NCBI RefSeq assembly: GCF_003955735.1
Contig: NZ_CP034464.1
Location: forward strand, 3,906,001-3,970,000
DNA length: 64,000 nt
Direction of reading: 5' to 3'
Source: Undibacterium parvum
GTDB lineage: Bacteria > Pseudomonadota > Gammaproteobacteria > Burkholderiales > Burkholderiaceae_D
Positions 1 through 64,000 of the stretch are shown piece after piece. A program made the position numbers and the translations under genes. The notes under the pieces were generated by a model that did not search any database, was not told the DNA's origin, and saw only the letters and a list, made by a program, of their open reading frames with translations. Within the stretch, counting starts at the first letter, position 1. Each line of letters begins with the position of its first letter.

Positions 1-501
1 GCGCCGCTGTATAGCCTAGCGAACAATCTGGAAGGTTTTATGTGGGCTAGATTGACTAAAGAATCCTTTCCTGGACCGGACGCAATCATTCAACTGAACG
101 ATCAAAGTCAAATTGCCATCCAAATTACCACTGCCGGTGAAACCCAGAAGACAGCACTTCAGCGAGAGGTTCTCAGCCGAGGCGAGTCTATTTTCCGAAA
201 TCAAGATGCCCTCAGAATCCTTCCTTCAAAGAAAATCTTAATGAGTGGCAGAGCTTTGACTACAAAGAAGGCGAACACGGAAGAAATGATAGAGGAGGTT
301 AAGACTGCAATTAAAAGAAAAATCTCGGCTTACCGCAATGGAACTCAATGTCTCCTCATCCTTATTTGTCAGCAATCAATAACAATGGAATTTGACTGGA
401 AATCTCAGCTTAGAGCTGCGCTCTTAAATATAACTTTCGCTCCATATTTAGAGGTGTACGTTACGAACACTGACACTTGTACTCGGTGCGCAGGTGTGTA
501 A
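1..501 (+). CDS. Hypothetical protein, 5' end outside window
   Basis: I do not recognise this protein. The reading frame is open to the first base of the window, so the true start is probably to the left; the first internal ATG is at 40. The visible part is soluble, mixed alpha/beta, with no signal peptide or membrane segment. It holds a hydrophobic strand-like pattern (DAIIQLNDQSQIAIQIT) that could be a nuclease-like core, but no catalytic set is convincing. The C-terminus has a Cys pair (TCTRC). The stop overlaps the start of the next gene by one base (TAATG at 499-503), so the two are very likely co-translated. It sits in the accessory region, so a cargo or defence role is possible but unproven. 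Confidence 0.6.
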   Translation, partial: APLYSLANNLEGFMWARLTKESFPGPDAIIQLNDQSQIAIQITTAGETQKTALQREVLSRGESIFRNQDALRILPSKKILMSGRALTTKKANTEEMIEEVKTAIKRKISAYRNGTQCLLILICQQSITMEFDWKSQLRAALLNITFAPYLEVYVTNTDTCTRCAGV

Positions 502-1208
502 TGCAGCGTAACTCAGCGGAGACAGCCCGCAGACACGAAGCAAAAATTGACTATGGCAGCCCAATTTTAAAAAATTTTCCTAAGTTCACGGCGGTGCTTC
601 GTGAGCGTGATTTAGATATAAATAGAACATTGGCTGCCGATTTAATGAAATATGACTCCGAAGCTTCTGTGGTAACTCGTTTGAATAGAATCGTTCGTCA
701 TGCAAAGGAGCGTTTACCGATAGATAACGGTGACCGTAAAACAAACAAACCCAGAGTTTTAAACAAGATCGAAGAACTAAACGCTAAGTTGATCGAGTGC
801 AAACAATTAATGGAATATCTATCGCATGATGATTTGCCGACAGGTGGCGAGTTATCTAAGGCATTTGAATTAGAATTTCGTGTGGTTGTGCCCGACGTTG
901 GTCTAAACAGTTTTGGTTTTGACGCCGCATACGAGCACCTCTGTGGCCTCGTTCGCGGTGTGCAAAATGCGCAAGAGCACATCAAAACTAACCTTCCTTT
1001 TGCATGGGAAAAAACCGCTTTGTCTGGTACCGCGTTGGAGGTTTGCACGCTACTGCTCCAGTTCGATCAAAAACCGACCGCATACCTGCAAGGTTTGGCC
1101 GTAGGCTTACTTGGCGCATGCTATGAAGCTGCCGGTGGTGCCTTAAGTGCTGCCACCTATAAAAATGCGATTCAAGAAGCCTTAACACAGTTAAAAACAA
1201 AAAAATAA
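501..1208 (+). CDS. Hypothetical protein, coupled to upstream gene
   Basis: A 235-aa soluble protein of unknown function. ATG 501 is preferred over an upstream in-frame TTG at 477 because it overlaps the stop of the preceding gene as TAATG, a standard translational-coupling arrangement. The N-terminal half is basic and charged (RRHEAKIDYG, RLNRIVRHAKERL). The middle has a helical stretch (NKIEELNAKLIECKQLMEYL) compatible with a coiled coil. The C-terminal third is Ala/Gly/Leu-rich and probably helical. No enzyme motif is seen. With the preceding gene it may form a two-component cargo module of the island. A weak AT-rich hairpin (1210-1232, CTATTTTG/CAAAATAG) follows the stop. Confidence 0.7.
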   Translation: MQRNSAETARRHEAKIDYGSPILKNFPKFTAVLRERDLDINRTLAADLMKYDSEASVVTRLNRIVRHAKERLPIDNGDRKTNKPRVLNKIEELNAKLIECKQLMEYLSHDDLPTGGELSKAFELEFRVVVPDVGLNSFGFDAAYEHLCGLVRGVQNAQEHIKTNLPFAWEKTALSGTALEVCTLLLQFDQKPTAYLQGLAVGLLGACYEAAGGALSAATYKNAIQEALTQLKTKK

Positions 1209-1278
1209 GCTATTTTGTTTTATTCAAAATAGGTAAGCATTTTGGCTTATCTTTAAATCGCTAAAATTCCCATAATTC

Positions 1279-1328
1279 CACCTGTTCCCGCCCAATACCG
1301 GACGGCACTCTTCTCAACCTAACAGGTG
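1279..1328 (+). promoter_or_regulatory. Inverted repeat over the ribosome site of the split alpA gene
   Basis: CACCTGTT (1279-1286) and AACAGGTG (1321-1328) are perfect 8-bp complements 34 bases apart. The right arm contains the AGGTG that would be the Shine-Dalgarno of the original alpA ATG at 1334. In the transcript this could hide the ribosome site, or the DNA could be an operator. The pairing is seen directly; the function is inference. Confidence 0.3.
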
Positions 1329-1333
1329 CGAAT

Positions 1334-1347
1334 ATGACGAATCAAAA
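1334..1347 (+). pseudogene. 5' fragment of AlpA-type regulator cut off by IS66
   Basis: ATG ACG AAT CAA AA: the first four codons plus two bases of an AlpA-family gene, with AGGTG seven bases upstream of the ATG. The frame resumes exactly at 3835 after the IS66 element. Joining the two at the duplicated octamer AATCAAAA gives an uninterrupted reading frame beginning MTNQKTSPARLL. Confidence 0.85.
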
Positions 1348-1372
1348 GTAAGCGTCCAACAGATCCGTCTAG
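1340..1372. repeat. Target duplication plus left terminal inverted repeat of IS66
   Basis: AATCAAAA (1340-1347) is the 8-bp target duplication, repeated at 3835-3842. The left inverted repeat starts at 1348 with GTAAGCGTCCAAC. It matches the right end (3834 to 3810, read inward) at 20 of 25 positions, including the first 13. Confidence 0.92.
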
Positions 1373-1391
1373 CATTTATTCCTAAAGCGCA

Positions 1392-2957
1392 TTAACAAGG
1401 CAGCGGTAGCAGTTCATCAATCCGGCTGTTTGGATGCGTCGGTAATTTTTCGAGTGTGCCTTTAAGCCATGCCAAAGGTTCTATGCCATTGGCTTTCGCG
1501 GTGGCGAGCAGGCTTTGAATGGCGGCAGCTTGTCGGCCTGCTCGTTCAGAACCGGCGAAGAGCCAGTTCTTTTTGCCAATGGCAATAGGGCGAATGGCGT
1601 TTTCAATCGGATTATTGTCGATTGGCAGATGACCGCTATTGGCGTAGCGTTCAATCGCGCTCCAGCGTTTGAGGCTGTAGTCGATGGCTTTGGCGAGACT
1701 GCTGCCATCGGCGCTCTGTTGGCGTGTGTGAATCAGCCAGGCATGCATCGCTTTGAGTTCTGGCAGCGCCTGTGTAGCACGTCGTTGTTGTCGTTGTTCG
1801 ATACTGTCGCCTTTACCCTCGGCCTCAATGTGATACAGCTTTGCAATGCGTGTAAGTGCCTCATTGGCAATCGGATGCCCATTGGCGGCGTGCAGGTCGA
1901 AGAATTTGCGACGGGCGTGCGCCAGGCAGGCCAGTTCGGTGATGCCCAGCGCGAACAGGGCTTTGTAGCCGGCATAATCATCCACCATAAGATGGCCTTG
2001 CCAATGCCGCAGAAACGCGCGCGCATGACTGCCACTGCGTCCGGTTTGGAAATCGAACACGATGATGGCAGGCTGGTCTTCTAAGGCATTGCTGCGATAT
2101 GCCCATAGATAGGCACGCTTGGTCTTACCATTGCCGGGGTCGAGCAGCGGCACCGGGGTTTCGTCGGCATGCAGCACTCGTCCTTGCTTGAGTATTTCTG
2201 CCAACCGGTCACTGAGCGGTTGCAGGGCGACGCCAATACGTCCTACCCACTCGGCCAGTGTGGAGCGGGCAATGCCAACACCGTGTCGACTGCTGATTTG
2301 CTCAATCCGATACAGTGGTAAGTGATCGAGATATTTTTGAATTACCACCCATGCCAATAATCCTGGTGCCGCCAGACTACGATCGATCACTGCCGGGGGA
2401 ATGGCTGCTGCGGTGACTGTCTCACAAGCGCGACAGGCGTATTGAGGGCGAATATGCCGATGCACAAAGAAGCGTGCTGGTTCGACGTCGAGTTGTTCAC
2501 TGATGTCTTCACCGATCTTGATCAGGTCTTTGCCGCATTGAGCGCAGGTGCAGCTTTCTGGCTCATGACGATGTTCAATGCGCGGCAGTTCCGCTGGCAG
2601 TGGCCTACGTCCGGTAGGGCTTGGCTTACGTGGTGTTGTCGCTGAAGATAATTGGGCAAGCTCGGCCTGCATCGCAGCCAGGTCGCTTTGTTCGCACTCT
2701 AAAAACAGGTCGCGTTGTTGTACCGTAAACGCTTCGGCTTTTGCGCTGAATTTGAGACGTTTGTGATACGCCAGTTCTAAAGTCAAGGCTTGAATTTTGC
2801 ATTCTTTGACGTGAAGATCGTGCTCCTTGCGACGTAATTGATCCTGCAAAGCAGCCTTCTCCGCCTGTGCCAGTCCGGCCCCATTCAACTGCGCCATCAC
2901 CCATTGAGTCAGTGCGGGGTCAGCGTTGAATTGGGCGAGTTTGGTGGCGATATCCAT
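1392..2957 (-). CDS. tnpC: IS66 family transposase TnpC
   Basis: 521-aa DDE transposase, full length for the family. Order seen: N-terminal coiled coil and leucine-zipper-like region (about residues 20-100), a zinc-finger-like region with CTCAQCGKDL and CRAC (about 135-185), then the catalytic core with the first Asp in HADETPVPLL, the second in MVDDYAGYK and the Glu in NNPIENAIRP. The C-terminus IDELLPL is typical of IS66. It cuts and joins the element ends with the help of TnpA and TnpB. It is the last gene of the element, about 50 bp after tnpB. Confidence 0.96.
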   Translation of the reverse strand: MDIATKLAQFNADPALTQWVMAQLNGAGLAQAEKAALQDQLRRKEHDLHVKECKIQALTLELAYHKRLKFSAKAEAFTVQQRDLFLECEQSDLAAMQAELAQLSSATTPRKPSPTGRRPLPAELPRIEHRHEPESCTCAQCGKDLIKIGEDISEQLDVEPARFFVHRHIRPQYACRACETVTAAAIPPAVIDRSLAAPGLLAWVVIQKYLDHLPLYRIEQISSRHGVGIARSTLAEWVGRIGVALQPLSDRLAEILKQGRVLHADETPVPLLDPGNGKTKRAYLWAYRSNALEDQPAIIVFDFQTGRSGSHARAFLRHWQGHLMVDDYAGYKALFALGITELACLAHARRKFFDLHAANGHPIANEALTRIAKLYHIEAEGKGDSIEQRQQRRATQALPELKAMHAWLIHTRQQSADGSSLAKAIDYSLKRWSAIERYANSGHLPIDNNPIENAIRPIAIGKKNWLFAGSERAGRQAAAIQSLLATAKANGIEPLAWLKGTLEKLPTHPNSRIDELLPLPC

Positions 2958-3010
2958 GCACGAAAGTATACCTCGCCCGACCGAAAGTTAACAGGGGGAG
3001 GCATCCCTTT

Positions 3011-3358
3011 TTATACGCGCCAATTCGATTGTGGCGGCGCGTTAAGTCGGGGCCAGTCAACGCCCGTGGTGAGCCATTGCCATTCTTCGTTCGACAAGAC
3101 ACACGCCGCATCATGGCTCTGCGGCCAGACGAAGCGACCTTTGTGCAAGCGTCGCATACATAACCAAACACCGGTGCCATCCCAGATCAATAGCTTGATG
3201 CGGGTGCTATTCTTGTTACGAAATGCATAGGCACTGCCATCGCAAGGTGGCTTACCCAAACTTTCTTGTACATGCAGGGAAAGTCCGTCAACACCGCTGC
3301 GCATATCGATCGGTTCGACAGCGAGATACACCTGTGCCGGAGTCAGTGGCAGGCTCAT
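3011..3358 (-). CDS. tnpB: IS66 accessory protein TnpB
   Basis: 115 aa, the usual size of the IS66 Orf2 protein. It carries the family signature around AVEPIDMRSGVDGL and FRNKNSTRIKLLIWDGTGVWL. It is required with TnpA and TnpC for IS66 transposition, though its biochemical role is unclear. Its ATG overlaps the stop of tnpA by four bases, giving translational coupling. Confidence 0.95.
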   Translation of the reverse strand: MSLPLTPAQVYLAVEPIDMRSGVDGLSLHVQESLGKPPCDGSAYAFRNKNSTRIKLLIWDGTGVWLCMRRLHKGRFVWPQSHDAACVLSNEEWQWLTTGVDWPRLNAPPQSNWRV

Positions 3359-3756
3359 GGTAGTTGCCGCAGCAATTGCGCCAACACGGGTAAGTCAACA
3401 TGGTTAGAAATAGTCACCTGCCAACCGGCCGGGCTGCACAAGACAATCTCGGGAAGTGATGCCCTGATCGACACCGGCACCAACTTGCAAGGCTTCATGG
3501 CTGGCCGCGGCGATGTCGATGCGATTGTCGTGAGGGAGGTGTGCTTAGCTTGAGAAACTACTGGCGATTTTACAGCGGGTGTGGCAAGTGTGACACTCTG
3601 ATCAATAACGATGGAAGCGAGGCGTTTGCGCCAGGTATAAAACGTTGAATAGCCGATGGCTTCACGTCGACAATACGCGCTCAGTGATAAGCCGCTCTCA
3701 GCCCAGTGCTGCTGATGCTTAGTCCAAAACGCCACTTTGAGAGGATTGAAATTCAT
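3355..3756 (-). CDS. tnpA: IS66 accessory protein TnpA (HTH)
   Basis: 133 aa. The N-terminus resembles an HTH_Tnp_1 domain (WAESGLSLSAYCRREAIGYSTFYTWRKRL, about residues 17-45), as in other IS66 first-position proteins. It probably binds the element ends. It is the first gene of the tnpA-tnpB-tnpC operon, with its start about 80 bp inside the terminal repeat. Confidence 0.93.
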   Translation of the reverse strand: MNFNPLKVAFWTKHQQHWAESGLSLSAYCRREAIGYSTFYTWRKRLASIVIDQSVTLATPAVKSPVVSQAKHTSLTTIASTSPRPAMKPCKLVPVSIRASLPEIVLCSPAGWQVTISNHVDLPVLAQLLRQLP

Positions 3757-3809
3757 GCTAACTCCAGATCATTGAAAGAGTCGAGTGTCACTTATATCGT
3801 TATCGATTT

Positions 3810-3842
3810 CCAGATGGTTGCGTTGGACGCTTACAATCAAAA
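3810..3842. repeat. Right terminal inverted repeat of IS66 plus target duplication
   Basis: The right inverted repeat ends at 3834 (GTTGGACGCTTAC on the + strand), followed by the second copy of the target octamer AATCAAAA (3835-3842). The terminal repeat contains an in-frame ATG at 3814 that opens into the alpA frame. Confidence 0.92.
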
Positions 3843-4035
3843 AACATCACCCGCAAGACTCTTACGGCTCCCCAGCGTACTCGACAGAGTCCCATTCTCG
3901 AAAACGGAAATTTACCGGCGTGTACGCGCTGGCGAATTCCCTAAGCCTATCACTATCGGCATTCGCGCCGTGGCATGGCTAGAGTCAGACATCGACCAAT
4001 ACATTCAAAAGCTGACGACAGGTGCAGCCCAATGA
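3814..4035 (+). CDS. AlpA-family regulator, N-terminus replaced by IS66-derived residues
   Basis: AlpA proteins are small MerR-like winged-helix activators of satellite and prophage genes. The body carries the family hallmarks: LRLPSVLDRVPFSKTEIYRRVRAGEFPKP (HTH) followed by AVAWLESDIDQYI. The native start (1334) is separated from the body by IS66. Reading through the inverted repeat, the frame now begins at ATG 3814 as MVALDAYNQKTSP instead of MTNQKTSP, so the domain itself is intact. No good Shine-Dalgarno precedes 3814, so expression is doubtful. The frame is open back to 3706. It overlaps the next gene by ATGA and heads the operon leading to the replicase. Confidence 0.85.
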   Translation: MVALDAYNQKTSPARLLRLPSVLDRVPFSKTEIYRRVRAGEFPKPITIGIRAVAWLESDIDQYIQKLTTGAAQ

Positions 4036-4313
4036 ATGCCATCAAAGAAAATGCAAACAAGATGATTGCCCTGACTGATCGGCAAGCGGGCTGCTCAGTG
4101 TCTGCACTTACGGCACCTTCAGCGGCAATTAGCAATCAAGATTTACTCCAACACGCATCACACCTGCATCAGCAATTGGCCGTGAGCCAAGTCCCTGATT
4201 CTGGAATCGCATTTCCGCACCAAGGGAAAACATTCTTCTTTAAGGTGCGAGATCGCAAGCTGGCGGTGATTGATGAACAGGGTTATTTGGTGATCGAAGG
4301 GGGCGCGCAATGA
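4032..4313 (+). CDS. Hypothetical small satellite protein
   Basis: 93 aa, unknown function. ATG 4032 is chosen because it overlaps the stop of the AlpA gene as ATGA. The N-terminal half is polar and low in structure; the C-terminal half (FFFKVRDRKLAVIDEQGYLVIEGG) looks like a small beta-sheet unit. Part of a chain of four-base overlapping genes typical of P4-like element early operons. Confidence 0.75.
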   Translation: MNAIKENANKMIALTDRQAGCSVSALTAPSAAISNQDLLQHASHLHQQLAVSQVPDSGIAFPHQGKTFFFKVRDRKLAVIDEQGYLVIEGGAQ

Positions 4314-4636
4314 ACCGTACACACTACCAAGAGCCAAACATCAAGCAATACATCGAAGCACAGACAGGCTACTTTCTATTGAAAGCGTACTTAGAAGAAG
4401 ACGGAAAAATGCACGTGCATAAACGCTGCATTATCGCGTGGGGGCTCGAAGAATCACAAGGATGTACCAGCACTATTCCTGTGACCTTGGAAGGCATGGT
4501 GCTTGATAATCTGCCCGTTTTATTACCATGCGGGTTTATTGAAGTTCCTCATGATTGCGACTGGGATAATCTTGATGAATGGCTGGCGTTTGAAAAACGG
4601 AAGGCCATGGAAACACAAGGGAGAAACGCAAAATGA
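4310..4636 (+). CDS. Hypothetical small satellite protein
   Basis: 108 aa, unknown function. The start overlaps the previous stop as ATGA. Acidic, soluble, no membrane segment or signal peptide; contains aromatic and acidic stretches (YFLLKAYLEEDGKMHVHKR, PHDCDWDNLDEWLAFEKRK). Position between alpA and the replicase suggests an early function of the element. Confidence 0.75.
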   Translation: MNRTHYQEPNIKQYIEAQTGYFLLKAYLEEDGKMHVHKRCIIAWGLEESQGCTSTIPVTLEGMVLDNLPVLLPCGFIEVPHDCDWDNLDEWLAFEKRKAMETQGRNAK

Positions 4637-4923
4637 CAGCGTCACTTGCAATTCGACCGGACAAGGTTTACTCTTCGTTTGTCACTGAAAAAGAAGTGAT
4701 CGAGTATGAGAGCTCGAAATGTACAAGGCGAACAAGCCGCCCTGCGGCTATTATTTTGTTCGTGTATACCCTTGTTGCGCCTTCAATGGACGGCAGTGGT
4801 AGGGACGCCGCAAGGCGTGCCGGTTGCCTTGTACGCCGGTCTCTCAACCCTGCCATTTGCCGTCCCCCCTATTTGAGAGTAGGGAACGGTTTAACCGTAC
4901 AAGGAGCATCACATCATGGCTAG
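4633..4923 (+). CDS. Doubtful Icd-like reading frame across the antisense-RNA locus
   Basis: A 96-aa frame whose ATG overlaps the previous stop. The first 40 residues could be genuine. The rest reads through the structured RNA region at about 4795-4900, giving a low-complexity Arg/Pro/Cys stretch (SGRDAARRAGCLVRR). Similar frames in other phages are labelled host cell division inhibitor Icd-like, because icd of phage P1 overlaps the C4 region. It also runs eight bases into the next gene. I consider the RNA the more likely functional unit. Confidence 0.4.
   Translation: MTASLAIRPDKVYSSFVTEKEVIEYESSKCTRRTSRPAAIILFVYTLVAPSMDGSGRDAARRAGCLVRRSLNPAICRPPYLRVGNGLTVQGASHHG
4795..4890 (+). ncRNA. Candidate P4-CI / P1-C4-type antisense immunity RNA
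   Basis: Three copies of one word are arranged as in the P4 immunity region. GTACAAGGC lies upstream at 4721-4729 (seqA-like). Its complement GCCTTGTACG is at 4826-4835 (seqB-like). CGTACAAGG recurs downstream at 4896-4904 (seqC-like), forming the Shine-Dalgarno of the gene starting at 4916. Around seqB are the hairpin ACGCC-GCAA-GGCGT (4805-4818) and a longer stem CTCTCAA (4840-4846)/TTGAGAG (4873-4879). In P4 and P1 such RNAs pair with the leader to block expression of downstream lytic or replication genes. RNA ends are estimates. Confidence 0.6.
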
Positions 4924-5155
4924 CACTACCCACGCCCCAAACACGCCCCCAGCAATAAATCTTACTATCCTTTGGCAACCCTACGTCAGCGTATGCGTTG
5001 GATATAACGAAGAAGGCGGCTTCACTATCGGCGTTTCACGCAATGGCGAACCGATGGAATCAAAAGAAGATGCCTTCAAATTTGCCAACCAAATGATGGA
5101 GCAAATTCCCGAAGCCGTTTTTGCCAGCGTGCGCCGTGTGGAGGTGCTGAAATGA
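4916..5155 (+). CDS. Hypothetical protein, probable antisense-RNA target (kil-position gene)
   Basis: 79 aa with a strong ribosome site (AAGGAG, 10 bases upstream). That site is complementary over nine bases to the candidate immunity RNA, so translation or transcription of this gene is the likely control point, as for kil in P4. The protein is a small soluble alpha/beta unit (NLTILWQPYVSVCVGYNEEGGFTIG then a helix ending in ASVRRVEVLK). No named family is recognised. The stop overlaps the next start (ATGA). Confidence 0.75.
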   Translation: MASTTHAPNTPPAINLTILWQPYVSVCVGYNEEGGFTIGVSRNGEPMESKEDAFKFANQMMEQIPEAVFASVRRVEVLK

Positions 5156-5505
5156 TCGCCACCTTGCCTAACTTATCCGGTGCGCACCTGCCACCTGTTG
5201 CGCTCTCTATCGATGCCCGTTATCAGTTCGCGGTCAATTGCGGCGCGCAATCGGCTATGGTCTTTTTTGAGGAGGATCAGGCCATTACTCTGCATGTGCA
5301 TTTGCCTGCTTCTTTGGCCTATTTTATGCGCCAGTCTCGCTTAGGTGCTGAGGCTTTGGGGATTGATTTCTCAGAGACCGCCAAAGAATGCAGTAATGCC
5401 TTTGTCGCCGGTTATCTGGGACGCATACAGCAAGAACTTCGACTGATGCGACCAAGCCAGCAGCAAGCAACTAGCTATTCGTTCAATCGTAACGCCGTAC
5501 ATTAA
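5152..5505 (+). CDS. Hypothetical satellite protein
   Basis: 117 aa, unknown. ATGA overlap with the preceding gene and 11 bp before the primase gene, so it belongs to the replication operon. Soluble, with a beta-rich first half (YQFAVNCGAQSAMVFFEEDQAITLHVHL) and a helical second half (GRIQQELRLMRP). Confidence 0.75.
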   Translation: MIATLPNLSGAHLPPVALSIDARYQFAVNCGAQSAMVFFEEDQAITLHVHLPASLAYFMRQSRLGAEALGIDFSETAKECSNAFVAGYLGRIQQELRLMRPSQQQATSYSFNRNAVH

Positions 5506-5516
5506 AAGGGGCGCAC

Positions 5517-8468
5517 ATGACACAGTTTCATAACGACCGCCCCAGCATAGAGGCGATACAAGCTGCACTTACTTTCATACCTCCGAATGATCGCGCCTTA
5601 TGGCTCAAGGTTGGTATGGCCTTAAAAGCAGAATTGGGCGACACAGGTTTTGATCAGTTTGATAGCTGGAGCCAGAACGCAGAAAATTACGACATGGCCG
5701 CCAGTAAATCGGTCTGGAAGGGCTTTAAAGCCGGTGGCAAGATCGGCATAGGGACACTGTTCTTTGAAGCCAAGCAAAGGGGTTTTAATCCCAAAGACCA
5801 CGCACCTGCCGCAGCATTAAGCGCCGAAGAAACGGCACGAATCAAACAAGAACGTGAGCAACGCCTTGCCGCTGATCAGGCCGAGATAGAACAGAATCAG
5901 GCGGCAGCGGCCAGTATCGCGGCGACCACATGGGGTACTGCGAAAGACAGCGGCGAATCTGCTTATCTGGAAAAGAAGCGTGTCGCCGCCCATGGTCTAC
6001 GTTTTGCAGCCCACAAAGCGGGCGCGGTGCTGTTAGTGCCGGTGTGGGATGAGCACGGCAAGCTGTGGAATATTCAGCGCATCTTTGCCAGCGGCGATAA
6101 ACGGTTTTATACCGGCGGGCGGGTGTCTGGCTGCTTTCACTGTATCGGGGAAATTACCGCCTCAGAGTGGTTATTGATTGCCGAAGGTTACGCCACCGGC
6201 GCGACTCTTTTTGAAGCCACTGGCCATGCCGTTGTAATTGCTTTTAGTGAGACCAATGTGAAGCATGTAGCGGCCATCATGCGGGCGCGTTATCCAGAAA
6301 AGCGCATTCTGATTTGTGCCGATGATGACAGCCAGACCGAACAAAAGACCGGAAAAAATCCTGGCATAGTAGCGGCCACCGAAGCGGCCAAAGCCATTCA
6401 AGCCTTATGGTGCAAGCCCTTGAATTTGCCAAAAGAGGGCAACGATTTTAATGATCTGGCACACGCCATGGGCAACGAGGAAGTGACAAGGCAAATTGCT
6501 GTAACCATGCAAACAGTGCCCAGCCAGACAAGCGCCAAAGCCTCGCCAGTAAACCAAAACAGCGCACAAGCGATAAATGAAGAACCGTTGAAGGCGAACA
6601 AGGTCAACGCAGAAAAAACGCCTGAAAAGCCGACTGAAAAGCCACCGGCTAAACCACGCCAAACGAGCAACCGCAAAAGCGCCGGTGACGGCCAGTCTTC
6701 CAAACCGTTTTTTACTTCCAATGACGGCGGCGTATTCTTCCATGCCTTCCATGAGGGGGAGCCGTTGCCCGCCATGAAGATTTGCTCGCCCCTTCATGTG
6801 GTGGCAAAAACCCGTGATGCGGCAAATGGGGAATGGGGCTACCTTCTGGAATTCACCGACCCTGACGGCCACCAAAAACGCTGGTCTATGCCCGCCAAAA
6901 TGCTGGCCGGTGACGGCACACAATACCGCTCTGATTTGCTGTCTATGGGTTTGATGATCGAGGCTGGCCTAAAGGCTAAAAATTATCTGACGACCTACAT
7001 TCAAACCGCCGATGTTCCGGATCGGGTGCGATGCGTTGACCGTACCGGCTGGCATGATGATGTGTACGTGCTGCCAGATCGCACCATAGGAACGGGAGAG
7101 GAACAAGTCTTGTTTCAGACCATGGGCGGGGCAAATTCCGCATTTAAGCAGCGCGGCACTTTGGAAGAGTGGCAAACCCATGTGGCGGCACATTGTCGCG
7201 GCAATTCACGCATGCAGTTTTTTATCTCTACCGCCTTTGCTTCGACGCTACTACATCATGCAGGTGTACCCAGCGGCGGCTTTCATATCTGGGGCGATAG
7301 CTCAACCGGAAAAAGTACCGCCGTGATCGTGGCCGGTTCGGTGTTTGGCGGGGCAGATTACAAGAAGAGCTGGCGGGCAACCGATAACGCCTTGGAACCA
7401 ACGGCACAGCAATATTCGGATGCCTTGCTGATCTTGGATGAACTGGCGCAAGCTGACCCGAAGACGGTGGGCAATGTGGTGTACATGCTGGGCAATGAAG
7501 CCGGTAAAGGTCGGGCAACCCAAAACGCCACGGCCAAGAGAATTGCCACTTGGCGCTTATTGTTTATCAGTGATGGTGAGATCAGTTTATCTGGCCACAT
7601 GGCCGAAGTGGGTAAGGCGACTAAAGGCGGCCATGATGTACGCATGGCACATATCAGCGCCGATGCAGGCAAAGGTTTGGGCGTCTATGAGACCGTGCAC
7701 GACTTCGAAGGTGGCGCGGCCTTGTCCGACCATTTAACCAAAGCCGCGCACCAGTATTACGGCACGGCGGGCTTGGCCTTCATTGAATGGGCAGTGTCGC
7801 AATCTAGCGCCTTACGTTCATTGATGGCGAAAGAACTCAACAATAAACTGCAAGAGATTTGCCCGAAAGACGCACACGGCCAAGTGTCCCGTGTGGCGAC
7901 CCGCTTTGCTTTAGTGGGGCTGGCCGGTGAAATGGCAACCATCGCAGGAATTACCGGCTGGGCGGAAGGCGAAGCGACCGAGGCGGCGGCAACTTGTTTT
8001 AATGATTGGCTGGCTAGCCGTGGCGGCGCGGGCAATATCGAACATGACCGCATGCTGTCATTATTGCCCGATTTTATTCGAGTAAATGGCGATGCCCGTT
8101 TTGGCTGGAAGCACAGGGAATTGGATGATCACGCACCGAAGATCATCAACCAAGCGGGCTTTAGGCGCATGGTAAGTAAGAGTGGGACAGCGATAGACAG
8201 TAACACCGCCCACGGCAAGGAGTATGGCGACAAGGTGCATCCGGACGAAGCCAGCGGCGCAACGATTGAATACTTCATTGACCCGAAGGTTTTCTCTACC
8301 GAGATTTGTCGTGGTTATGACGCTAGGGCTGTGACTGCAAAGCTGGTAGCGGCGGGCGTGTTTGAAGTCGGCAAAGATGGCAAAAGCAGCGTACAGGCAC
8401 GCTATGCTGGAGCCAATAACCGTTACTACAAAGTATCCAGTGAAAAGCTGAGTGAGTTACATATTTGA
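5517..8468 (+). CDS. PriCT-2 / Toprim / DUF927 replication protein (primase-helicase)
   Basis: 983 aa, the replicase of the element, functionally parallel to the P4 alpha protein. Domains in order: PriCT-2-like N-terminus (about 10-85, WLKVGMALKAELGDTGFDQFDSWS); Toprim domain (about 215-310, IAEGYATGATLFEATG then ICADDDSQ); Pro/Lys-rich linker (about 345-400); DUF927-type helicase with Walker A GDSSTGKST (about 590) and Walker B ALLILDELAQ (about 637). It should prime and unwind the element during its own replication, probably from the iteron cluster at 11.2-11.3 kb. Preceded by GGGGCGC five bases from the ATG. Last gene of the early operon. Confidence 0.92.
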   Translation: MTQFHNDRPSIEAIQAALTFIPPNDRALWLKVGMALKAELGDTGFDQFDSWSQNAENYDMAASKSVWKGFKAGGKIGIGTLFFEAKQRGFNPKDHAPAAALSAEETARIKQEREQRLAADQAEIEQNQAAAASIAATTWGTAKDSGESAYLEKKRVAAHGLRFAAHKAGAVLLVPVWDEHGKLWNIQRIFASGDKRFYTGGRVSGCFHCIGEITASEWLLIAEGYATGATLFEATGHAVVIAFSETNVKHVAAIMRARYPEKRILICADDDSQTEQKTGKNPGIVAATEAAKAIQALWCKPLNLPKEGNDFNDLAHAMGNEEVTRQIAVTMQTVPSQTSAKASPVNQNSAQAINEEPLKANKVNAEKTPEKPTEKPPAKPRQTSNRKSAGDGQSSKPFFTSNDGGVFFHAFHEGEPLPAMKICSPLHVVAKTRDAANGEWGYLLEFTDPDGHQKRWSMPAKMLAGDGTQYRSDLLSMGLMIEAGLKAKNYLTTYIQTADVPDRVRCVDRTGWHDDVYVLPDRTIGTGEEQVLFQTMGGANSAFKQRGTLEEWQTHVAAHCRGNSRMQFFISTAFASTLLHHAGVPSGGFHIWGDSSTGKSTAVIVAGSVFGGADYKKSWRATDNALEPTAQQYSDALLILDELAQADPKTVGNVVYMLGNEAGKGRATQNATAKRIATWRLLFISDGEISLSGHMAEVGKATKGGHDVRMAHISADAGKGLGVYETVHDFEGGAALSDHLTKAAHQYYGTAGLAFIEWAVSQSSALRSLMAKELNNKLQEICPKDAHGQVSRVATRFALVGLAGEMATIAGITGWAEGEATEAAATCFNDWLASRGGAGNIEHDRMLSLLPDFIRVNGDARFGWKHRELDDHAPKIINQAGFRRMVSKSGTAIDSNTAHGKEYGDKVHPDEASGATIEYFIDPKVFSTEICRGYDARAVTAKLVAAGVFEVGKDGKSSVQARYAGANNRYYKVSSEKLSELHI

Positions 8469-8644
8469 TTTAAATTTCAATAATAGAACAATGAGGCGAG
8501 TAGTTTTGTTAAAGCATTTCAGTTGTTGTTACGTTTGAAATATAGATCAAAATTCTTCGTTTAAATACAAGAGCCTATTATTTGATTGATTTTGATTAAC
8601 TTACATGCAATCCTTGCTAGATTTTTACTAATATCGATAGACAA
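8469..8644 (+). promoter_or_regulatory. AT-rich spacer with weak promoter ahead of the retron-like operon
   Basis: 176 bp, clearly AT-richer than the replicase gene. The best sigma-70-like pair is TTGATT (8592-8597), 17 bp, TGCTAG (8615-8620), about 25 bp before the first ATG; the match is weak. No clear terminator follows the replicase, so read-through from the early operon is possible. Confidence 0.3.
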
Positions 8645-9163
8645 ATGCATCCAATTGGCGAAATGGGTATGGAAATTGTGGCTCGGCATTTGCAGGAGCA
8701 AGCCGAGTCTAAGGCTCCCTCCCATGAGGGGGATCTTTTTGGGCGTTCCGCGTTTAACCGATATTATTACGCTGCGTATCTGGAAGTTCGATTTGGCTTA
8801 AGTGGGTGGAGGCCTGAGTGGAAAGGGGATATGGCACATGCGAAGATTCCAGAAATACTAAGAGGACAAGTTTTAAGAACGTTAAAAACTGGACTTCGGG
8901 CAGCGGAGAGAAATAGTGATAATGAAGTTGCTTCATTATGCAGTGGCGGTATTACTGCAGCTAGAGAACTTGCACAATTAATGGATAACGGTCGAAGTGC
9001 GCGGGTGACGGCAGATTACAACCCTGAGATTAAAGTGGAATTCAGACCTGATACAAATTTTAGACTCAATACTGTAGGAGTCCATGAAGCAAGGTCTTGG
9101 CCAGTTAAAGCCAGAACGTGGGTAAATATAATTTCGCAAGCGTGGAGGCAAGTTGATGAGTAA
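8645..9163 (+). CDS. Unknown protein of the retron-like operon, HEPN-like helix pattern
   Basis: 172 aa; ATG 8645 or the in-frame ATG 8663, neither with a good ribosome site. I do not recognise the family. The segment FNRYYYAAYLEVR (about residues 38-50) resembles the first helices of HEPN/Abi-type domains (RYYYAAF-like). A C-terminal RLNTVGVH fits the loose R-X(4-6)-H pattern of HEPN ribonucleases, but lies in a region that does not look helical, so the assignment is weak. It overlaps the next gene by eight bases and is co-directional with the retron RNA and RT. By analogy with other retrons it may be an effector or half of a toxin-antitoxin pair. Confidence 0.75.
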   Translation: MHPIGEMGMEIVARHLQEQAESKAPSHEGDLFGRSAFNRYYYAAYLEVRFGLSGWRPEWKGDMAHAKIPEILRGQVLRTLKTGLRAAERNSDNEVASLCSGGITAARELAQLMDNGRSARVTADYNPEIKVEFRPDTNFRLNTVGVHEARSWPVKARTWVNIISQAWRQVDE

Positions 9164-9890
9164 TAACGTTGAAATACAGTCTCGCTTACATGATCTCGAA
9201 ATACCATGTACTGGCGCGATTGTGCGAGGTGACCTAGGAGAAAAACACTTTTTTGTACATGTGCCAATATTGAGAAGTGCTGAGAACAAACAAATACCAC
9301 CTAATAAAAAATTAAATTTCGCAAAAGAACTTTTTGCGAAAGAAGGTATTTCCATTGATTTTCTGTTGCATGATGATTTTGGGCTTGATGTCGAAGGTGG
9401 CTTGCGAGCAACGATTTTGCATACTTTTGGTGATTCTGTGCGAAATATTTTTTTGTCAATTTCTGAGGGGGTTGCATCTGTTTGGATTGACCCCAAAGTG
9501 GCGCTAGAGCCTGAAAAATTGGCAGAAATCAAGAATAGAGCAGAGCAGTTTCTTTTTACTTTTGATATTGAGAATGTTGGTGTTGCAGTGACTACGGGTG
9601 AGAAACTACCGAGCATATTAGTTTGTCTTCGGACTATTCGGACACTGGCACCAATTATGAATCACGCTTTACTTACCGAGCTTGTGAATGGAGGCTTTTC
9701 GATTCCATCACTTGATTGGTTGAACCGCCGTCTTGATGTAATGCGAAAAGACGGGAAAATTATTCGAAAAGAAGACGGCACTTATGTTTTATCCTTGATA
9801 AGCTTAGAGAAACTAGGGTCTGAACGCGGAAGGGGCAGTCCCGATATCAAACGCATACTTGCGCTTGGGAGGGGGGCGATGATACGATAG
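9156..9890 (+). CDS. Unknown protein of the retron-like operon with C-terminal winged helix
   Basis: 244 aa. ATG 9156 is preferred over TTG 9153 because GGAGG sits eight bases upstream; the start lies inside the previous gene. The N-terminal about 150 residues are alpha/beta and unrecognised (GEKHFFVHVPILRSAENKQIPP, SISEGVASVWIDPKVAL). The C-terminus (about 165-215: LLTELVNGGFSIPSLDWLNRRLDVMRKDGKIIRKEDGTYVLS in pattern) looks like a winged helix, suggesting nucleic-acid binding. Its stop codon lies inside the predicted msr-msd RNA. That is strong evidence that the two genes, the RNA and the RT form one transcript. It could be the retron effector partner or a regulator. Confidence 0.8.
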   Translation: MSNNVEIQSRLHDLEIPCTGAIVRGDLGEKHFFVHVPILRSAENKQIPPNKKLNFAKELFAKEGISIDFLLHDDFGLDVEGGLRATILHTFGDSVRNIFLSISEGVASVWIDPKVALEPEKLAEIKNRAEQFLFTFDIENVGVAVTTGEKLPSILVCLRTIRTLAPIMNHALLTELVNGGFSIPSLDWLNRRLDVMRKDGKIIRKEDGTYVLSLISLEKLGSERGRGSPDIKRILALGRGAMIR

Positions 9891-10031
9891 CAACGTGGGG
9901 GTCTCGGCGAGAGTGTGTATCATGCTCAATTTGCCAAGATTATGCTTTAGAAGGGTGCCGTAAAAAGATTCGGTGCTCCTTCGAAGCCCCGAATATTTTT
10001 ACGGCTCCTATATGAAAGTTAGACTTTGCTA
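9888..10031 (+). ncRNA. Retron-like msr-msd RNA
   Basis: It lies between the effector-like gene and the RT, where retron RNAs sit. A long msd-type hairpin has arms at 9957-9973 (GCCGTAAAAAGATTCGG) and 9989-10005, pairing at 16 of 17 positions around a 15-nt loop. Upstream, GGCGAGAG...TATCAT (9906-9923) strongly resembles the branch-point region of Ec86 (AGCGAGAGGTTTATCATTAAGG) and folds into a small stem (9911-9927, UAU loop). The ends can pair as a1/a2: TAGCAA (9888-9893) with TTGCTA (10026-10031), plus GTCT (9901-9904) with AGAC (10021-10024). The branching G is probably 9906 or 9907. Ends are estimates. Confidence 0.75.
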
Positions 10032-10032
10032 A

Positions 10033-11013
10033 ATGAGGCTCCCACAACCCCTCCTCGACTCACCTTACTTCCAATTTAGTACAGTTAACGAACTTTGTAA
10101 GGCCGCAGGGGATCCTGATTCAGCAGAAGTCATGGAAATAAGACGCTTAGATGCTCTTAATTTACCACCTGTAAGTTCAAGGCAAATACTGGGATTAATG
10201 TTCGGGTTGAATTCTGGCTTAATTTGGTCATTTCAAAGCCGCACGCATCGCTACTACCGAACATTTAATATTCCTAAAGGGAACCGTCAGAGACGTATTG
10301 ATGCGCCTTGTGTCGGTCTAAAAGCTATTCAGAAATGGTTGGCAACTCAGCTACAAGGCGCGTATAAAGTGCCGGATCATGTCTTTGGTTTTGTTGCTGG
10401 ACGCTCTCATATTGATGCTGCTTCTGTACATGCACAGGCGGTTTGGGTGTTGTCAGTGGATATACGTGATTTTTTTCAAACTACACCAAAATCGCTCGTT
10501 AAAACTAGGCTTCTCGAGTTGGGTTTCTTAGAGAAGGGTGCAGAACTTATCGCATCATTATGTTGCTTGCGTGATAATCTCGCACAGGGCGCTCCAACTA
10601 GTCCATTACTTTCAAATGTATGTTTTATTCATGTAGATCAACAACTTTCTTACCTTGCTGATAAATATAACTTAAGGCTTTCGCGATATGCTGATGATAT
10701 TGTTTTCTCTGGGAAAGGCCAATGTCCGGATACTTTAAGAGACGAATTAGAGTCCCTTTTTATCGGCAGTACTTGGGTACTGGCGCCAGAGAAGACAGAG
10801 TTGGTATCACTCCCTAAAAGATTGAAAGTTCACGGCCTGTTAGTTCATGGTGAAAATATTAGACTTACAAAAGGATATAGAAACAAAATACGCACGTACA
10901 AACATTTGCTAGCAACAAAAGGGGCGGAGTTGACCAACTCAGAAAAAATAAAAGGTCATATATCGTACGAAAAATATGTTGATCTGGTAGTTGATGCGCA
11001 ACGTAATACTTAA
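10033..11013 (+). CDS. Retron-type RNA-directed DNA polymerase
   Basis: 326 aa, normal retron RT length. Motifs in order: IPKGNRQRRIDAP (RT1), VFGFVAGRSHIDAASVH (RT2 with DAxxxH where retrons have NAxxH), SVDIRDFFQT (RT3, about 143), LAQGAPTSPLLSN (RT4, about 185), SRYADDIVFSG (catalytic YADD, about 218) and a C-terminal VHG where most retron RTs have VTG (about 264). It should reverse-transcribe the msd part of the RNA immediately upstream into multicopy single-stranded DNA, and in known retrons also guards or controls an effector. The ATG two bases after the a2 arm lacks a clear ribosome site. Divergent motif residues suggest a less common clade. Confidence 0.95.
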   Translation: MRLPQPLLDSPYFQFSTVNELCKAAGDPDSAEVMEIRRLDALNLPPVSSRQILGLMFGLNSGLIWSFQSRTHRYYRTFNIPKGNRQRRIDAPCVGLKAIQKWLATQLQGAYKVPDHVFGFVAGRSHIDAASVHAQAVWVLSVDIRDFFQTTPKSLVKTRLLELGFLEKGAELIASLCCLRDNLAQGAPTSPLLSNVCFIHVDQQLSYLADKYNLRLSRYADDIVFSGKGQCPDTLRDELESLFIGSTWVLAPEKTELVSLPKRLKVHGLLVHGENIRLTKGYRNKIRTYKHLLATKGAELTNSEKIKGHISYEKYVDLVVDAQRNT

Positions 11014-11095
11014 TTGTTAAATAGGTCATTAATTCGCTTGCGCATCGGCGGCGCGGCCTGTGGGTGGGGCTGAGGGTGAATTTCCTTTGCGCGAC

Positions 11096-11161
11096 AAAAA
11101 ACGGTCATTTATTGCATTGATACCAATAAAAAGGGATATTCGTGCGATAAGTGGCCGTTTT
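11096..11161 (+). terminator. Long RNA stem after the RT gene: terminator or structured RNA
   Basis: Arms 11096-11115 (AAAAACGGTCATTTATTGCA) and 11142-11161 pair over 20 bp in the + transcript, with exactly three non-Watson-Crick positions, all U opposite G. On the minus strand these would be A-C mismatches, so the structure makes sense only as a + strand RNA. The 26-nt loop is AT-rich and the right arm ends in five T. It most simply ends the retron operon; it could also be a second small RNA. Confidence 0.55.
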
Positions 11162-11223
11162 TCTATTGGCTTCACCTTGATGAAGTTAAATCGAGGTCGC
11201 TAGTTCAAGAATAAAATTTGGCG

Positions 11224-11335
11224 GTAACACCTGAAACACAAATTTTGTATTTGTAACACCTTAAAGTGTTACGCCTAACATATTGATTTTAAAAGATAAT
11301 GTGTAAAATCGCGCACTGTGTAACACTGTAACACC
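11224..11335. repeat. GTAACAC iteron cluster, candidate replication origin of the element
   Basis: Five copies of GTAACAC(C/T) in 112 bp: 11224-11231, 11253-11260, an inverted copy 11265-11272 (AGTGTTAC), 11320-11327 and 11328-11335. The copies at 11253 and 11265 form a hairpin-like pair. P4-alpha-type replicases bind short GGTG-containing iterons, and GGTGTTAC read on the other strand fits that style. It lies in gene-free DNA downstream of the replicase and cargo. Confidence 0.45.
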
Positions 11336-11927
11336 GGAAAAGTAGGGCTGGCGAGTTTTTAAACGCAGTTAAGCAAGCGGTTTTCTGGTGTGCTTTTGAT
11401 GCGCGCTTTATCGTGAACGTTCCACCATTAAATGCCTTACAAGGTTGTGCTGGTGATGATTGTGCTGATGCACACCTATTGATTCCCTTTAGTCTGGCGG
11501 TTCCTTCCCTTGCATTTGGCCTACGTGGGTAATTCGTGCTCGTGGTTTTCGCCGTCACTGATTTTTTTTGGGGTGGTCACTTAGGTGGTCGGTGATCAGC
11601 GACCAACATAAGGGGAGGGGAGCCCCCCCTATAAAGGTACTTCCAGCGACTACCCTGACAAGGGTAATTCTAACCCCGTCAAAATTCTAGCGGGAGCACT
11701 TTTGAAATTCCTTACACTTCGCCTGAATGATTATGCTTCCTTACATGTTATTGGCGCTGGTGATAACTGAAGGGTAAGTGAACCTGTAGATCGAAAATTT
11801 TTCAATTTCATGCGATAGACTGCAGATGATCATCTTGCATTAATGCATCAATGACTTTAATTTGAAATTGAGATGCTGGCACTGCTTTTTGCGCAGGTCG
11901 TCTTGACCGTTGTGCGAAAGTAATGTG
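11336..11927. other. Gene-poor stretch with palindrome and GGTGGTC repeats
   Basis: No credible gene. Contents: direct repeats GGTGGTC at 11572-11578 and 11584-11590; a near-perfect palindrome GGTCGGTGATCAGCGACC (11587-11604, one mismatched pair); and a G-then-C run at 11611-11630 (GGGGAGGGGAGCCCCCCC core). These could be part of the origin, an operator or a packaging site of the satellite; nothing decides between them. The remaining DNA to 11927 shows no recognisable signal. Confidence 0.35.
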
Positions 11928-12395
11928 TCATTTATGACGCTCACATTGTTTGATGTAGCGTTCTTGAATTTTCTCAACTTCAACTATGCGTTTCCTAACA
12001 GTTGCGTCAGATAAATTGTCGGAAAGCTTCAATTGAAGGTTAGTTTGGATATCATTAAGATAGCCAAGTGCAAATATCTTTTTCAAGTCGCACATAACAT
12101 GCGCTTTAGCACTATCTTCTCCTTCGGTGGCTATGTAAGCGAATTCAAGAATCTGTAAAGCATCCACACACTTTGTAAAATTGGACTGGCAGTCCATAGA
12201 TAACTTTACAGCGTAGATCTCTGCAGGCAGTTGCTGAAGCGCGGTAAATAGCTCAGCACGATTCTTCTGGATGTTCGCACGCTTGATTGTATCCCATGGA
12301 TCTGTGGAGAAATGTTGCGAACAACCAGTAATTAGCCCAAACGTCAAGGCGAGTGCGGGAAGAAGTCGCTGAGTGACGTGTTCAATGCGCAGCAT
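11928..12395 (-). CDS. Hypothetical lipoprotein
   Basis: 155 aa with a lipoprotein signal peptide: hydrophobic LLPALALTFGLITGC with the lipobox Cys at about residue 25. The mature part is helical and charged, with two Cys (SMDCQSNFTKCVDAL) and a C-terminal EVEKIQERYIKQCERHK. No family recognised. Single gene with an AAGGAATTCC-type ribosome site upstream. It marks the return of ordinary chromosomal-looking sequence right of the island. Confidence 0.75.
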   Translation of the reverse strand: MLRIEHVTQRLLPALALTFGLITGCSQHFSTDPWDTIKRANIQKNRAELFTALQQLPAEIYAVKLSMDCQSNFTKCVDALQILEFAYIATEGEDSAKAHVMCDLKKIFALGYLNDIQTNLQLKLSDNLSDATVRKRIVEVEKIQERYIKQCERHK

Positions 12396-13090
12396 AAGGA
12401 ATTCCTCAAGGTGTTTAAACCGTCATTTTGATTTACCAACGAAAAAACTTGATAGCATTTTTTCGGTGCGCTGAAAATACTTATAGCTACATGTTCAAAT
12501 AGTGAAAATAGTGAGGCAAAGTAATTCTATCAACAATTTAATTCCTAGAGTGCAAGCTCCACTGAAACCCTTCTTACATTCCGCCTCTTTAAAAATCTAT
12601 AGTTACAAACCTGTTAAAAAGGGTAAGGAAATTCTTTTGCATCCATGGGTGCATCCATGAGTCAATTGTGAAAATCATAAAGCCTTTGTTTATGCGGGTT
12701 TTGAGGCATTATTCGGCTTCCTCTCTCCCATTAATATGCTGCCGGCAGTGCCGTGTAGCCGAGAAAGCCGCTTTACTCATTATGAGTAAAGCGGCTTTTT
12801 TGTTGTGGGCGCGCTCAGCGATGCCGCTTGATGAGTTGCGATTGAGCGCGCGTGCTGGCCTGGCCCAATTACCCATACTCCTGCCAGTACCCTTGAATTT
12901 ATGGTCATTGGCGCATAGCAGATAAGCGCTTTTAAAAATACTCCCTCTATTTTATTGAACGCATGGCAGCTAGGCGTGATTGCTTTGGCGCAATCGGGCG
13001 TTGCTTGCTATGCCGTAGCTCGGTAGCTGCGATTAGCGTAGCGGAATCGCACGCACCTCACTGTGCCGTAGCACATTAAAAAACGCCCCT
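12396..13090. other. Intergenic DNA, no gene; short tandem repeat and orphan terminator
   Basis: No coding frame is convincing. A 12-bp unit GCATCCATG(G/A)GT is tandemly doubled at 12639-12662. The strong terminator at 12764-12801 has no identified gene on either side, so a small RNA or an old tRNA or attachment-site remnant could lie at 12660-12763, but I cannot identify one. Confidence 0.4.
12764..12801. terminator. Strong bidirectional rho-independent terminator without an assigned gene
   Basis: AAAGCCGCTTTACTCAT (12764-12780) and its exact complement (12782-12798), separated by one base and followed by T-tract bases to 12801, with A residues on the opposite side. A 15-plus-bp perfect stem; functional on both strands by sequence. 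Confidence 0.8.
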
Positions 13091-13165
13091 GCCATTACGC
13101 ATATTTCATGCGCGTCTCCAAGCATGCTTGCTGGTCTGTGAGCCGCATGGGATATGCGCGGTGGC
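13091..13165. repeat. REP-like palindromic repeat, copy 1
   Basis: Outer arms ACGCATATTTCATGCG and CGCATGGGATATGCG with an inner stretch of about 35 bp. Member of the dispersed family whose arms read CGCATATTCCATGCG / CGCATGGAATATGCG. Confidence 0.75.
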
Positions 13166-13221
13166 TTGCTGGTGTTTTTGTTTGCTGTTGTTCTGCGTTT
13201 TATTGTTTTCTGTGGTTGTTG

Positions 13222-13312
13222 TGCGATTGCTGGCCGGTGGTAGACCGGCGGCTACTTCCTTTTCTTGCTTCGCCAAGAAACGGAAGCAAAAGAAGGCGAC
13301 GCAAAGTCGCTG
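13222..13312 (+). repeat. Left arm of a long inverted repeat
   Basis: About 90 bp, from GCGATTGCTGGCCGGTGG to GACGCAAAGTCGCTG. It is repeated in inverted orientation at 13763-13852 with about three mismatches. The pairing continues more weakly inward (ATTTTCCGCC...GGCAGCGCCACATGCG near 13397-13433 against CGCATGTGGCGCTGCC near 13643-13658). The whole structure spans about 630 bp. Contains the internal palindromes GCCGGTGGTAGACCGGC and GGCGACGCAAAGTCGC. Confidence 0.85.
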
Positions 13313-13440
13313 TCCCTGCGGGATACCCAATTGTGCAAGTCGTAAAATGGGAAAAGTTCGAAACTCGCTACGCTCAGACACGAACCTTTCTAATCCATTT
13401 TCCGCCCCGCACAATTGGCAGCGCCACATGCGAATTCGAT

Positions 13441-13560
13441 TCAAAAGCCACGTCAAAAGCAGAGTCAAAAGCCAGGTCAAAATCCAAGTCAAAAGCCGAT
13501 TCAAAACCCAGGTCAAAAGCCGATTCAAAACCAAGGTCAAAAGCCGAGTCAAAAACAGCG
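13441..13560 (+). repeat. Ten tandem 12-bp units TCAAAAGCCRRR
   Basis: Exactly ten contiguous 12-mers starting TCAAAA. Odd and even units alternate in part (TCAAAAGCCGAT / TCAAAACCCAGG), suggesting growth by duplication of 24-bp pairs. They form the loop of the long inverted repeat. The unit length keeps any reading frame open, so computed frames here encode Lys/Ser repeats and are not genes. Confidence 0.95.
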
Positions 13561-13762
13561 GATTGCTGTAGCTTGATGTGCTTGAGCATAGCGTGCGTGG
13601 AGAGACGAGCCTCGCACTACGGATGTGTTGACCTTCGCCTTTCGCATGTGGCGCTGCCGCTTGTGCATGGCAGAAAATGGATTAGAAATGAAGCTGTTTG
13701 AGCCGCAGGCGAGTTTGCTTCATTTCCCATTTTTTGACCTGCACAGGCGGGAACCCGAAGGG

Positions 13763-13852
13763 CAGCGACTTTGCGTCGCCTTCTTTTGCTTCCTTTTCTT
13801 GGCGAAGCAAGAAAAGGGAGTAGCTGCCGGTCTACCACCGGCCAGCAATCGC
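13763..13852 (-). repeat. Right arm of a long inverted repeat
   Basis: Inverted copy of 13222-13312: CAGCGACTTTGCGTCGCC through GGCCAGCAATCGC. Three substitutions relative to the left arm and no gaps seen. Confidence 0.85.
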
Positions 13853-13910
13853 ACAGCTACGACAAAAATATAAACAAGACCAGGCCACAGCAAACCAAAA
13901 ACAGCATGCC

Positions 13911-13981
13911 GCCAACGCGCATATCCCATGCGGCTCGCAGGTCTATGTGCTTGAAGAACCGCATGGAATATGCGCAGTGGC
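13911..13981. repeat. REP-like palindromic repeat, copy 2
   Basis: Arms CGCGCATATCCCATGCGG and CCGCATGGAATATGCGC, inner TCGCAGGTCTATGTGCTTGA. It forms the left part of the 138-bp direct repeat 13917-14054. Confidence 0.8.
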
Positions 13982-14054
13982 AGGATGCATATGAAATTTC
14001 ATGCGGCGCAATAGATGAAGCCCATTGCGCCCTACGATTGCGCCTTACCGAGTT
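13917..14054 (+). repeat. 138-bp direct repeat, left copy flanking cbiZ
   Basis: Aligns without gaps to 14936-15073 with about 13 differences. It contains REP-like copy 2 followed by a unique tail (AAATTTCATGCGGCGCAATA ... CCCATTGCGCCCTACG). The two copies bracket cbiZ and its upstream region. Confidence 0.85.
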
Positions 14055-14068
14055 GACTTCAGATTCGC

Positions 14069-14755
14069 TTACTTAGCCCGCTGCAGCGACTGCGTCAGTG
14101 CGAGGATAACGGCTTGCGCCAGCATTTCTCCGGCCGGCACATGCTTGCCGACATAGCGCAGCAGGATGCCATCAGGGGCGGAGATGATGGCAATCGCATC
14201 GGTGCCGGTGCCCGTGGCGATCTCGCCGCTTTTCGCGCTGCGTATTTGCAGCGTGCCTAAGGCGGCCACCTTGGCTTCGGTCGCGATCATCAAAGCCTCG
14301 GCCATTGCGGCCGGCGTCAGGCTGGCGTTGGTGCACACTACAAGATTGATGGTGCCAGCCGGCAGCACTGCGTCGTTCTCAATCACATCGGCCGGATCAC
14401 CCGCACGGCGCGCATTGGCCATCCCTGCGGTAACGATGGCAGAAAAATACAGATCGCCAAAACGACAGGTATGCTGACGCAAGCTATTCATCGAAGCCGC
14501 CGTCATCATGCCCAGAGCTGGTTCTTGCAAACCCATTTCGGCACACGCCGCGCTTAAGGTATCGGCCGGCTCGGTAAGAATAGTGTCATCTTCAGTCACC
14601 TTGAGGTTTAGCACATGCCGGACAGACTGCAGGCCACCATTAAGTACGCAGCAGCTTAAGGCCGTCATCGGTCGGACGAAAGTCAATAAACTATAGCCGG
14701 CAGTTGTGCGCAGGCGGCAAATCGGGTTGACGGCGATGTCGGTATTCTCAAGCAT
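14069..14755 (-). CDS. cbiZ: Adenosylcobinamide amidohydrolase
   Basis: 228 aa, CbiZ family (PF01955 type). CbiZ cleaves the aminopropanol side chain of adenosylcobinamide or pseudocobalamin to give adenosylcobyric acid, so salvaged corrinoids can be remodelled. Family features seen: SLLTFVRPMTALSCCVLNGGL near the N-terminus, TAGMANARRAGDP, INLVVCTNASLTPAAMAEAL, and GTGTDAIAI near the C-terminus. No other cobalamin gene and no recognisable cobalamin riboswitch is beside it. It stands alone between 138-bp direct repeats, which suggests it moves or is lost as a cassette. Confidence 0.85.
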   Translation of the reverse strand: MLENTDIAVNPICRLRTTAGYSLLTFVRPMTALSCCVLNGGLQSVRHVLNLKVTEDDTILTEPADTLSAACAEMGLQEPALGMMTAASMNSLRQHTCRFGDLYFSAIVTAGMANARRAGDPADVIENDAVLPAGTINLVVCTNASLTPAAMAEALMIATEAKVAALGTLQIRSAKSGEIATGTGTDAIAIISAPDGILLRYVGKHVPAGEMLAQAVILALTQSLQRAK

Positions 14756-14929
14756 GCTGATCAGTTCTCACTTTTCTGTTTAGGCAGGCAAGATGATAAC
14801 TGAGGTCGGTTTCAAAAATCGAGTCATCTGTAAGATGCGCTAAGCGGCGGTGCGCCAAGTCGGATTATTTGTAAGGGTGCTGAGCGCATACGCCTAATTA
14901 GTTCACTTTGAGATTTTTACAGCACCCGC
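14756..14929. other. Upstream region of cbiZ, no gene seen
   Basis: About 170 bp between the cbiZ start and the right direct repeat. It holds TGCGCTAAGCGGCGGTGCGCC (imperfect stem-forming) and AT-rich DNA. I looked for a B12-box-like element and saw none. Confidence 0.4.
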
Positions 14930-15000
14930 GCCAGCGCGCATATTCCATGCGGGTCTCCAGCCTATGTGCTTGAAGAAGCGCATGGAATATGGGCAGTGGC
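14930..15000. repeat. REP-like palindromic repeat, copy 3
   Basis: Arms GCGCATATTCCATGCGGG and GCGCATGGAATATGGGC; start of the right 138-bp direct repeat. Confidence 0.8.
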
Positions 15001-15073
15001 AGGATGCTTATGAAATTTCATGCGGCGCAATAAATGTAGCCCATTGCGCCCTACGATTACGCCTTAACGAGTT
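14936..15073 (+). repeat. 138-bp direct repeat, right copy flanking cbiZ
   Basis: Pairs with 13917-14054 (about 91 percent identical by hand alignment). Same order: REP-like palindrome then the GCGGCGCAATA / CCCATTGCGCCCTACG tail. Confidence 0.85.
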
Positions 15074-15097
15074 ACAGCGTTCAGAGGTTTTTACAGT

Positions 15098-15170
15098 TGC
15101 CGCTCCAATTCGCATATTACATGCGGCTCGCAGACCGATATTGCTTGAAGAAGTCCAGGGAATATACGCT
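15098..15170. repeat. REP-like palindromic repeat, degenerate copy 4
   Basis: CGCATATTACATGCGGCTCGCAG on the left; the right arm is decayed (CCAGGGAATATACGC). The inner TTGCTTGAAGAAG matches copies 2 and 3. The stretch 15074-15211 otherwise shows nothing. Confidence 0.6.
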
Positions 15171-15211
15171 CAGTTATCGAGAGTCGGCGGGCTTAAGGTC
15201 TTTAATTTAGT

Positions 15212-15994
15212 TTAGTCTCGCCATGCGGGAAATGCGGGTAAGCGATTAAAAAAATCGAAATCATGGTTTGGCCATAATTCGGCATTTTCGCTCTTGGCAA
15301 GAGCGTTTAGCCGACGGATGCTGTCTAAGGCTAACGCTTCGTTATCCTCCCAGCAGTAGCCAGGTGCAACTTCATCGATAAGGTTTTCGCTTAGGTCGGC
15401 AGCATCGCCACAGATAATCACGGGTCTGCCCTTAGGTAGCTCGATGAATAGCGACATATGACCTGCGGTATGCCCTGGGGTAAATAATGCCTGTACGCCG
15501 CTTGCCACCTGATACTCGCCATTTTGTAGATGCCACTGGTCTGAGGCTGCTACCTCATCATCGAAAACTCCATCGTCAAGCTTAGTTTTTGCTGCTGTAA
15601 TTTCATTGGCATGTACGTGAACTTCGCAACCAGGGAGATCGCACAAGCCCCCCGAATGATCAAAATGGAGGTGGCCGAGAAAAGCGATGTCGATGTCTTT
15701 GGCTGTGAGACCTAATTTGGCCAAGTAGTTAGGTATTCTTTGCTCTTCGCTCATTTTCGGTGGTTCAAACAATGGGCGCATAGGATCGAAAAACTTTGAA
15801 CGTAATTCTGGACTGGCTATCTTTTGATAGTCGCAGCCTACGTCATAAAGAATACGCCCATTTGGTGTTTCGATTAGATAGGCAAGAATTGGGGCGTCAA
15901 TGTATTGTCCGTGTCCTCTATTGCGAGTTGAGACTAGCTTTTCATATCGGTGAGTACCAGTAAGTAATGGCCAGACGCGAAGTGCTCGTGTCAT
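15212..15994 (-). CDS. N-acyl-homoserine-lactonase-like metallo-beta-lactamase
   Basis: 260 aa. ATG 15994 is chosen (GGAG six bases upstream) rather than an upstream ATG at 16057. Metallo-beta-lactamase fold with the dinuclear metal motif HLHFDHSGG (about residues 110-118), a further His in FTPGHTAGHMSL and an Asp in ICGDAADL. Family members open the lactone ring of acyl-homoserine lactones (quorum quenching), and the size and motif spacing fit AhlL/AttM-type enzymes. Substrate is not proven; other lactones are possible. No luxI/luxR gene is nearby. Cytoplasmic, no signal peptide. Confidence 0.8.
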   Translation of the reverse strand: MTRALRVWPLLTGTHRYEKLVSTRNRGHGQYIDAPILAYLIETPNGRILYDVGCDYQKIASPELRSKFFDPMRPLFEPPKMSEEQRIPNYLAKLGLTAKDIDIAFLGHLHFDHSGGLCDLPGCEVHVHANEITAAKTKLDDGVFDDEVAASDQWHLQNGEYQVASGVQALFTPGHTAGHMSLFIELPKGRPVIICGDAADLSENLIDEVAPGYCWEDNEALALDSIRRLNALAKSENAELWPNHDFDFFNRLPAFPAWRD

Positions 15995-16304
15995 AGGATG
16001 CTCCAAAAATATTGGGGTCGTCCCCGAATGTAAAATAGAGTAGACGGGTCGTCCCATCGACTAGGGTGTTGAAAATTAAGCTTCGTGTTGATCCTGCACG
16101 TCAAATCGTAAAAATAGAATTTGAGAACTGCTTGCAGCGTAGCGGTCTGGAATGAATCGCCACTTTGGCACACTAATTACGATTGTAAGCGATGGGCTAA
16201 TTGTATTGCTAGTAATTTAAACATCAGTCTGGCAGGGCGTAAGCTTTGAGTAGGCATTAATCCTTGCTGGGGTATTGGTCTTTATGGAAGTTCAAAACAG
16301 GCAG
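15995..16304. other. Gene-free stretch, no feature recognised
   Basis: About 310 bp upstream of the lactonase gene. GGGGTCGTCCCC and GACGGGTCGTCCC (16014-16055) are short GGGTCGTCCC-type direct repeats that could be regulator sites. Nothing else is recognised. Confidence 0.3.
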
Positions 16305-16377
16305 CGCCAACACGTATATTCTATGCGCTTCCTCGAGCACATAGGCCTGCGAGCCGCATGGAATATGCGCGCTGGGC
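16305..16377. repeat. REP-like palindromic repeat, copy 5
   Basis: Arms ACGTATATTCTATGCGC and CCGCATGGAATATGCGC with inner GAGCACATAGGCCTGCGA. Confidence 0.7.
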
Positions 16378-16456
16378 TTGCTGCTGTTTGCTTTGATGGC
16401 AGGCTTCGTGCTTGCCCAGCTTGATGCACAAGAGAGTGCCAAGGCCAAGCGAAGAA

Positions 16457-16508
16457 GTGCTCAAAAGTAGTACTCAAAAGAAGCACTCAAAAGTAGCACT
16501 CAAAAGAA
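16457..16508 (+). repeat. Four tandem 13-bp units GCACTCAAAAGWA
   Basis: GTGCTCAAAAGTA, GTACTCAAAAGAA, GCACTCAAAAGTA, GCACTCAAAAGAA, contiguous. The core CTCAAAAG echoes the TCAAAAGCC units at 13441-13560. Located just before the tRNA terminator. Confidence 0.9.
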
Positions 16509-16537
16509 GCAAGAAAATGCTCAAGGAAAACACGCAT

Positions 16538-16577
16538 AAAAAAAGCCCCTAAGTGTTTAAATTCTTAGGGGCTTTTT
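16538..16577 (-). terminator. Terminator of tRNA-Ser
   Basis: AAAAAGCCCCTAAG / CTTAGGGGCTTTTT with a 10-nt loop, about 30 bp beyond the 3' end of the tRNA on the minus strand. Symmetric, so it may also act on + transcripts. Confidence 0.85.
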
Positions 16578-16607
16578 CTTCAAGCTGCTTAAGCTTGACA
16601 GTATCTG

Positions 16608-16698
16608 TGGCGGAGAAACGGGGATTCGAACCCCGGGTAGGCTATGAACCTACGCACGCTTTCCAGGCGTGTGACTTAAACCACTCATCCATCTCTCC
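16608..16698 (-). tRNA. tRNA-Ser (anticodon GGA)
   Basis: 91 nt with encoded CCA. The acceptor stem GGAGAGA pairs with TTTCTCC. The anticodon stem CACGC/GCGTG carries the loop CTGGAAA (GGA anticodon, reads UCC/UCU). A long class II variable arm (GTAGGTTCATAGCCTAC) is typical of tRNA-Ser. T-arm CGGGGTTCGAATCCCCG. Confidence 0.97.
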
Positions 16699-16944
16699 TA
16701 CTGCTTTGCATGTAATGAACTAGTTCTCTACATGCGAAGCTCGCTATTGTAGCAGAAATTTCTTTGATTGAAAGCCACTTGTTGGCTTGCCATCGCAAAA
16801 ATCTGTTTTTCCTGACAAATTTTTGGTTTTGCCAGGTCTCTTGCCATCCTTGTTAGCCTCACTCTGCACACTAGCTTTGTAAATAAATTAGCTAAAACAG
16901 CAAGATCGCTGGCCTGCCAGAGAAGCAAGCTTGGCTACACCCGT

Positions 16945-16950
16945 TATAAT
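16945..16950 (+). promoter_or_regulatory. -10 element immediately before murJ
   Basis: A perfect TATAAT sits eight bases before the murJ ATG, with no convincing -35 hexamer at normal spacing and no ribosome site between. If used, transcription would start one to three bases before the ATG, giving an essentially leaderless message. Confidence 0.4.
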
Positions 16951-16958
16951 GCCGCTCC

Positions 16959-18509
16959 ATGAACTTATTGAAAACACTCGCTACCATTAGTGGCATGACC
17001 ATGCTCTCGCGCATCACCGGTTTGATGCGCGATGTCTTAATTAATAGTTACTTCGGTGCCAGCGGCTGGACCGATGCCTATTTTGCGGCGATGCGGATAC
17101 CGAATTTTTTCCGTCGCCTGTTTGCCGAGGGCGCGTTTTCGCAAGCCTTCGTGCCGATACTGGCGGAATACAAGAATAAAAAAGGCGATCAGGCCACCAG
17201 GGAGCTGGTCGATCATGTCGCTACCGTGCTGGTGTGGGCGCTGCTGTTTACCTGCCTGATCGGGGTGGCCGGTGCGCCGATTTTTGTGTATATGTTCGCC
17301 TCGGGTTTTGCGGTGAATCCGGCCAAGTTTGAGATCACCGTGGTGATGACGCGCATCATGTTTCCGTATATAGGTTTTATCTCGCTGGTGGCCTTGGCCA
17401 GCGGTATTCTCAATACCTGGCGCGAGTTTAGGGTGCCGGCATTTACGCCGGTGTTGCTAAATCTCTCGTCGATCGCGGCTTCGCTGTTTTTGGCACCGCA
17501 TATGGCGCAACCGATTTATGCGCTGGCGATTGCGGTGTTTGTCGGCGGCATGCTGCAGATGCTGATACAGGTGCCGGCGCTGATCAAGATAGGCATGTTG
17601 CCACACCTTAGTCTCAATCCCATGTTTGCCTTACGCGACCCTGGTGTGCTGCGGGTCTTGCGCCAGATGGGGCCGGCGGTGCTGGCGGTGTCGGCGACAC
17701 AGATCAGTATCTTAATTAACTCGACCTGGGCTTCGCATATGCCGGACGGCAGTATGTCGTGGCTGGCGTCGGCCGATAGGTTGATGGAGTTTCCTACCGC
17801 CTTGCTGGGCGTGGCGTTGGGTACGGTGCTCTTGCCTAGTTTGTCGAAAGCCAATGCTGAGGCTGATACCGCCGAATATTCCTCTTTGCTCGATTGGGGT
17901 CTACGCTTAACGTGTTTGCTGGCGATGCCGGCCGCGGTGGCTTTGGCGACTTTGCCCGAAGCCTTGACGGCGACCCTGTTTCATAACGGTAAATTCGATG
18001 CGCATGCAGTGGCCATGACGGCGCAGGCGGTGACCTCGTATGGGGTAGGTTTGATCGGCCTGATCTTTGTTAAAATTCTGGCGCCGGGCTTTTATGCCAA
18101 GCAGGATATCCGTACCCCGGTGAAGATTGCCATCCTGGTGCTGCTGGCGACCCAAGTCATGAATCTGATGTTTGTGCCGTTTATCCAGCATGCTGGTTTG
18201 GCCTTGTCGGTCGGTCTGGGGGCGTGCCTGAATGCCAGCATGTTGTACCGCGGTTTGCGTCAGCGTGGTATCTATGCACCGCAAGCGGGTTGGCTGCCAT
18301 TCTTACTGAAACTGGCGGCGGCTTTGACCTTGATGGCAGGCGTGGCGCTGGCGCTATCCGGGCAAGTTGATTGGATCGGTTTGAAGAGTCAGAAGTGGAT
18401 GCGGGCAGGGCTGTTAGGCGGGATTATTCTGGCGTGCATGCTGAGCTATTTCCTTGCTTTGTTTGCGATGGGGTTTCGGATCAGGGATTTCCGCAAGACG
18501 AGCATTTAA
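16959..18509 (+). CDS. murJ: Lipid II flippase MurJ
   Basis: 516 aa, full length. The N-terminus MNLLKTLATISGMTMLSRITGLMRD and the segment FRRLFAEGAFSQAFVPILAEYK are hallmark MurJ/MviN sequences. About 14 hydrophobic segments run to the C-terminus. It moves lipid II across the inner membrane for peptidoglycan synthesis and is essential in most bacteria. The gene stands alone, between tRNA-Ser (divergent) and a clear terminator. Confidence 0.97.
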   Translation: MNLLKTLATISGMTMLSRITGLMRDVLINSYFGASGWTDAYFAAMRIPNFFRRLFAEGAFSQAFVPILAEYKNKKGDQATRELVDHVATVLVWALLFTCLIGVAGAPIFVYMFASGFAVNPAKFEITVVMTRIMFPYIGFISLVALASGILNTWREFRVPAFTPVLLNLSSIAASLFLAPHMAQPIYALAIAVFVGGMLQMLIQVPALIKIGMLPHLSLNPMFALRDPGVLRVLRQMGPAVLAVSATQISILINSTWASHMPDGSMSWLASADRLMEFPTALLGVALGTVLLPSLSKANAEADTAEYSSLLDWGLRLTCLLAMPAAVALATLPEALTATLFHNGKFDAHAVAMTAQAVTSYGVGLIGLIFVKILAPGFYAKQDIRTPVKIAILVLLATQVMNLMFVPFIQHAGLALSVGLGACLNASMLYRGLRQRGIYAPQAGWLPFLLKLAAALTLMAGVALALSGQVDWIGLKSQKWMRAGLLGGIILACMLSYFLALFAMGFRIRDFRKTSI

Positions 18510-18555
18510 GCGGCGTTACAGCTTGGCATGGCGGGTCGCATGCAAGTGTCAGTTC

Positions 18556-18591
18556 AAAAAAAGGAGAAACGCAGGTGTTTCTCCTTTTTTT
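18556..18591 (+). terminator. Terminator of murJ
   Basis: AAAAAAAGGAGAAAC and GTTTCTCCTTTTTTT around a 6-nt loop, about 50 bp after the murJ stop; symmetric stem and T-run. Confidence 0.9.
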
Positions 18592-18899
18592 ATGCGCTGG
18601 TTTTATTTCATCTCTGCACTACTCAATCGTGGCTGCTTAGCAAGCGATAAATTTCTAAACGACACTTGCAAAAATCGCAAATACATATCAATATGTACTT
18701 GAATTAACTATTCATTAAGTATATTAATAATTGCATCATTAAATTTCGGTTCTCACTGTTCTGTCGCATAGTCTGGCGCTTTTATGCGTTTCAAGCTTCA
18801 AATTGTAATTTTCCATCTCAAAACAGCGCATTTACCGCAGCGGTGCTCAGCCTGCTGTCAGTCAAAGTAATTTAGCTTCTCAAACCTAAGGAAGAATAA
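18592..18899. other. Upstream region of the chemoreceptor gene
   Basis: About 310 bp, AT-rich. No gene. No clear sigma-70 or sigma-28 promoter could be fixed by eye. AAGGAAG seven bases before the ATG at 18900 is the ribosome site. Confidence 0.4.
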
Positions 18900-21800
18900 A
18901 TGAAATCGCTACTCAACTCCGTGAAGATGTGGCAAAAATTCTCGCTGATAGGCGTGTTTGTTGTGGCTCTGTTTAGCCTACCTTTCTATTTTTATCTTAT
19001 TAGTATCAATAGTGATGTGGATTCGGCAAAGACTGAGCAAATGGGGGCGGCTGTATTGCCTAATGCGGTCAAGCTGATACAGACGCTGCAACAACATAGG
19101 GGTTTGAGCGGGGCGGTGTTGGGTGGAAATGCTAGTTTTAAGCCCGCGCGTGAGACCGCAGCTCAGAGTGTGAATGCGGCGTTTGAGAGCGTGCTTAGTT
19201 CGGAAAAATCTTTCCCGGCTTTGAATTTGGGAGATAAATTAATTCAGATTAAACAACAATGGAGCACGCTGTACGTCGATAAAGATAGCGTAACTGGGGT
19301 CGAAAGCAATCTGCGTCACACGGCGCTGATCAAGCAAATGCTAGAGTTTTTGGATGACTTGATGGATGTCAGCGGACTCACCTTGAGCCCGGATGGTGCG
19401 TCGTTTTTCTTGATGAGTATGGCGAGCAATACCGTATTGGGCCTGAATGAAGACTTGGGCCAATCGCGTGCAGCCGGTGCCCTTGCCCTGACTAAAAAGC
19501 AGTTATCAACCAATGAGCAAGCCAGCATCATTGCTTTGCAATTTAAGATACGTACCAAGATAGAAAAGAATAAATTGATGTTTTCCCGGCTGTTGAAAGT
19601 CGCGCCGGAATATCGAGAAACACTTGGGGCGAGCTTGCAAAAGCAAGATTTGCTAGGCTTGGAGGCGGTTAAGCTGATTCAGGAAAAAATTCTTGATAAC
19701 GAAAAGCTAGACTATGACGCGCAAAGTTTTTTTCAAAAACTCAGTGTCAGCATCGACGGCTATTATGAATTTGAAAAAATGCTGACGGATAGCTTGCTCA
19801 AGACCACCGAGCTGCGTTTTCATCAAAAGAAGTTTGACCGTATGTTCACGGTGGGGATTTGCCTGTTTTTGTTACTGCTGGTGACCTTCTTGTCCTGGTA
19901 TATGATTAAATCGGTAATTCGGCAGGTGGGGCAAGAGCCAGCTGATGTGGTCGATTTTGCCGCCCAAGTTGCTGGCGGCAATTACGCTGCAAGCATTGCC
20001 TTGCAGCGTAACGATACGACTAGTATCGCGGCAAATTTGCAAGTTATGGTTGATAATATTCGTAGCCGCATCGATGCCTCGGAAAAAACCGCCGCCGAGA
20101 CCCTGCGCATCAAAATCGCCTTGGATAATGTCGGCACCAATGTCATGATCGCCGACACCGATCGCAATATCATCTACATGAATAAATCCATCGTCGAGAT
20201 GTTGAGCAATGCAGAAGCGGATGTCCGTAAAGCCCTGCCAAATTTTTCAGTGTCTAAATTGATGGGCGCTAACATCGATCAATTTCATAAAAATCCGGCC
20301 CATCAAAAAAGCTTGCTGGCCTCTTTTAGCAATAATCATAAAGCGCAAATCAAAGTGGGCGTACGTACCTTTACTTTGTCTGCCAATCCGGTCATGAACG
20401 ATGCTGGTGTGCGTCTGGGTAGCGTGGTCGAGTGGGGCGATATTACCGAGCAATTAATCGCCCAGGAAACAGCGGCTGCATTGGCTTCAGAAAACACCCG
20501 CGTTAAAATCGCCCTCGACAATGTCGCCACCAATGTCATGATCGCCGACACCGATCGCAATATCATTTACATGAACAAATCCATCGTCGAGATGCTGACC
20601 AAGGCCGAATCCGATGTGCGTAAGGCGCTGCCTAACTTTAGCGTGAATAAACTGCTGGGATCGAACATCGATCAATTCCATAAAAACCCAGCGCATCAAC
20701 AGCATTTGCTGGCAACCTTCACCACCAATCATAAAGCACAAATCGTGGTTGGGGTGCGCACCTTCAGACTCTCGGCCAATCCTGTGCTCGACACTGCCGG
20801 CACCCGCCTCGGTAGTGTGGTCGAATGGGCCGATGTCACCGATCAGTTAGTGGCAGAGCAAGCGGCCGAGCAACTCGCCAGTGAAAACACCCGCATCAAG
20901 ATCGCGCTCGATGGCTGCGCCACCAATGTCATGATTGCCGATAACGAGCGCAACATCATCTACGCGAATAAATCCGTGGTCAATATGCTGAGTAATGCCG
21001 AAGCCGACCTACGCAAGGTACTGCCGAATTTCAGCGCCTCACGCTTACTCGGTACGAATATCGATCAATTCCACAAAAACCCTGCGCATCAAAAAAATCT
21101 GCTGGCCACTTTTACCAGCAATTACAAAGCGCAAATCGTGGTGGGTGCGCGCACCTTCGCTTTGTCGGCCAATCCTGTCATCAATGGCAGTGGCGAACGT
21201 TTAGGGAGCGTGGTGGAATGGCTGGATCGCTCGGCCGAAGTCGCAGTCGAAAAAGAAGTCGCGAATATCGTCGAACAAGCGGTCAATGGCAACTTCACCA
21301 CCCGTTTGGTAGAACAAGGTAAAACGGGCTTCTTTGCCAAACTCAGCGGCGACATCAACCGTCTGATGGAAACCAGTGATCAGGGTCTCAATGAAGTCTT
21401 GCGCGTGCTCGGCGCCCTAGCCAAGGGTGATCTGACCGAAACCATAGAGAAGGATTACCAGGGCACCTTCGGCGCCTTAAAAGAAGCCAGTAACGAAACC
21501 GTCGACAAGCTCTCGCAAATCGTCACCGACGTCATCAACGCCACCGATGCCTTATCGAACGCATCCGAGCAAGTCTCGGCCACCTCGCAAGCCTTATCGC
21601 AAGCGGCCAGCGAACAAGCCGCCAGCGTAGAAGAAACCAGTGCCAGCATAGAGCAAATGGCAGCGGGGATTAACCAGAATGCCGAGAATGCCAAAGTCAC
21701 CGATGGCATCGCCGGCAAGGCCTCCAAAGAAGCGATAGAAGGCGGCGACGCCGTCAAACGCACGGTCTCGGCCATGAAAGAGATCGCCTCTAAAATTGGC

Positions 21801-22361
21801 ATCATCGACGACATCGCCTACCAGACCAATATGCTGGCTTTGAATGCGGCAATCGAAGCGGCACGCGCCGGTGAGCACGGCAAAGGCTTTGCGGTGGTGG
21901 CTGCAGAAGTGCGCAAACTGGCGGAACGTAGCCAGATTGCCGCCAAAGAAATTGGCGACTTAGCTGGCGGCAGCGTCAAAACAGCGGAACGTGCCGGTGA
22001 ACTGATCGATGAGATCGTGCCAGGCATAGGCCGCACCTCGGATCTGGTGCAAGAGATTGCTGCGGCATCACAAGAGCAATCGGCCGGGGTCGGGCAAATC
22101 AATACCGCCATGAACCAGATGAATCAAATCACCCAGCAAAATGCCTCATCGAGTGAAGAGCTGGCCGCCACCGCAGAAGAAATGACTAGTCAGGCCGAAC
22201 AATTGATGGAATTGGTAGGCTTCTTTAATCTCGGGCAGCAAGGCAAATCTAGCCGCCAGGGTGGGCACGAAGCCAAGTCTAGCAAACGTCAAAGCGCGCC
22301 TAAACACAGTAAAACAGTCGCCAACACCGGTTTCGACGACGCCAAATTTGAACGATTCTAG
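18900..22361 (+). CDS. Methyl-accepting chemotaxis protein with NIT-like sensor and three PAS repeats
   Basis: 1,153 aa chemoreceptor. TM1 about 12-34; periplasmic helical sensor (about 50-300) beginning [18 protein letters not shown], resembling the nitrate/nitrite-sensing NIT domain; TM2 about 317-337; HAMP-like segment. Three PAS-like repeats begin near residues 403, 533 and 663, each about 130 aa with IKIALD, TNVMIAD, RNIIY and [12 protein letters not shown] in common. A second HAMP-like region precedes the signalling domain, whose hairpin tip reads [29 protein letters not shown]. It reports to CheA/CheW; cheW follows 8 bp later, so the pair is an operon. No CheR-tether pentapeptide ends the protein. 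Confidence 0.93.
20108..21240 (+). repeat. Three in-gene repeats of about 390 bp encoding PAS domains
   Basis: The same block recurs at about 20108, 20498 and 20888, a 390-bp (130-codon) period. DNA identity is high in the core (ACCAATGTCATGATCGCC in all three). This indicates tandem duplication or ongoing gene conversion within the receptor. Confidence 0.85.
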
Positions 22362-22369
22362 GAGCGACC

Positions 22370-22969
22370 ATGGCTAGCAACTCAGGATCAATGGCAGCAA
22401 AGAAAACCGAAACAGCGTCAGAGCTGGCGGCCAGAGCGCAACTGGAAGCGGCGCAAAATTCTGGCCAATATCTAACCTTCGTCTTGGGCGGTGAGGTGTA
22501 CGCGCTGGGCATTTTAAACATCAAGGAAATCATTCAATACGGTGATTTAACCGAAGTGCCTATGATGCCCACCTTCATCCGTGGCGTGATTAATTTACGC
22601 GGACGGGTAGTGCCGGTAGTTGACTTGGCGGCCCGCTTTGGGCGCGGTGTCACCAGCGTCTCACGCCGCACCAGTATCGTCATCATAGAAATGGCGCAAA
22701 GCGAAGAAAACGAAGGTCAGAGCATAGGCGTGATGGTCGATGCGGTCAACGAAGTGGTGGATATCGCGGCGGCCGAGATCGAACCACCACCGTCTTTCGG
22801 CGCAAAAATCCGGCCCGACTTTATCAGCGGCATGGCCAAGCAAGCCGGGCGCTTCATCATCGTACTCAACCTCGATAGAGTGCTATCGATCGAAGAGATG
22901 GTGGCCCTGGGGCAAACCTTGAGTGGCGCTGAGGTACCGGTCGCCTGCGAGGTGGAAGAGCTCAGTTAA
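22370..22969 (+). CDS. cheW: Chemotaxis coupling protein CheW
   Basis: 199 aa; CheW fold from about residue 38 to 190 (YLTFVLGGEVYALGILNIKEII, VPMMPTFIRGVINLRGRVVPVVDLAARF, IGVMVDAVNEVVDI, GRFIIVLNLDRVLS). It links the preceding chemoreceptor to the CheA kinase. An Ala-rich, charged N-terminal tail of about 35 residues precedes the domain. AGGAG lies seven bases from the ATG; 8 bp after the receptor gene. Confidence 0.95.
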   Translation: MASNSGSMAAKKTETASELAARAQLEAAQNSGQYLTFVLGGEVYALGILNIKEIIQYGDLTEVPMMPTFIRGVINLRGRVVPVVDLAARFGRGVTSVSRRTSIVIIEMAQSEENEGQSIGVMVDAVNEVVDIAAAEIEPPPSFGAKIRPDFISGMAKQAGRFIIVLNLDRVLSIEEMVALGQTLSGAEVPVACEVEELS

Positions 22970-23471
22970 GCTGGTTTATCTCTATATGCTCTCGCAACTC
23001 TCTAGACCTAAGCGCGCTATTAGTCTGCTTCCGTTTTCCTTCAGTGGGACGTAACAGCCTGTCTCCGCACAGTGCTGTCTAAAGTGCCAAGCCCAGCGCG
23101 CATATTCCATGCGCCTTTCCAGCCTGCCTAGTCTGCAGCCCGCATGGGATATGGGTGTGGGGCCTGCTGCTCAATTATTTCATTGAGAACTTTGGCAACA
23201 AGGTCACCGCATCCTTGCGTTCGTCTCGCCCTACTCAAACTGTCTTGGGCGGTGGCCCTAAGCGTATCAGTTTTGGGTAAATTCGAGATTAAAGTGGTTT
23301 TTGCTTTTGTTGCAAATAGTTAATTGTGGCAGTTTTTTGCCCGCTTAATTTAGCCCAGTCTGTCAGCTCTGCTGTAGAATAAATGATGTCGCAGCTCAAG
23401 TCGGCTAAAGATATTTAAACGATAATCTAGACCGAAAATCCCCAGAGTTTTAATCGTGAGCACGCAATATT
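22970..23471. other. Intergenic region between cheW and HD-GYP gene
   Basis: About 500 bp holding REP-like copy 6 (23086-23164) and AT-rich upstream DNA of the next gene. No coding frame or clear promoter is identified. Confidence 0.5.
23086..23164. repeat. REP-like palindromic repeat, copy 6
   Basis: Arms GCGCGCATATTCCATGCGC and CCCGCATGGGATATGGG, inner TTTCCAGCCTGCCTAGTCTG. Confidence 0.8.
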
Positions 23472-24740
23472 ATGTTGAAAAAAATCAAGGTCAAGCAATT
23501 AAGACTAGGTATGTTCATTCAGGAACTATGTGGTTCTTGGATGGCTTCGCCTTTCTGGCAAAAGTCTTTTATGCTCGATAGCCAGGCCGCATTAGACAAA
23601 ATATTAAAAACCTCGATTACTGAGGTGGTGATCGATACCGCCAAGGGTGTCGATGTATTGGTAGCGGTTGTGGTTGCCAAAGCACCAGTCGAGCCTATCG
23701 TCGAAGCTGCCATTGCAGAGCTAGAGCCGGAACCGGAACCGGTTGTTGAAGCCGCTATCCCCTATAAAGATATCGTTGCCGTGTCTATGGACGATGAAAT
23801 GGGACGCGCTGCGAGCATCGTGGGTAACTCCAAAAAAGCAGTTTTTTCCATGTTTAATGAAGCGAGAATGGGAAATGCCATCAATGCGGAAAAAGCGATG
23901 TCGCTGGTGGAGGACATTGCCTCTTCAGTCATGCGTAATCCTGGCGCATTGATAGGTCTGGCGCGCTTAAAGACCGCCGATGACTATACCTATATGCATT
24001 CGGTCGCGGTATGTGCCTTGATGATCGCCTTGTCGCGCCAGCTCGGTCTGGATGATGAGCAAACGCGGGAGGCCGGTTTGGCCGGCTTATTGCATGACAT
24101 CGGCAAGATGGCGGTGGATTCGACTATTTTAAATAAACCCGGTAAGTTGACCGATGCTGAATTTGTCTCGGTCAAAGAGCATCCGGCGGCAGGTCATAAG
24201 ATGTTATTAGAGGCCGAAGGGGTGAGCGCTATTTCCCTCGATGTGTGCCTGCATCATCATGAGAAAATGGATGGTAGTGGTTACCCCGAGGGACTGGTTG
24301 GCGATCAGATTAGCTTGTACGCAAAGATGGGGGCGGTCTGTGATGTATATGACGCGATCACTTCGAATCGGCCGTATAAAGCGGGATGGTGCCCGGCTGA
24401 ATCTTTGAGCAAAATGTCTGAATGGAGCAAGGGGCACTTTGATGAAAAAGTGTTCCAGGCTTTTGTGATGAGTATTGGTATCTATCCGGTCGGCACCCTG
24501 GTGCGTCTGCAATCTGGGCGCTTGGGGGTAGTGGTGGAGCAGCAGATAGGTAAATCCCTGATGCTGCCGAAAGTGCGGGTGTTTTTTTCTAGTAAATCTT
24601 TAGCGTACATCACGCCAGAGTTGCTTGATTTGGCCGGCCCCGGTTTACAAGACAGAATCGTCGCGCGTGAAGACGCCAAAAAATGGGATTTAAAAGATAT
24701 CGATCGCTATTGGCTGGGCGATGCGGCCAAGCCATCTTAA
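23472..24740 (+). CDS. Cyclic-di-GMP phosphodiesterase, DUF3391 plus HD-GYP
   Basis: 422 aa. The N-terminal DUF3391-like domain (about 1-75: VKQLRLGMFIQELCGSWM) is followed by a Glu/Pro-rich linker and an HD-GYP domain (about 150-330). That domain has the HD pair in LLHDIGKM (about 205) and the diagnostic HHHEKMDGSGYPEG. HD-GYP proteins hydrolyse c-di-GMP to pGpG or GMP, lowering the signal and favouring motility. Cytoplasmic; the DUF3391 domain may sense or pair with partners. Single gene downstream of the chemotaxis pair. Confidence 0.93.
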   Translation: MLKKIKVKQLRLGMFIQELCGSWMASPFWQKSFMLDSQAALDKILKTSITEVVIDTAKGVDVLVAVVVAKAPVEPIVEAAIAELEPEPEPVVEAAIPYKDIVAVSMDDEMGRAASIVGNSKKAVFSMFNEARMGNAINAEKAMSLVEDIASSVMRNPGALIGLARLKTADDYTYMHSVAVCALMIALSRQLGLDDEQTREAGLAGLLHDIGKMAVDSTILNKPGKLTDAEFVSVKEHPAAGHKMLLEAEGVSAISLDVCLHHHEKMDGSGYPEGLVGDQISLYAKMGAVCDVYDAITSNRPYKAGWCPAESLSKMSEWSKGHFDEKVFQAFVMSIGIYPVGTLVRLQSGRLGVVVEQQIGKSLMLPKVRVFFSSKSLAYITPELLDLAGPGLQDRIVAREDAKKWDLKDIDRYWLGDAAKPS

Positions 24741-24819
24741 ATTGTGCTGATGTGCGCCAGGCGCATCAGCACTTTCCTTGCTGGTAGTATTTTGCGTAAG
24801 CCTTATTTGTAAAGCAGGC

Positions 24820-25800
24820 TTATAGTTCCGGCTGAATGATCACTTTCCCCGTCACTTTTCTAGCCGCTAAATCATTTAAGGCTTGCGCGGTATCCGCTAG
24901 TGCATATCTGCCTGAAATATGCGGTTTTATTTTCCCTTGCCTTAACCATTCCAGTAGTTCACGCATTGCGGCGAGATTTTTCAGTGGTTCGCGTTTCGCA
25001 AATTCGCCCCAAAAGACGCCGATTAAGGACGCGCCTTTTAATAGCGTCAGATTTAAGGGCAGTTTAGGAATCTCTCCGTTGGCGAAGCCTACCACCAGAT
25101 AGCGGCCACGCCATCCGATGGAGCGAAAGGCGGGCTCGGTATAGATTCCACCGACTGGGTCGTAAATTACATCGGGACCTTTGCCATCGGTCGCCAGTTT
25201 GATGGCTTCCCGCAAGTCTTCGTTGCTGTAATTGATGCAAACATCGGCGCCATGGGCTTTGCAGATGGCGAGTTTCTCATCGGTCGATGCCGCTGCGATG
25301 ACGCGGGCGCCGATCGCCTTGCCGATTTCTATCGCGGCTAGACCAACCCCACCAGCGGCACCCAACACCAGCATGGTTTCACCTGCTTTTAACTGCGCTC
25401 TGTCGAGCACCGCATGATGCGAGGTGCCGTAGGTGAGGGTGATGGCGGCAGCGGTATCGAAATCCATTTCGGCTGGCATGGGCATAATCGCTTGCGCTGG
25501 CACCACCACTTGTTGTGCAAAAGCGCCATGACCAACAAAGGCAATCACGCGGTCTCCGGGTTTGGTGTTGCTGACGCCTGCACCAACAGCGCGTACCACG
25601 CCGGAGAGTTCACTGCCCGGTGTGAAAGGAAGTTCTGGTTTAAATTGATATTTATTTTGTATGATCAAAACGTCAGGGAAGTTGACTCCGGCAGCTTTGA
25701 CGTCGATCGTGACCTGTCCCGGCCCTGGCAAAAGATCAGGCAGTTCTTCTATCACCAAAGTGTCGGGCAGACCCCAGGTTTTACACAGTACAGCTTTCAT
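24820..25800 (-). CDS. NADPH:quinone oxidoreductase family protein (MDR)
   Basis: 326 aa, medium-chain dehydrogenase/reductase of the zinc-free quinone oxidoreductase type. GroES-like N-terminus (PGPGQVTIDVKAAGVNFPDVLII, TPGSELSGVV), NAD(P)-binding LGAAGGVGLAAIEIGKAIGA (about residues 145-164) and a C-terminus GRYALADTAQALNDLAARKVTGKVII. It probably reduces quinones or alpha,beta-unsaturated carbonyls with NADPH. Single gene, divergent from surE. Confidence 0.9.
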   Translation of the reverse strand: MKAVLCKTWGLPDTLVIEELPDLLPGPGQVTIDVKAAGVNFPDVLIIQNKYQFKPELPFTPGSELSGVVRAVGAGVSNTKPGDRVIAFVGHGAFAQQVVVPAQAIMPMPAEMDFDTAAAITLTYGTSHHAVLDRAQLKAGETMLVLGAAGGVGLAAIEIGKAIGARVIAAASTDEKLAICKAHGADVCINYSNEDLREAIKLATDGKGPDVIYDPVGGIYTEPAFRSIGWRGRYLVVGFANGEIPKLPLNLTLLKGASLIGVFWGEFAKREPLKNLAAMRELLEWLRQGKIKPHISGRYALADTAQALNDLAARKVTGKVIIQPEL

Positions 25801-25908
25801 ATTCAGATCCCCAAAATAAAATAGTACGACCGTTTGATTTTGTGATTATGCCGCAAAATAATGATCTGTGTAGAAATTTATATTCAGGCATCAGGTAGAA
25901 TGCTTGAC

Positions 25909-26646
25909 ATGAAAATTCTGATCAGTAACGACGATGGTTACCTCGCACCTGGCATCATTGCTTTGGCCGATGCCTTAGCGGCTATTGCCGAGATTGTGGT
26001 GGTGGCGCCTGATGGTAATCGCTCTGGCACCTCAAATGCACTTACTCTGGATAGGCCACTTTCGCTACATCGCGCCGCCAATGGTTTTTATGTCGTGAAT
26101 GGCACACCTACCGATTGCGTGCATATCGCCTTGACCTCGATTATGCAGGAACGACCAGATCTGATCATCTCTGGCATCAATCAAGGTCAGAATATGGGCG
26201 ATGACACGCTGTATTCCGGTACGGTGGCAGCGGCGACCGAAGGCTATTTGTTTGGCGTTCCGGCCATTGCTTTTTCGCAGCTAGACAAGGGCTGGGCTCA
26301 TCTGGATGCGGCAGCGCGGATTGCCCGAGAAATGATCATGCGCGGCTTCCCCTCTTTGCCCTTGCCTTATTTGTTGAACGTGAATATTCCTAATTTAGCC
26401 TACCAGGACATCAAGGGCATCCGCAGTGCGCGCCTTGGGAAGCGCCATACTTCGGAGCCGGTCATTAAAGCACTCGATCCGCAAGGGCGGGATATTTATT
26501 GGATAGGTCCGCCAGGCGCAGTTAAAGATGCCGGAGAGGGCACTGATTTTTATGTGACAGCGCATGATTATGTGTCGGTGACCCCGCTGCAGGTGGATTT
26601 GACCAATGCCACGCAGATGCAGCAAGTCGGGGCGGATTTGGCATGA
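25909..26646 (+). CDS. surE: 5'/3'-nucleotidase SurE
   Basis: 245 aa from the start [16 protein letters not shown], which matches the family N-terminus and carries the metal-binding DD pair; an in-frame ATG at 25900 has the closer ribosome site (AGG) and remains possible. Other motifs: [49 protein letters not shown]. It removes phosphate from nucleoside monophosphates and short polyphosphates, often in stationary phase. First gene of the surE-pcm-nlpD-rpoS cluster; its stop overlaps pcm as ATGA. Confidence 0.97.
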
Positions 26647-27518
26647 CGGCAAAAGATAAACGTTTTCCCTTGCTGCTCTCGTCTGTGGTAGGGCAGGGCA
26701 AGCGCAGTGATGATAGAAGCAAACCAGCCATTAAAACCGAGATGCCTCAGACCGCCATGCGCAATGCGGTCAGGCATGCAGCGCCTAAAATTGGCGCGCA
26801 CTCCATTCCAGGCCTGAACACCACTCGGGCAACGAAGACGACGCCAAGTCCAAGTCCAAATACCTCGAGTCACTCTTCTGTGCCCTTGGTCTCGGCGAAT
26901 ATTCGTAAAGCCATGGTGGCTAAAGTCGCCCAGCAAGGAGTGATTGATAGCCTGGTGTTGGGCGCGCTTGAAGCAATTCCCCGGCACTTATTTATAGAGT
27001 CTGGCCTGTCCGGCCAAGCCTATATTGATGCCTCTTTACCTATCGGTCATCATCAAACCATCTCTAAGCCTTACATCGTGGCGCGCATGATAGAAATTAT
27101 GCGCAACGGTGCTGAATTAAAAAATGTACTTGAAATTGGTACCGGGTGCGGCTACCAGGCGGCGGTGCTTTCTCTGGTCGCGAAAGAGGTGTATTCGATA
27201 GAGCGTATTAAGGCTTTGCACGAACTGGCAAAAAATAACTTGCGACCCATGCGCATTCCAAATATTCGCCTGCATTATGGCGATGGCATGCTGGGATTGC
27301 CTCAGGTGGCACCGTTTGACGGTATCATATTGGCTGCGGCCGGTTTGCAAGTGCCGCAGGCATTGTTGGAGCAACTGACTATCGGTGGCCGACTGATCGC
27401 TCCGGTCGGTGCCGGTAATCAGGTGCTGCAATTAATCGAGAGAGTCGCACCATTGGAATGGAAAAGTTCTATCTTGGAGCAGTGTCATTTTGTCCCACTG
27501 CGACAGGGCGTAATATGA
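26643..27518 (+). CDS. pcm: Protein-L-isoaspartate O-methyltransferase
   Basis: 291 aa. The C-terminal about 215 residues are the standard Pcm domain, with the SAM-binding motif [17 protein letters not shown] (about 160-176) and the [16 protein letters not shown] active-site region. It methylates isoaspartyl residues so damaged proteins can be repaired. The N-terminal about 75 residues are a basic, Pro/Ser/Thr-rich extension not seen in the compact E. coli enzyme and probably disordered. Start by ATGA overlap with surE. The stop codon lies inside the 5-bp target duplication of a MITE. Confidence 0.95.
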
Positions 27519-27621
27519 TAGGACTTACGCAAAAGCGCCCCAGCGTCGTTGTATCTGCCTTGCCGTACTGGAGTAAGTCTTCGGCGGTACGTCTAGCTGG
27601 AACAATTTTGCGTAAGTCCTA
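27519..27621. mobile_element. 103-bp MITE between pcm and nlpD
   Basis: Perfect 16-bp terminal inverted repeats TAGGACTTACGCAAAA (27519-27534) and TTTTGCGTAAGTCCTA (27606-27621), flanked by a 5-bp direct repeat TATGA (27514-27518 and 27622-27626). No coding capacity. These are the features of a non-autonomous miniature inverted-repeat element. No matching transposase is in the window. Confidence 0.88.
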
Positions 27622-27622
27622 T

Positions 27623-28666
27623 ATGAAACAGTCGATCAAATGGAAATTGTTAATGAATAAGAAGAAATTAAGCGTAGTTGCACAGATCGTTTTGACTAGT
27701 GCCGTCCTCATTGGCATATCCGCTATATCCGCTTGTACTAGTACCCCGAATAATGCGCCGGTGATTGATAGGGCTGATCGCGGCAATACCGAGATAAATA
27801 AATCTGTCGCCAATGTGACTGCTGCGCCGGTAAAAGCACCGTTCGATGGCAAGCTCAATTATGTTGTAAAAAAGGGCGATACTTTATTTCGCATAGCACT
27901 TGATCACGGACAAAGTTATAGTGACATCGTCGCTTGGAATAGTTTAAAAAATCCTAACGATATTAAAGTCGATCAAGTATTGCGGGTGGCTCCGCCGGAT
28001 GCAGTCTCGACTGCTGGGGTGCAGACCTCGAGTATTTCATCTGGCAGTGGCAGTGAGATTAGAAGCTTGACGGCTGCTAGCGGAGCGGCCAACGCAGCGA
28101 CCAACGTAGCTACCAATAAGAACTATCCTAGAGGCGATAAAAAAGCCTATTCAGAGGCCGCTTTGGCTGAGTTGCAAAAGCCGGATACGGCTTCCAACCT
28201 TGCTGTCGTTGCGGTGGCAGCCGCCAAATCAGAAGTGCCGGCTGTAAAGTCAGCCGAAAAGTCAGTTGATAAAGTGGCGACGACGCCTGCTGAATCAGAT
28301 GCAGTTGATTGGATGTGGCCAGTTGAGGGTAAAGTCATCGCCAGTTTTGACGATGTAAAGAATAAAGGTCTGGATATCGGTGGCAAGTTAGGGCAGGATG
28401 TACTTGCGGCAGCCGCTGGAAAAGTGATGTATGAGGGGAGTGGAATCCGTGGTTATGGTAATCTAGTCATTATTAAGCATTCCAGTACGCTTTTATCCGC
28501 TTACGCGCACAATAAAACGAATTTGGTAAAAGAAGGACAAGTGATTAGTCGGGGTCAGAAAATTGCAGAAATGGGTAATTCTGATAGCGATGCGGTTAAG
28601 TTGCATTTTGAAATACGTCAACAGGGTAAACCGGTTGACCCAGCAAAATTTTTACCTGGTCGATAG
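27623..28666 (+). CDS. nlpD: LysM/M23 lipoprotein NlpD
   Basis: 347 aa from ATG 27623 (alternative ATG 27653). Lipoprotein signal peptide with lipobox ISAC; LysM domain YVVKKGDTLFRIALDHGQSYSDIVAWN; Ala/Ser-rich linker; C-terminal M23/LytM domain (GLDIGGKLGQDVLAAAAGKVMYEGSGIRGYGN ... KLHFEIRQQGKPVDPAKFLP). NlpD is an outer-membrane lipoprotein that activates an amidase for septal peptidoglycan splitting. The LytM metal ligands look incomplete (the usual HxxxD has become GLDIG), as in other NlpD regulators, so it is probably non-catalytic. The MITE has displaced the original ribosome site (CAGGG in pcm), so 27653 may now be used. rpoS follows. Confidence 0.93.
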   Translation: MKQSIKWKLLMNKKKLSVVAQIVLTSAVLIGISAISACTSTPNNAPVIDRADRGNTEINKSVANVTAAPVKAPFDGKLNYVVKKGDTLFRIALDHGQSYSDIVAWNSLKNPNDIKVDQVLRVAPPDAVSTAGVQTSSISSGSGSEIRSLTAASGAANAATNVATNKNYPRGDKKAYSEAALAELQKPDTASNLAVVAVAAAKSEVPAVKSAEKSVDKVATTPAESDAVDWMWPVEGKVIASFDDVKNKGLDIGGKLGQDVLAAAAGKVMYEGSGIRGYGNLVIIKHSSTLLSAYAHNKTNLVKEGQVISRGQKIAEMGNSDSDAVKLHFEIRQQGKPVDPAKFLPGR

Positions 28667-28730
28667 TACAATCGAGCGTCATTGCACTGGGTAAGCTCCG
28701 ATAAAACCTATTATCTTTTTAGCTTAAAAA

Positions 28731-29813
28731 ATGCCCAAATCTTCAGTCAATTGTCAGTTGCAAAGCGCCGATTCGGACGATGGCCAGGATGTTATTGCTG
28801 AGCTTATGTCCGAAACTGGTTCAGATTCCCTGATCGAACAGCATGCGCAATTGTCGGACTTTTCAGAAGATAGTGATGAGGATGCGGCAGAGGATGCGAC
28901 TGATGATGAGAGCGATAATCCTATCGCGCAAAGTGTGGCACCGATTGATGAGATTAAGACCGTCTTGGCGGCCGAGTTATCGACTGATACGACTCAACAT
29001 TACCTCAATCAAATAGGAACTCGCCCTTTATTTGGCATGGCTGAAGAATTGCATTATGCAACCTTGGCCAAGCAGGGCGACTTCGAAGCCCGGCAAAAAA
29101 TGATAGAGCATAATTTGCGCCTGGTGGTCTCTATCGCCAAACACTATATTAATCGCGGCGTCGCCTTGCTCGATATGATAGAAGAGGGCAACCTAGGCTT
29201 GATGCACGCGATAGAAAAATTTGAGCCCGAGCGTGGTTTTCGTTTCTCTACCTATGCGACCTGGTGGATACGTCAGAGTATAGAACGTGCCATCATGAAT
29301 CAGGCTCGCACCATACGTTTGCCGGTGCACATGGTGCGCGAGTTAAATCAAATTTTACGTGCCAAGTATCATCTGGAATCGCAAAGACGCGACGGTAGAG
29401 ATGCCGCGATCGAAGACATTGCCCACCTGGTGGGGCGACCTATCGATGAAGTGCAAGATATCTTGGCGCTGTCCGAGCACGCCACTTCACTCGATACCCC
29501 ACTCGATAATGATCCTCAGTCCAGCCTCATGGATATGCTACCGGGCAATAGCGACGATACGCCCGACCTATTGGCCGAGCATCATGAGATGACCATCTTA
29601 GTCCGTGATTGGCTGTCAAAATTGCCCGATAAGCAACGCATCGTGATCATGCGTCGATTTGGCTTAGATAATGATGATCCGGCTACGCTGGAAACTTTGG
29701 CCGATGAAATGGGGATAACCCGCGAGCGGGTAAGGCAAATCCAGCAAGAGGCGCTGATCAAATTAAAACGCACCTTTGCCTCACGTGGCGTCGACCGCGA
29801 CTCACTGCTCTAA
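28731..29813 (+). CDS. rpoS: RNA polymerase sigma factor RpoS
   Basis: 360 aa. An acidic N-terminal extension (about 1-75) is followed by sigma region 1.2, region 2 ([39 protein letters not shown] in pattern), region 3 and region 4.2 HTH ([28 protein letters not shown]). It is the stationary-phase and general-stress sigma factor and sits in its conserved place after nlpD. In other bacteria a main rpoS promoter lies inside nlpD; that may apply here. Confidence 0.96.
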
Positions 29814-29901
29814 TCTGCGCTTTGTCCCAAACGCGCCGGTATTTTCAGTCCGCTATTTCAAGGGCTGAAAGAAAAAGCGCGATTGAGTTCCTCGTTTCTC
29901 T

Positions 29902-29907
29902 TATAAT
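29902..29907 (+). promoter_or_regulatory. Possible -10 of rlmD
   Basis: TATAAT 58 bp before the rlmD ATG; the nearest -35-like word TTGAGT is only 13 bp upstream, so the promoter is tentative. Confidence 0.3.
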
Positions 29908-29964
29908 CTCGCCTTTGAATTAAATCCCTCTTCGAGCATGAGCTAGGCTCATTCTGCATACATC

Positions 29965-31299
29965 ATGAATAAAATTAATATCCGCTCCTTTGATATGGAT
30001 GCGCGTGGCGTTGGTCATCTCGAGAACGAAGACGGCACTCCGGGTAAGGTGATTTTTGTTGAAGGCGCATTGCCTGGGGAAGTGGTGAGTTTTAACACTT
30101 TCAAGAAAAAAGCCAGCTGGGAAGCCGCCAATATGGGCACCCTGTTCAAAGAGTCATCCCAAAGAGTGACGCCTAAATGCGAGTATTTTGGGGTGTGCGG
30201 CGGTTGTTCTATGCAACATCTGGATGCTAATGCCCAGGTCGCCATGAAGCAGCGCGTGCTGGAAGATAATCTTGGACACATCGGCAAAGTCAAGCCAGAT
30301 ATGATGATGCGCCCTATCTACGGACCGACCTGGGGTTACCGTTATCGCGCCCGTTTGTCGGTGCGCAATGTCGTCAAAAAAGGCACGGTGCTGGTGGGTT
30401 TTCATGAGAAGAAATCCCGTTTTGTGGCGAATATGGAGCGCTGCGAAATTTTGCCGCCGCATGTTTCGGCCATGCTGCTGCCTTTGCGTGGCTTGATTGC
30501 CTCGCTTTCTATCCTGGAAGAAGTGCCACAAATTGAATTGGCGATCGGTGAGGGCGTCACCGCCTTGGTACTGCGCATCATGGCGGCCTTAAGTGCGGAA
30601 GACGAACTCAAGCTAAAAGCCTTCGCCGATGAATATAAAGTGCAATGGTGGTTGCAAACCAAGGGCCCGGAAACTGCAGAGCCATTTTATCCGGCGACCA
30701 GTGATTTGCATTATCTGCTGCCGGAATTTGGCGTCAAAATGCCGTTTAAGCCTACCGACTTTACCCAGGTAAATCATCACATCAATCGAGTCTTGGTGGA
30801 TAGAGCACTGCGTTTATTGGACGTGCAAAAAGACGAGCGTATCGCCGATTTGTTTTGTGGCCTGGGTAACTTTACCTTGCCTATCGCCACCCTTGCCAAA
30901 GAGGTGGTGGGGATAGAGGGTAGTACCAGTCTGACTGAACGTGCGCTTGAAAACGCCATCGCCAATGGTTTGCAGGACAAGACCTCATTTAGCACCCGCA
31001 ATTTATTTGAAGTGACTGCCGAAGATCTGGTCGCACTAGGGAAGTTTGATCGTTATCTGGTCGATCCTCCGCGCGATGGCGCGATGGCACTGTGCCAGGC
31101 CTTGATCGATCTGGGTAAGTTTGCGCCGCACTTGAAACCTAAGCGTATCGTCTACGTTTCGTGTAGCCCGGGAACGCTGGCCAGAGATGCTGGCATGTTG
31201 GTGAATCTTGGCGGTTATCGCATGACCAAGGCGGGCGTGGTGAACATGTTCCCACATACCTCTCATGTTGAATCGATGGCGGTGTTTGATTTGATTTGA
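29965..31299 (+). CDS. rlmD: 23S rRNA (uracil-1939 C5)-methyltransferase RlmD
   Basis: 444 aa. N-terminal TRAM-like domain (RSFDMDARGVGHL), iron-sulphur cluster cysteines in KCEYFGVCGGCSMQHL (about 70-85), SAM-binding LFCGLGNFTLPIATLAKEVVGIEG, and the catalytic region VDPPRDGA with the nucleophile Cys in YVSCSPGTLARD. It methylates U1939 of 23S rRNA. Single gene after rpoS. Confidence 0.95.
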   Translation: MNKINIRSFDMDARGVGHLENEDGTPGKVIFVEGALPGEVVSFNTFKKKASWEAANMGTLFKESSQRVTPKCEYFGVCGGCSMQHLDANAQVAMKQRVLEDNLGHIGKVKPDMMMRPIYGPTWGYRYRARLSVRNVVKKGTVLVGFHEKKSRFVANMERCEILPPHVSAMLLPLRGLIASLSILEEVPQIELAIGEGVTALVLRIMAALSAEDELKLKAFADEYKVQWWLQTKGPETAEPFYPATSDLHYLLPEFGVKMPFKPTDFTQVNHHINRVLVDRALRLLDVQKDERIADLFCGLGNFTLPIATLAKEVVGIEGSTSLTERALENAIANGLQDKTSFSTRNLFEVTAEDLVALGKFDRYLVDPPRDGAMALCQALIDLGKFAPHLKPKRIVYVSCSPGTLARDAGMLVNLGGYRMTKAGVVNMFPHTSHVESMAVFDLI

Positions 31300-31357
31300 T
31301 CTAAATTGAGTTGAGTTGAGTTGATCAACTCAAGATTGTTAGCTTAGCTTAGCTCGG

Positions 31358-31387
31358 ATGCCCGCATTTGCACTGCGGGCATTTTTT
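31358..31387 (+). terminator. Terminator of rlmD
   Basis: ATGCCCGC / GCGGGCAT with a 9-nt loop then TTTTT, 59 bp after the stop. Just upstream is an 18-bp perfect palindrome TTGAGTTGATCAACTCAA (31316-31333) preceded by GAGTT repeats. Confidence 0.85.
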
Positions 31388-31425
31388 ATTAGCACTGCTG
31401 TTTTTCAAAAGTCCTGCCGCCTGCT

Positions 31426-31530
31426 GCGCATATTCCATGCGGGTTTTCGACCAGCCATCCCGCAGCCCCATTATCCATGCGCCTTTCCAGCATGCTTGCC
31501 GGCAAACCCGCATGGGATATGCGCGGCGGG
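31426..31530. repeat. REP-like palindromic repeat, composite copy 7
   Basis: Three arms: GCGCATATTCCATGCGGG, then ATTATCCATGCGCCTTTCC, then CCCGCATGGGATATGCGC. It looks like two overlapping units (BIME-like). Confidence 0.75.
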
Positions 31531-31577
31531 GATGTTGTTAAAAAAACACGAATGGTAATCCATGCCAGTAAGCTCAG

Positions 31578-32990
31578 TTAGCTGCGCTTTAAGGGCGGGC
31601 GGTCGGTCTTGCATGAGACTATCTTTTTACTTTCTATTTGGTAGCAGCTTAAATGCTCAGGTACCTCGCAAGCCCAGTTTAGCTCTCGTTCTATTTTGAT
31701 GCGCAAAGCGTCTGCCGCAGCCGGTTCGCCGTGCGTGATGAAACTGCGCAGTGGTGGGTTTTTGATGTGTTTTAGCCAGGCGATGATTTCTTCGCTATCG
31801 GCATGCGCGGAGAGACCGTCTATCTTCACCACCTTGGCTCTGATGCGTATGTCTTGCCCGTGAATGCGCACGAATTGCGCGCCGTTGACCATGCTTTCAC
31901 CGCGCGTGCCACCGGCTTGATGGCCGCAAAAAAGAATCGCATTTTTATCGTCGGGCGCCATGTTTTTCATGTGATGCAAGACCCTGCCGCCGGTCGCCAT
32001 GCCACTGGCAGAAATGATCACCTTAGGCCAGCGTTCATTGTTGAGGCGCTTCGACTCTTCTGGCGTTTTGATGCATTTTGTCATGGCGATCATGCCATCG
32101 ACTTCGTCTTGCCGCAATTTTAAGCCCCCCGCAAAGTGTTGGTAAATGCTGGTGGCGCTGTCTGACATAGGGCTGTCGAGGTAGATGGGGAAGTCGGAAA
32201 TTTGCCCGCTCTGACGCAGTTGATACAGTAAATATAAGAGTGTCTGCGCCCGTCCTACGGCAAATGAAGGTATCAATACCGAACCGCCACGATGTACGGT
32301 GGCGTTGATGATTTCTTTTAATTGCTGGTCTGGCTGGATTTTCTCGTGCACACGGTTGCCATAGGTCGATTCGACGATCAGGTAATCGGGCTGGCTTGGA
32401 ATCCCCGGAGTTTGCATGATGCTGTCATGCGGTCTGCCGATGTCACCGGAAAATAAGAAATGCCGGCCCTCGACATGGCAGTCTATGCTGCAAGATCCTA
32501 AAATATGCCCATTCGGCAGCCATTTTGCGCTGATATTCGGGCCCAAATCTAGCGCTTCGTTTGGCTTGATCACAGCAAACTGCTTGAGTGCCAAATTGGC
32601 GTCGTCTAGCTCATACAGTGGCATCGCCTGGGGGTGTTTGGAGAGATGATGGCGGTTCAGATAACCTGCCTCTTCCTCTTGCAGGCGTGCCGAATCGCGC
32701 AGCAATAATTTGCACAATTCATAGGTGGCTTGGGTGCAGTAAATTTTGCCACGAAAGCCGCGCTTGACCATTAAGGGGATGTAGCCAGAGTGATCAAGAT
32801 GGGCGTGGGTCAGCAGGATGGCGTCGATGCTGGCTGGCGCGAAGGGTGGGTCTTCCCAATTACGTAGGCGTAATTGTTTGTAGCCTTGAAATAGACCGCA
32901 ATCGACCATGAGTCGCATTTCATCGGTTTCGATGAGATAGCGTGAGCCTGTGACGGTGCCAGCGGCACCGAGGAAGTGGAGCTTGATCAC
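31578..32990 (-). CDS. MBL-fold/beta-CASP RNA-processing hydrolase
   Basis: 470 aa. Starts at GTG 32990 with AAGGAG nine bases upstream. The metallo-beta-lactamase core carries THAHLDHSGYIPL (about 58-70), NGHILGSCS and SGDIG. The beta-CASP insert and C-terminal motifs include IISASGMATGGRVLHHM and IDGLSAHADSEEI. Family members (CPSF73/RNase J relatives in proteobacteria) are predicted zinc-dependent RNA nucleases, exact role unknown. Cytoplasmic; single gene. Confidence 0.9.
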   Translation of the reverse strand: MIKLHFLGAAGTVTGSRYLIETDEMRLMVDCGLFQGYKQLRLRNWEDPPFAPASIDAILLTHAHLDHSGYIPLMVKRGFRGKIYCTQATYELCKLLLRDSARLQEEEAGYLNRHHLSKHPQAMPLYELDDANLALKQFAVIKPNEALDLGPNISAKWLPNGHILGSCSIDCHVEGRHFLFSGDIGRPHDSIMQTPGIPSQPDYLIVESTYGNRVHEKIQPDQQLKEIINATVHRGGSVLIPSFAVGRAQTLLYLLYQLRQSGQISDFPIYLDSPMSDSATSIYQHFAGGLKLRQDEVDGMIAMTKCIKTPEESKRLNNERWPKVIISASGMATGGRVLHHMKNMAPDDKNAILFCGHQAGGTRGESMVNGAQFVRIHGQDIRIRAKVVKIDGLSAHADSEEIIAWLKHIKNPPLRSFITHGEPAAADALRIKIERELNWACEVPEHLSCYQIESKKIVSCKTDRPPLKRS

Positions 32991-33475
32991 CTGCGTCTCC
33001 TTAGAGTGAAGGGCGTACTCTCATCCTAGGCTAGCTAGTCTGGAGCCGATTGATCCTGGTCAATGATTGCTTAATCAAGATTGGTTACAAAACACATAGG
33101 GTACGTCCATGCCACTTCATCACGGCGCCTAGTTTAGGCACTTAATTTAGCTTTCCCCGATTAAACCTCAGTTCCGCTATGTTGCGAAATTGCCAAAGTA
33201 ATCAAGAGGTCATAAATTGTTTCGATAATAATTGAGCAAAAAACATTTTCATGGCGAGGATGCAATGAAAATCAGTTTTTTGTCGTCGATATTCAATAGT
33301 AGAAGCACCCTGTAAGCCCGTTCCATTCGCAGCAACGTAAGCTCAGTTTCAATTTTAGTTTCAATTCCATGGTGGCATTTGCCGCTAACACCAGTTTGTT
33401 CTTTAGACGGTTGGAACGCATGCCTACGCGTTTCCAGCCACCCTAGCTCCAACAATTGCGTAATTAGGAAATCAA
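32991..33475. other. 485-bp intergenic region, no gene
   Basis: Divergent promoters for the beta-CASP gene and the secreted nuclease must lie here. I see no clear -10/-35 pair. AGGA nine bases before the ATG at 33476 is the nuclease ribosome site. A short minus-strand frame at 33249-33482 is not convincing. Confidence 0.4.
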
Positions 33476-36400
33476 ATGCCACAAAATTTATTATTCAATC
33501 AAACTGCGAGAGTGCGCGCAATCGATTGCGGACAGCAATTACCCCGTCAGCGTAATGATCATCGCCTCACAGTGCTGGCCGCTTTATTGGCTGGTTTGAC
33601 AGTTGCTGCATCTGCCGCCTCTGCTGCTTCAGATGTGGTAATTAGCCAGGTCTACGGTGGCGGTGGTAATTCCGGAGCCGTGTACAAAAATGATTTTATC
33701 GAATTGTTTAATCGCGGCGCCAATGCGGTCAGCATGAATGGCTGGAGCGTGCAATATGCTTCGGCCACTGGCACTTCGTGGCAGGTGACGACACTGCCCA
33801 ATTTGACCCTGCAAGCTGGCCAATATTTACTGGTTCAGGAAGCAGCGGGTAGTGCTGGTAGTGCCAACTTGCCGACGCCCGATAAGCTCGGAACGATCGC
33901 TATGTCGGGTACTACCGGCAAGGTCGCGCTAGTCAATAGCATCACTGCGATTACCAGCGCAAGTTCGCCCGCGGTACTCGACCTAATCGGCTTCGGTCCG
34001 ACTGCCACTGCCTTTGAGGGCAGTGCCCCGGCAGCCTTAAGCTCGAATACCAATGCGCTACTACGCGCTAACGATGGCTGTACCGACGAGAATCAAAATG
34101 CGACGGATTTCTCGGCACTGGTGGCGGCCCCGCGCAATAGCGCCAGTCCCTTGCATGCCTGTGGCACGGCTTCAAATACGGCGATCGTTACCAATTGTCC
34201 TGCCAGTCTGATGCTAGCAGCGAATGTCGGTGGCAGTATTAATCTAAGTGCCAGTGATCTCGATGGACAAGTCAAAGCGATCACTTTGGCCAATGGGAGT
34301 CTAGCGGCATTTAGTTTGGCCGGTCTGGTGCCAGCCACTACCGTGGGCGCGATTGCGAGTGTTAATTTAAACGTTGCAAATACGCTTGGCCTTGGTAGTT
34401 ACCCAGTAGTGATCAATTTTGCCAATGATCAGGGCCAAACGGCTACTTGTACTGTGAGCGTTGTGGTTCAAGCGGCAAGCGGCATTACCCATACTATTCC
34501 GCAAATTCAAGGAAGTGCCGCTACTAGCCCTTATGTCGGAAGCACGCAAACCACCGAAGGTGTAGTCACCCTGCGTATGGCGAATGGTTTTTACATGCAA
34601 GATCCTCAAGGTGATGGTGATCCGACTACTTCGGACGGTATTTTTGTTTTTACTAGTACCGCGCCAGCAGTTGCTGTCGGCGATAAATTACGCGTGAGCG
34701 CGAAAGTGCAAGAGTTTGTTGCTGGTGACGCCAAGCGCACGATTACCCAATTGACTGCGCCTAGTGCCATCATTACGCTCAGTAGTGGTAATAGCCTTAC
34801 TCCGACCAATATCAGCCTGCCCTTGGCGAGTGCTGACGAATGGGAGCGTTATGAGGGGATGTTGGTGCGCTTCGTGCGACCTCTGGTGGTGTCGCAAAAC
34901 TACTTTTTGGGCCGTTATGGACAATTAAGTTTATCTGGCACTCGTCTGGAAAAACCTACCAATCGTTACCCGGCGCGCTCGCCTGAGGCGCAAGCCGCTG
35001 CCGCAGCCAATCTGGCTAATTTGATCGTGCTCGATGATGCTTCATCAGCACAGAATCCTAACCCCGCACCCTATCTGGGCGCTGACAATACGATACGTGC
35101 TGGTGATACGGTATCGGACTTGGTGGGTGTCGTTGATTTCGGCCTGATCACTTCGGGTAACCCTGGCCCTACAGGCTACAAGCTGCAACCGCTTGGTGTG
35201 CCGGTTTTTTCACGCGACAACACACGTAGTGATGCGCCTGAGATTTTGAGTGGCAATCTGAAAGTGGCGAGTTTTAATGTCTTGAATTTTTTCAGTACTT
35301 TTACCAATGGTGCAACCGTCGATGGTGAAACTGGCCAAGGCTGCAAACTTGGTACGAGTATCGCTGCTAGTAACTGTCGCGGTGCCGATAATCTGAATGA
35401 ATTTAATCGCCAACGCGCAAAAATCGTAGCCGCCATGAAGGCGATAGATGCCGATGTATTCGGGTTGATGGAAGTGCAAAACAACGGCAACATCGCGCTT
35501 TCCCATCTGGTGAATGGTTTGAATGCTGAGATTGGCAGTGCCGCATACGCGTATGTGCCTGTCACGGCGAGTACCGGCAGCGATGCAATTCGGGTTGCCA
35601 TGATTTATAAAACCGAAAAATTGAAGTTGGTTGGTGCCGCCTTAACCGATGCTGATGCGATTAATAATCGGCCACCTCTGGCGCAAACTTTTGCGCTGGC
35701 CAACGGCAAGCGTTTTTCCGTGATCGTCAATCATATGAAATCGAAAGGGAGTTGCCCGAGCGATGGTAGTTTGAATCAGGATCAAGCGGACGGGCAGGGC
35801 TGTTGGAATGCCTTGCGGGTGCAGCAGGCCGAACGGTTGGCGAACAGCTTCATTCCACAGGTACAGGCAGCGGCGAATGATAATGATGTGTTGGTGATTG
35901 GTGATCTCAATTCCTACGGTGCTGAAGATCCTATCTTAAGTTTGCAAAATGCCGGCCTGGTGAGTGAGATCGAGCGCTTCATACGCCCGCATAGTGCTCC
36001 GTACTCCTATGTTTTTGATGGCGAGTCCGGTTATATCGACCATGCTTTGACCAGCAAATCTCTCAGCGAAAAAGTGATTGGGGTCGCTGAGTGGCATATC
36101 AATGCCGATGAACCTTTGCTGATTGATTACAACACTGAGTTCAAAGTGCAAGACTTATATACTGCGACGCCTTTCCGTTCATCTGATCATGATCCTGTCG
36201 TGATCGCCTTAAATTTGCAGCCACAGTTTGTCGATGTGAGTGCGCAGATCACTAGCCTTAGTTCTGGCTTAAGCTTTAATCGCAGCACACAGAGCTTCAA
36301 CGGCACTTTGACGATCACGAATATCGGCGGCGTTATTTTAAAGGGACCTTTCCAGGTCGAATTGAATGGTTTGACCGCCGGTGTCACTCTGCTCAATGCA

Positions 36401-36547
36401 AGTGGCAATCACAATGGCTCAGCCTACCTGAGCTCGGCGATTAACAGCTTGGCTCCGGGGCAGTCGATTAGTCTTCCCTTGGTTTTCCGCAATCCAAATA
36501 AAGTCGGCATCACATATCAAACCAGCGTTTTTTCTGGCAACTTCTAA
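33476..36547 (+). CDS. ExeM/NucH-family extracellular nuclease
   Basis: 1,023 aa. A long N-region then a hydrophobic signal segment (LTVLAALLAGLTVAASAASAAS, about residues 31-52). A lamin-tail domain follows (about 55-170, VVISQVYGGGGNSGAVYKNDFIELFNRG), then Ig-like and OB-fold-like middle parts. The C-terminal endonuclease/exonuclease/phosphatase domain (about 590-910) has VASFNVLNFF, LMEVQNNG, IGDLNSYGAEDPI and SSDHDPVVIALN. It should degrade extracellular DNA for nutrient use or biofilm turnover. A further C-terminal beta domain (about 915-1020) may anchor or bind. Followed after 14 bp by a PEP-CTERM protein gene. Confidence 0.92.
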   Translation: MPQNLLFNQTARVRAIDCGQQLPRQRNDHRLTVLAALLAGLTVAASAASAASDVVISQVYGGGGNSGAVYKNDFIELFNRGANAVSMNGWSVQYASATGTSWQVTTLPNLTLQAGQYLLVQEAAGSAGSANLPTPDKLGTIAMSGTTGKVALVNSITAITSASSPAVLDLIGFGPTATAFEGSAPAALSSNTNALLRANDGCTDENQNATDFSALVAAPRNSASPLHACGTASNTAIVTNCPASLMLAANVGGSINLSASDLDGQVKAITLANGSLAAFSLAGLVPATTVGAIASVNLNVANTLGLGSYPVVINFANDQGQTATCTVSVVVQAASGITHTIPQIQGSAATSPYVGSTQTTEGVVTLRMANGFYMQDPQGDGDPTTSDGIFVFTSTAPAVAVGDKLRVSAKVQEFVAGDAKRTITQLTAPSAIITLSSGNSLTPTNISLPLASADEWERYEGMLVRFVRPLVVSQNYFLGRYGQLSLSGTRLEKPTNRYPARSPEAQAAAAANLANLIVLDDASSAQNPNPAPYLGADNTIRAGDTVSDLVGVVDFGLITSGNPGPTGYKLQPLGVPVFSRDNTRSDAPEILSGNLKVASFNVLNFFSTFTNGATVDGETGQGCKLGTSIAASNCRGADNLNEFNRQRAKIVAAMKAIDADVFGLMEVQNNGNIALSHLVNGLNAEIGSAAYAYVPVTASTGSDAIRVAMIYKTEKLKLVGAALTDADAINNRPPLAQTFALANGKRFSVIVNHMKSKGSCPSDGSLNQDQADGQGCWNALRVQQAERLANSFIPQVQAAANDNDVLVIGDLNSYGAEDPILSLQNAGLVSEIERFIRPHSAPYSYVFDGESGYIDHALTSKSLSEKVIGVAEWHINADEPLLIDYNTEFKVQDLYTATPFRSSDHDPVVIALNLQPQFVDVSAQITSLSSGLSFNRSTQSFNGTLTITNIGGVILKGPFQVELNGLTAGVTLLNASGNHNGSAYLSSAINSLAPGQSISLPLVFRNPNKVGITYQTSVFSGNF

Positions 36548-36561
36548 TTCAAGGATAATTC

Positions 36562-37215
36562 ATGAAATCTTTTTTCAACTTAAAACAAATTCGCCATCTG
36601 ATTTGTGCGCTGGCTACTATGGGTTTGATGCTCAACGCAAGTGCAGATAGTCAATACCATGTAGTGCTCGATACGACTAAGCTGATCGGTAGCGGTTGGT
36701 TGGATCTGCAATTTAACCCAGGTCAAGCCGGCGCCACCTCTGCCTTTGCAGATCTGACTCATTTATCGAGTAAGTATCCATTCGGCGATAGCCCTATATT
36801 GACGGGCTTAGTCACTGGTGATTTGAGCAATAAGGCAGTATTTTCAAATCAAAGTGCGTATAACGATTTGTTTCAGGCTTTGAACTTCGGGCAGGTCATC
36901 AGCTTTGATCTGCGCTTTAGCGGCGCATTTTTGAATACCCCAGGTTCTTTCGGAACCAGCTTCGGGCTCTCTTTGTATGGCGCAGATCAGCAGAGCCTAC
37001 TTGGTAATCCAGATCCTGTAAGTGGAAGTCTATTAACATTTGAGTTAATGCCTGCTGCTAATGCCGGACAATTCGGCAAAGTGACACCGCTGGTATTTGA
37101 TAATGCAATGCTCAGTGTCAGCGCAGTGCCTGAGCCGGCAGAGTGGTTGTTGCTGCTAGCCGGATTTGCAGTGCTGGCAGCTTTCACGCAAGTTCGTCGC
37201 GGGTGTATTGACTGA
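36562..37215 (+). CDS. PEP-CTERM sorted protein
   Basis: 217 aa. Sec signal peptide (ICALATMGLMLNASA), a beta-rich mature part (VLDTTKLIGSGWLDLQFNPGQAGATSAFADL) similar to NF038129-type PEP-CTERM proteins, and the C-terminal sorting signal VPEPAEWLLLLAGFAVLAA followed by a basic tail (QVRRGC). Such proteins are processed by exosortase and linked to exopolysaccharide-producing bacteria; no exosortase is in the window. AAGGA lies seven bases from the ATG; likely co-transcribed with the nuclease gene. Confidence 0.9.
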   Translation: MKSFFNLKQIRHLICALATMGLMLNASADSQYHVVLDTTKLIGSGWLDLQFNPGQAGATSAFADLTHLSSKYPFGDSPILTGLVTGDLSNKAVFSNQSAYNDLFQALNFGQVISFDLRFSGAFLNTPGSFGTSFGLSLYGADQQSLLGNPDPVSGSLLTFELMPAANAGQFGKVTPLVFDNAMLSVSAVPEPAEWLLLLAGFAVLAAFTQVRRGCID

Positions 37216-37335
37216 TCTGACTTCTAATGCGCGGGTTTTGTGTCGAAATCAGCGCATTAGAAAGCTAAGAAAGTAATAAAAAGAAGTAAAATGAGATTGT
37301 TTTCATTTAAATTTACTTTATTGTGAATTTATGAG

Positions 37336-37341
37336 TATAAT
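37336..37341 (+). promoter_or_regulatory. -10 of the cold-shock gene with long leader
   Basis: TATAAT at 37336-37341 with a weak -35 (TTACTT-like, 17 bp upstream). Transcription would start near 37348, leaving a leader of about 105 nt before the ATG at 37455. Long structured leaders are usual for cspA-type genes. Confidence 0.45.
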
Positions 37342-37454
37342 CAGAACATCGTTGAGATTCTAGGTAGTAGTGCAGTATCAGTCTGTCATTCCTTACTTGG
37401 TTGAAACGATCTATCGGGCAAATGCCCACATTAACTGAATAATAGGAAATTGTA

Positions 37455-37658
37455 ATGGCAACAGGTATTGTTAAATGGTTCAATGATTCTAAAGGTTTTG
37501 GTTTCATTACTCCAGATGAAGGCGGCGAAGATCTGTTCGCTCATTTCTCCGCGATCGTATCCGCAGGTTTCAAATCTTTGAAAGAAAACCAACGCGTTTC
37601 TTTCGACGTGACAACAGGCCCTAAAGGCAAACAAGCTTCTAACATCCAAGGTATCTAA
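37455..37658 (+). CDS. Cold-shock protein, CspA family
   Basis: 67 aa, one cold-shock domain with RNP1 KGFGFIT and RNP2 DLFAHF. It binds single-stranded nucleic acid and melts RNA structure. The Cys-free sequence [31 protein letters not shown] follows the family consensus throughout. AGGAAA lies nine bases upstream; single gene with its own terminator. Confidence 0.96.
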
Positions 37659-37698
37659 TAGATCCCAAAGATGTAACTTGTTAAAGTTGCTCAAATTG

Positions 37699-37730
37699 AA
37701 AATCCCCGACATGTCGGGGATTTTTTTTGC
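37699..37730 (+). terminator. Terminator of the cold-shock gene
   Basis: AATCCCCGACA / TGTCGGGGATT followed by T residues; 40 bp after the stop. Confidence 0.92.
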
Positions 37731-37872
37731 GCAAAAATTTGTATTCGGATAAATAGAAATTAACTATACTGGAAGGGTATTTTTTATATTATTGCTGAAT
37801 ATCAATATTTGAATTGGATTTTCTTGTATCCTGTTTTTATCTAAATAAGACCTATAACACGAGAGAAATTTT

Positions 37873-39579
37873 ATGTTCAATGTGACGATTAAATTGCGGC
37901 TAATCGCAACCATGTTTTTTATGGGGATTATGCTGACCATAGGTGGGGCGATGGGCGTATATGGTGTTAGCAATAGTAATGCTGTTATTCGAGAAATTTT
38001 CACCAATCAACTTCCTGGTGTGCAAAATTTAGGCGACTCGGGAATTCTACAGTTGCGCGCACGTACGGCAATTAATCGGGTGATTGCGCATCCAGAAGAT
38101 CCGGGTGCTGCGGATACTATTAAACGGGTTGAAGGGTTTTTAGCTAAGTCGGAAGAACATTGGAAAAAGTATTTGGCTTTGCCACAGGAGGCCGACGAGA
38201 AAAAACTCTCCGATACCGTGGCTGCCTCAAGAGAAAAATATTTGAAAGAAGCCTTTTTGCCTATGCTTGCCGCAGTTAAGGCCGTTAATATGGGCGAGGC
38301 CGATAGGTTGAATATGGAGGTGGTTCCATCCATGTATTCTGCTTACTCTGAACAGGCTGCGAAGCTCAGTGAATTTCAAATTTTTAATGCAGAAAAACAA
38401 TTCAAAACTAGTCAAGATGCCTTCAAGCTATTTTTATGGGTCGATGTCATCGGGGTTCTAGGCGGCTTGGTGGCGGTGTTTGTTTCGGCCTTTTTCTTAT
38501 TGCGTGCGATTTCAAATCCTTTAAAAGAAATGTTGTTGCGGTTTGATGAAATAGGTAAGGGAGATTTATCCAATCGAGTTGTCGTCACTTCTACCGATGA
38601 AATGGGGCAGTTGCTGTCTGGCTTGGAAAATATGCGACAAAGTCTAGTGCAAACTGTCACAGTGGTGCGTCAGGGCAGTGCTTCAATTGCGCTCTCGTCG
38701 GCGGAGATTGCGACTGGGAATATGGATTTGTCCGGAAGAACTGAGCAACAAGCGGCTAGTCTGGAAGAAACCGCATCCTCAATGGAGGAGTTGACCTCGA
38801 CTGTGCAGCAAAATGCAGATAATGCCAGGCAAGGGAATGCTTTGGCTCAGACTGCATCCGAAGTGGCTAGAAAAGGTGGTCAGGTTGTTGGTGACGTAGT
38901 TCATACGATGTCATCGATCAAAGATAGCTCGAAAAAAATTGTCGATATTATCGGTGTTATTGATGGTATTGCGTTTCAAACCAATATTCTTGCATTGAAT
39001 GCTGCAGTTGAGGCTGCGCGTGCGGGTGAGCAGGGGCGTGGTTTTGCGGTTGTTGCTAGCGAAGTGCGTAATTTGGCGCAACGTTCTGCTAGTGCTGCCA
39101 AAGAAATCAAGGCTTTAATTGATGACTCAGTCAATAAGGTCGAAGTTGGTACTCGTCTGGTTGATGATGCTGGTAAAACCATGGATGAAATTGTGATGTC
39201 TATCAAAGGTGTCGCTGACATCATGGCTGAAATCACTGCCGCCAGCGCCGAGCAAAGCGATGGCATCTCGCAGGTAAATATAGCAATTACCAAAATGGAT
39301 GAGGCGACTCAGCAAAACGCTGCCTTGGTAGAGCAAGCGGCTGCAGCTGCCGGTAGTATGGAAGAGCAGGCGAATAACTTGAATACGGCAGTCAGTATTT
39401 TTAAGCTAGATGCTTCTGACTCGAAGTCATCGTCTTCATTGAAGCCGCTTAGTAAGCCGGCATCTCCAGTGAGACCTGCTGCCGTAAAAAACAATTTGAA
39501 ATCCATCAGTAATAATGCGGAACCGCAAGTTAAACGCGCTACTGCTAAACCTAAAGAAGATGACTGGGAAGAATTTTAA
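37873..39579 (+). CDS. Methyl-accepting chemotaxis protein with CheR-tether C-terminus
   Basis: 568 aa. TM1 about 10-32; periplasmic four-helix-bundle ligand domain (about 35-190); TM2 about 190-212; HAMP ([26 protein letters not shown]); signalling domain with tip [37 protein letters not shown]. It ends in DDWEEF, a pentapeptide of the NWETF type that tethers CheR/CheB adaptation enzymes in high-abundance receptors. The ligand is unknown. Single gene with terminator. Confidence 0.95.
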
Positions 39580-39604
39580 CTTGTGAAATTTTTCTAAGTA
39601 AATG

Positions 39605-39649
39605 CCCATAAAAAAAGCAGGTGAATATTGCACCTGCTTTTTTTATGGG
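39605..39649. terminator. Bidirectional terminator between the chemoreceptor and lysR genes
   Basis: CCCATAAAAAAAGCAGGTG (39605-39623) and its exact complement (39631-39649), a 19-bp perfect stem with A and T runs on both sides. It serves both convergent genes. Confidence 0.93.
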
Positions 39650-39651
39650 TC

Positions 39652-40560
39652 TTATGTTTTTTTCTGCCAGTAGTGTGGGTCACTATAAGCGTGTCGTAAA
39701 AAATCGACAAACGCACGAATTCTTAATGGCAGATGGCGGCGCTGTGCAAATATGGCGTAGATGTCGTTGCCAGGGGCATTAAATTCATCTAACACGGTGA
39801 CGAGTTTTCCCGCCTCGATTTCACTACCAACTTCCCACATCGAGCGCCAGGCCAAGCCTTTGCCTGAGAGCGCCCAGTCATGCAATACCTCGCCATCATT
39901 GCACACCATATTGCCATCGACTTTGATGATCATATTTTTGCCATTTTGCCTGAAAGTCCAGCCGCGTTGGCTGCCGTCACCGCTAAAAGCCAGGCAATTG
40001 TGAGTGCTTAATTCATCTAAACTAAGCGGTGTTCCATGCCGTTTAAGATAACCGGGTGAGGCCACTACCACGCGTTTGTTATCAGCTAATTTGACCCCGA
40101 TAAGATTGGAGTCTGTCAAAGAGGCGATACGTATCGCCACATCGACTCCTTCACCGATTAAGTCGACCACTCTATCGTTGAGACTTAATGTTAGTTTAAC
40201 TTCTCTGTGTTCGCTCAAAAAAGAAGGAACAAGTGGCGCGATGTGTTGGCGGCCAAAGCCTGCTGGTGCAGAGATCGTTAGTTGTCCACTGGCGCGAGCA
40301 CTGCGTTCCGAGACCGAGGTTTCCGCCTCTTCCAATTCTGTCAAGATGCGCTGGCAATCTTCAAGAAACGCGGCACCCTCGTTCGTCAAAGCTATTTTTC
40401 TAGTCGTTCTTTGCAGTAATTTAACTCCTAATCTTTCCTCTAATGCGTCTAGTCGGCGGCCTATCATGGCTGGTGCAACTCCTTCAGCGCGAGCTGCAGC
40501 TGATAGGCTGCCACGTGTGGCAACTTCGGCAAATGTTGATATTTGTTTGAATTGGTCCAT
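39652..40560 (-). CDS. LysR-family transcriptional regulator
   Basis: 302 aa from ATG 40560 (MDQFKQISTFAEVATRGSLSAAARAEGVAPAMIGRRLDALEERLG), the conventional LysR start; an in-frame GTG at 40596 would add 12 residues. N-terminal winged HTH, C-terminal substrate-binding domain (LTISAPAGFGRQHIAPLVPSFL). Divergent from the HAD dehalogenase gene, with 219 bp between, so it may control that gene or the malate synthase gene beyond. The effector is unknown. Confidence 0.93.
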   Translation of the reverse strand: MDQFKQISTFAEVATRGSLSAAARAEGVAPAMIGRRLDALEERLGVKLLQRTTRKIALTNEGAAFLEDCQRILTELEEAETSVSERSARASGQLTISAPAGFGRQHIAPLVPSFLSEHREVKLTLSLNDRVVDLIGEGVDVAIRIASLTDSNLIGVKLADNKRVVVASPGYLKRHGTPLSLDELSTHNCLAFSGDGSQRGWTFRQNGKNMIIKVDGNMVCNDGEVLHDWALSGKGLAWRSMWEVGSEIEAGKLVTVLDEFNAPGNDIYAIFAQRRHLPLRIRAFVDFLRHAYSDPHYWQKKT

Positions 40561-40779
40561 AGCGCGTTTGTGTGGATAGTATTTGAAAGTGAGCACTCTA
40601 TTGTTACAAAAATAGAGGGTTTAATCAATAAATCGCTTCATCTTTAACTAAAACGCAAAGATAAAGTGATAAATCTAGGCGGTTTTTACTAAATTAAATG
40701 AATATACTGGCACTGTCGGTTTTAAAGGATAGTTTTCTCCGCCGTTTTAATACTTTGTTCACATGCCAAGGTTTTCTTT

Positions 40780-41463
40780 ATGACTATTCAAGCAATTACA
40801 TTTGATGCTTACGGCACACTGTTTGACGTGTACTCCATCAGTGAGTTGAGTGAGAAAATTTTTCCTGGTAGTGGTGCCAGTTTGGCGGAAATGTGGCGCG
40901 ATAAACAGATTGAATACACGCATTTGCGCAGCATGTGCAGTATGTATAAACCTTTTTGGGAAATTACTCAGGATGCCTTGATATTCTCATGTCGTCGTTT
41001 GGGCTTACGTTTGGATTTGGCTGGGCAGAATGCCTTGATGGGGCAATATGCGCGATTACATGCTTTTCCAGAAAATTTATCTGTGTTGCAACAATTGCGA
41101 GCGAGAGGGTTAAAACTAGCGATTTTGTCGAATGGCAATTTGCAAATGTTGCAATCAGCCGTTGATGCCTCGTTAATGCAGGGCGTGTTTCATCATTTAT
41201 TGTCGGTCGATGTTGTGAAAAAATTTAAAACATCGCCGGAAGCGTATCAGTTGGGTCCGGATGTTTTTGGCATGCCTGCAAAAAACATACTGTTTGTTTC
41301 TAGTAATTGTTGGGATGCCTGTTGTGCCACTTGGTTTGGCTACACCACGTTTTGGGTAAATCGCACTGCGGCACCTCTGGAGGAATTGGGGGTGGCGCCG
41401 CACGGTGAGGGGCGCACATTGGCTGATGTCATCGCCTTCGTCGAGAAACTTAACCCTGCGTAG
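40780..41463 (+). CDS. Haloacid dehalogenase type II (HAD superfamily)
   Basis: 227 aa. The nucleophile Asp is in ITFDAYGTLFDV; motif II in LAILSNGN; the motif III Lys in KTSPEAYQL; and motif IV in FVSSNCWDACCATWFGYTTFWVNR, which is the dehalogenase type II signature. The enzyme hydrolyses L-2-haloacids or a related substrate. AAGG lies ten bases upstream. Located between the divergent lysR and malate synthase genes. Confidence 0.92.
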   Translation: MTIQAITFDAYGTLFDVYSISELSEKIFPGSGASLAEMWRDKQIEYTHLRSMCSMYKPFWEITQDALIFSCRRLGLRLDLAGQNALMGQYARLHAFPENLSVLQQLRARGLKLAILSNGNLQMLQSAVDASLMQGVFHHLLSVDVVKKFKTSPEAYQLGPDVFGMPAKNILFVSSNCWDACCATWFGYTTFWVNRTAAPLEELGVAPHGEGRTLADVIAFVEKLNPA

Positions 41464-41523
41464 GCGCGCTTACAGAATATTTTTTATTTCACGTTTTATT
41501 TTTTTAAACTTATGGAGAGCACG

Positions 41524-43110
41524 ATGACTCAATTGACATTGCCAGCAGGCATGCAAATTACCGGTGAAATTAAAGCTGGCTTTGAACAAATATTGACACC
41601 CGAGGCGCTGGCGCTGGTCGCCAAACTGAGTCGCGCGTTTGAACCGCGCCGTCAGCAATTGCTGGCTGCACGTGTGGCGCGCACTGCGCGTTTGGACGCG
41701 GGTGAGTTGCCAGATTTTCTGCCTGAAACTAAGCACATTCGTGACGGTGACTGGAAAATCGCTCCGATTCCTGCAGCACTGGAATGTCGCCGTGTAGAGA
41801 TCACAGGTCCAGTCGAGCGCAAGATGGTTATCAACGCCTTTAACTCTGGCGCTGATAGTTACATGACGGACTTTGAAGATTCAAATACGCCGAACTGGGA
41901 CAACCAGATCACAGGTCAGATCAATATGCGTGATGCGGTACGCCGTACCATCAGCATGGAACAAAATGGCAAGAGCTACAAACTGAACGACAAGATCGCA
42001 ACTCTGGTAGTGCGTCCACGTGGCTGGCATCTGGATGAGAAGCATGTGCTGGTGGACGGTAAGCGCATCTCCGGCGGTATCTTTGATTTTGCCCTATTCC
42101 TGTTTCATAACGCTAAAGAACAATTGGCACGCGGCGCCGGCCCTTACTTCTATCTGCCTAAGATGGAATCGCATCAGGAAGCGCGTTTGTGGAATGATAT
42201 TTTTGTTATGGCGCAAAATGAAATCGGTCTGGCACAAGGCACTATCAAGGCGACAGTCTTGATCGAGACTATTCTGGCGGCCTTTGAAATGGATGAGATC
42301 CTGTACGAATTGCGTGAGCATAGCTCAGGTTTGAATGCCGGACGCTGGGATTATATTTTCTCCTGCATCAAGAAATTCAAGAATGACAAAGACTTCTGCC
42401 TGGCTGATCGCGCCAAGGTAACTATGACCGCACCATTCATGCGCTCGTATGCCTTGTTGTTGCTGAAAACCTGTCACAAGCGTAATGCCCCTGCTATTGG
42501 TGGTATGGCAGCACTGATTCCTATCAAGAACGATGCTGAAAAAAATGAAATCGCCATGGGCGGTGTGCGTAACGATAAAGCGCGTGATGCAACTGACGGT
42601 TACGATGGCGGTTGGGTAGCACATCCAGGTCTGGTTGAATTGGCGATGACTGAGTTCAAGAAAGTCTTGGGCGATGCACCTAACCAGATCTCCAAACAGC
42701 GTCCGGATATTGAAGTGACTGCGAAGGATTTGTTGAGTTTCCAACCTGAAACTCCGATTACTGAAGCTGGCCTACGTTATAACATCAACGTCGGTATTCA
42801 TTACCTAGGTGCCTGGTTGGCGGGTAACGGTTGCGTACCTATCCACAATCTGATGGAAGATGCTGCGACCGCAGAGATCAGCCGTTCACAAGTTTGGCAG
42901 TGGATACGTTCCGATAAAGGCAATCTGGAAGATGGTCGCAAGATCACTGCCGATATGGTGCGCGCAATGATTTCGGAAGAATTGCTTAAGGTAAAAGAAT
43001 CCGTAGGTAGCGGTGCAACTTATGACCGCGCTGCGCAGATTTTTGAAGAAATGTCGACCTCAGAAGATTTCGCCGAATTCCTGACTTTGCCGCTGTACGA
43101 AGAAATCTAA
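41524..43110 (+). CDS. aceB: Malate synthase A
   Basis: 528 aa from ATG 41524 (GGAGAG eight bases upstream; an upstream ATG at 41512 lacks this). It condenses glyoxylate and acetyl-CoA to malate in the glyoxylate shunt. Family motifs: DFEDSNTPNWDNQITGQINMRDAV, RPRGWHLDEKHV, YLPKMESHQEARLWND, IETILAAFEMDEILYEL and GRWDYIFS. Length matches the A isoform. No isocitrate lyase gene is adjacent in this window. Confidence 0.97.
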   Translation: MTQLTLPAGMQITGEIKAGFEQILTPEALALVAKLSRAFEPRRQQLLAARVARTARLDAGELPDFLPETKHIRDGDWKIAPIPAALECRRVEITGPVERKMVINAFNSGADSYMTDFEDSNTPNWDNQITGQINMRDAVRRTISMEQNGKSYKLNDKIATLVVRPRGWHLDEKHVLVDGKRISGGIFDFALFLFHNAKEQLARGAGPYFYLPKMESHQEARLWNDIFVMAQNEIGLAQGTIKATVLIETILAAFEMDEILYELREHSSGLNAGRWDYIFSCIKKFKNDKDFCLADRAKVTMTAPFMRSYALLLLKTCHKRNAPAIGGMAALIPIKNDAEKNEIAMGGVRNDKARDATDGYDGGWVAHPGLVELAMTEFKKVLGDAPNQISKQRPDIEVTAKDLLSFQPETPITEAGLRYNINVGIHYLGAWLAGNGCVPIHNLMEDAATAEISRSQVWQWIRSDKGNLEDGRKITADMVRAMISEELLKVKESVGSGATYDRAAQIFEEMSTSEDFAEFLTLPLYEEI

Positions 43111-43132
43111 TTAAGGTTTCTGGTAAAAATGT

Positions 43133-43198
43133 TTGCCCGGTTCGCCGGGCAATAAAAAAGCGACCCGCCAGTTCAGAACTGCAGGTCGCTTTTTTTTG
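43133..43198. terminator. Tandem terminators between aceB and yggX
   Basis: First hairpin TTGCCCGG-TTCG-CCGGGCAA (43133-43152, UUCG tetraloop) and second AAAAAAGCGACC / GGTCGCTTTTTT (43154-43198). They end aceB on + and, by the A/T symmetry of the second, yggX on minus. Confidence 0.88.
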
Positions 43199-43211
43199 CA
43201 GAAATTCTTGC

Positions 43212-43484
43212 TTATTCTGCTGGTGGTATGTAACCCATGGCGGCATCCGCGCCTTCTCCAAAGAAATGCTTTTCCATTTGTGTTGCCAGGTATTTACGGG
43301 CACGCGTGTCTGCCAGATTCAGGCGATTTTCATTGACCAGCATGGTCTGATGCTTGAGCCAGCCAGCCCAGGCTTCTTTTGAAACGTTTTCGTAGATCCG
43401 TTTGCCGAGTTCGCCTGGATACGTAGGGAAGTCTAAGCCTTCAGCGTCTTTATCTAATTTAATGCAGTGGACCGTGCGGGCCAT
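43212..43484 (-). CDS. yggX: Fe(II)-trafficking / oxidative damage protection protein
   Basis: 90 aa, full length. [30 protein letters not shown] is the family start, with the conserved Cys at residue 7; [15 protein letters not shown] and the C-terminal YIPPAE also fit. It protects iron-sulphur enzymes from oxidative damage in enterics. AGGAG lies upstream on the minus strand. Next gene upstream is argA. Confidence 0.96.
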
Positions 43485-43571
43485 AATGGTAACTCCTATG
43501 AATTAATCTTGCGATGGTGAGAATTATACGGTGTATCCGTTATTGGTATTTGTTGATGTAGACGAGTCAAA

Positions 43572-44882
43572 TTATAGCTGCTTGATCAGTACCAAGGATT
43601 TACGCTGCCAGTTATACATTTGTTGTCTATCTTTTGGTAGATCGTCGACTGTTGCGCTCACAAACCCACGTTTGAGGAACCAATGCGCAGTGCGTGTGGT
43701 GAGCACGAAAAGTGAGTGAAAACCGGCACGGCGCGCACGTTTTTCCATGTGTTTTAAAATGCGCTCTCCGTCACCTTGGCTCTGTACTTCTGGATTGACC
43801 GTCAGGCAAGCCATTTCTCCCATTTTTTCAAAGGGGAAGGGATATAGCGCGGCACATCCAAAGATTACGCCGTCATGTTCTATGACCGAGAAATAATTGA
43901 TTTCGCGCTCCAGTAGCTCACGTCCCCGTTTCACCAGGGTGCCATCGGCTTCCAATGGTTCTATCAGTTTAATGATCCCGCCTACATCTTCTATCGTCGC
44001 TTCTCTGAGGCTTTCCAGGTTTTCTGATGACACCATGGTTCCGACGCCGTCATGGGTGAATAGCTCTAGTAAAGCCGATCCATCGGTTTGGTAAGGGACT
44101 ATATGTATCCTCGGGACGCCTCCACGCGAGGCTTTAATCGCGTGCTCTAAATAGAAAGCGGAGTCTGCAGGTAGATAAGAGTGTTTTAATTCTTGCTCAG
44201 CCTGAATAAAGGAAAGCTCGCGTATCTCATCGCCATCCTGATCAACCATCATCGGTGTCTCAGAGATGAAAATTAATTTATCAGCGCGCAAAGCAGTGGC
44301 TGCCGAAACGGCCACATCTTCCATGGTCAAATTGAATGCTTCACCAGTCGGTGAGAAGCCCAATGGCGAAAGTAATACCAGGTTGCCAGCCTCCAAAATG
44401 GTGTGAATCGTATCGTAGGCAACCTTGCGGGCAACGCCCGTCAATTGAAAATCAACGCCGTTGACTATGCCTATGGGTTTGGCAGTGACGAAATTGCCGG
44501 AAATAATGCGTATGGCCGAATGTGCCATCGGTGTATTCGGCAAGCCCTGACTAAATGCGGCTTCGATATCGAGGCGTAGTTCACCAGCAGCTTCTTTTGA
44601 GCATTCTAGGCCTGCAATATCGGTAATTCGTATCCCGTTATGGAAATGACCTTCGACGTTACGCAGCGCCAGTTGCTCCGCCACTTGTGGTCGTGAGCCG
44701 TGTACGATCACGATACGTATTCCTAGTGCATGCAATAGAGATAAATCTTGTGCAAGGACAGGAAGAGCACCTGCCATCACCAGTTCACCAGGAAATGCGA
44801 CGACGAAGGTCTTGCCCCGGAATGCATGAATATAGGGCGCGACTGAGCGCAACCAATGAACGAATTGAACAGAATTTTCCAT
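43572..44882 (-). CDS. argA: Amino-acid N-acetyltransferase ArgA
   Basis: 436 aa from ATG 44882 (MENSVQFVHWLRSVAPYIHAFRGKTFVVAFPGE, the family start); an upstream ATG at 44921 is less likely. Amino-acid-kinase-like regulatory domain (about 20-280: VIVHGSRPQVAEQLALR, LLSPLGFSPTGEAFN) and C-terminal GNAT domain (about 290-430: LTVNPEVQSQGDGERILKHMEKRA). First step of arginine synthesis: N-acetylglutamate from glutamate and acetyl-CoA, usually feedback-inhibited by arginine. Confidence 0.96.
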   Translation of the reverse strand: MENSVQFVHWLRSVAPYIHAFRGKTFVVAFPGELVMAGALPVLAQDLSLLHALGIRIVIVHGSRPQVAEQLALRNVEGHFHNGIRITDIAGLECSKEAAGELRLDIEAAFSQGLPNTPMAHSAIRIISGNFVTAKPIGIVNGVDFQLTGVARKVAYDTIHTILEAGNLVLLSPLGFSPTGEAFNLTMEDVAVSAATALRADKLIFISETPMMVDQDGDEIRELSFIQAEQELKHSYLPADSAFYLEHAIKASRGGVPRIHIVPYQTDGSALLELFTHDGVGTMVSSENLESLREATIEDVGGIIKLIEPLEADGTLVKRGRELLEREINYFSVIEHDGVIFGCAALYPFPFEKMGEMACLTVNPEVQSQGDGERILKHMEKRARRAGFHSLFVLTTRTAHWFLKRGFVSATVDDLPKDRQQMYNWQRKSLVLIKQL

Positions 44883-45046
44883 GGACGAATTATAAACTGA
44901 GATAGCCAGAGAGAAAGGCAATACGGTGCGCGAATACCGATTTACTTGGAGCTAACACAGAATTTTTGTCGGGATTTTAAAACGGATGGAATCAAAGCCA
45001 CTAACTTGCTCAAGTTGGTCCGATGAGACGCATACGAAATGACTGA

Positions 45047-46198
45047 TTAATGTCCGCCACGGACTCTAATTTTGTCTAACTTGGCGCTATACAGTTTGTA
45101 ACTGTCGCTATTGGTGCTGTTATCTTTTGCAAAGTTTAACTGTTCTGTAGCAAGCTTAAATTCGCCTAAATTGAGATGCGCTAATGCCAGCCAGAAATGC
45201 AGTTCGTGATAATAAGGATCTCGTTGCAATTCTTTCATAAAATGTTTTTTTGCATCGAGGTAATCACCCTGACTCATGGCTGTTTTGCCTAATTTAAAGT
45301 AATAAAACGGCGGTGAAGGTTGTAACTCCTTTAGCTGAATGCGCCATGCATTCGCCTCAGCGACGCGCCCTTGTTGCTCTAAAACGCTGGCTAAATTATG
45401 CATGGCAGTCGTGTTTTTTGAGTCGCGTGACAAGACAGATAAAAAATTTTGTTCAGCTTGTAAAAGATTGTCGTGCCGCATATAGATCACACCCATGGTG
45501 TTGTAAGCACTTAAAAAATCAGGATCTCTCAACATCGCGTCGCGGGCAAACCAGTAAGCCTCCTCGACTAAATTTTCAGCCAATAGCTCAGCGGCACGGT
45601 TGTTCATATACATGGCTAGAATAGCTTTTTCCTCAATTGGCCTGGTCTTCTGACCGAGTAGGTCAGCCGGAGGGAGAAAATCTATCGTTAAGGATTCGCT
45701 ACTATCGTAACCCGCACGCCAAATATTCGATTTTTTACCGAGAACGATATTGACATGACCTGAAGCGAAATGAAAATCGCCATTACTACTCCATGCTTGT
45801 TCGGTATCGACACTTTGATATTGCACTGTCAGATTGAGTTGTTTAGCAAACGCAGCAGTCATTATGACCAGCGATAGGCAATTTCCAGATCTAGTCTCAA
45901 AAGTCTGGGTCGCCTTTTTTGTCATTATTGAATCATATTCAATGCGCAAACGCGATTGATCGCGCAGCGCCTCAAATAGCGCTTGTTGAGTATTTTTATT
46001 GAGCGCTTGCTTGGGGACTGTCGTCTCTAAATACAGGCGCATTTCATCGCTCAAACTGAAGATGCTCTCTGCATCTATCTTTGTTTGTGATGCCGTAAAA
46101 AGATGGTCATTGAGTAAGCGACGCGTGTCCAGCGCTGCTTTTGGGCTAGCGCAGCCGAGCATGAGAAGTGAGAATATCGTGACGATTAGATAGCGCAT
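45047..46198 (-). CDS. TPR lipoprotein with transglutaminase-like segment
   Basis: 383 aa. Lipoprotein signal (LIVTIFSLLMLGC). A middle segment (about 100-165) resembles a transglutaminase-like core with the putative catalytic Cys in RSGNCLSLV and a His in FASGHVNIV. Three to four TPR repeats follow (about 205-375: AYNTMGVIYMRHDNLLQAEQNFL, FKLGKTAMSQGDYLDAKKHFM). Probably periplasmic and outer-membrane attached; function unknown. Single gene divergent from hrpA. Confidence 0.82.
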   Translation of the reverse strand: MRYLIVTIFSLLMLGCASPKAALDTRRLLNDHLFTASQTKIDAESIFSLSDEMRLYLETTVPKQALNKNTQQALFEALRDQSRLRIEYDSIMTKKATQTFETRSGNCLSLVIMTAAFAKQLNLTVQYQSVDTEQAWSSNGDFHFASGHVNIVLGKKSNIWRAGYDSSESLTIDFLPPADLLGQKTRPIEEKAILAMYMNNRAAELLAENLVEEAYWFARDAMLRDPDFLSAYNTMGVIYMRHDNLLQAEQNFLSVLSRDSKNTTAMHNLASVLEQQGRVAEANAWRIQLKELQPSPPFYYFKLGKTAMSQGDYLDAKKHFMKELQRDPYYHELHFWLALAHLNLGEFKLATEQLNFAKDNSTNSDSYKLYSAKLDKIRVRGGH

Positions 46199-46323
46199 TT
46201 AAACTCTCCGCATTTTGCGCACTTCATTTAAACCCTTTATGCCAGTATCCTCGTGCGCAATGCCTCTGTCAAACTACTTAGAATTGTCTCTCAATGCACT
46301 GTCCCGCCTTAAAATCTGGGATA

Positions 46324-49300
46324 ATGCGCAGCGATATGCCAGCCAATACTCCACCTAAAAAAATCGTCCCGAAATCTGAATCCTTAGCGCTAACCGGGAT
46401 GTCTGACTTACGTCAGTTGCGCGATCAACTTAGAGATAGTCGAGCCCCTCTTAAAGAGAGCACTGGCTTGTCGGGAAAAGCGAAATCGCCGCAGGCCGCT
46501 CCAACTCGTTCTAAGGATGTGAGCCTTGCAGAGAAAAAAGAATCTGCATCTGGAGCTCCTGGCAGAAACGCCATAGAAAAAGCGACCAGCAAAACTACAT
46601 CGATACCAGCGGTGCTGCCGGGCCTGCCGGTCCTACCATTTCGTAATCCGCCCCCTGTTATCACCTACCCGGAAGAATTGCCGGTTTCAGGTCGGCGTGC
46701 TGAAATAGCCGAAGCCCTGAAAAAACATCAGGTCATCATTGTTTGTGGTGAAACCGGCTCTGGTAAAACCACGCAATTACCAAAAATTTGTCTGGAACTA
46801 GGGCGCGGGCAAGCCGGAATGATAGGGCATACTCAGCCACGTCGTATCGCTGCATCGTCGACTGCCAAGCGCATCGCACAAGAGCTCAATTCTCCTTTAG
46901 GTGAACATGTAGGTTTTAAGGTGCGCTTTAATGACACCTTGACCAAGGGCGCATCTGTCAAGCTGATGACCGATGGTATCTTGCTGGCCGAAACGCAAAC
47001 CGATCCGCTACTCAAACAATACGACACCATCATCATTGATGAGGCGCATGAGCGCAGCTTAAACATTGATTTTCTGCTTGGCTATCTGAAGCAAATTTTG
47101 CCTAAGCGACGCGATCTCAAACTCATCATTACCTCGGCCACTATCGATGCTCAGCGGTTTGCCACTCATTTTGCCGATGCCAGTGATAAACCAGCGCCAG
47201 TCATCGAGGTCTCGGGGCGCTTGTATCCGGTAGAGATACGTTACCGCCCAGTGCAAAATGATGAGAAGGATAAAGAACGCGATCTGATGACCGCCATCAC
47301 CGATGCGGTTGATGAGTTATGTCGCGTGGGTTCTGGCGATGTATTGGTGTTTCTGCCAGGAGAGCGCGAGATTCGCGACACAGCGGAAGCCTTGCGCAAG
47401 CATCATCCAGCGCACGTAGAGATTTTGCCGCTGTTTGCGCGCTTGTCGGCCCAAGAGCAGGAGCGTGTCTTCAAGGTTTCTAACGCGCGCCGTATTGTGC
47501 TAGCGACTAACGTCGCAGAGACTTCTTTGACGGTGCCAGGGATACGCTACGTGGTCGATGCTGGGCTGGCGCGTGTCAAGCGTTACAGCTATCGGAATAA
47601 GGTCGAGCAATTGCAGGTGGAGGCGGTCGCCCAATCTGCCGCCAATCAAAGAGCTGGTCGTTGCGGCCGTGTCGCGGCCGGTGTCTGCATCCGCCTATAC
47701 GAAGAGCAAGATTATAATAATCGGCCTAAATTTACCGAGCCAGAAATCATGCGCTCGTCTTTGGCCGCTGTTATCTTGCGCATGAAGTCCTTGCACCTGA
47801 CCGATGTTGAGAGCTTCCCCTTCATAGAGCCACCACCGGGCCGGGCGATTGCAGACGGTTACCAGTTGCTGCAAGAGTTGGGTGCTATGGATGAGGGTAA
47901 TCATCTCACTGCCGTCGGTAGGCAACTCGCAAAATTGCCGTTGGATCCGCGGGTCGGTCGCATGATATTGGCGGCACGCGACAATCAAGCGCTGAGTGAA
48001 GTATTGATTATTGCTGCCGCTTTATCGGTACAAGATCCGCGTGACCGCCCTATGGAAGCGCAAGCGGCGGCCGATGCCGCACATAAAAAATTCGCCGATG
48101 AGAAGTCCGAGTTTCAGTCTTATCTGAAAATTTGGAAATGGTTTGAAGAAGCCATAGAGCACAAAAAAACTAACCGACAATTACAAGACAATTGCCGTGC
48201 CAACTTCCTCAGTCAGATGCGTTTACGCGAGTGGCGTGAGGTGCATAGCCAATTACTGACTATCGTCAAAGAACAGGGCTGGCGCCTGAACGAAAGCCCC
48301 GCCACGTATGAGCAATTACATCTCTCTTTGCTGACTGGCTTACTCGGCAATATAGGCTACAAGTCCGACGAAGAGGCGCATTACCTGGGCGCGCGCGGTA
48401 TCAAGTTCTTCATCTGGCCAGGCTCTAGTCTGGCAAAAAAAGCCGGGCGATGGGTGATGGCAGCAGAGCTGGTCGACACCACGCGTCTGTATGGGCGTTG
48501 TATTGCGCAGATACAACCGGAATGGCTGGAGAAAATCGGGGGGCATTTACTCAAAAAATCATACGGAGAGCCGCGCTGGGAGAAGCGTGCGGGCCAAGTA
48601 TCGGCTTTTGAGCGTGCCACTCTGTACGGTCTGGTGGTGTATAGCCAACGCCGCATACAGTATGGTTTGACGCATCCGGCTGAGGCGCGGGAGATTTTCA
48701 TTCGTGATGCCCTGGTCGCCGATGAGCTCGATACCCGCTTGTCTTTTTTTGCGCATAATCAAAAATTGGTGCGCGAGATAGAAAATCTGGAGCACAAGTC
48801 ACGTCGCATCGATGTGCTGGTCGACGATGCACTGATCATCGCTTTCTACGATAAATTGATACCGTCTGGCGTGTATAACGCCGTCTTGTTGGAGCAATGG
48901 TATAAAGAGGCAGTCAAAGAAAATCCCAAGCTGCTGTATTTGAATAAAGATGAGTTGATGCGGCACGAGGCGGCGGGTATTACCACCGACCTGTTTCCCA
49001 AGACCATGCAAGTGTCCGGCGTTGCGCTGCAGCTGAGTTACCATTTTGAACCGGGTAGCCCACGCGATGGCGTGACTCTGAGCATCCCTTTGTTTTCGCT
49101 GAATCAGGTTTCCAGCGATCGCTGTGAATGGCTGGTGCCCGGCATGCTCAAAGAAAAAGTGCATCTGCTGATTAAGTCACTGCCACAAAAGATTCGTCGT
49201 CATTGCGTCCCTTTGCCGAATTATGCAGCAGGATTTTGCGAGCGCAAGGAGTTCGGTTCAGGAAACTTCCTTGATGCTGTGATCGCCGATATACGCGAAC

Positions 49301-50454
49301 AGACTGGCCTGATCTGTATGAGCACCGATTTTAAATTTGAGACGGTGCCTGTGCATCTGACCATGAATTTTAAAATTGTTGATGAACATGCGCGTCAATT
49401 AGAGATGGGGCGTAATCTGGCTAACTTGCGCGCTGAATTCGGCGGGCAAGCGCGCGAAAGTTTTCAACGCATCGCCAGCGCCGAAAAACTCAGTTTGCTC
49501 GATACTGGTAAAACCAGCTCTGCAATGCCAGAGAGCAATCCTGCCCGCGCCGGCGGCAAGCCAGCCCAGTTAGGTGCAAGCGCCAAGCCAGCAGTCACCA
49601 TCACGCAAGAAAACCTGAGTGGCTGGACCTTTGACAGCCTGCCAGAATTACTCGAAGTACAGCAAGGTAAACAAACCTTGATCGGTTACCCGGCCCTGGT
49701 CGATAAAATCACGCATTGCCATATCGAAGTCTTCGATGATCCTGACGAAGCAGCGCGCATTCATCGTATAGGCTTGCGCCGTTTGTTTGCCTTGCAGATC
49801 AAAGAACAAGTCAAATTTCTTGAAAAAAATATCCCTGGCTTACAACAAATGGGGATGCAATTTATGGCTTTGGGTTCGCAAGAAGAATTGCGTGAGCAGA
49901 TCGTGCAAGTGGCACTGGAAAGTGCCTTTTTGCAGCAGCCTTTGCCAAGTAACTCTGGTGAATTTAATCAACGTCGCGATGCCGGCAAAGGCAGGCTGAA
50001 TTTGTTAGCCAATGAAATCGCCAGACTCGCCGCCCAGATTTTGGCTGAATATCATGGTCTACCGAAAAAGCTGCAGGCACTCAAAGCCCATCCGCAAGCC
50101 GCAGCCGATATGCAAAGCCAATTGCAGATGCTGGTCAGCAAGCGCTTTATTGCCGACAATGACTTTACTCAGCTAGCGCAATTTCCGCGTTACCTGAAAG
50201 CCATGACGGTGAGGATGGATAAGTTGCGTGCCGATCCTGCGCGCGACGCCAAGCTGATGCTAGAGTGGAATTCGGTCGCGCAGCCCTGGCAACGCACCCC
50301 GCGCAAGACCGGGCCAGATGCTGATCCTAAGTTGCAAGAGTTTCGTTGGTTGTTGGAAGAGTTGCGAGTGTCGCTCTACGCGCAAGAGCTTAGAACCCCG
50401 ATGCCGGTTTCTGCCAAGCGTTTGCAAAAAGTGTGGGAGAGTATGCAAAGGTAG
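46324..50454 (+). CDS. hrpA: ATP-dependent RNA helicase HrpA
   Basis: About 1,376 aa from ATG 46324 (GGG at a suitable distance; alternatives 46294 and 46336). DEAH helicase: Walker A GETGSGKTTQLP, box II DEAHERSLNIDF, SATIDAQRF, GDVLVFLPGEREI, motif VI QRAGRCGR, then HA2, OB and the DUF3418 C-terminus. The N-terminal about 110 residues are Lys/Pro/Ser-rich and probably disordered. In E. coli HrpA rescues stalled ribosomes by pulling mRNA. Single long gene. Confidence 0.95.
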   Translation: MRSDMPANTPPKKIVPKSESLALTGMSDLRQLRDQLRDSRAPLKESTGLSGKAKSPQAAPTRSKDVSLAEKKESASGAPGRNAIEKATSKTTSIPAVLPGLPVLPFRNPPPVITYPEELPVSGRRAEIAEALKKHQVIIVCGETGSGKTTQLPKICLELGRGQAGMIGHTQPRRIAASSTAKRIAQELNSPLGEHVGFKVRFNDTLTKGASVKLMTDGILLAETQTDPLLKQYDTIIIDEAHERSLNIDFLLGYLKQILPKRRDLKLIITSATIDAQRFATHFADASDKPAPVIEVSGRLYPVEIRYRPVQNDEKDKERDLMTAITDAVDELCRVGSGDVLVFLPGEREIRDTAEALRKHHPAHVEILPLFARLSAQEQERVFKVSNARRIVLATNVAETSLTVPGIRYVVDAGLARVKRYSYRNKVEQLQVEAVAQSAANQRAGRCGRVAAGVCIRLYEEQDYNNRPKFTEPEIMRSSLAAVILRMKSLHLTDVESFPFIEPPPGRAIADGYQLLQELGAMDEGNHLTAVGRQLAKLPLDPRVGRMILAARDNQALSEVLIIAAALSVQDPRDRPMEAQAAADAAHKKFADEKSEFQSYLKIWKWFEEAIEHKKTNRQLQDNCRANFLSQMRLREWREVHSQLLTIVKEQGWRLNESPATYEQLHLSLLTGLLGNIGYKSDEEAHYLGARGIKFFIWPGSSLAKKAGRWVMAAELVDTTRLYGRCIAQIQPEWLEKIGGHLLKKSYGEPRWEKRAGQVSAFERATLYGLVVYSQRRIQYGLTHPAEAREIFIRDALVADELDTRLSFFAHNQKLVREIENLEHKSRRIDVLVDDALIIAFYDKLIPSGVYNAVLLEQWYKEAVKENPKLLYLNKDELMRHEAAGITTDLFPKTMQVSGVALQLSYHFEPGSPRDGVTLSIPLFSLNQVSSDRCEWLVPGMLKEKVHLLIKSLPQKIRRHCVPLPNYAAGFCERKEFGSGNFLDAVIADIREQTGLICMSTDFKFETVPVHLTMNFKIVDEHARQLEMGRNLANLRAEFGGQARESFQRIASAEKLSLLDTGKTSSAMPESNPARAGGKPAQLGASAKPAVTITQENLSGWTFDSLPELLEVQQGKQTLIGYPALVDKITHCHIEVFDDPDEAARIHRIGLRRLFALQIKEQVKFLEKNIPGLQQMGMQFMALGSQEELREQIVQVALESAFLQQPLPSNSGEFNQRRDAGKGRLNLLANEIARLAAQILAEYHGLPKKLQALKAHPQAAADMQSQLQMLVSKRFIADNDFTQLAQFPRYLKAMTVRMDKLRADPARDAKLMLEWNSVAQPWQRTPRKTGPDADPKLQEFRWLLEELRVSLYAQELRTPMPVSAKRLQKVWESMQR

Positions 50455-50471
50455 TTTGCCCTACCGTGCAT

Positions 50472-50583
50472 CGCCAGTGCGCAATAGCCATGCGGCTTGT
50501 ACGGCAGGGTGGCTGGACGCGCATATTCCATGCGCCTTTCAAGCCAGGCAGGCTGGAAACCCGCATGGAATATGCGCAAGCGG
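50472..50583. repeat. REP-like palindromic repeat, composite copy 8
   Basis: GCGCAATAGCCATGCGGC, then CGCGCATATTCCATGCGCC, then CCCGCATGGAATATGCGC; inner GGCAGGCTGGAAACC. Two overlapping units as in copy 7. It fills the gap between convergent hrpA and the FHA gene; no separate terminator is obvious. Confidence 0.8.
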
Positions 50584-50685
50584 CCTATGCCAGGGGCGGT
50601 CTAAAGTTCAAAGTGCGCCAGGAGTAGGAGCGCATGCAAGGCTAGCTCGCGCAGATTTGCGCTATACCGCTAGCTGTCTAGCTAT

Positions 50686-51921
50686 CTAGCTATCTTGAGA
50701 TTGATTTGCTTTCGCTACTTCTTTTTCGTAAGCACTTTGAAAATTTGCCCCATACTTGTTCTGACTATCGAAGTCGGCTTTTGCTTGCTTGGACAGTCGT
50801 TCATGGTAAGCAGAGAAATCATCCCACATCTTGGCTTTTTTTCGACTGGGATTAAATCGATCCATCAGGTTTGCTGCCTGACTATTTTCTGAGAAATTGG
50901 CCGGTTGTAATTGCTCAAGCTGCGCGTTGAGTTCGGCCTTCATGCCAGCCATCAATCCTAGTTGATGGCTGTTTAAATCTAAGAACGTGTCTGCGATGGC
51001 TTCTTTTGGCGTCATAAAGCCAGGGATTTTTTTTCCCAACATTTGCGTCAAGATACTCTGACTGTCTGGGAAAAATTTCATAGGATTGTTTTTCTCTAAT
51101 ACGACTACCGTCAAATCGCTGCAGACCTCGCGTTTCAGTAGCGCTCGTTGAGAGATCAAATCCACACTACCATCGATTAATCCCTTCAGTAGTTCTCCTA
51201 TGGTCTGCATGAGTTGCGGGGTCAGGCCAGACTCAATGTTCTCCTTCGATAGTCCCGCCCCCTTGAGTAAAGCTAAAAATAATTCATCGGATGGTTCGGG
51301 AGCATCTTCAGCTTTTATCGTTAGCTCGGTTTTTGTAATTGCTCGCGGAATGGAAGCTGTCTTTGCAGCTGAACTTGCAGCTGACTTTGATGCTGTATTC
51401 GAAATGGTACTCGTGCGTGCTGGCTCGCTTGATCGCCCAATTTCATTGAGCGCCATGAAGTCGCTTTCTCTACGTAGCAGAAAATTGGGTGGAGTGAGCC
51501 GCGCTGTCAGGTCGGTTGCGAGCGAGGCCTCCATCTTCGTCATTTGTTTTTTTGCAGGCAATACTGATTTTCGTATTTGATTTGATGACGGCAGTGAGTT
51601 GCTGGCGCTAAGCGCATCAACCCGTAATCGATACAAGCCAATTTGAATTTGGTCGCCGGGTGCTATCGCGTACTCGCGCTCCGGAGTTATTTCTTGCTCG
51701 TTGATTAGAATTGGATTGGCGAGACTTAAGTTGATCAGAGTGTGGCGGCCGCCCTCACTTTTGACTGATGCCTGAAAGCGCGACACATAGTGCCTGGGAT
51801 CTGCTAGCACCAAAAAATTTTCTTCATTGCGACCTATGCCCCTAGGCTTAGCGTCGAAAATCGCCTTAGGAGCAGGGAGTAAAGGTGCATTGTTATACGA
51901 TATTGCGACTATCTTAATCAT
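50686..51921 (-). CDS. FHA-domain protein, TagH/ImpI-like (paralogue 1)
   Basis: 411 aa from ATG 51921 (MIKIVAISYNNAPLLPAP; the paralogue at 56778 starts MIKIAVVSYNN), not the upstream ATG at 51960. FHA domain about 20-95 (GRNEENFLVLADPRHYVSRFQASV) for phosphothreonine binding; Ser/Thr-rich linker; C-terminal domain (about 215-390: KNNPMKFFPDSQSILTQMLGKKIPGFMTPKEAIADTF) as in T6SS FHA proteins. Ends with residues NQSQDS. Separated from its paralogue by the kinase/phosphatase genes. Probable substrate or scaffold of the kinase encoded here. Confidence 0.85.
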   Translation of the reverse strand: MIKIVAISYNNAPLLPAPKAIFDAKPRGIGRNEENFLVLADPRHYVSRFQASVKSEGGRHTLINLSLANPILINEQEITPEREYAIAPGDQIQIGLYRLRVDALSASNSLPSSNQIRKSVLPAKKQMTKMEASLATDLTARLTPPNFLLRRESDFMALNEIGRSSEPARTSTISNTASKSAASSAAKTASIPRAITKTELTIKAEDAPEPSDELFLALLKGAGLSKENIESGLTPQLMQTIGELLKGLIDGSVDLISQRALLKREVCSDLTVVVLEKNNPMKFFPDSQSILTQMLGKKIPGFMTPKEAIADTFLDLNSHQLGLMAGMKAELNAQLEQLQPANFSENSQAANLMDRFNPSRKKAKMWDDFSAYHERLSKQAKADFDSQNKYGANFQSAYEKEVAKANQSQDS

Positions 51922-52355
51922 CAAATTACTTTGCAAACAATGTTCCAGTGATCGATGCAAGCAAGTTTTAATGTGATGAATAAACCTGAACTCGCTGTGC
52001 TGTTCCAGCTAATATCATAATTGGCTTATTCTCTATGCGCGTGGGAGGCTGCAAACTTTTACGAAAATTACAAAATTATTACAAATAAGCAGATATGTTG
52101 AAATTGAACTCCATTAAGCTTTAGCCTTGCTGGAAATTTCTATCATCTGTCTATCAGTTGTCTATGAATGCAACAGTAAAAAGCCTAGTTCTGACTGTCA
52201 CAGGATAAAAAGGGTGGCGCATGGGGTCGTCGACAGCATGGGTAAATTAGGAAAACTAGGCCTAGTAAACACGCTGCTGCTTGGTCGCGCATGTTGCGCC
52301 TGGTGTGCATTGAAGTTTAAAGTTGCGGAATTGAATTTTGCAAGAGAGGTTTTTG
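51922..52355. other. Divergent intergenic region of the FHA1 and HTH genes
   Basis: About 430 bp; AT-rich near 52060-52110. It should contain both promoters; none is clear by eye. A short + frame at 52127-52363 is not supported. Confidence 0.4.
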
Positions 52356-52832
52356 ATGGGTGAGACTGGTTTGAACGACACAATTGTCCCGGAAGTAGCT
52401 GCTTCCACGGCCTACACTGATTTAATTGGTTCGCGTTTAGGCGAACCGATTTCTTCTAAGTTAGGTCAGGCTGATATTGAAAAAAAAGCCCTGCCTCCTG
52501 GGTTGCAGTTGATGGAGGCACGTACCGCAATGGGTTTGACTGTAGAGGCGATCGCCGCACAGCTTAATTTGGCGGCGCGCCAAATTAGGGCAATAGAAGC
52601 GGACGATTATGCGGCCTTGCCTGGACTTGCAACGACTCGTGGTTTTTTTCGGGCCTATGCAAAATTGCTCAAACTAGATGCGGTTCCCTTGTTGGCCTTA
52701 ATCCCGAAAGAAACTACCCAGAAAGAAGGCGGCTTAACGAGTAAGCGTGAACGGCGCACTTTATCTCGGCCTATATTATTCGGCATTGCCATCACAGTAT
52801 TGGCCTTGCTCGCTTTGATTAAATACGTCTAA
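52356..52832 (+). CDS. RodZ-like helix-turn-helix membrane protein
   Basis: 158 aa from ATG 52356 (AGAGAGG upstream). The HTH_25-type domain (about residues 48-115: LMEARTAMGLTVEAIAAQLNLAARQIRAIEADDYAALPGLATTRGFFRAYAKLL in pattern) is that of the cytoskeletal protein RodZ. It is followed by a charged stretch and one C-terminal membrane helix (ILFGIAITVLALLALIKYV). It lacks the periplasmic domain of true RodZ. Placed inside the kinase/FHA cluster on the opposite strand; it may be a membrane-tethered regulator. Confidence 0.8.
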   Translation: MGETGLNDTIVPEVAASTAYTDLIGSRLGEPISSKLGQADIEKKALPPGLQLMEARTAMGLTVEAIAAQLNLAARQIRAIEADDYAALPGLATTRGFFRAYAKLLKLDAVPLLALIPKETTQKEGGLTSKRERRTLSRPILFGIAITVLALLALIKYV

Positions 52833-52918
52833 GTTCAAGAAGTTTGGAGCGCCAAAGATTGTAAGCGGAGCAAGCGGATGTGCTTCAAAGGCCACAATTT
52901 TTGCTTTGCAATGAAAGT

Positions 52919-53449
52919 CTATTTTGTTTGCGCGGTTTTGGATCGTGAAAACTCTGGGCCCCAGATTGGATGGCCAATTTCTGCAGTACTGAGCTTAAAG
53001 TTTGGATCTAGTTTAAATGCTCTATCAAATTGTTGACGGCATAGTTGTGCTTTGGCCGTGACACAATAACTAAATGCCGAATACTTCAGGGCATCTAGCT
53101 TGATTGCCTTATTCTTGCTAGTCACAATCGCTGGTGATCCCAGTAATTTTATAGCGCCATTGTAATCACCGTTATTGTACAAAAGCACTCCGTCTTTAAG
53201 TGCTTGAGCATCGGCCGCGCTATTACTTGCGGTGACGGTACTCGCAGCGGCCGAGGCACTAGTCGGATTAGCTGTGGCGCTTACAGGTGCGGTCGTTTCC
53301 GATGAGCTAGTAGCGGTTTTGCTCTCTTTGGCTTTTGCCGGTGTTTTTGTTGCGGTGGATTTTGGAGCTGTGTCGCAGCCTAGCAGCAATACACTGGCTA
53401 AGGCAAAAATGCAGGTCTTTGCAAGGCGACTGAAGTAAAAGTATTTCAT
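52919..53449 (-). CDS. TPR lipoprotein, TssQ-like
   Basis: 176 aa. Signal peptide with lipobox VLLLGC; Ala/Ser/Thr-rich linker (about 28-80); then a TPR-like region (ALKDGVLLYNNGDYNGAIKLLG, YSAFSYCVTAKAQLCRQQFDRAFKLDPNFKL) ending GHPIWGPEFSR. The size and the closing HPIWGP(E/V)F pattern fit TssQ-type lipoproteins associated with T6SS in Burkholderiales; that assignment is inference. Twelve bp after the kinase gene on the same strand. Confidence 0.75.
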   Translation of the reverse strand: MKYFYFSRLAKTCIFALASVLLLGCDTAPKSTATKTPAKAKESKTATSSSETTAPVSATANPTSASAAASTVTASNSAADAQALKDGVLLYNNGDYNGAIKLLGSPAIVTSKNKAIKLDALKYSAFSYCVTAKAQLCRQQFDRAFKLDPNFKLSTAEIGHPIWGPEFSRSKTAQTK

Positions 53450-53461
53450 CTCAGGATAGAT

Positions 53462-54862
53462 TTATTTCGAAGTGAATTCATGTTCTATGATAGCCCGCTT
53501 ATCCTTGCCGACTTCTAGCTCTGTGCTGAAATCAGGAAAGCCGGGATTGCTAATGCGTATTTGATGTTTACCATCGCTCAGACTCAGTTTTTTGAGTGGC
53601 GGACTAACTCCACTTTGTTCACCATCGACATAAACCATACCCCAGGGTTTGATGGCGAGTTTTATCTCACCTCTGGCGGCCGCAGATGTCTCGGTGCCGG
53701 CCTCACTCAACAGGGGCGTCGCTTTATTCTGACCGCGTAAAAAATAGGCGGAGCCAAGTATCAGCAACAGAATAAGGGTAGCCGCTACTGGTATAGACTT
53801 TTTGTTAGCTGGCCAAGTCTTAGCCGCTGGCAGCGCCTCTGGCATAGGGCTCACGCTCGCTTCTTCATCCAGTGTGACTTCAGCGTGACGGATACTGCGG
53901 GTGGCTTTGCTGTTGCTGGCATTGCGCGCCGAGTCGAAGGCGGTAATCCCTAGCAAACGGCGAAATTCGTCCACGCTTTGGGGGCGGTCTTCTGGCTGTA
54001 TCGCCAGCCCCATGTCTATCGCCATCAGAAATTTTTTAGTAAAACCTGGGTGGTTTTCTACCTGTAGCGGCAATAAAGAGTCCTTGACGACGCGCACGAT
54101 GGACATAGGAGGCGGCGCTTTGAGTAGGGTAAAGTACATCACCGCTGCTAGCGCGTAAATGTCAGTCCAGGGGCCTTGCTGCAAGGAGCCATCGTCAGCG
54201 TATTGCTCGATCGGGGCGAAACCTGGTTTTAAGATCACGGTGAGTCCTTGTGTCAGGTCACCGATAATTTTGCGGGCGGAGCCAAAGTCGAGTAATACTG
54301 CGTCACCGTTTTTTTGGACTATGATGTTGTCAGGCGAAATATCTCTGTGCAAAATCTTCGACAGATAGAGCGTCTCTAGGGCATCGAGAATTTGTTTGAA
54401 AATAAATTTCATCCAGGCTTCATTGACCAATTCGGGACGCTTGCTGATGATCTCTTTGAGGGTATGCCCCTCGTAGTAACGCATCGCCATATAGGCGGTC
54501 TTATTTTCTTCCCAAAAACGATACACCTTAACCAGGGCTGGGTGGTCGAACTGCGCCAGCAAACGCGCTTCGTTAATGAAGCTTTTCAGCCCCGCGTCAA
54601 AAGTTGTTCGGTGGCGCTCGGCACGCACGGCTACGCTGGCATCGCGGGCGCGTCCAGCCAGTGTGCCTGGAATATATTCCTTGATGGCAACGGTGCGCTG
54701 CAGGGAGTGATCAAAAGCCAGATAGACAATGCCGAAGCCGCCTTCACCCAGCACGCCGGTGATTTCAAAGTCGGACAGCCTGGTACCGATTGCGAGACTA
54801 TTTTCATTCCCGATCTCTGCGACTGGTGCTGAGCTGGAACTAAGTGTTTCTTCTGTTTTCAA
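53462..54862 (-). CDS. Ser/Thr protein kinase with PEGA domain (PpkA-like)
   Basis: 466 aa. Kinase domain about 30-310 with GEGGFGIVYLAFD (P-loop), VAIKEYIP (Lys), LHRDISPDNIIV (catalytic loop) and LLDFGSARK (DFG). One membrane helix about 358-377 (VAATLILLLILGSAYFL) and a C-terminal PEGA-like domain (IKPWGMVYVDGEQSGVSPP) outside the membrane. Encoded with PP2C and FHA partners, it probably phosphorylates a threonine recognised by the FHA proteins, as PpkA-PppA-Fha do in T6SS control. Confidence 0.92.
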   Translation of the reverse strand: MKTEETLSSSSAPVAEIGNENSLAIGTRLSDFEITGVLGEGGFGIVYLAFDHSLQRTVAIKEYIPGTLAGRARDASVAVRAERHRTTFDAGLKSFINEARLLAQFDHPALVKVYRFWEENKTAYMAMRYYEGHTLKEIISKRPELVNEAWMKFIFKQILDALETLYLSKILHRDISPDNIIVQKNGDAVLLDFGSARKIIGDLTQGLTVILKPGFAPIEQYADDGSLQQGPWTDIYALAAVMYFTLLKAPPPMSIVRVVKDSLLPLQVENHPGFTKKFLMAIDMGLAIQPEDRPQSVDEFRRLLGITAFDSARNASNSKATRSIRHAEVTLDEEASVSPMPEALPAAKTWPANKKSIPVAATLILLLILGSAYFLRGQNKATPLLSEAGTETSAAARGEIKLAIKPWGMVYVDGEQSGVSPPLKKLSLSDGKHQIRISNPGFPDFSTELEVGKDKRAIIEHEFTSK

Positions 54863-54919
54863 GTGGTACTCGAGCTAGAAAGGGGATTTTCGATATTCGG
54901 ATGTCGCATGCTCGCCAAA

Positions 54920-55681
54920 TTAGCTACTGGCTATGTCATCGTGCACGCAAATTGTAAACGCTGAAAAATTATCCCGTCGGCCATTTTGTGCCGCATTGTT
55001 TTTCTCAGCGATGCTATGCATGGCATTGAGCCAGTCCTCACTGCTAGTGGCAGTGCTCAAACTCTGCTCCATTTCTGCCTCACTGATCCATTCCCAGAAA
55101 CCATCGCTACAAAGCAGGAAGGCATCGCCATCTAGCAGTGCGATAGGTGCTGGGCTTACTTCTGGCGCACTGTCGCCTTCAGCACCGATCGCTGCGAATA
55201 GTTGGCTGCGTTGTGGGTGGCGTCGGATCTGTGCATAGTTGGCGTAGCCAGCATCGACTAAACGCTGTGCCATGCTGTGATCTTTCGAGATGCTGATGAT
55301 CTTGGCCAGGCGGAACATGTAAATCCTGGTGTCGCCTAAATGTGCGCACAAGGCGCAGCGGTTGCTTTGGTCGATCAAGACACAGGCGACGGTGGTGCTC
55401 ATGTCGCTGTATCTGGCATCCGCGTGTTTTTTTAGCGCGACTTCAGCACTTGCCCATGCGACATAAGAGCCTAAGGCCCGTGTGCTAAATGAGGCTTCCA
55501 GTAAGAATTTCTCCAGGATGGCGCTGGTTACGACTGCTGCAGCGACTTCGCCGCCAGCGTGTCCGCCGGTGCCGTCGGCCAACACGAAACAGCTGAGCCC
55601 ATCTTCGCAGGCCTGCGCCAGCGCATCCTGATTGGAGCTTCTATCGCCTATCGCGCTAAGCTGTGCCGTGTCTAAAAACAT
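54920..55681 (-). CDS. PP2C-family protein phosphatase (PppA/Stp1-like)
   Basis: 253 aa. PP2C metal-binding motifs ADGTGGHAGGEVAA, CVLIDQSNRCALCAHLGDTRIYMFR and LLCSDGFWEWISEAEM; final RRDNFSAFTI. It removes phosphate from targets of the neighbouring kinase. Fourteen bp after the FHA2 gene and 57 bp before the kinase gene, in the same operon. Confidence 0.93.
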   Translation of the reverse strand: MFLDTAQLSAIGDRSSNQDALAQACEDGLSCFVLADGTGGHAGGEVAAAVVTSAILEKFLLEASFSTRALGSYVAWASAEVALKKHADARYSDMSTTVACVLIDQSNRCALCAHLGDTRIYMFRLAKIISISKDHSMAQRLVDAGYANYAQIRRHPQRSQLFAAIGAEGDSAPEVSPAPIALLDGDAFLLCSDGFWEWISEAEMEQSLSTATSSEDWLNAMHSIAEKNNAAQNGRRDNFSAFTICVHDDIASS

Positions 55682-55695
55682 GCTAACGTGGACTT

Positions 55696-56778
55696 TTAGA
55701 GTGTTGGCTGGCGCTGCTGAACATATTGCGTGTGCTTGACACGCTCAATTTCTTTTTCATAGGCAATGAGAAAATCTTTGCCGAACAGAGATTGAAATTC
55801 GTCCTTGGCTTCCAAACTCAGGCTGTCGAATAATTGAGAAAAATGCTCCCACATGGCGGCTTTACGACGCGCCGGATTGAGCTGATCGAGCAGGCTAGGT
55901 GGGTTCAGACGCTTCTCGAAGCTAGATGGTTGTATCTTCTTTAATAACGCGTCCATCGCCGCCTTCATGCCGGCGACCACCGCAAATTGATGCGCGCGCA
56001 AGTCGAGGAAAGAGTCTTCCATGGCTTCATCTGGTGCCATAAAGCCAGGCATTTTTTTGCGTAACATCTGCGTCAAGACGGTCTGGCTATCCGGGAAAAA
56101 TTTAAGCGGATTATTTTTTCTTAAGACCACCAGCGTCACGTCAGCATTCACTTCACGTTTTACCAGTGCTCTTTGGGAAATTAAATCCATGGTTCCCTGA
56201 ACTGAGGTGGCAACCAGTTTCCCCAGCGTTTCCATCAGTTCTGGGGTAAGTCCAGCATTCAGGTTTAAGCCTGGCAAGCCTGCACCTTTTAAAAAAGCTT
56301 GCAAGAGTTCGCTAGCGTCGGCTGTTTTTTCTACTTCTGGCGTGGCACTGCTGACTGCAGTAACGGCGCTAGCTGGCGTTTCGCTAACTACATTTTGTTC
56401 AACTGCCGATGTCGTAGTCGCTGCAGTCGGCCTGACGGTGGCGCTAGCCAGCTCAGGGGTGGCGATGTCTGCTTCTACGCGCAACTGGTATAGACCTATC
56501 TGTATTTGATCATCGACTTGGATCGAGTATTCGCGCTCAGCTTGTATCTCCTGGCCGTTGATGAAGATAGGATTGGCCTGACTTAAATTAATTAAGCAGT
56601 GCTTGCCAGCATCGCTCCAGACTTTAGCTTGCGCGCGCGACACATTGTGCGTAGCGTCGGGCAGGACTAAAAAATTATCCTCACTGCGACCTAGGGTTTT
56701 TGCTTCTGCGCCAAACACGGCTGCTAGTGGGGCTGTTGGGGTTTCGTTGTTATACGAAACGACGGCAATTTTAATCAT
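55696..56778 (-). CDS. FHA-domain protein, TagH/ImpI-like (paralogue 2)
   Basis: 360 aa. FHA domain about 20-95 (LGRSEDNFLVLPDATHNVSRAQAKV, NLSQANPIFINGQEI), Thr/Ala/Val-rich linker, C-terminal T6SS-type FHA-associated domain (KNNPLKFFPDSQTVLTQMLRKKMPGFMAPDEAMEDSFLDLRAHQFAVVAGMKAAMDALL in pattern). First gene of the FHA2-PP2C-kinase-TssQ-like operon; AGGAG nine bases upstream of the ATG. Homologous along its length to the gene at 50686-51921. Confidence 0.88.
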   Translation of the reverse strand: MIKIAVVSYNNETPTAPLAAVFGAEAKTLGRSEDNFLVLPDATHNVSRAQAKVWSDAGKHCLINLSQANPIFINGQEIQAEREYSIQVDDQIQIGLYQLRVEADIATPELASATVRPTAATTTSAVEQNVVSETPASAVTAVSSATPEVEKTADASELLQAFLKGAGLPGLNLNAGLTPELMETLGKLVATSVQGTMDLISQRALVKREVNADVTLVVLRKNNPLKFFPDSQTVLTQMLRKKMPGFMAPDEAMEDSFLDLRAHQFAVVAGMKAAMDALLKKIQPSSFEKRLNPPSLLDQLNPARRKAAMWEHFSQLFDSLSLEAKDEFQSLFGKDFLIAYEKEIERVKHTQYVQQRQPTL

Positions 56779-56890
56779 CGTTTTACTCCTGATGCGATCG
56801 GCGGTTGGTCGGGAAATAGCTGCATCGCTGATGCCTGCTCAATTTCAAGTACTAAGACCAAATCGGGTAAATAATGCGGGTGTTTTTTGC

Positions 56891-56947
56891 ATGTAATAGC
56901 ATGTAATAGCATGTAATAGCATGTAATAGCATGTAATAGCATGTAAC
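56891..56947. repeat. 10-bp tandem repeat ATGTAATAGC upstream of the FHA2 operon
   Basis: Five perfect copies plus a partial sixth, starting 113 bp upstream of the FHA2 start. A 10-bp unit is close to one helical turn. On the minus strand each copy reads GCTATTACAT, which contains a -10-like word. Confidence 0.95.
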
Positions 56948-57136
56948 AATCAGGTAAATAAGCATATGGCTAGCTTGCATGAAGTTGCCATATAAATATT
57001 CACTTAAGTATTGCACAGCAGCATCCCTAGTTTACCTGAATATGTCTGTATCAGCGACGTCTTAAAAAAATACTCCTTGCCCTTGTTGCTCTTACACTGG
57101 GCAGCTCATTTACTCTTAAAACGAAAAAGGCATAGC

Positions 57137-57207
57137 GCCAGTACGCAGTATCCATGCGCCTTTCAGGGCAGATAGGCTGGAAAGGCGCATGGATACTGCG
57201 CGAGCGG
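57137..57207. repeat. REP-like palindromic repeat, copy 9 (perfect hairpin)
   Basis: 57144-57164 and 57180-57200 are exact complements over 21 bp (GCAGTATCCATGCGCC / GGCGCATGGATACTGC at the core) with a 15-nt loop. A sub-type with GCAGTATCC replacing GCATATTCC. Confidence 0.85.
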
Positions 57208-57454
57208 GCATGCCATTGTTAGAATTATCTAGCAAGTGTAACAATGGCTAGGCGAGCTTAGTGCACTAGCACTAAACAATTTTGCAACAGAGTGTTACCG
57301 AGACGACGTGATAGTTGGACATGGCTGCGCTTAGCATTTAAGCTAGACTCTGCAATGACACTTCGGCCTGCTCAACTGGCGATGCGTCATTTTTTGTAGC
57401 TCTGCAGCAGCACGCTCTGCGTGTTTAAGCGAGAGAAACTTTGAAACAGCGGGA

Positions 57455-58048
57455 ATGAATACAAATCTCTCTTTTCTGACTAATTTAGGCGTGCAGATTC
57501 AAGAATTTTTGAGTCTATATCTGTTTGCCATTTCACTTTGCATACTGCTGGGCGCGGCGCTGTTTATATTTTTTATCGGGCGCTCAAAAAATTCTGAAGC
57601 CTTAGACTTACTCGCCCCTGAATCTGCTCAAACTAAGGGCATCGATACGGCAGGGCTTGCCGCGCTTGATCAACGCGTGGCGATCTTGGTGGTGGATGAC
57701 TCGGCCGTGGCCAGAGCCAAATTGGCGAAGCTCTTGGAAAACGCAGGTTATCGCGTGGGGCTTGCCAAAGATGGCCTGGAAGCGATGGAAAAGCTCAATC
57801 TAGAGTTTTTCTCGGTGTTACTTACCGATCTGGAAATGCCGAATATGAACGGGCTGGAATTAATCGCCGCAGTGCAGGGGAGCATGGACACCGAAGACAT
57901 CCCTATCATCGCCATCACCGGGCATGATGAGTTGCAGGCACGGGTACATGATTACCAGGGTTTGTTTGGTATTTTTAAAAAACCCTGGAACGATAGAGAG
58001 CTACTCAAGCGGGTTGCAACGCTTTCAGTATTGCGTCAAAAAAAATAA
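57455..58048 (+). CDS. Membrane-anchored response-regulator receiver protein
   Basis: 197 aa. One N-terminal membrane helix (about 20-42, LYLFAISLCILLGAALFIFFIG), a linker, and a CheY-like receiver domain (about 73-190: VAILVVDDSAVARAKLAKLLENAGY, phosphoacceptor Asp in LLTDLEMPNMNGLELI, Thr in IAITGHDE, Lys in FKKPW). No output domain. A single-domain receiver tethered to the membrane; the cognate kinase is unknown. GGGA just upstream of the ATG. Confidence 0.88.
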   Translation: MNTNLSFLTNLGVQIQEFLSLYLFAISLCILLGAALFIFFIGRSKNSEALDLLAPESAQTKGIDTAGLAALDQRVAILVVDDSAVARAKLAKLLENAGYRVGLAKDGLEAMEKLNLEFFSVLLTDLEMPNMNGLELIAAVQGSMDTEDIPIIAITGHDELQARVHDYQGLFGIFKKPWNDRELLKRVATLSVLRQKK

Positions 58049-58109
58049 ACGCGTACCGGCTAGTCTCTCATTTATCCCGGCACTTTATTCGAGCACTTTT
58101 ATTCAACAC

Positions 58110-58691
58110 TTATTGCGGTCCTGGTGTCGCGCCCATGATGCGTGAGTACAATTGGTCGTAATGATAGCGCTGGCCTTCATCGTCCATCATTTTTCGGTTC
58201 TCAAGAAAGGCCGTGTCTATGATGTTCCAATCCGCGTCATTCAGTACCTGCAGCGCCACTGGCAGTATGCGCTCTTCTTCCATGCGCATATGGGCGAAAT
58301 AAAAATGTGCGTATTGCTCGACCAGAGTGCGAAAGTGCGGCAGGGCATCAATCCCACCGAATTCATAGGCGTGCAAGGCGTCCAGCAGGCGGTGCGCGAG
58401 TAATTCGCCTTTGGCATGTTGCTCCGTCAAGGTATCGAGCTCGACATCGAGTTGATGGGTTCTATCCTTAATTTTTGCAAACAAATACTGATCTTCTTTG
58501 GGGTGGTGAACCCGTTCTGGATATTGGCCTATGTAGTAAAGCATGGCGCGAAATACACTCAGATCCACATTTGAATTAACTTCTTGCAGACTGCGCACAA
58601 AACTCAGCATGCGCTCCATGATGCTGGCGAGGTGCTGGTGCTCTTCCTGAATGATAAGAATGGAAATGGGAGTGCTGATACGTGCCGGCAT
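58110..58691 (-). CDS. Hemerythrin-like domain protein
   Basis: 193 aa. A four-helix hemerythrin HHE pattern: IIQEEHQHLASIMERML near the N-terminus, RVHHPKEDQYLFAKI in the middle, and HFYFAHMRMEEERILPVAL toward the end provide His/Glu ligands for a di-iron centre. It may bind oxygen or sense iron or redox state. Single gene, 62 bp from the convergent receiver gene. Confidence 0.9.
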   Translation of the reverse strand: MPARISTPISILIIQEEHQHLASIMERMLSFVRSLQEVNSNVDLSVFRAMLYYIGQYPERVHHPKEDQYLFAKIKDRTHQLDVELDTLTEQHAKGELLAHRLLDALHAYEFGGIDALPHFRTLVEQYAHFYFAHMRMEEERILPVALQVLNDADWNIIDTAFLENRKMMDDEGQRYHYDQLYSRIMGATPGPQ

Positions 58692-58842
58692 GATCGTCTC
58701 TTTCTAGTGTTTTTTGCCACTTTACTCCGGTGTTCAATTTTTCCTTTTGATGAGGATCAAGCTTGTTTTGCATTTTCTCGTTTTATGGGGGGGCGATACT
58801 GGATTTCGCTTTCGTAGGAGCCGTGTTGGTTTTGCGTGGCAC

Positions 58843-58880
58843 AAAAAAAGAGCGCAGCTATTTTGTTTAGCTACGCTCCT
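58843..58880 (-). terminator. Terminator of the oligoendopeptidase gene
   Basis: On the minus strand GAGCGTAGCTA / TAGCTGCGCTC (one G.U pair) followed by seven T; 45 bp after the pepF stop. Confidence 0.88.
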
Positions 58881-58924
58881 TTGTCCCTAGAAGATGATTT
58901 GAAATCGTCTTTTATTGGAATGGC

Positions 58925-60805
58925 TTATTGGCGTTTTTTTTGTATCGCTTCTATTTCATCCATGATTTTATTCATACGCACAAATACCGCCTGGTAGGGC
59001 GCTGCAGTGGCCATGTCGACCCCAGCTGATTTGACCAGTTCATACGGGTAAGCTGATCCGCCGGCTTTCAAAATGTGCAGATATTTGTCTTTGGCGCCAG
59101 GTTTTCCCTTGAGAATTTCGTCGGCAAACATAGAGCCTGCTGCGATTGAGGTGGCATACTGGAATACGTAAAAACGGTTGTAGAAATGTGGAATGAAGGC
59201 CCATTCTGTGGCGTACAGGTCATCGATTTTCATCACGCCATCTTTGTCGCCGTGATAGCGTTTTAAGATGTCACCGTAGATCTTGGTCAGCGCTTCACCT
59301 GTTACCGATTCGCCCTTGTCGACCTTGGCATGTACTGTGCGTTCAAAGTCCGCAAACATGGCCTGGCGGAAGAAAGTACCGCGTAGATTTTCTAATGCCG
59401 AACCCAAATACAATAAACGCTCATCGTCCGATTTGGCGATCTTGAGCATGTGGTCGAGCAAGAAAACCTCGTTGGTGGTGGAGGCGATTTCGGCCGTGAA
59501 GGTCGGATAATCGGCAGTCACAAACGCTTGGGTTTTATTCGATAAATAAGAATGCATGGCATGACCCCATTCGTGCGCAAGGGTCGAGACTGATTCATAG
59601 TCATCGTTAAAGTTCATCAACAGATAAGGATGGACATCGTAAGCGGCGCCATTCATATACGCACCGGAGCGTTTCTTTGGCCTTGGATAGACGTCAATCC
59701 AGCGCTCGGTGGTGGCTTTGGTCATGGCCTTGACGTAGTCTTCACCCAGGGGTTTAACCGAGGCCAGCATTAGTTGATTGCCCTCGGCAATCGAGAATTT
59801 CAGATTACTGCTGACCAAGGCCGGATACATATCGTGGTAACCCATATCCTTGATTCCCAGCATCTTGGCGCGCAAACTAAAGTAACGGTGCAGCGTCGGC
59901 AGATTGGCTTGGGTTTGCTCTATCAAGGTATCGTAGACGGCGCGTGGCAGCTTATTGCCGTCCAGGGCTTGCGTCAGTGAGTCTGGATAATTTCTGACCT
60001 TGGCATAGACCGCGTCTTTTTTAAGCATCTCATAAAAAGTCACACCGTAGCTGCGCTCAAATTCTTTCCACTTACCCCAGAAGGCATCGAATATCAATTT
60101 GCGATCTTGTCGGTTGCTCGATGAGCGATACTTGGTGTAGGCGGATTGATCAATCACCACTTCCTGACCGTCGGACAGTTTGACCTTGGGCCAAGGCATA
60201 TCTGAATTGGATAAAGTGCTATACACTGCGCTGGCAGTGTTGGTGGCCATGCCGAAAGTGGCGATCAGCTCCTCGCCCTTTTTGTCGAGGGTATGGCTGG
60301 CGCTACGTAGAATGTCCTCTAAGCCGTGGGCATAGATAGACAGTGTCTTGTCTTTGGCGAGATAGGCTTTAACTTTCTTTTCACCCATCTTCAAAATTTC
60401 TGGGCGCGCGAAGGAGGTGGCTTCTTCAAGTTGGCTACCGAGGATATCTGAGCGTTGATTTAAATCTAGTCCAGCCGTTGCGCCGGTGTCCTGGTCATGA
60501 GTCTGCGAGGCATAGCTGGCGATACGCGCATAGCGCTTAAGCATATCCGCGTTCAAATCCATGCATGTCTTGAAGCGCGCCAGTGAATCGCCCAAATGAC
60601 CGCTGCAGCCAGAAATTTCTTTGATCTGAGTTTGCAATTTAGCGACATCCTTATCAAATTCTAAGTCGCTGGCATACAGATCTTTTAGGTTCCAGCGATA
60701 TTCTTCTGTGTCTGCGGCGCTCGCTACTTGCGGCAAGCTTAGCGAGATCGCGAGCGGTAGCGTCATCGCGACTGTGAATAGACTGCGAATTACATATTTA
60801 TGCAT
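58925..60805 (-). CDS. pepF: Oligoendopeptidase F, M3 family, exported
   Basis: 626 aa from ATG 60805 (GGAAGAG seven bases upstream; an ATG at 60838 is less likely). Sec signal peptide LFTVAMTLPLAISLSLPQVASA. Zinc-metallopeptidase motif HEWGHAMHS (about residue 412) with a downstream Glu region (TFTAEIASTTNEVFLLDH). PepF-type M3 enzymes cleave oligopeptides; the signal peptide implies a periplasmic or secreted form, unlike the classic cytoplasmic enzyme. Confidence 0.94.
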   Translation of the reverse strand: MHKYVIRSLFTVAMTLPLAISLSLPQVASAADTEEYRWNLKDLYASDLEFDKDVAKLQTQIKEISGCSGHLGDSLARFKTCMDLNADMLKRYARIASYASQTHDQDTGATAGLDLNQRSDILGSQLEEATSFARPEILKMGEKKVKAYLAKDKTLSIYAHGLEDILRSASHTLDKKGEELIATFGMATNTASAVYSTLSNSDMPWPKVKLSDGQEVVIDQSAYTKYRSSSNRQDRKLIFDAFWGKWKEFERSYGVTFYEMLKKDAVYAKVRNYPDSLTQALDGNKLPRAVYDTLIEQTQANLPTLHRYFSLRAKMLGIKDMGYHDMYPALVSSNLKFSIAEGNQLMLASVKPLGEDYVKAMTKATTERWIDVYPRPKKRSGAYMNGAAYDVHPYLLMNFNDDYESVSTLAHEWGHAMHSYLSNKTQAFVTADYPTFTAEIASTTNEVFLLDHMLKIAKSDDERLLYLGSALENLRGTFFRQAMFADFERTVHAKVDKGESVTGEALTKIYGDILKRYHGDKDGVMKIDDLYATEWAFIPHFYNRFYVFQYATSIAAGSMFADEILKGKPGAKDKYLHILKAGGSAYPYELVKSAGVDMATAAPYQAVFVRMNKIMDEIEAIQKKRQ

Positions 60806-61097
60806 GGCATCTCTTCCAATTGGTGAGGGGGAGTTCATTTTTTAAGTCTAAGTTTGGCTTAGCGATGAATAATGATATTTTCTGTTTTTTTAACATGGAC
60901 TAGCTGTTTTCTACTATCCCTTGCTGGCAATACGAGTGACATCGAGTCAAGTGATATTCTGATTGAAAATCTCTGAAACGTGAAATATAAATGAAAGTAT
61001 TTTTTCTTTTTGATTGATTGTTTCCGATTGGTAAGTTCAGCTAGCTGTTTTTTTATTTGCGTACGCTGGCCAGATGATAGTGATGTCACTAGAATAA
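60806..61097. other. Intergenic region between phoH-like and pepF genes
   Basis: About 290 bp, AT-rich; it should contain the pepF promoter on the minus strand. No gene; a 126-aa minus-strand frame (60859-61239) crosses the terminator and is rejected. Confidence 0.4.
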
Positions 61098-61130
61098 AAA
61101 AACGGTGCCTTGTGAGGGGCACCGTTTTTT
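61098..61130 (-). terminator. Terminator of the PIN-PhoH gene
   Basis: AAAAACGGTGCC / GGCACCGTTTTTT with an 8-nt loop, 42 bp after the gene; A/T runs on both sides. Confidence 0.92.
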
Positions 61131-61171
61131 GTTGAAACTGGGATCTTGGATTTTGAATCTGTCTGTTGCTT

Positions 61172-62920
61172 TTACAAAATTTCGCTAGCGTGATCTGCCA
61201 GTCGTGAACGCTCACCACGCGCCAGAGTGACGTGACCACTATGCGCCCAGCCTTTAAAACGATCCACTACATAGGTTAAACCACTGGAGCCTTCAGTCAG
61301 GTAAGGGGTATCAATCTGAGCGATATTTCCCAGGCAGATGATCTTGGTACCAGGGCCGGCGCGGGTGACCAGAGTCTTGACTTGTTTCGGGGTCAAATTC
61401 TGCGCTTCATCAATAATTAAAAACTTATTCACGAAAGTGCGGCCGCGCATGAAGTTGAGCGATTTGATCTTGATCTTGGAACGTATCAGGTCTTGGGTGG
61501 CAGCACGGCCCCAGTCACCGGCATCATTGTCAGACTTATTCAATACTTCGAGATTGTCATCAAACGCCCCCATCCACGGTGACATTTTCTCTTCTTCGGT
61601 GCCTGGTAAGAAGCCGATATCTTCACCGACAGGCACCGTCACGCGGGTAACAATGATTTCATTGTAGGTTTTTGTCTCCAGTACCTGTGCCAGGCCTGCA
61701 GCCAACGCCAGCAAGGTTTTACCGGTGCCGGCCTGACCAAGTAAAGTGACGAAATCGCACTCTGGATCCATCAACAAATTGAGCGCAAAGTTTTGCTCAC
61801 GATTGCGTGAAGTGACACCCCATACGCTGTGTTTAGGATGACCGTAATCGCGTAGCGTTTGCAATACCGCTGTCTTACCCATGATCTGGCGTACTTGTCC
61901 GTAGAACGAAGCTTCACCGTTCTTTGGCTCCAGATAGACAAATTGATTTACCAACAGCGAAGGGATGACCGGGCCAGTGATACGGTAGTAGGTAGTGCTA
62001 GTACCATTTTTACTTTCTTGCCAAGACTCTATACCTTTGCCATGCTTATTCCAGAAGTCTTCTGGCAATTGCACGATGCCGGTGTAGAGCAGATCAGAAT
62101 CTTCCAGTACATGATCGTTGAAGTAATCTTCCGCTGGCAAGCCTAAGGCACGCGCCTTGATACGCATATTGATATCTTTCGATACCAATACGATAGGGCG
62201 CCCCGGGAACTCAGTTTCCAGGGCTCGGACTACGCCTAGTATCTGATTGTCGGCCTTACCCTGAGGCAAGCCTGCTGGCAAACTACCGCCTTGCAACTTG
62301 GTTTGAAAAAACAAGCGTCCTTTGGCGTCTTTATTCCCGAGTTTAGACAGTAGTGCACCCTTGTCTATGTCGTGATGGTCGATATCTCCCACCAAGGCGT
62401 CGAGCGAGCGTGAGATTTGACGGGCGTTGCGCGCCACTTCTGTCATGCCTTTTTTATGATCGTCTAATTCTTCCAAGGTGATCATAGGCAAGTAGACATC
62501 GTGCTCTTCAAAGCGGAACAGGGATGATGGGTCGTGCATCAAGACATTGGTGTCGAGTACGAATAATTTGGTAATGCCAGACTTATCTGCGGCACGACTA
62601 GCCACGGATTTCACTGGATTAACATGTGCTTTGGCTGTGGCCGGGCTCAGCGCCTTCGGTGTGGCTTTGCTAGCTTCGAGCTTCGCCTTACTTGGAGCAG
62701 AAGCTGGAGCTGGTGGCGCGACCGGACGAGAAACTGGTGCGACGCTAGGGATCGCTTTCTGTGTAGCCGCAGGCGCTCGGGTGCTGCTAGTTGGTGTTTT
62801 GGTGACAGCCGGTTTTGTTGCTGCTTGGCTGGCTTTTATCGGGGTTTTGTTTTCTGCTTTTGGATAGTCTTTTGGGGACAGCAGAGCCGCTGGTTTAGTC
62901 GGCATTTTTGGCAGGGGCAT
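61172..62920 (-). CDS. PIN-PhoH ATPase
   Basis: 582 aa. An Ala/Pro/Lys-rich disordered N-terminus (about 1-115), PIN nuclease domain (about 118-260: LFVLDTNVLMHDPSSLFRFEEHDV, SKDINMRIKARALG) and PhoH ATPase domain (about 355-570: Walker A GQAGTGKTLLALAAG, Walker B FLIIDEAQNLTP). PIN-PhoH proteins act as RNA helicases with sequence-specific ribonuclease activity. The N-terminal low-complexity tract is unusually long. Single gene. Confidence 0.93.
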   Translation of the reverse strand: MPLPKMPTKPAALLSPKDYPKAENKTPIKASQAATKPAVTKTPTSSTRAPAATQKAIPSVAPVSRPVAPPAPASAPSKAKLEASKATPKALSPATAKAHVNPVKSVASRAADKSGITKLFVLDTNVLMHDPSSLFRFEEHDVYLPMITLEELDDHKKGMTEVARNARQISRSLDALVGDIDHHDIDKGALLSKLGNKDAKGRLFFQTKLQGGSLPAGLPQGKADNQILGVVRALETEFPGRPIVLVSKDINMRIKARALGLPAEDYFNDHVLEDSDLLYTGIVQLPEDFWNKHGKGIESWQESKNGTSTTYYRITGPVIPSLLVNQFVYLEPKNGEASFYGQVRQIMGKTAVLQTLRDYGHPKHSVWGVTSRNREQNFALNLLMDPECDFVTLLGQAGTGKTLLALAAGLAQVLETKTYNEIIVTRVTVPVGEDIGFLPGTEEEKMSPWMGAFDDNLEVLNKSDNDAGDWGRAATQDLIRSKIKIKSLNFMRGRTFVNKFLIIDEAQNLTPKQVKTLVTRAGPGTKIICLGNIAQIDTPYLTEGSSGLTYVVDRFKGWAHSGHVTLARGERSRLADHASEIL

Positions 62921-63001
62921 CAGAACCTCTTATAAAAAGTGTGAGAACTTAAACTTGGCAAATCGATGCGAAGATTTGGTCTGGTGGTGCTGTTAAAAGC
63001 G

Positions 63002-63047
63002 AAAAAGCCGCTGTGGAAGATTTTTGTATCATCTCCAGCAACGGCTT
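63002..63047 (-). terminator. Terminator of the peroxiredoxin gene
   Basis: On the minus strand AAGCCG...CTGGAGAT / ATCTTCCACAG...CGGCTT followed by TTTTC; internal mismatches. Confidence 0.5.
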
Positions 63048-63072
63048 CGGCAGGTAAAAATAAGGATTTCAA

Positions 63073-63549
63073 TTATGCGTGTGTACTCACAAATTCCAAC
63101 ACTTCATCGACGTGTCCGGCAACCTTTACTCCACGCCATTCTTTCACTAATTTACCATTGCCGTCAATGATAAATGTACTACGTTCTATGCCGCGTGCTT
63201 GTTTACCGTACATGTTCTTGAGTTTCATGACGTTAAATAGCGTACACAGAGTTTCATCGGGGTCAGAGATGAGTTCAAAAGGCAGGTCGAGTTTGGCCTT
63301 AAAGCCTATATGTGAACGCAGACTGTCGCGGCTAATCCCAAAAATGCAGGTATTGGCAGCTTGAAATTGCGGATAAAGATCGCGGAATGCGATGCTCTCT
63401 GTGGTGCAACCCGGAGTATTGTCTTTCGGGTAGAAATAAAACAGTACAGTCTTACCGCTATATTGGCTTAACTGAAATGGCTGCTCGCCAGTCATGACAG
63501 CAGAGAAATCTGGAACCAAGCAATTGAGTGCAGATGGGCTTTCGGCCAA
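63073..63549 (-). CDS. bcp: Thioredoxin-dependent peroxiredoxin, Bcp/PrxQ type
   Basis: 158 aa. Peroxidatic Cys in FYPKDNTPGCTTES (about residue 48). The resolving Cys found five residues later in E. coli Bcp (CTxxxC) is absent here (CTTESI). Another Cys in ANTCIFGISRD (about 70) could serve, or the enzyme acts as a 1-Cys form. It reduces hydroperoxides in the cytoplasm. GGAG about seven bases upstream. Confidence 0.93.
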   Translation of the reverse strand: MAESPSALNCLVPDFSAVMTGEQPFQLSQYSGKTVLFYFYPKDNTPGCTTESIAFRDLYPQFQAANTCIFGISRDSLRSHIGFKAKLDLPFELISDPDETLCTLFNVMKLKNMYGKQARGIERSTFIIDGNGKLVKEWRGVKVAGHVDEVLEFVSTHA

Positions 63550-63642
63550 AGTGATCTCCTGATCTGTTGCGTTTATTTAAATGCTGTTGTATGGATTAAC
63601 AGGTCATGCCGCGATAAAGCTTTGCTCAGCACGACCGTCAGC

Positions 63643-64000
63643 TTAGGCGTGTAGTGCAACCAATTCCCCTGAGCGGCCAGGTAACTCTGCCCAACTTAAA
63701 GGATGTTCTGGTAGCGCCTGATCTTGCAGACTGGTGTAATAATCCGCCATCGAGATGCACTGGTAGCCCTGTTCTTGCCATCCCCTGAGCAACTGATCGA
63801 ATATGGGGGCAAGTTTTTGCCCTTCAAGTTCAGCATGCAGGGTAAATACATGATTTCTTGGTTCGGCCGTCAACTTAAGGATGTTAGCTGCAATATTTGA
63901 CTCGTTGATGACAGTGCCATCAATCTCGCGCCCTAGTAACTCATCTAAGGTTGGTAGCGTGGTCGGCATTTGTATACAGGACGACACCTTGCCATCGATT
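63643..64000 (-). CDS. ArnD-like polysaccharide deacetylase/deformylase, C-terminal part
   Basis: Open to the window edge; about 118 residues visible. The pattern TTLPTLDELLGREIDG and NHVFTLHAELEGQKLAPIFDQLLRGWQEQGYQC matches the C-terminal half of ArnD, which deformylates undecaprenyl-phosphate-linked 4-formamido-arabinose for lipid A modification. The catalytic N-terminal half lies outside the window, so a general NodB-type deacetylase remains possible. A GTG at 63987 is an internal codon, not the start. Confidence 0.8.
   Translation of the reverse strand, partial: IDGKVSSCIQMPTTLPTLDELLGREIDGTVINESNIAANILKLTAEPRNHVFTLHAELEGQKLAPIFDQLLRGWQEQGYQCISMADYYTSLQDQALPEHPLSWAELPGRSGELVALHA

Follow-up and report, generated by a model that had tools for sequence, protein, structure and literature searches.

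A retron-like operon in Undibacterium parvum raised the question whether it represents a new retron type with effector proteins of its own or belongs to a type already described. It lies in a stretch of 64,000 nucleotides (contig NZ_CP034464.1, positions 3,906,001 to 3,970,000 of the forward strand), called the window below, to which all coordinates refer unless a locus is named. An initial annotation, made from the letters of this DNA, proposed an unrecognised pair of accessory proteins preceding a foldable RNA and a retron-type reverse transcriptase (RT).

Operon layout

The gene order was as annotated, with two overlapping genes followed by an RT gene on one strand, and all frames were open. 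The YADD motif was located in the third protein.

8645-9163, + strand: HEPN gene, 172 aa; type IX HEPN RNase effector with predicted active site H65 and R120, substrate residues Y40-42 and helper residues H15 and Q19
9156-9890, + strand: winged-helix (WH, HTH_IX) gene, 244 aa, overlapping the HEPN gene by 8 nt; predicted binder of the msDNA tip
10033-11013, + strand: retron RT gene, 326 aa; YADD at residues 219-222

The gap between the WH and RT genes is 142 nt. ATG codons at 8645, 8663 and 8669 are candidate starts for the HEPN gene, and the alignment of the HEPN_IX profile to the protein starts at residue 9. The RNA noticed between the second and third genes was recovered on folding (9891-10050, −63.9 kcal/mol, z −6.8, none of 200 shuffles as good). 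The absence of terminators held for the spaces between the genes, but a simple scan placed a + strand candidate inside the HEPN gene at 8715-8733. This was the only place on the + strand, reported as two overlapping rows, and the scan gave three rows in total against 2.1 expected from shuffles. The operon is present in one copy in the genome.

Assignment to type IX

Profile searches with the models of PADLOC matched the first protein to HEPN_IX (E 5.3e-51), the second to HTH_IX (E 3.4e-65) and the third to RT_IX (E 5.7e-124). The RT scored 411 bits with RT_IX versus 213 bits with the next type, RT_III-A, clade membership being judged here by profile score and not by a tree. In the PDB, the best matches of all three proteins were chains of one complex, Retron-Kva2 (36ht), the queries being profiles built from the HEPN and WH relatives and, for the third protein, the sequence of the window RT. 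The E values with the Kva2 chains were 3.4e-16 for the HEPN protein alone (phmmer) and 6.9e-51 for its profile, 2.5e-13 for the WH protein (phmmer) and 2.9e-59 for the RT. The reading of the locus as a retron operon, with a HEPN-like effector and a winged-helix partner, was thus upheld by both sets of matches.

The HEPN_IX, HTH_IX and RT_IX models were already contained in the PADLOC-DB of 2023, and the text passages of a preprint of July 2026 describe the cryo-EM structure and mechanism of the type IX retron-Kva2 from Klebsiella variicola (PMC13405049). Judged by its sequence, the window operon is of this already described kind and a new member of it.

Relatives of the operon

A scan with the HEPN profile gave 37 loci in a species-genome collection and six in IMG/VR, to which two plasmid records were added; the scan of phage records gave none. 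Four duplicates (L001-L003, L009) and L004, a generic HEPN without WH or RT, were left out of the counts. Because the survey was seeded from the HEPN, its counts cover RTs that accompany one. Among 46 non-redundant HEPN loci, the window included, 38 have the order HEPN, WH, gap and RT, their WH and RT matches lying 144-176 nt apart. Five others are cut by contig ends (L026, L031, L033, L044, L050) and three lack the full operon and resemble remnants, with a damaged HEPN (L030), a lone HEPN (L032) or a shortened WH (L043). The suspicion that the homologues might occur mostly without an RT was not borne out, only these last three being without one for a reason other than a contig end.

The type IX retron is rare: HEPN_IX matched in three of 398 genomes of the phylum, that of U. 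parvum included, and one of these matches was the generic HEPN of L004. The type IX HEPN encoded at positions 5995-6501 of L032 is of full length and retains every key residue, and no WH, RNA or RT was found in the 12.4 kb of this locus. This HEPN is an orphan toxin, a remnant or an assembly effect.

Effector, partner and reverse transcriptase

In the Kva2 HEPN, H64 and R122 are catalytic, Y40-42 position the substrate and H10 and Q14 contribute (PMC13405049, text passages). By hand count on the alignment, the window residues H65, R120, Y40-42, H15 and Q19 match these. Y40, Y41, Y42, H65 and R120 were invariant in all 44 aligned HEPNs, the incomplete L030 and L044 having been left out. Five loci from the viral collection (L046-L050) carry Y40-42, H64 and R122 at Kva2's own numbering; H10 is kept in four of the five and is a Y in L049. 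One of them, L047, can be aligned with Kva2 nearly end to end in both HEPN and RT. The canonical R-phi-x3-H motif was not found, the window HEPN having no R-x4-H; according to the passages of PMC13405049, it is also absent from Kva2 and other type IX HEPNs, where the site consists of H64 and R122.

For the WH protein of Kva2, contacts at the msDNA tip (D190, N193, D197, R200, K201) and along the stem (R50, Q51, N54, K57) are given in the same passages. The window WH has all five tip residues by hand count (D187, N190, D194, R197, K198), and on the stem side it has N50, K51, N54 and K57, two of the four differing from Kva2. In 36 WH proteins, with L020 and L038 left out for having two WH pieces each, D194 was conserved in 35, R197 in 30, K198 in 27, N190 in 19 and D187 in 12. 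On this alignment the residues contacting the tip differ between family members, though the window is identical to Kva2 at all five.

The YADD of the Kva2 RT stands at 221-224 (PMC13405049, text passages). The deposited Kva2 RT starts with MKTPLPL and aligns from residue 1 with the RT of L047, which supports the RT start codon used here. In four of the 38 complete loci (L019, L029, L035, L042) the RT start was taken as GTG.

Structure of the non-coding RNA

Four elements make up the consensus fold of an alignment of 16 loci: the a1/a2 helix, the msr hairpin, a long hairpin in the msd and one further, small hairpin.

9895-9905, + strand: a1 arm of the closing helix, paired with 10035-10045; 97.2% of cells paired over the 16 loci
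9906-9908 with 9933-9935, + strand: outer pairs of the msr, which comprises helices 2 and 3; 100% paired
9911-9917 with 9921-9927, + strand: msr hairpin of the consensus fold; 100% of cells paired
9949-10008, + strand: predicted msd template with predicted ends, AGAA plus a long hairpin with a CUUC loop
10014-10029, + strand: small hairpin GAAAG/CUUUGC between msd and a2 (helix 6, 4 pairs, 95.3% paired)
10035-10045, + strand: a2 arm of the closing helix, from the last base of the RT ATG to the first base of codon 5

Over the 16 loci, 94.7% of cells paired, against 34-45% once the partners were slid by one to three columns, and 24 of 41 pairs showed changes on both sides, a number reached by none of 500 shuffles. 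These tests are biased in favour of the structure, which had been predicted from the very alignment they used. Taken alone, the count of further pair types was unremarkable, 70 of 500 shuffles reaching it. A covariance model built from the 16 loci leans less in this way when applied to held-out loci, where it found the RNA in all 22 complete ones and in none of nine controls (L004, L053-L060). In 20 of these 22, the RT is at most 51% identical to any RT in the model; the other two, L027 (92%) and L020 (88%), are near kin of model members. The matches in L022 and L039 came without the a1/a2 helix. Partial matches were obtained in the contig-cut L033 and L050, and no match in the six incomplete loci L026, L030, L031, L032, L043 and L044. 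Two minus-strand matches, one at the RNA of the window (E 1e-5) and one at L029 (E 0.004), are taken as the mirror of the same hairpin. Rfam gave no family at gathering score over the ncRNA of the window. As far as these alignments can tell, the ncRNA is structured as in retrons, with an a1/a2 helix and with hairpins in both msr and msd.

By analogy with Ec86, the priming G is presumably 9906 or 9907. The msd hairpin (helix 5) has 14 pairs, 12 of them with changes on both sides. Reverse transcription should end at the AGAA of the msd, and the predicted msDNA is a stem-loop with GAAG at its tip, copied from the hairpin with the CUUC loop. The msdDNA of Kva2 is 55 nt long and its labelled bases are G26, A27, A28 and G29 and T57, T58, C59 and T60 (PMC13405049, text passages); by hand count these labels fit the msd motif on L047 and are one base off in the window.

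A closing helix that reaches into the RT gene

The 5' edge of the RNA had been drawn across the stop codon of the WH gene, a placement that has to be revised, for the conserved a1 begins 4 nt past this stop. A TAGCAA/TTGCTA closing pair (9876-10038, z −3.3, 2 of 200 shuffles as good) was absent from the consensus fold of the 16 loci and was rejected. The 3' arm a2 that pairs with a1 lies inside the RT gene; the fold reached z −6.8 with a2 included and −3.3 when ended before it. In a search limited to the gap and the RT gene up to its nucleotide 45, 37 of the 38 complete loci had a helix of 9 bp or longer, free of gaps, between the two, and the remaining one, L034, had a helix of 8 bp. In L047, the RT codons matching the Kva2 RT start form a2.

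The pairing of a1 with the RT gene might be a by-product of conserved RT codons, with no selection on the RNA. Under a synonymous-recoding null, only 21 of the 38 loci reached p 0.01 and the window itself gave 29 of 1000 (0.029); this null is not decisive at single loci, so that covariation is the stronger evidence for a1/a2. The restricted search space and the unremarkable count of further pair types also lean towards a by-product. Against it, compensatory changes occurred in seven of the 11 a1/a2 pairs over the 16 loci, and the third positions of RT codons 2, 3 and 4 covary with matching changes in a1 (columns 45-205, 42-208 and 39-211, with 5, 3 and 5 double changes). At third codon positions a change has the least effect on the protein. 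With the loss of pairing in slid structures added, a by-product is very improbable, and the comparisons indicate that the type IX ncRNA ends inside the RT gene. Since a2 is within the RT coding sequence, the same transcript can be both translated and used as template.

This layout was also sought in 28 other RT loci (L053-L080), the best hits of RT_III-A, of which 26 were scored with guessed start codons, L078 and L080 having yielded no RT start. In nine of the 26, the helix was reached by at most one in 100 shuffles. Within these nine, a2 lies inside the gene as called in five, namely four RT_III-A loci (L058, L062, L074, L076; each 1 of 100 shuffles as good) and L055, of type XI with an uncertain start codon. 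It lies upstream of the gene in the other four (L053 and L056 of type I-C, L071 and L073 of type XIII). In the four RT_III-A loci, the stretch partnering the first RT codons starts 195-226 nt before the start codon. An a2 inside the gene as a feature unique to type IX is hereby ruled out, the same layout occurring in some other retron RTs. Type III-A, the next best model for the window RT with about half the RT_IX score, has effectors other than those of type IX. In Ec86 (Eco1), whose RT is related to the window RT by sequence (E 2.7e-22) and whose msr motif is similar, the end of a2 falls immediately upstream of the RT start codon and the effector is a ribosyltransferase-like protein.

No mention of an a2 within the RT gene was met with in the text passages of PMC13405049, PMC6868368, PMC12548924, PMC8989520 and PMC3335539, nor among the matches listed in the text of PMC12262390. 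The words 'overlap' and 'start codon' are absent from the main text of PMC13405049.

Genomic setting

The operon follows a primase gene, with further mobile-element features upstream.

L083 5012-5101: tRNA-Ser, about 2.9 kb before the window
L083 5213-6532: phage-type integrase, 1.5-2.8 kb before the window, beside the tRNA-Ser
1392-2957 and 3011-3358, − strand: IS66 transposase genes (Pfam)
3355-3756, − strand: third gene of the IS66 region, no Pfam match
3706-4035: AlpA-type regulator
4783-4870: C4 antisense RNA (Rfam, 65 bits)
5517-8468: DUF927/PriCT-2/TOPRIM primase, upstream of the retron

The order of integrase, AlpA-type regulator, C4 RNA and primase is that of a P4-like satellite; here the retron follows the primase. 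The IS66 genes (1392-3756) sit between the integrase of the satellite and the AlpA-type gene. A right-hand attachment repeat of the island was looked for and not found. Downstream, a tandem array of a 12/36-base unit was observed at 13441-13554, and a Guanidine-II riboswitch at 16013-16060 on the − strand, about 550 bases from a − strand tRNA-Ser (16608-16698).

Proposed mechanism and alternatives

The window very probably holds an apparently intact type IX retron at the end of a P4-like satellite, with a complex, trigger and tRNA cleavage like those of Kva2 and with the 3' arm of its ncRNA in the RT gene. The parts, their conservation, the key residues and the RNA structure are shown by the present comparisons; the complex, the trigger and the tRNA cleavage come from retron-Kva2, where the HEPN RNase is kept inactive by RT, winged-helix protein and msDNA until a phage DNA-binding protein releases it to cut tRNA (PMC13405049, text passages). 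In the window retron, reverse transcription of the msd portion by the RT would yield a short hairpin of msDNA and, by analogy, the HEPN dimer would be held inactive by RT, msDNA and winged-helix protein. A phage DNA-binding protein might bind the msDNA tip, where the winged-helix protein is seated, and so break up the complex; the freed dimer would then cut tRNA through H65 and R120, and growth would stop. Both systems consist of HEPN, WH, ncRNA and a YADD RT and share the catalytic, substrate and msDNA-tip residues, and the window msd hairpin fits the labelled GAAG tip of Kva2. The window differs in its placement in a satellite, in two of the four stem-side WH residues and in its HEPN and WH sequences. 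Since its proteins are distant from those of Kva2, trigger and tRNA specificity may differ.

A new retron type, suggested by the initial annotation and by the failure of the HEPN and WH proteins to match any Pfam or NCBIfam family above cut-off, is ruled out as nearly as such a reading can be: each of the three proteins has its match among the type IX models of PADLOC, with RT bits nearly double those of any other type, and the trio has already been solved as Retron-Kva2. It is scarcely more credible that HEPN and WH are a toxin-antitoxin pair merely beside an RT. The HEPN of L032, alone in its locus, and that of L043, with a shortened WH and no RT, would agree with such a pair, against which stand the fixed order of WH, gap and RT in 38 of the 46 HEPN loci, with five more cut by contig ends, and the recovery of the RNA in every held-out complete locus. 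The copy in the window could also be a dead retron carried along by the satellite, a reading which nothing directly favours; with all frames open and the catalytic residues, YADD and RNA pairing intact, it is quite unlikely, if less so than the others.

Within the intact type IX retron, the a1/a2 helix might also be a built-in translation switch, an idea we regard as rather doubtful. A ribosome finishing the WH gene would free the RT start, and without a ribosome the same RNA would fold into the template, so that each transcript would be either RT message or msDNA precursor, which would set the ratio of RT, WH and ncRNA in the complex. In all 38 loci the start of a1 is close to the WH stop codon, at the codon itself in L019 and L040 and at most 15 nt past it elsewhere, and a ribosome ending the WH gene would, by its size, cover a1; such spacing could also result simply from the compactness of operons. 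The computed pairing probability of a1 with a2 had a median of 0.97 and exceeded 0.5 in 37 of the 38 loci, the helix being improbable in L035 (0.12). When a1 was barred from pairing, the mean unpaired probability of the region −15 to +18 rose from 0.37 to 0.49 (35 loci up, two down, one equal), whereas for the AUG it dropped, from 0.54 to 0.47, which speaks against a switch. Occlusion of the RT start codon by the closing helix is thus only partly supported by these computed folds.

The question of a new retron type is settled by these results, there being none here. What is added is sequence evidence that the type IX ncRNA ends inside the RT gene; recoding the RT or expressing the ncRNA apart could cut off a2 and lose the closing helix. 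If this helix also gates translation of the RT, it would suggest how the parts of the retron are made in proportion.
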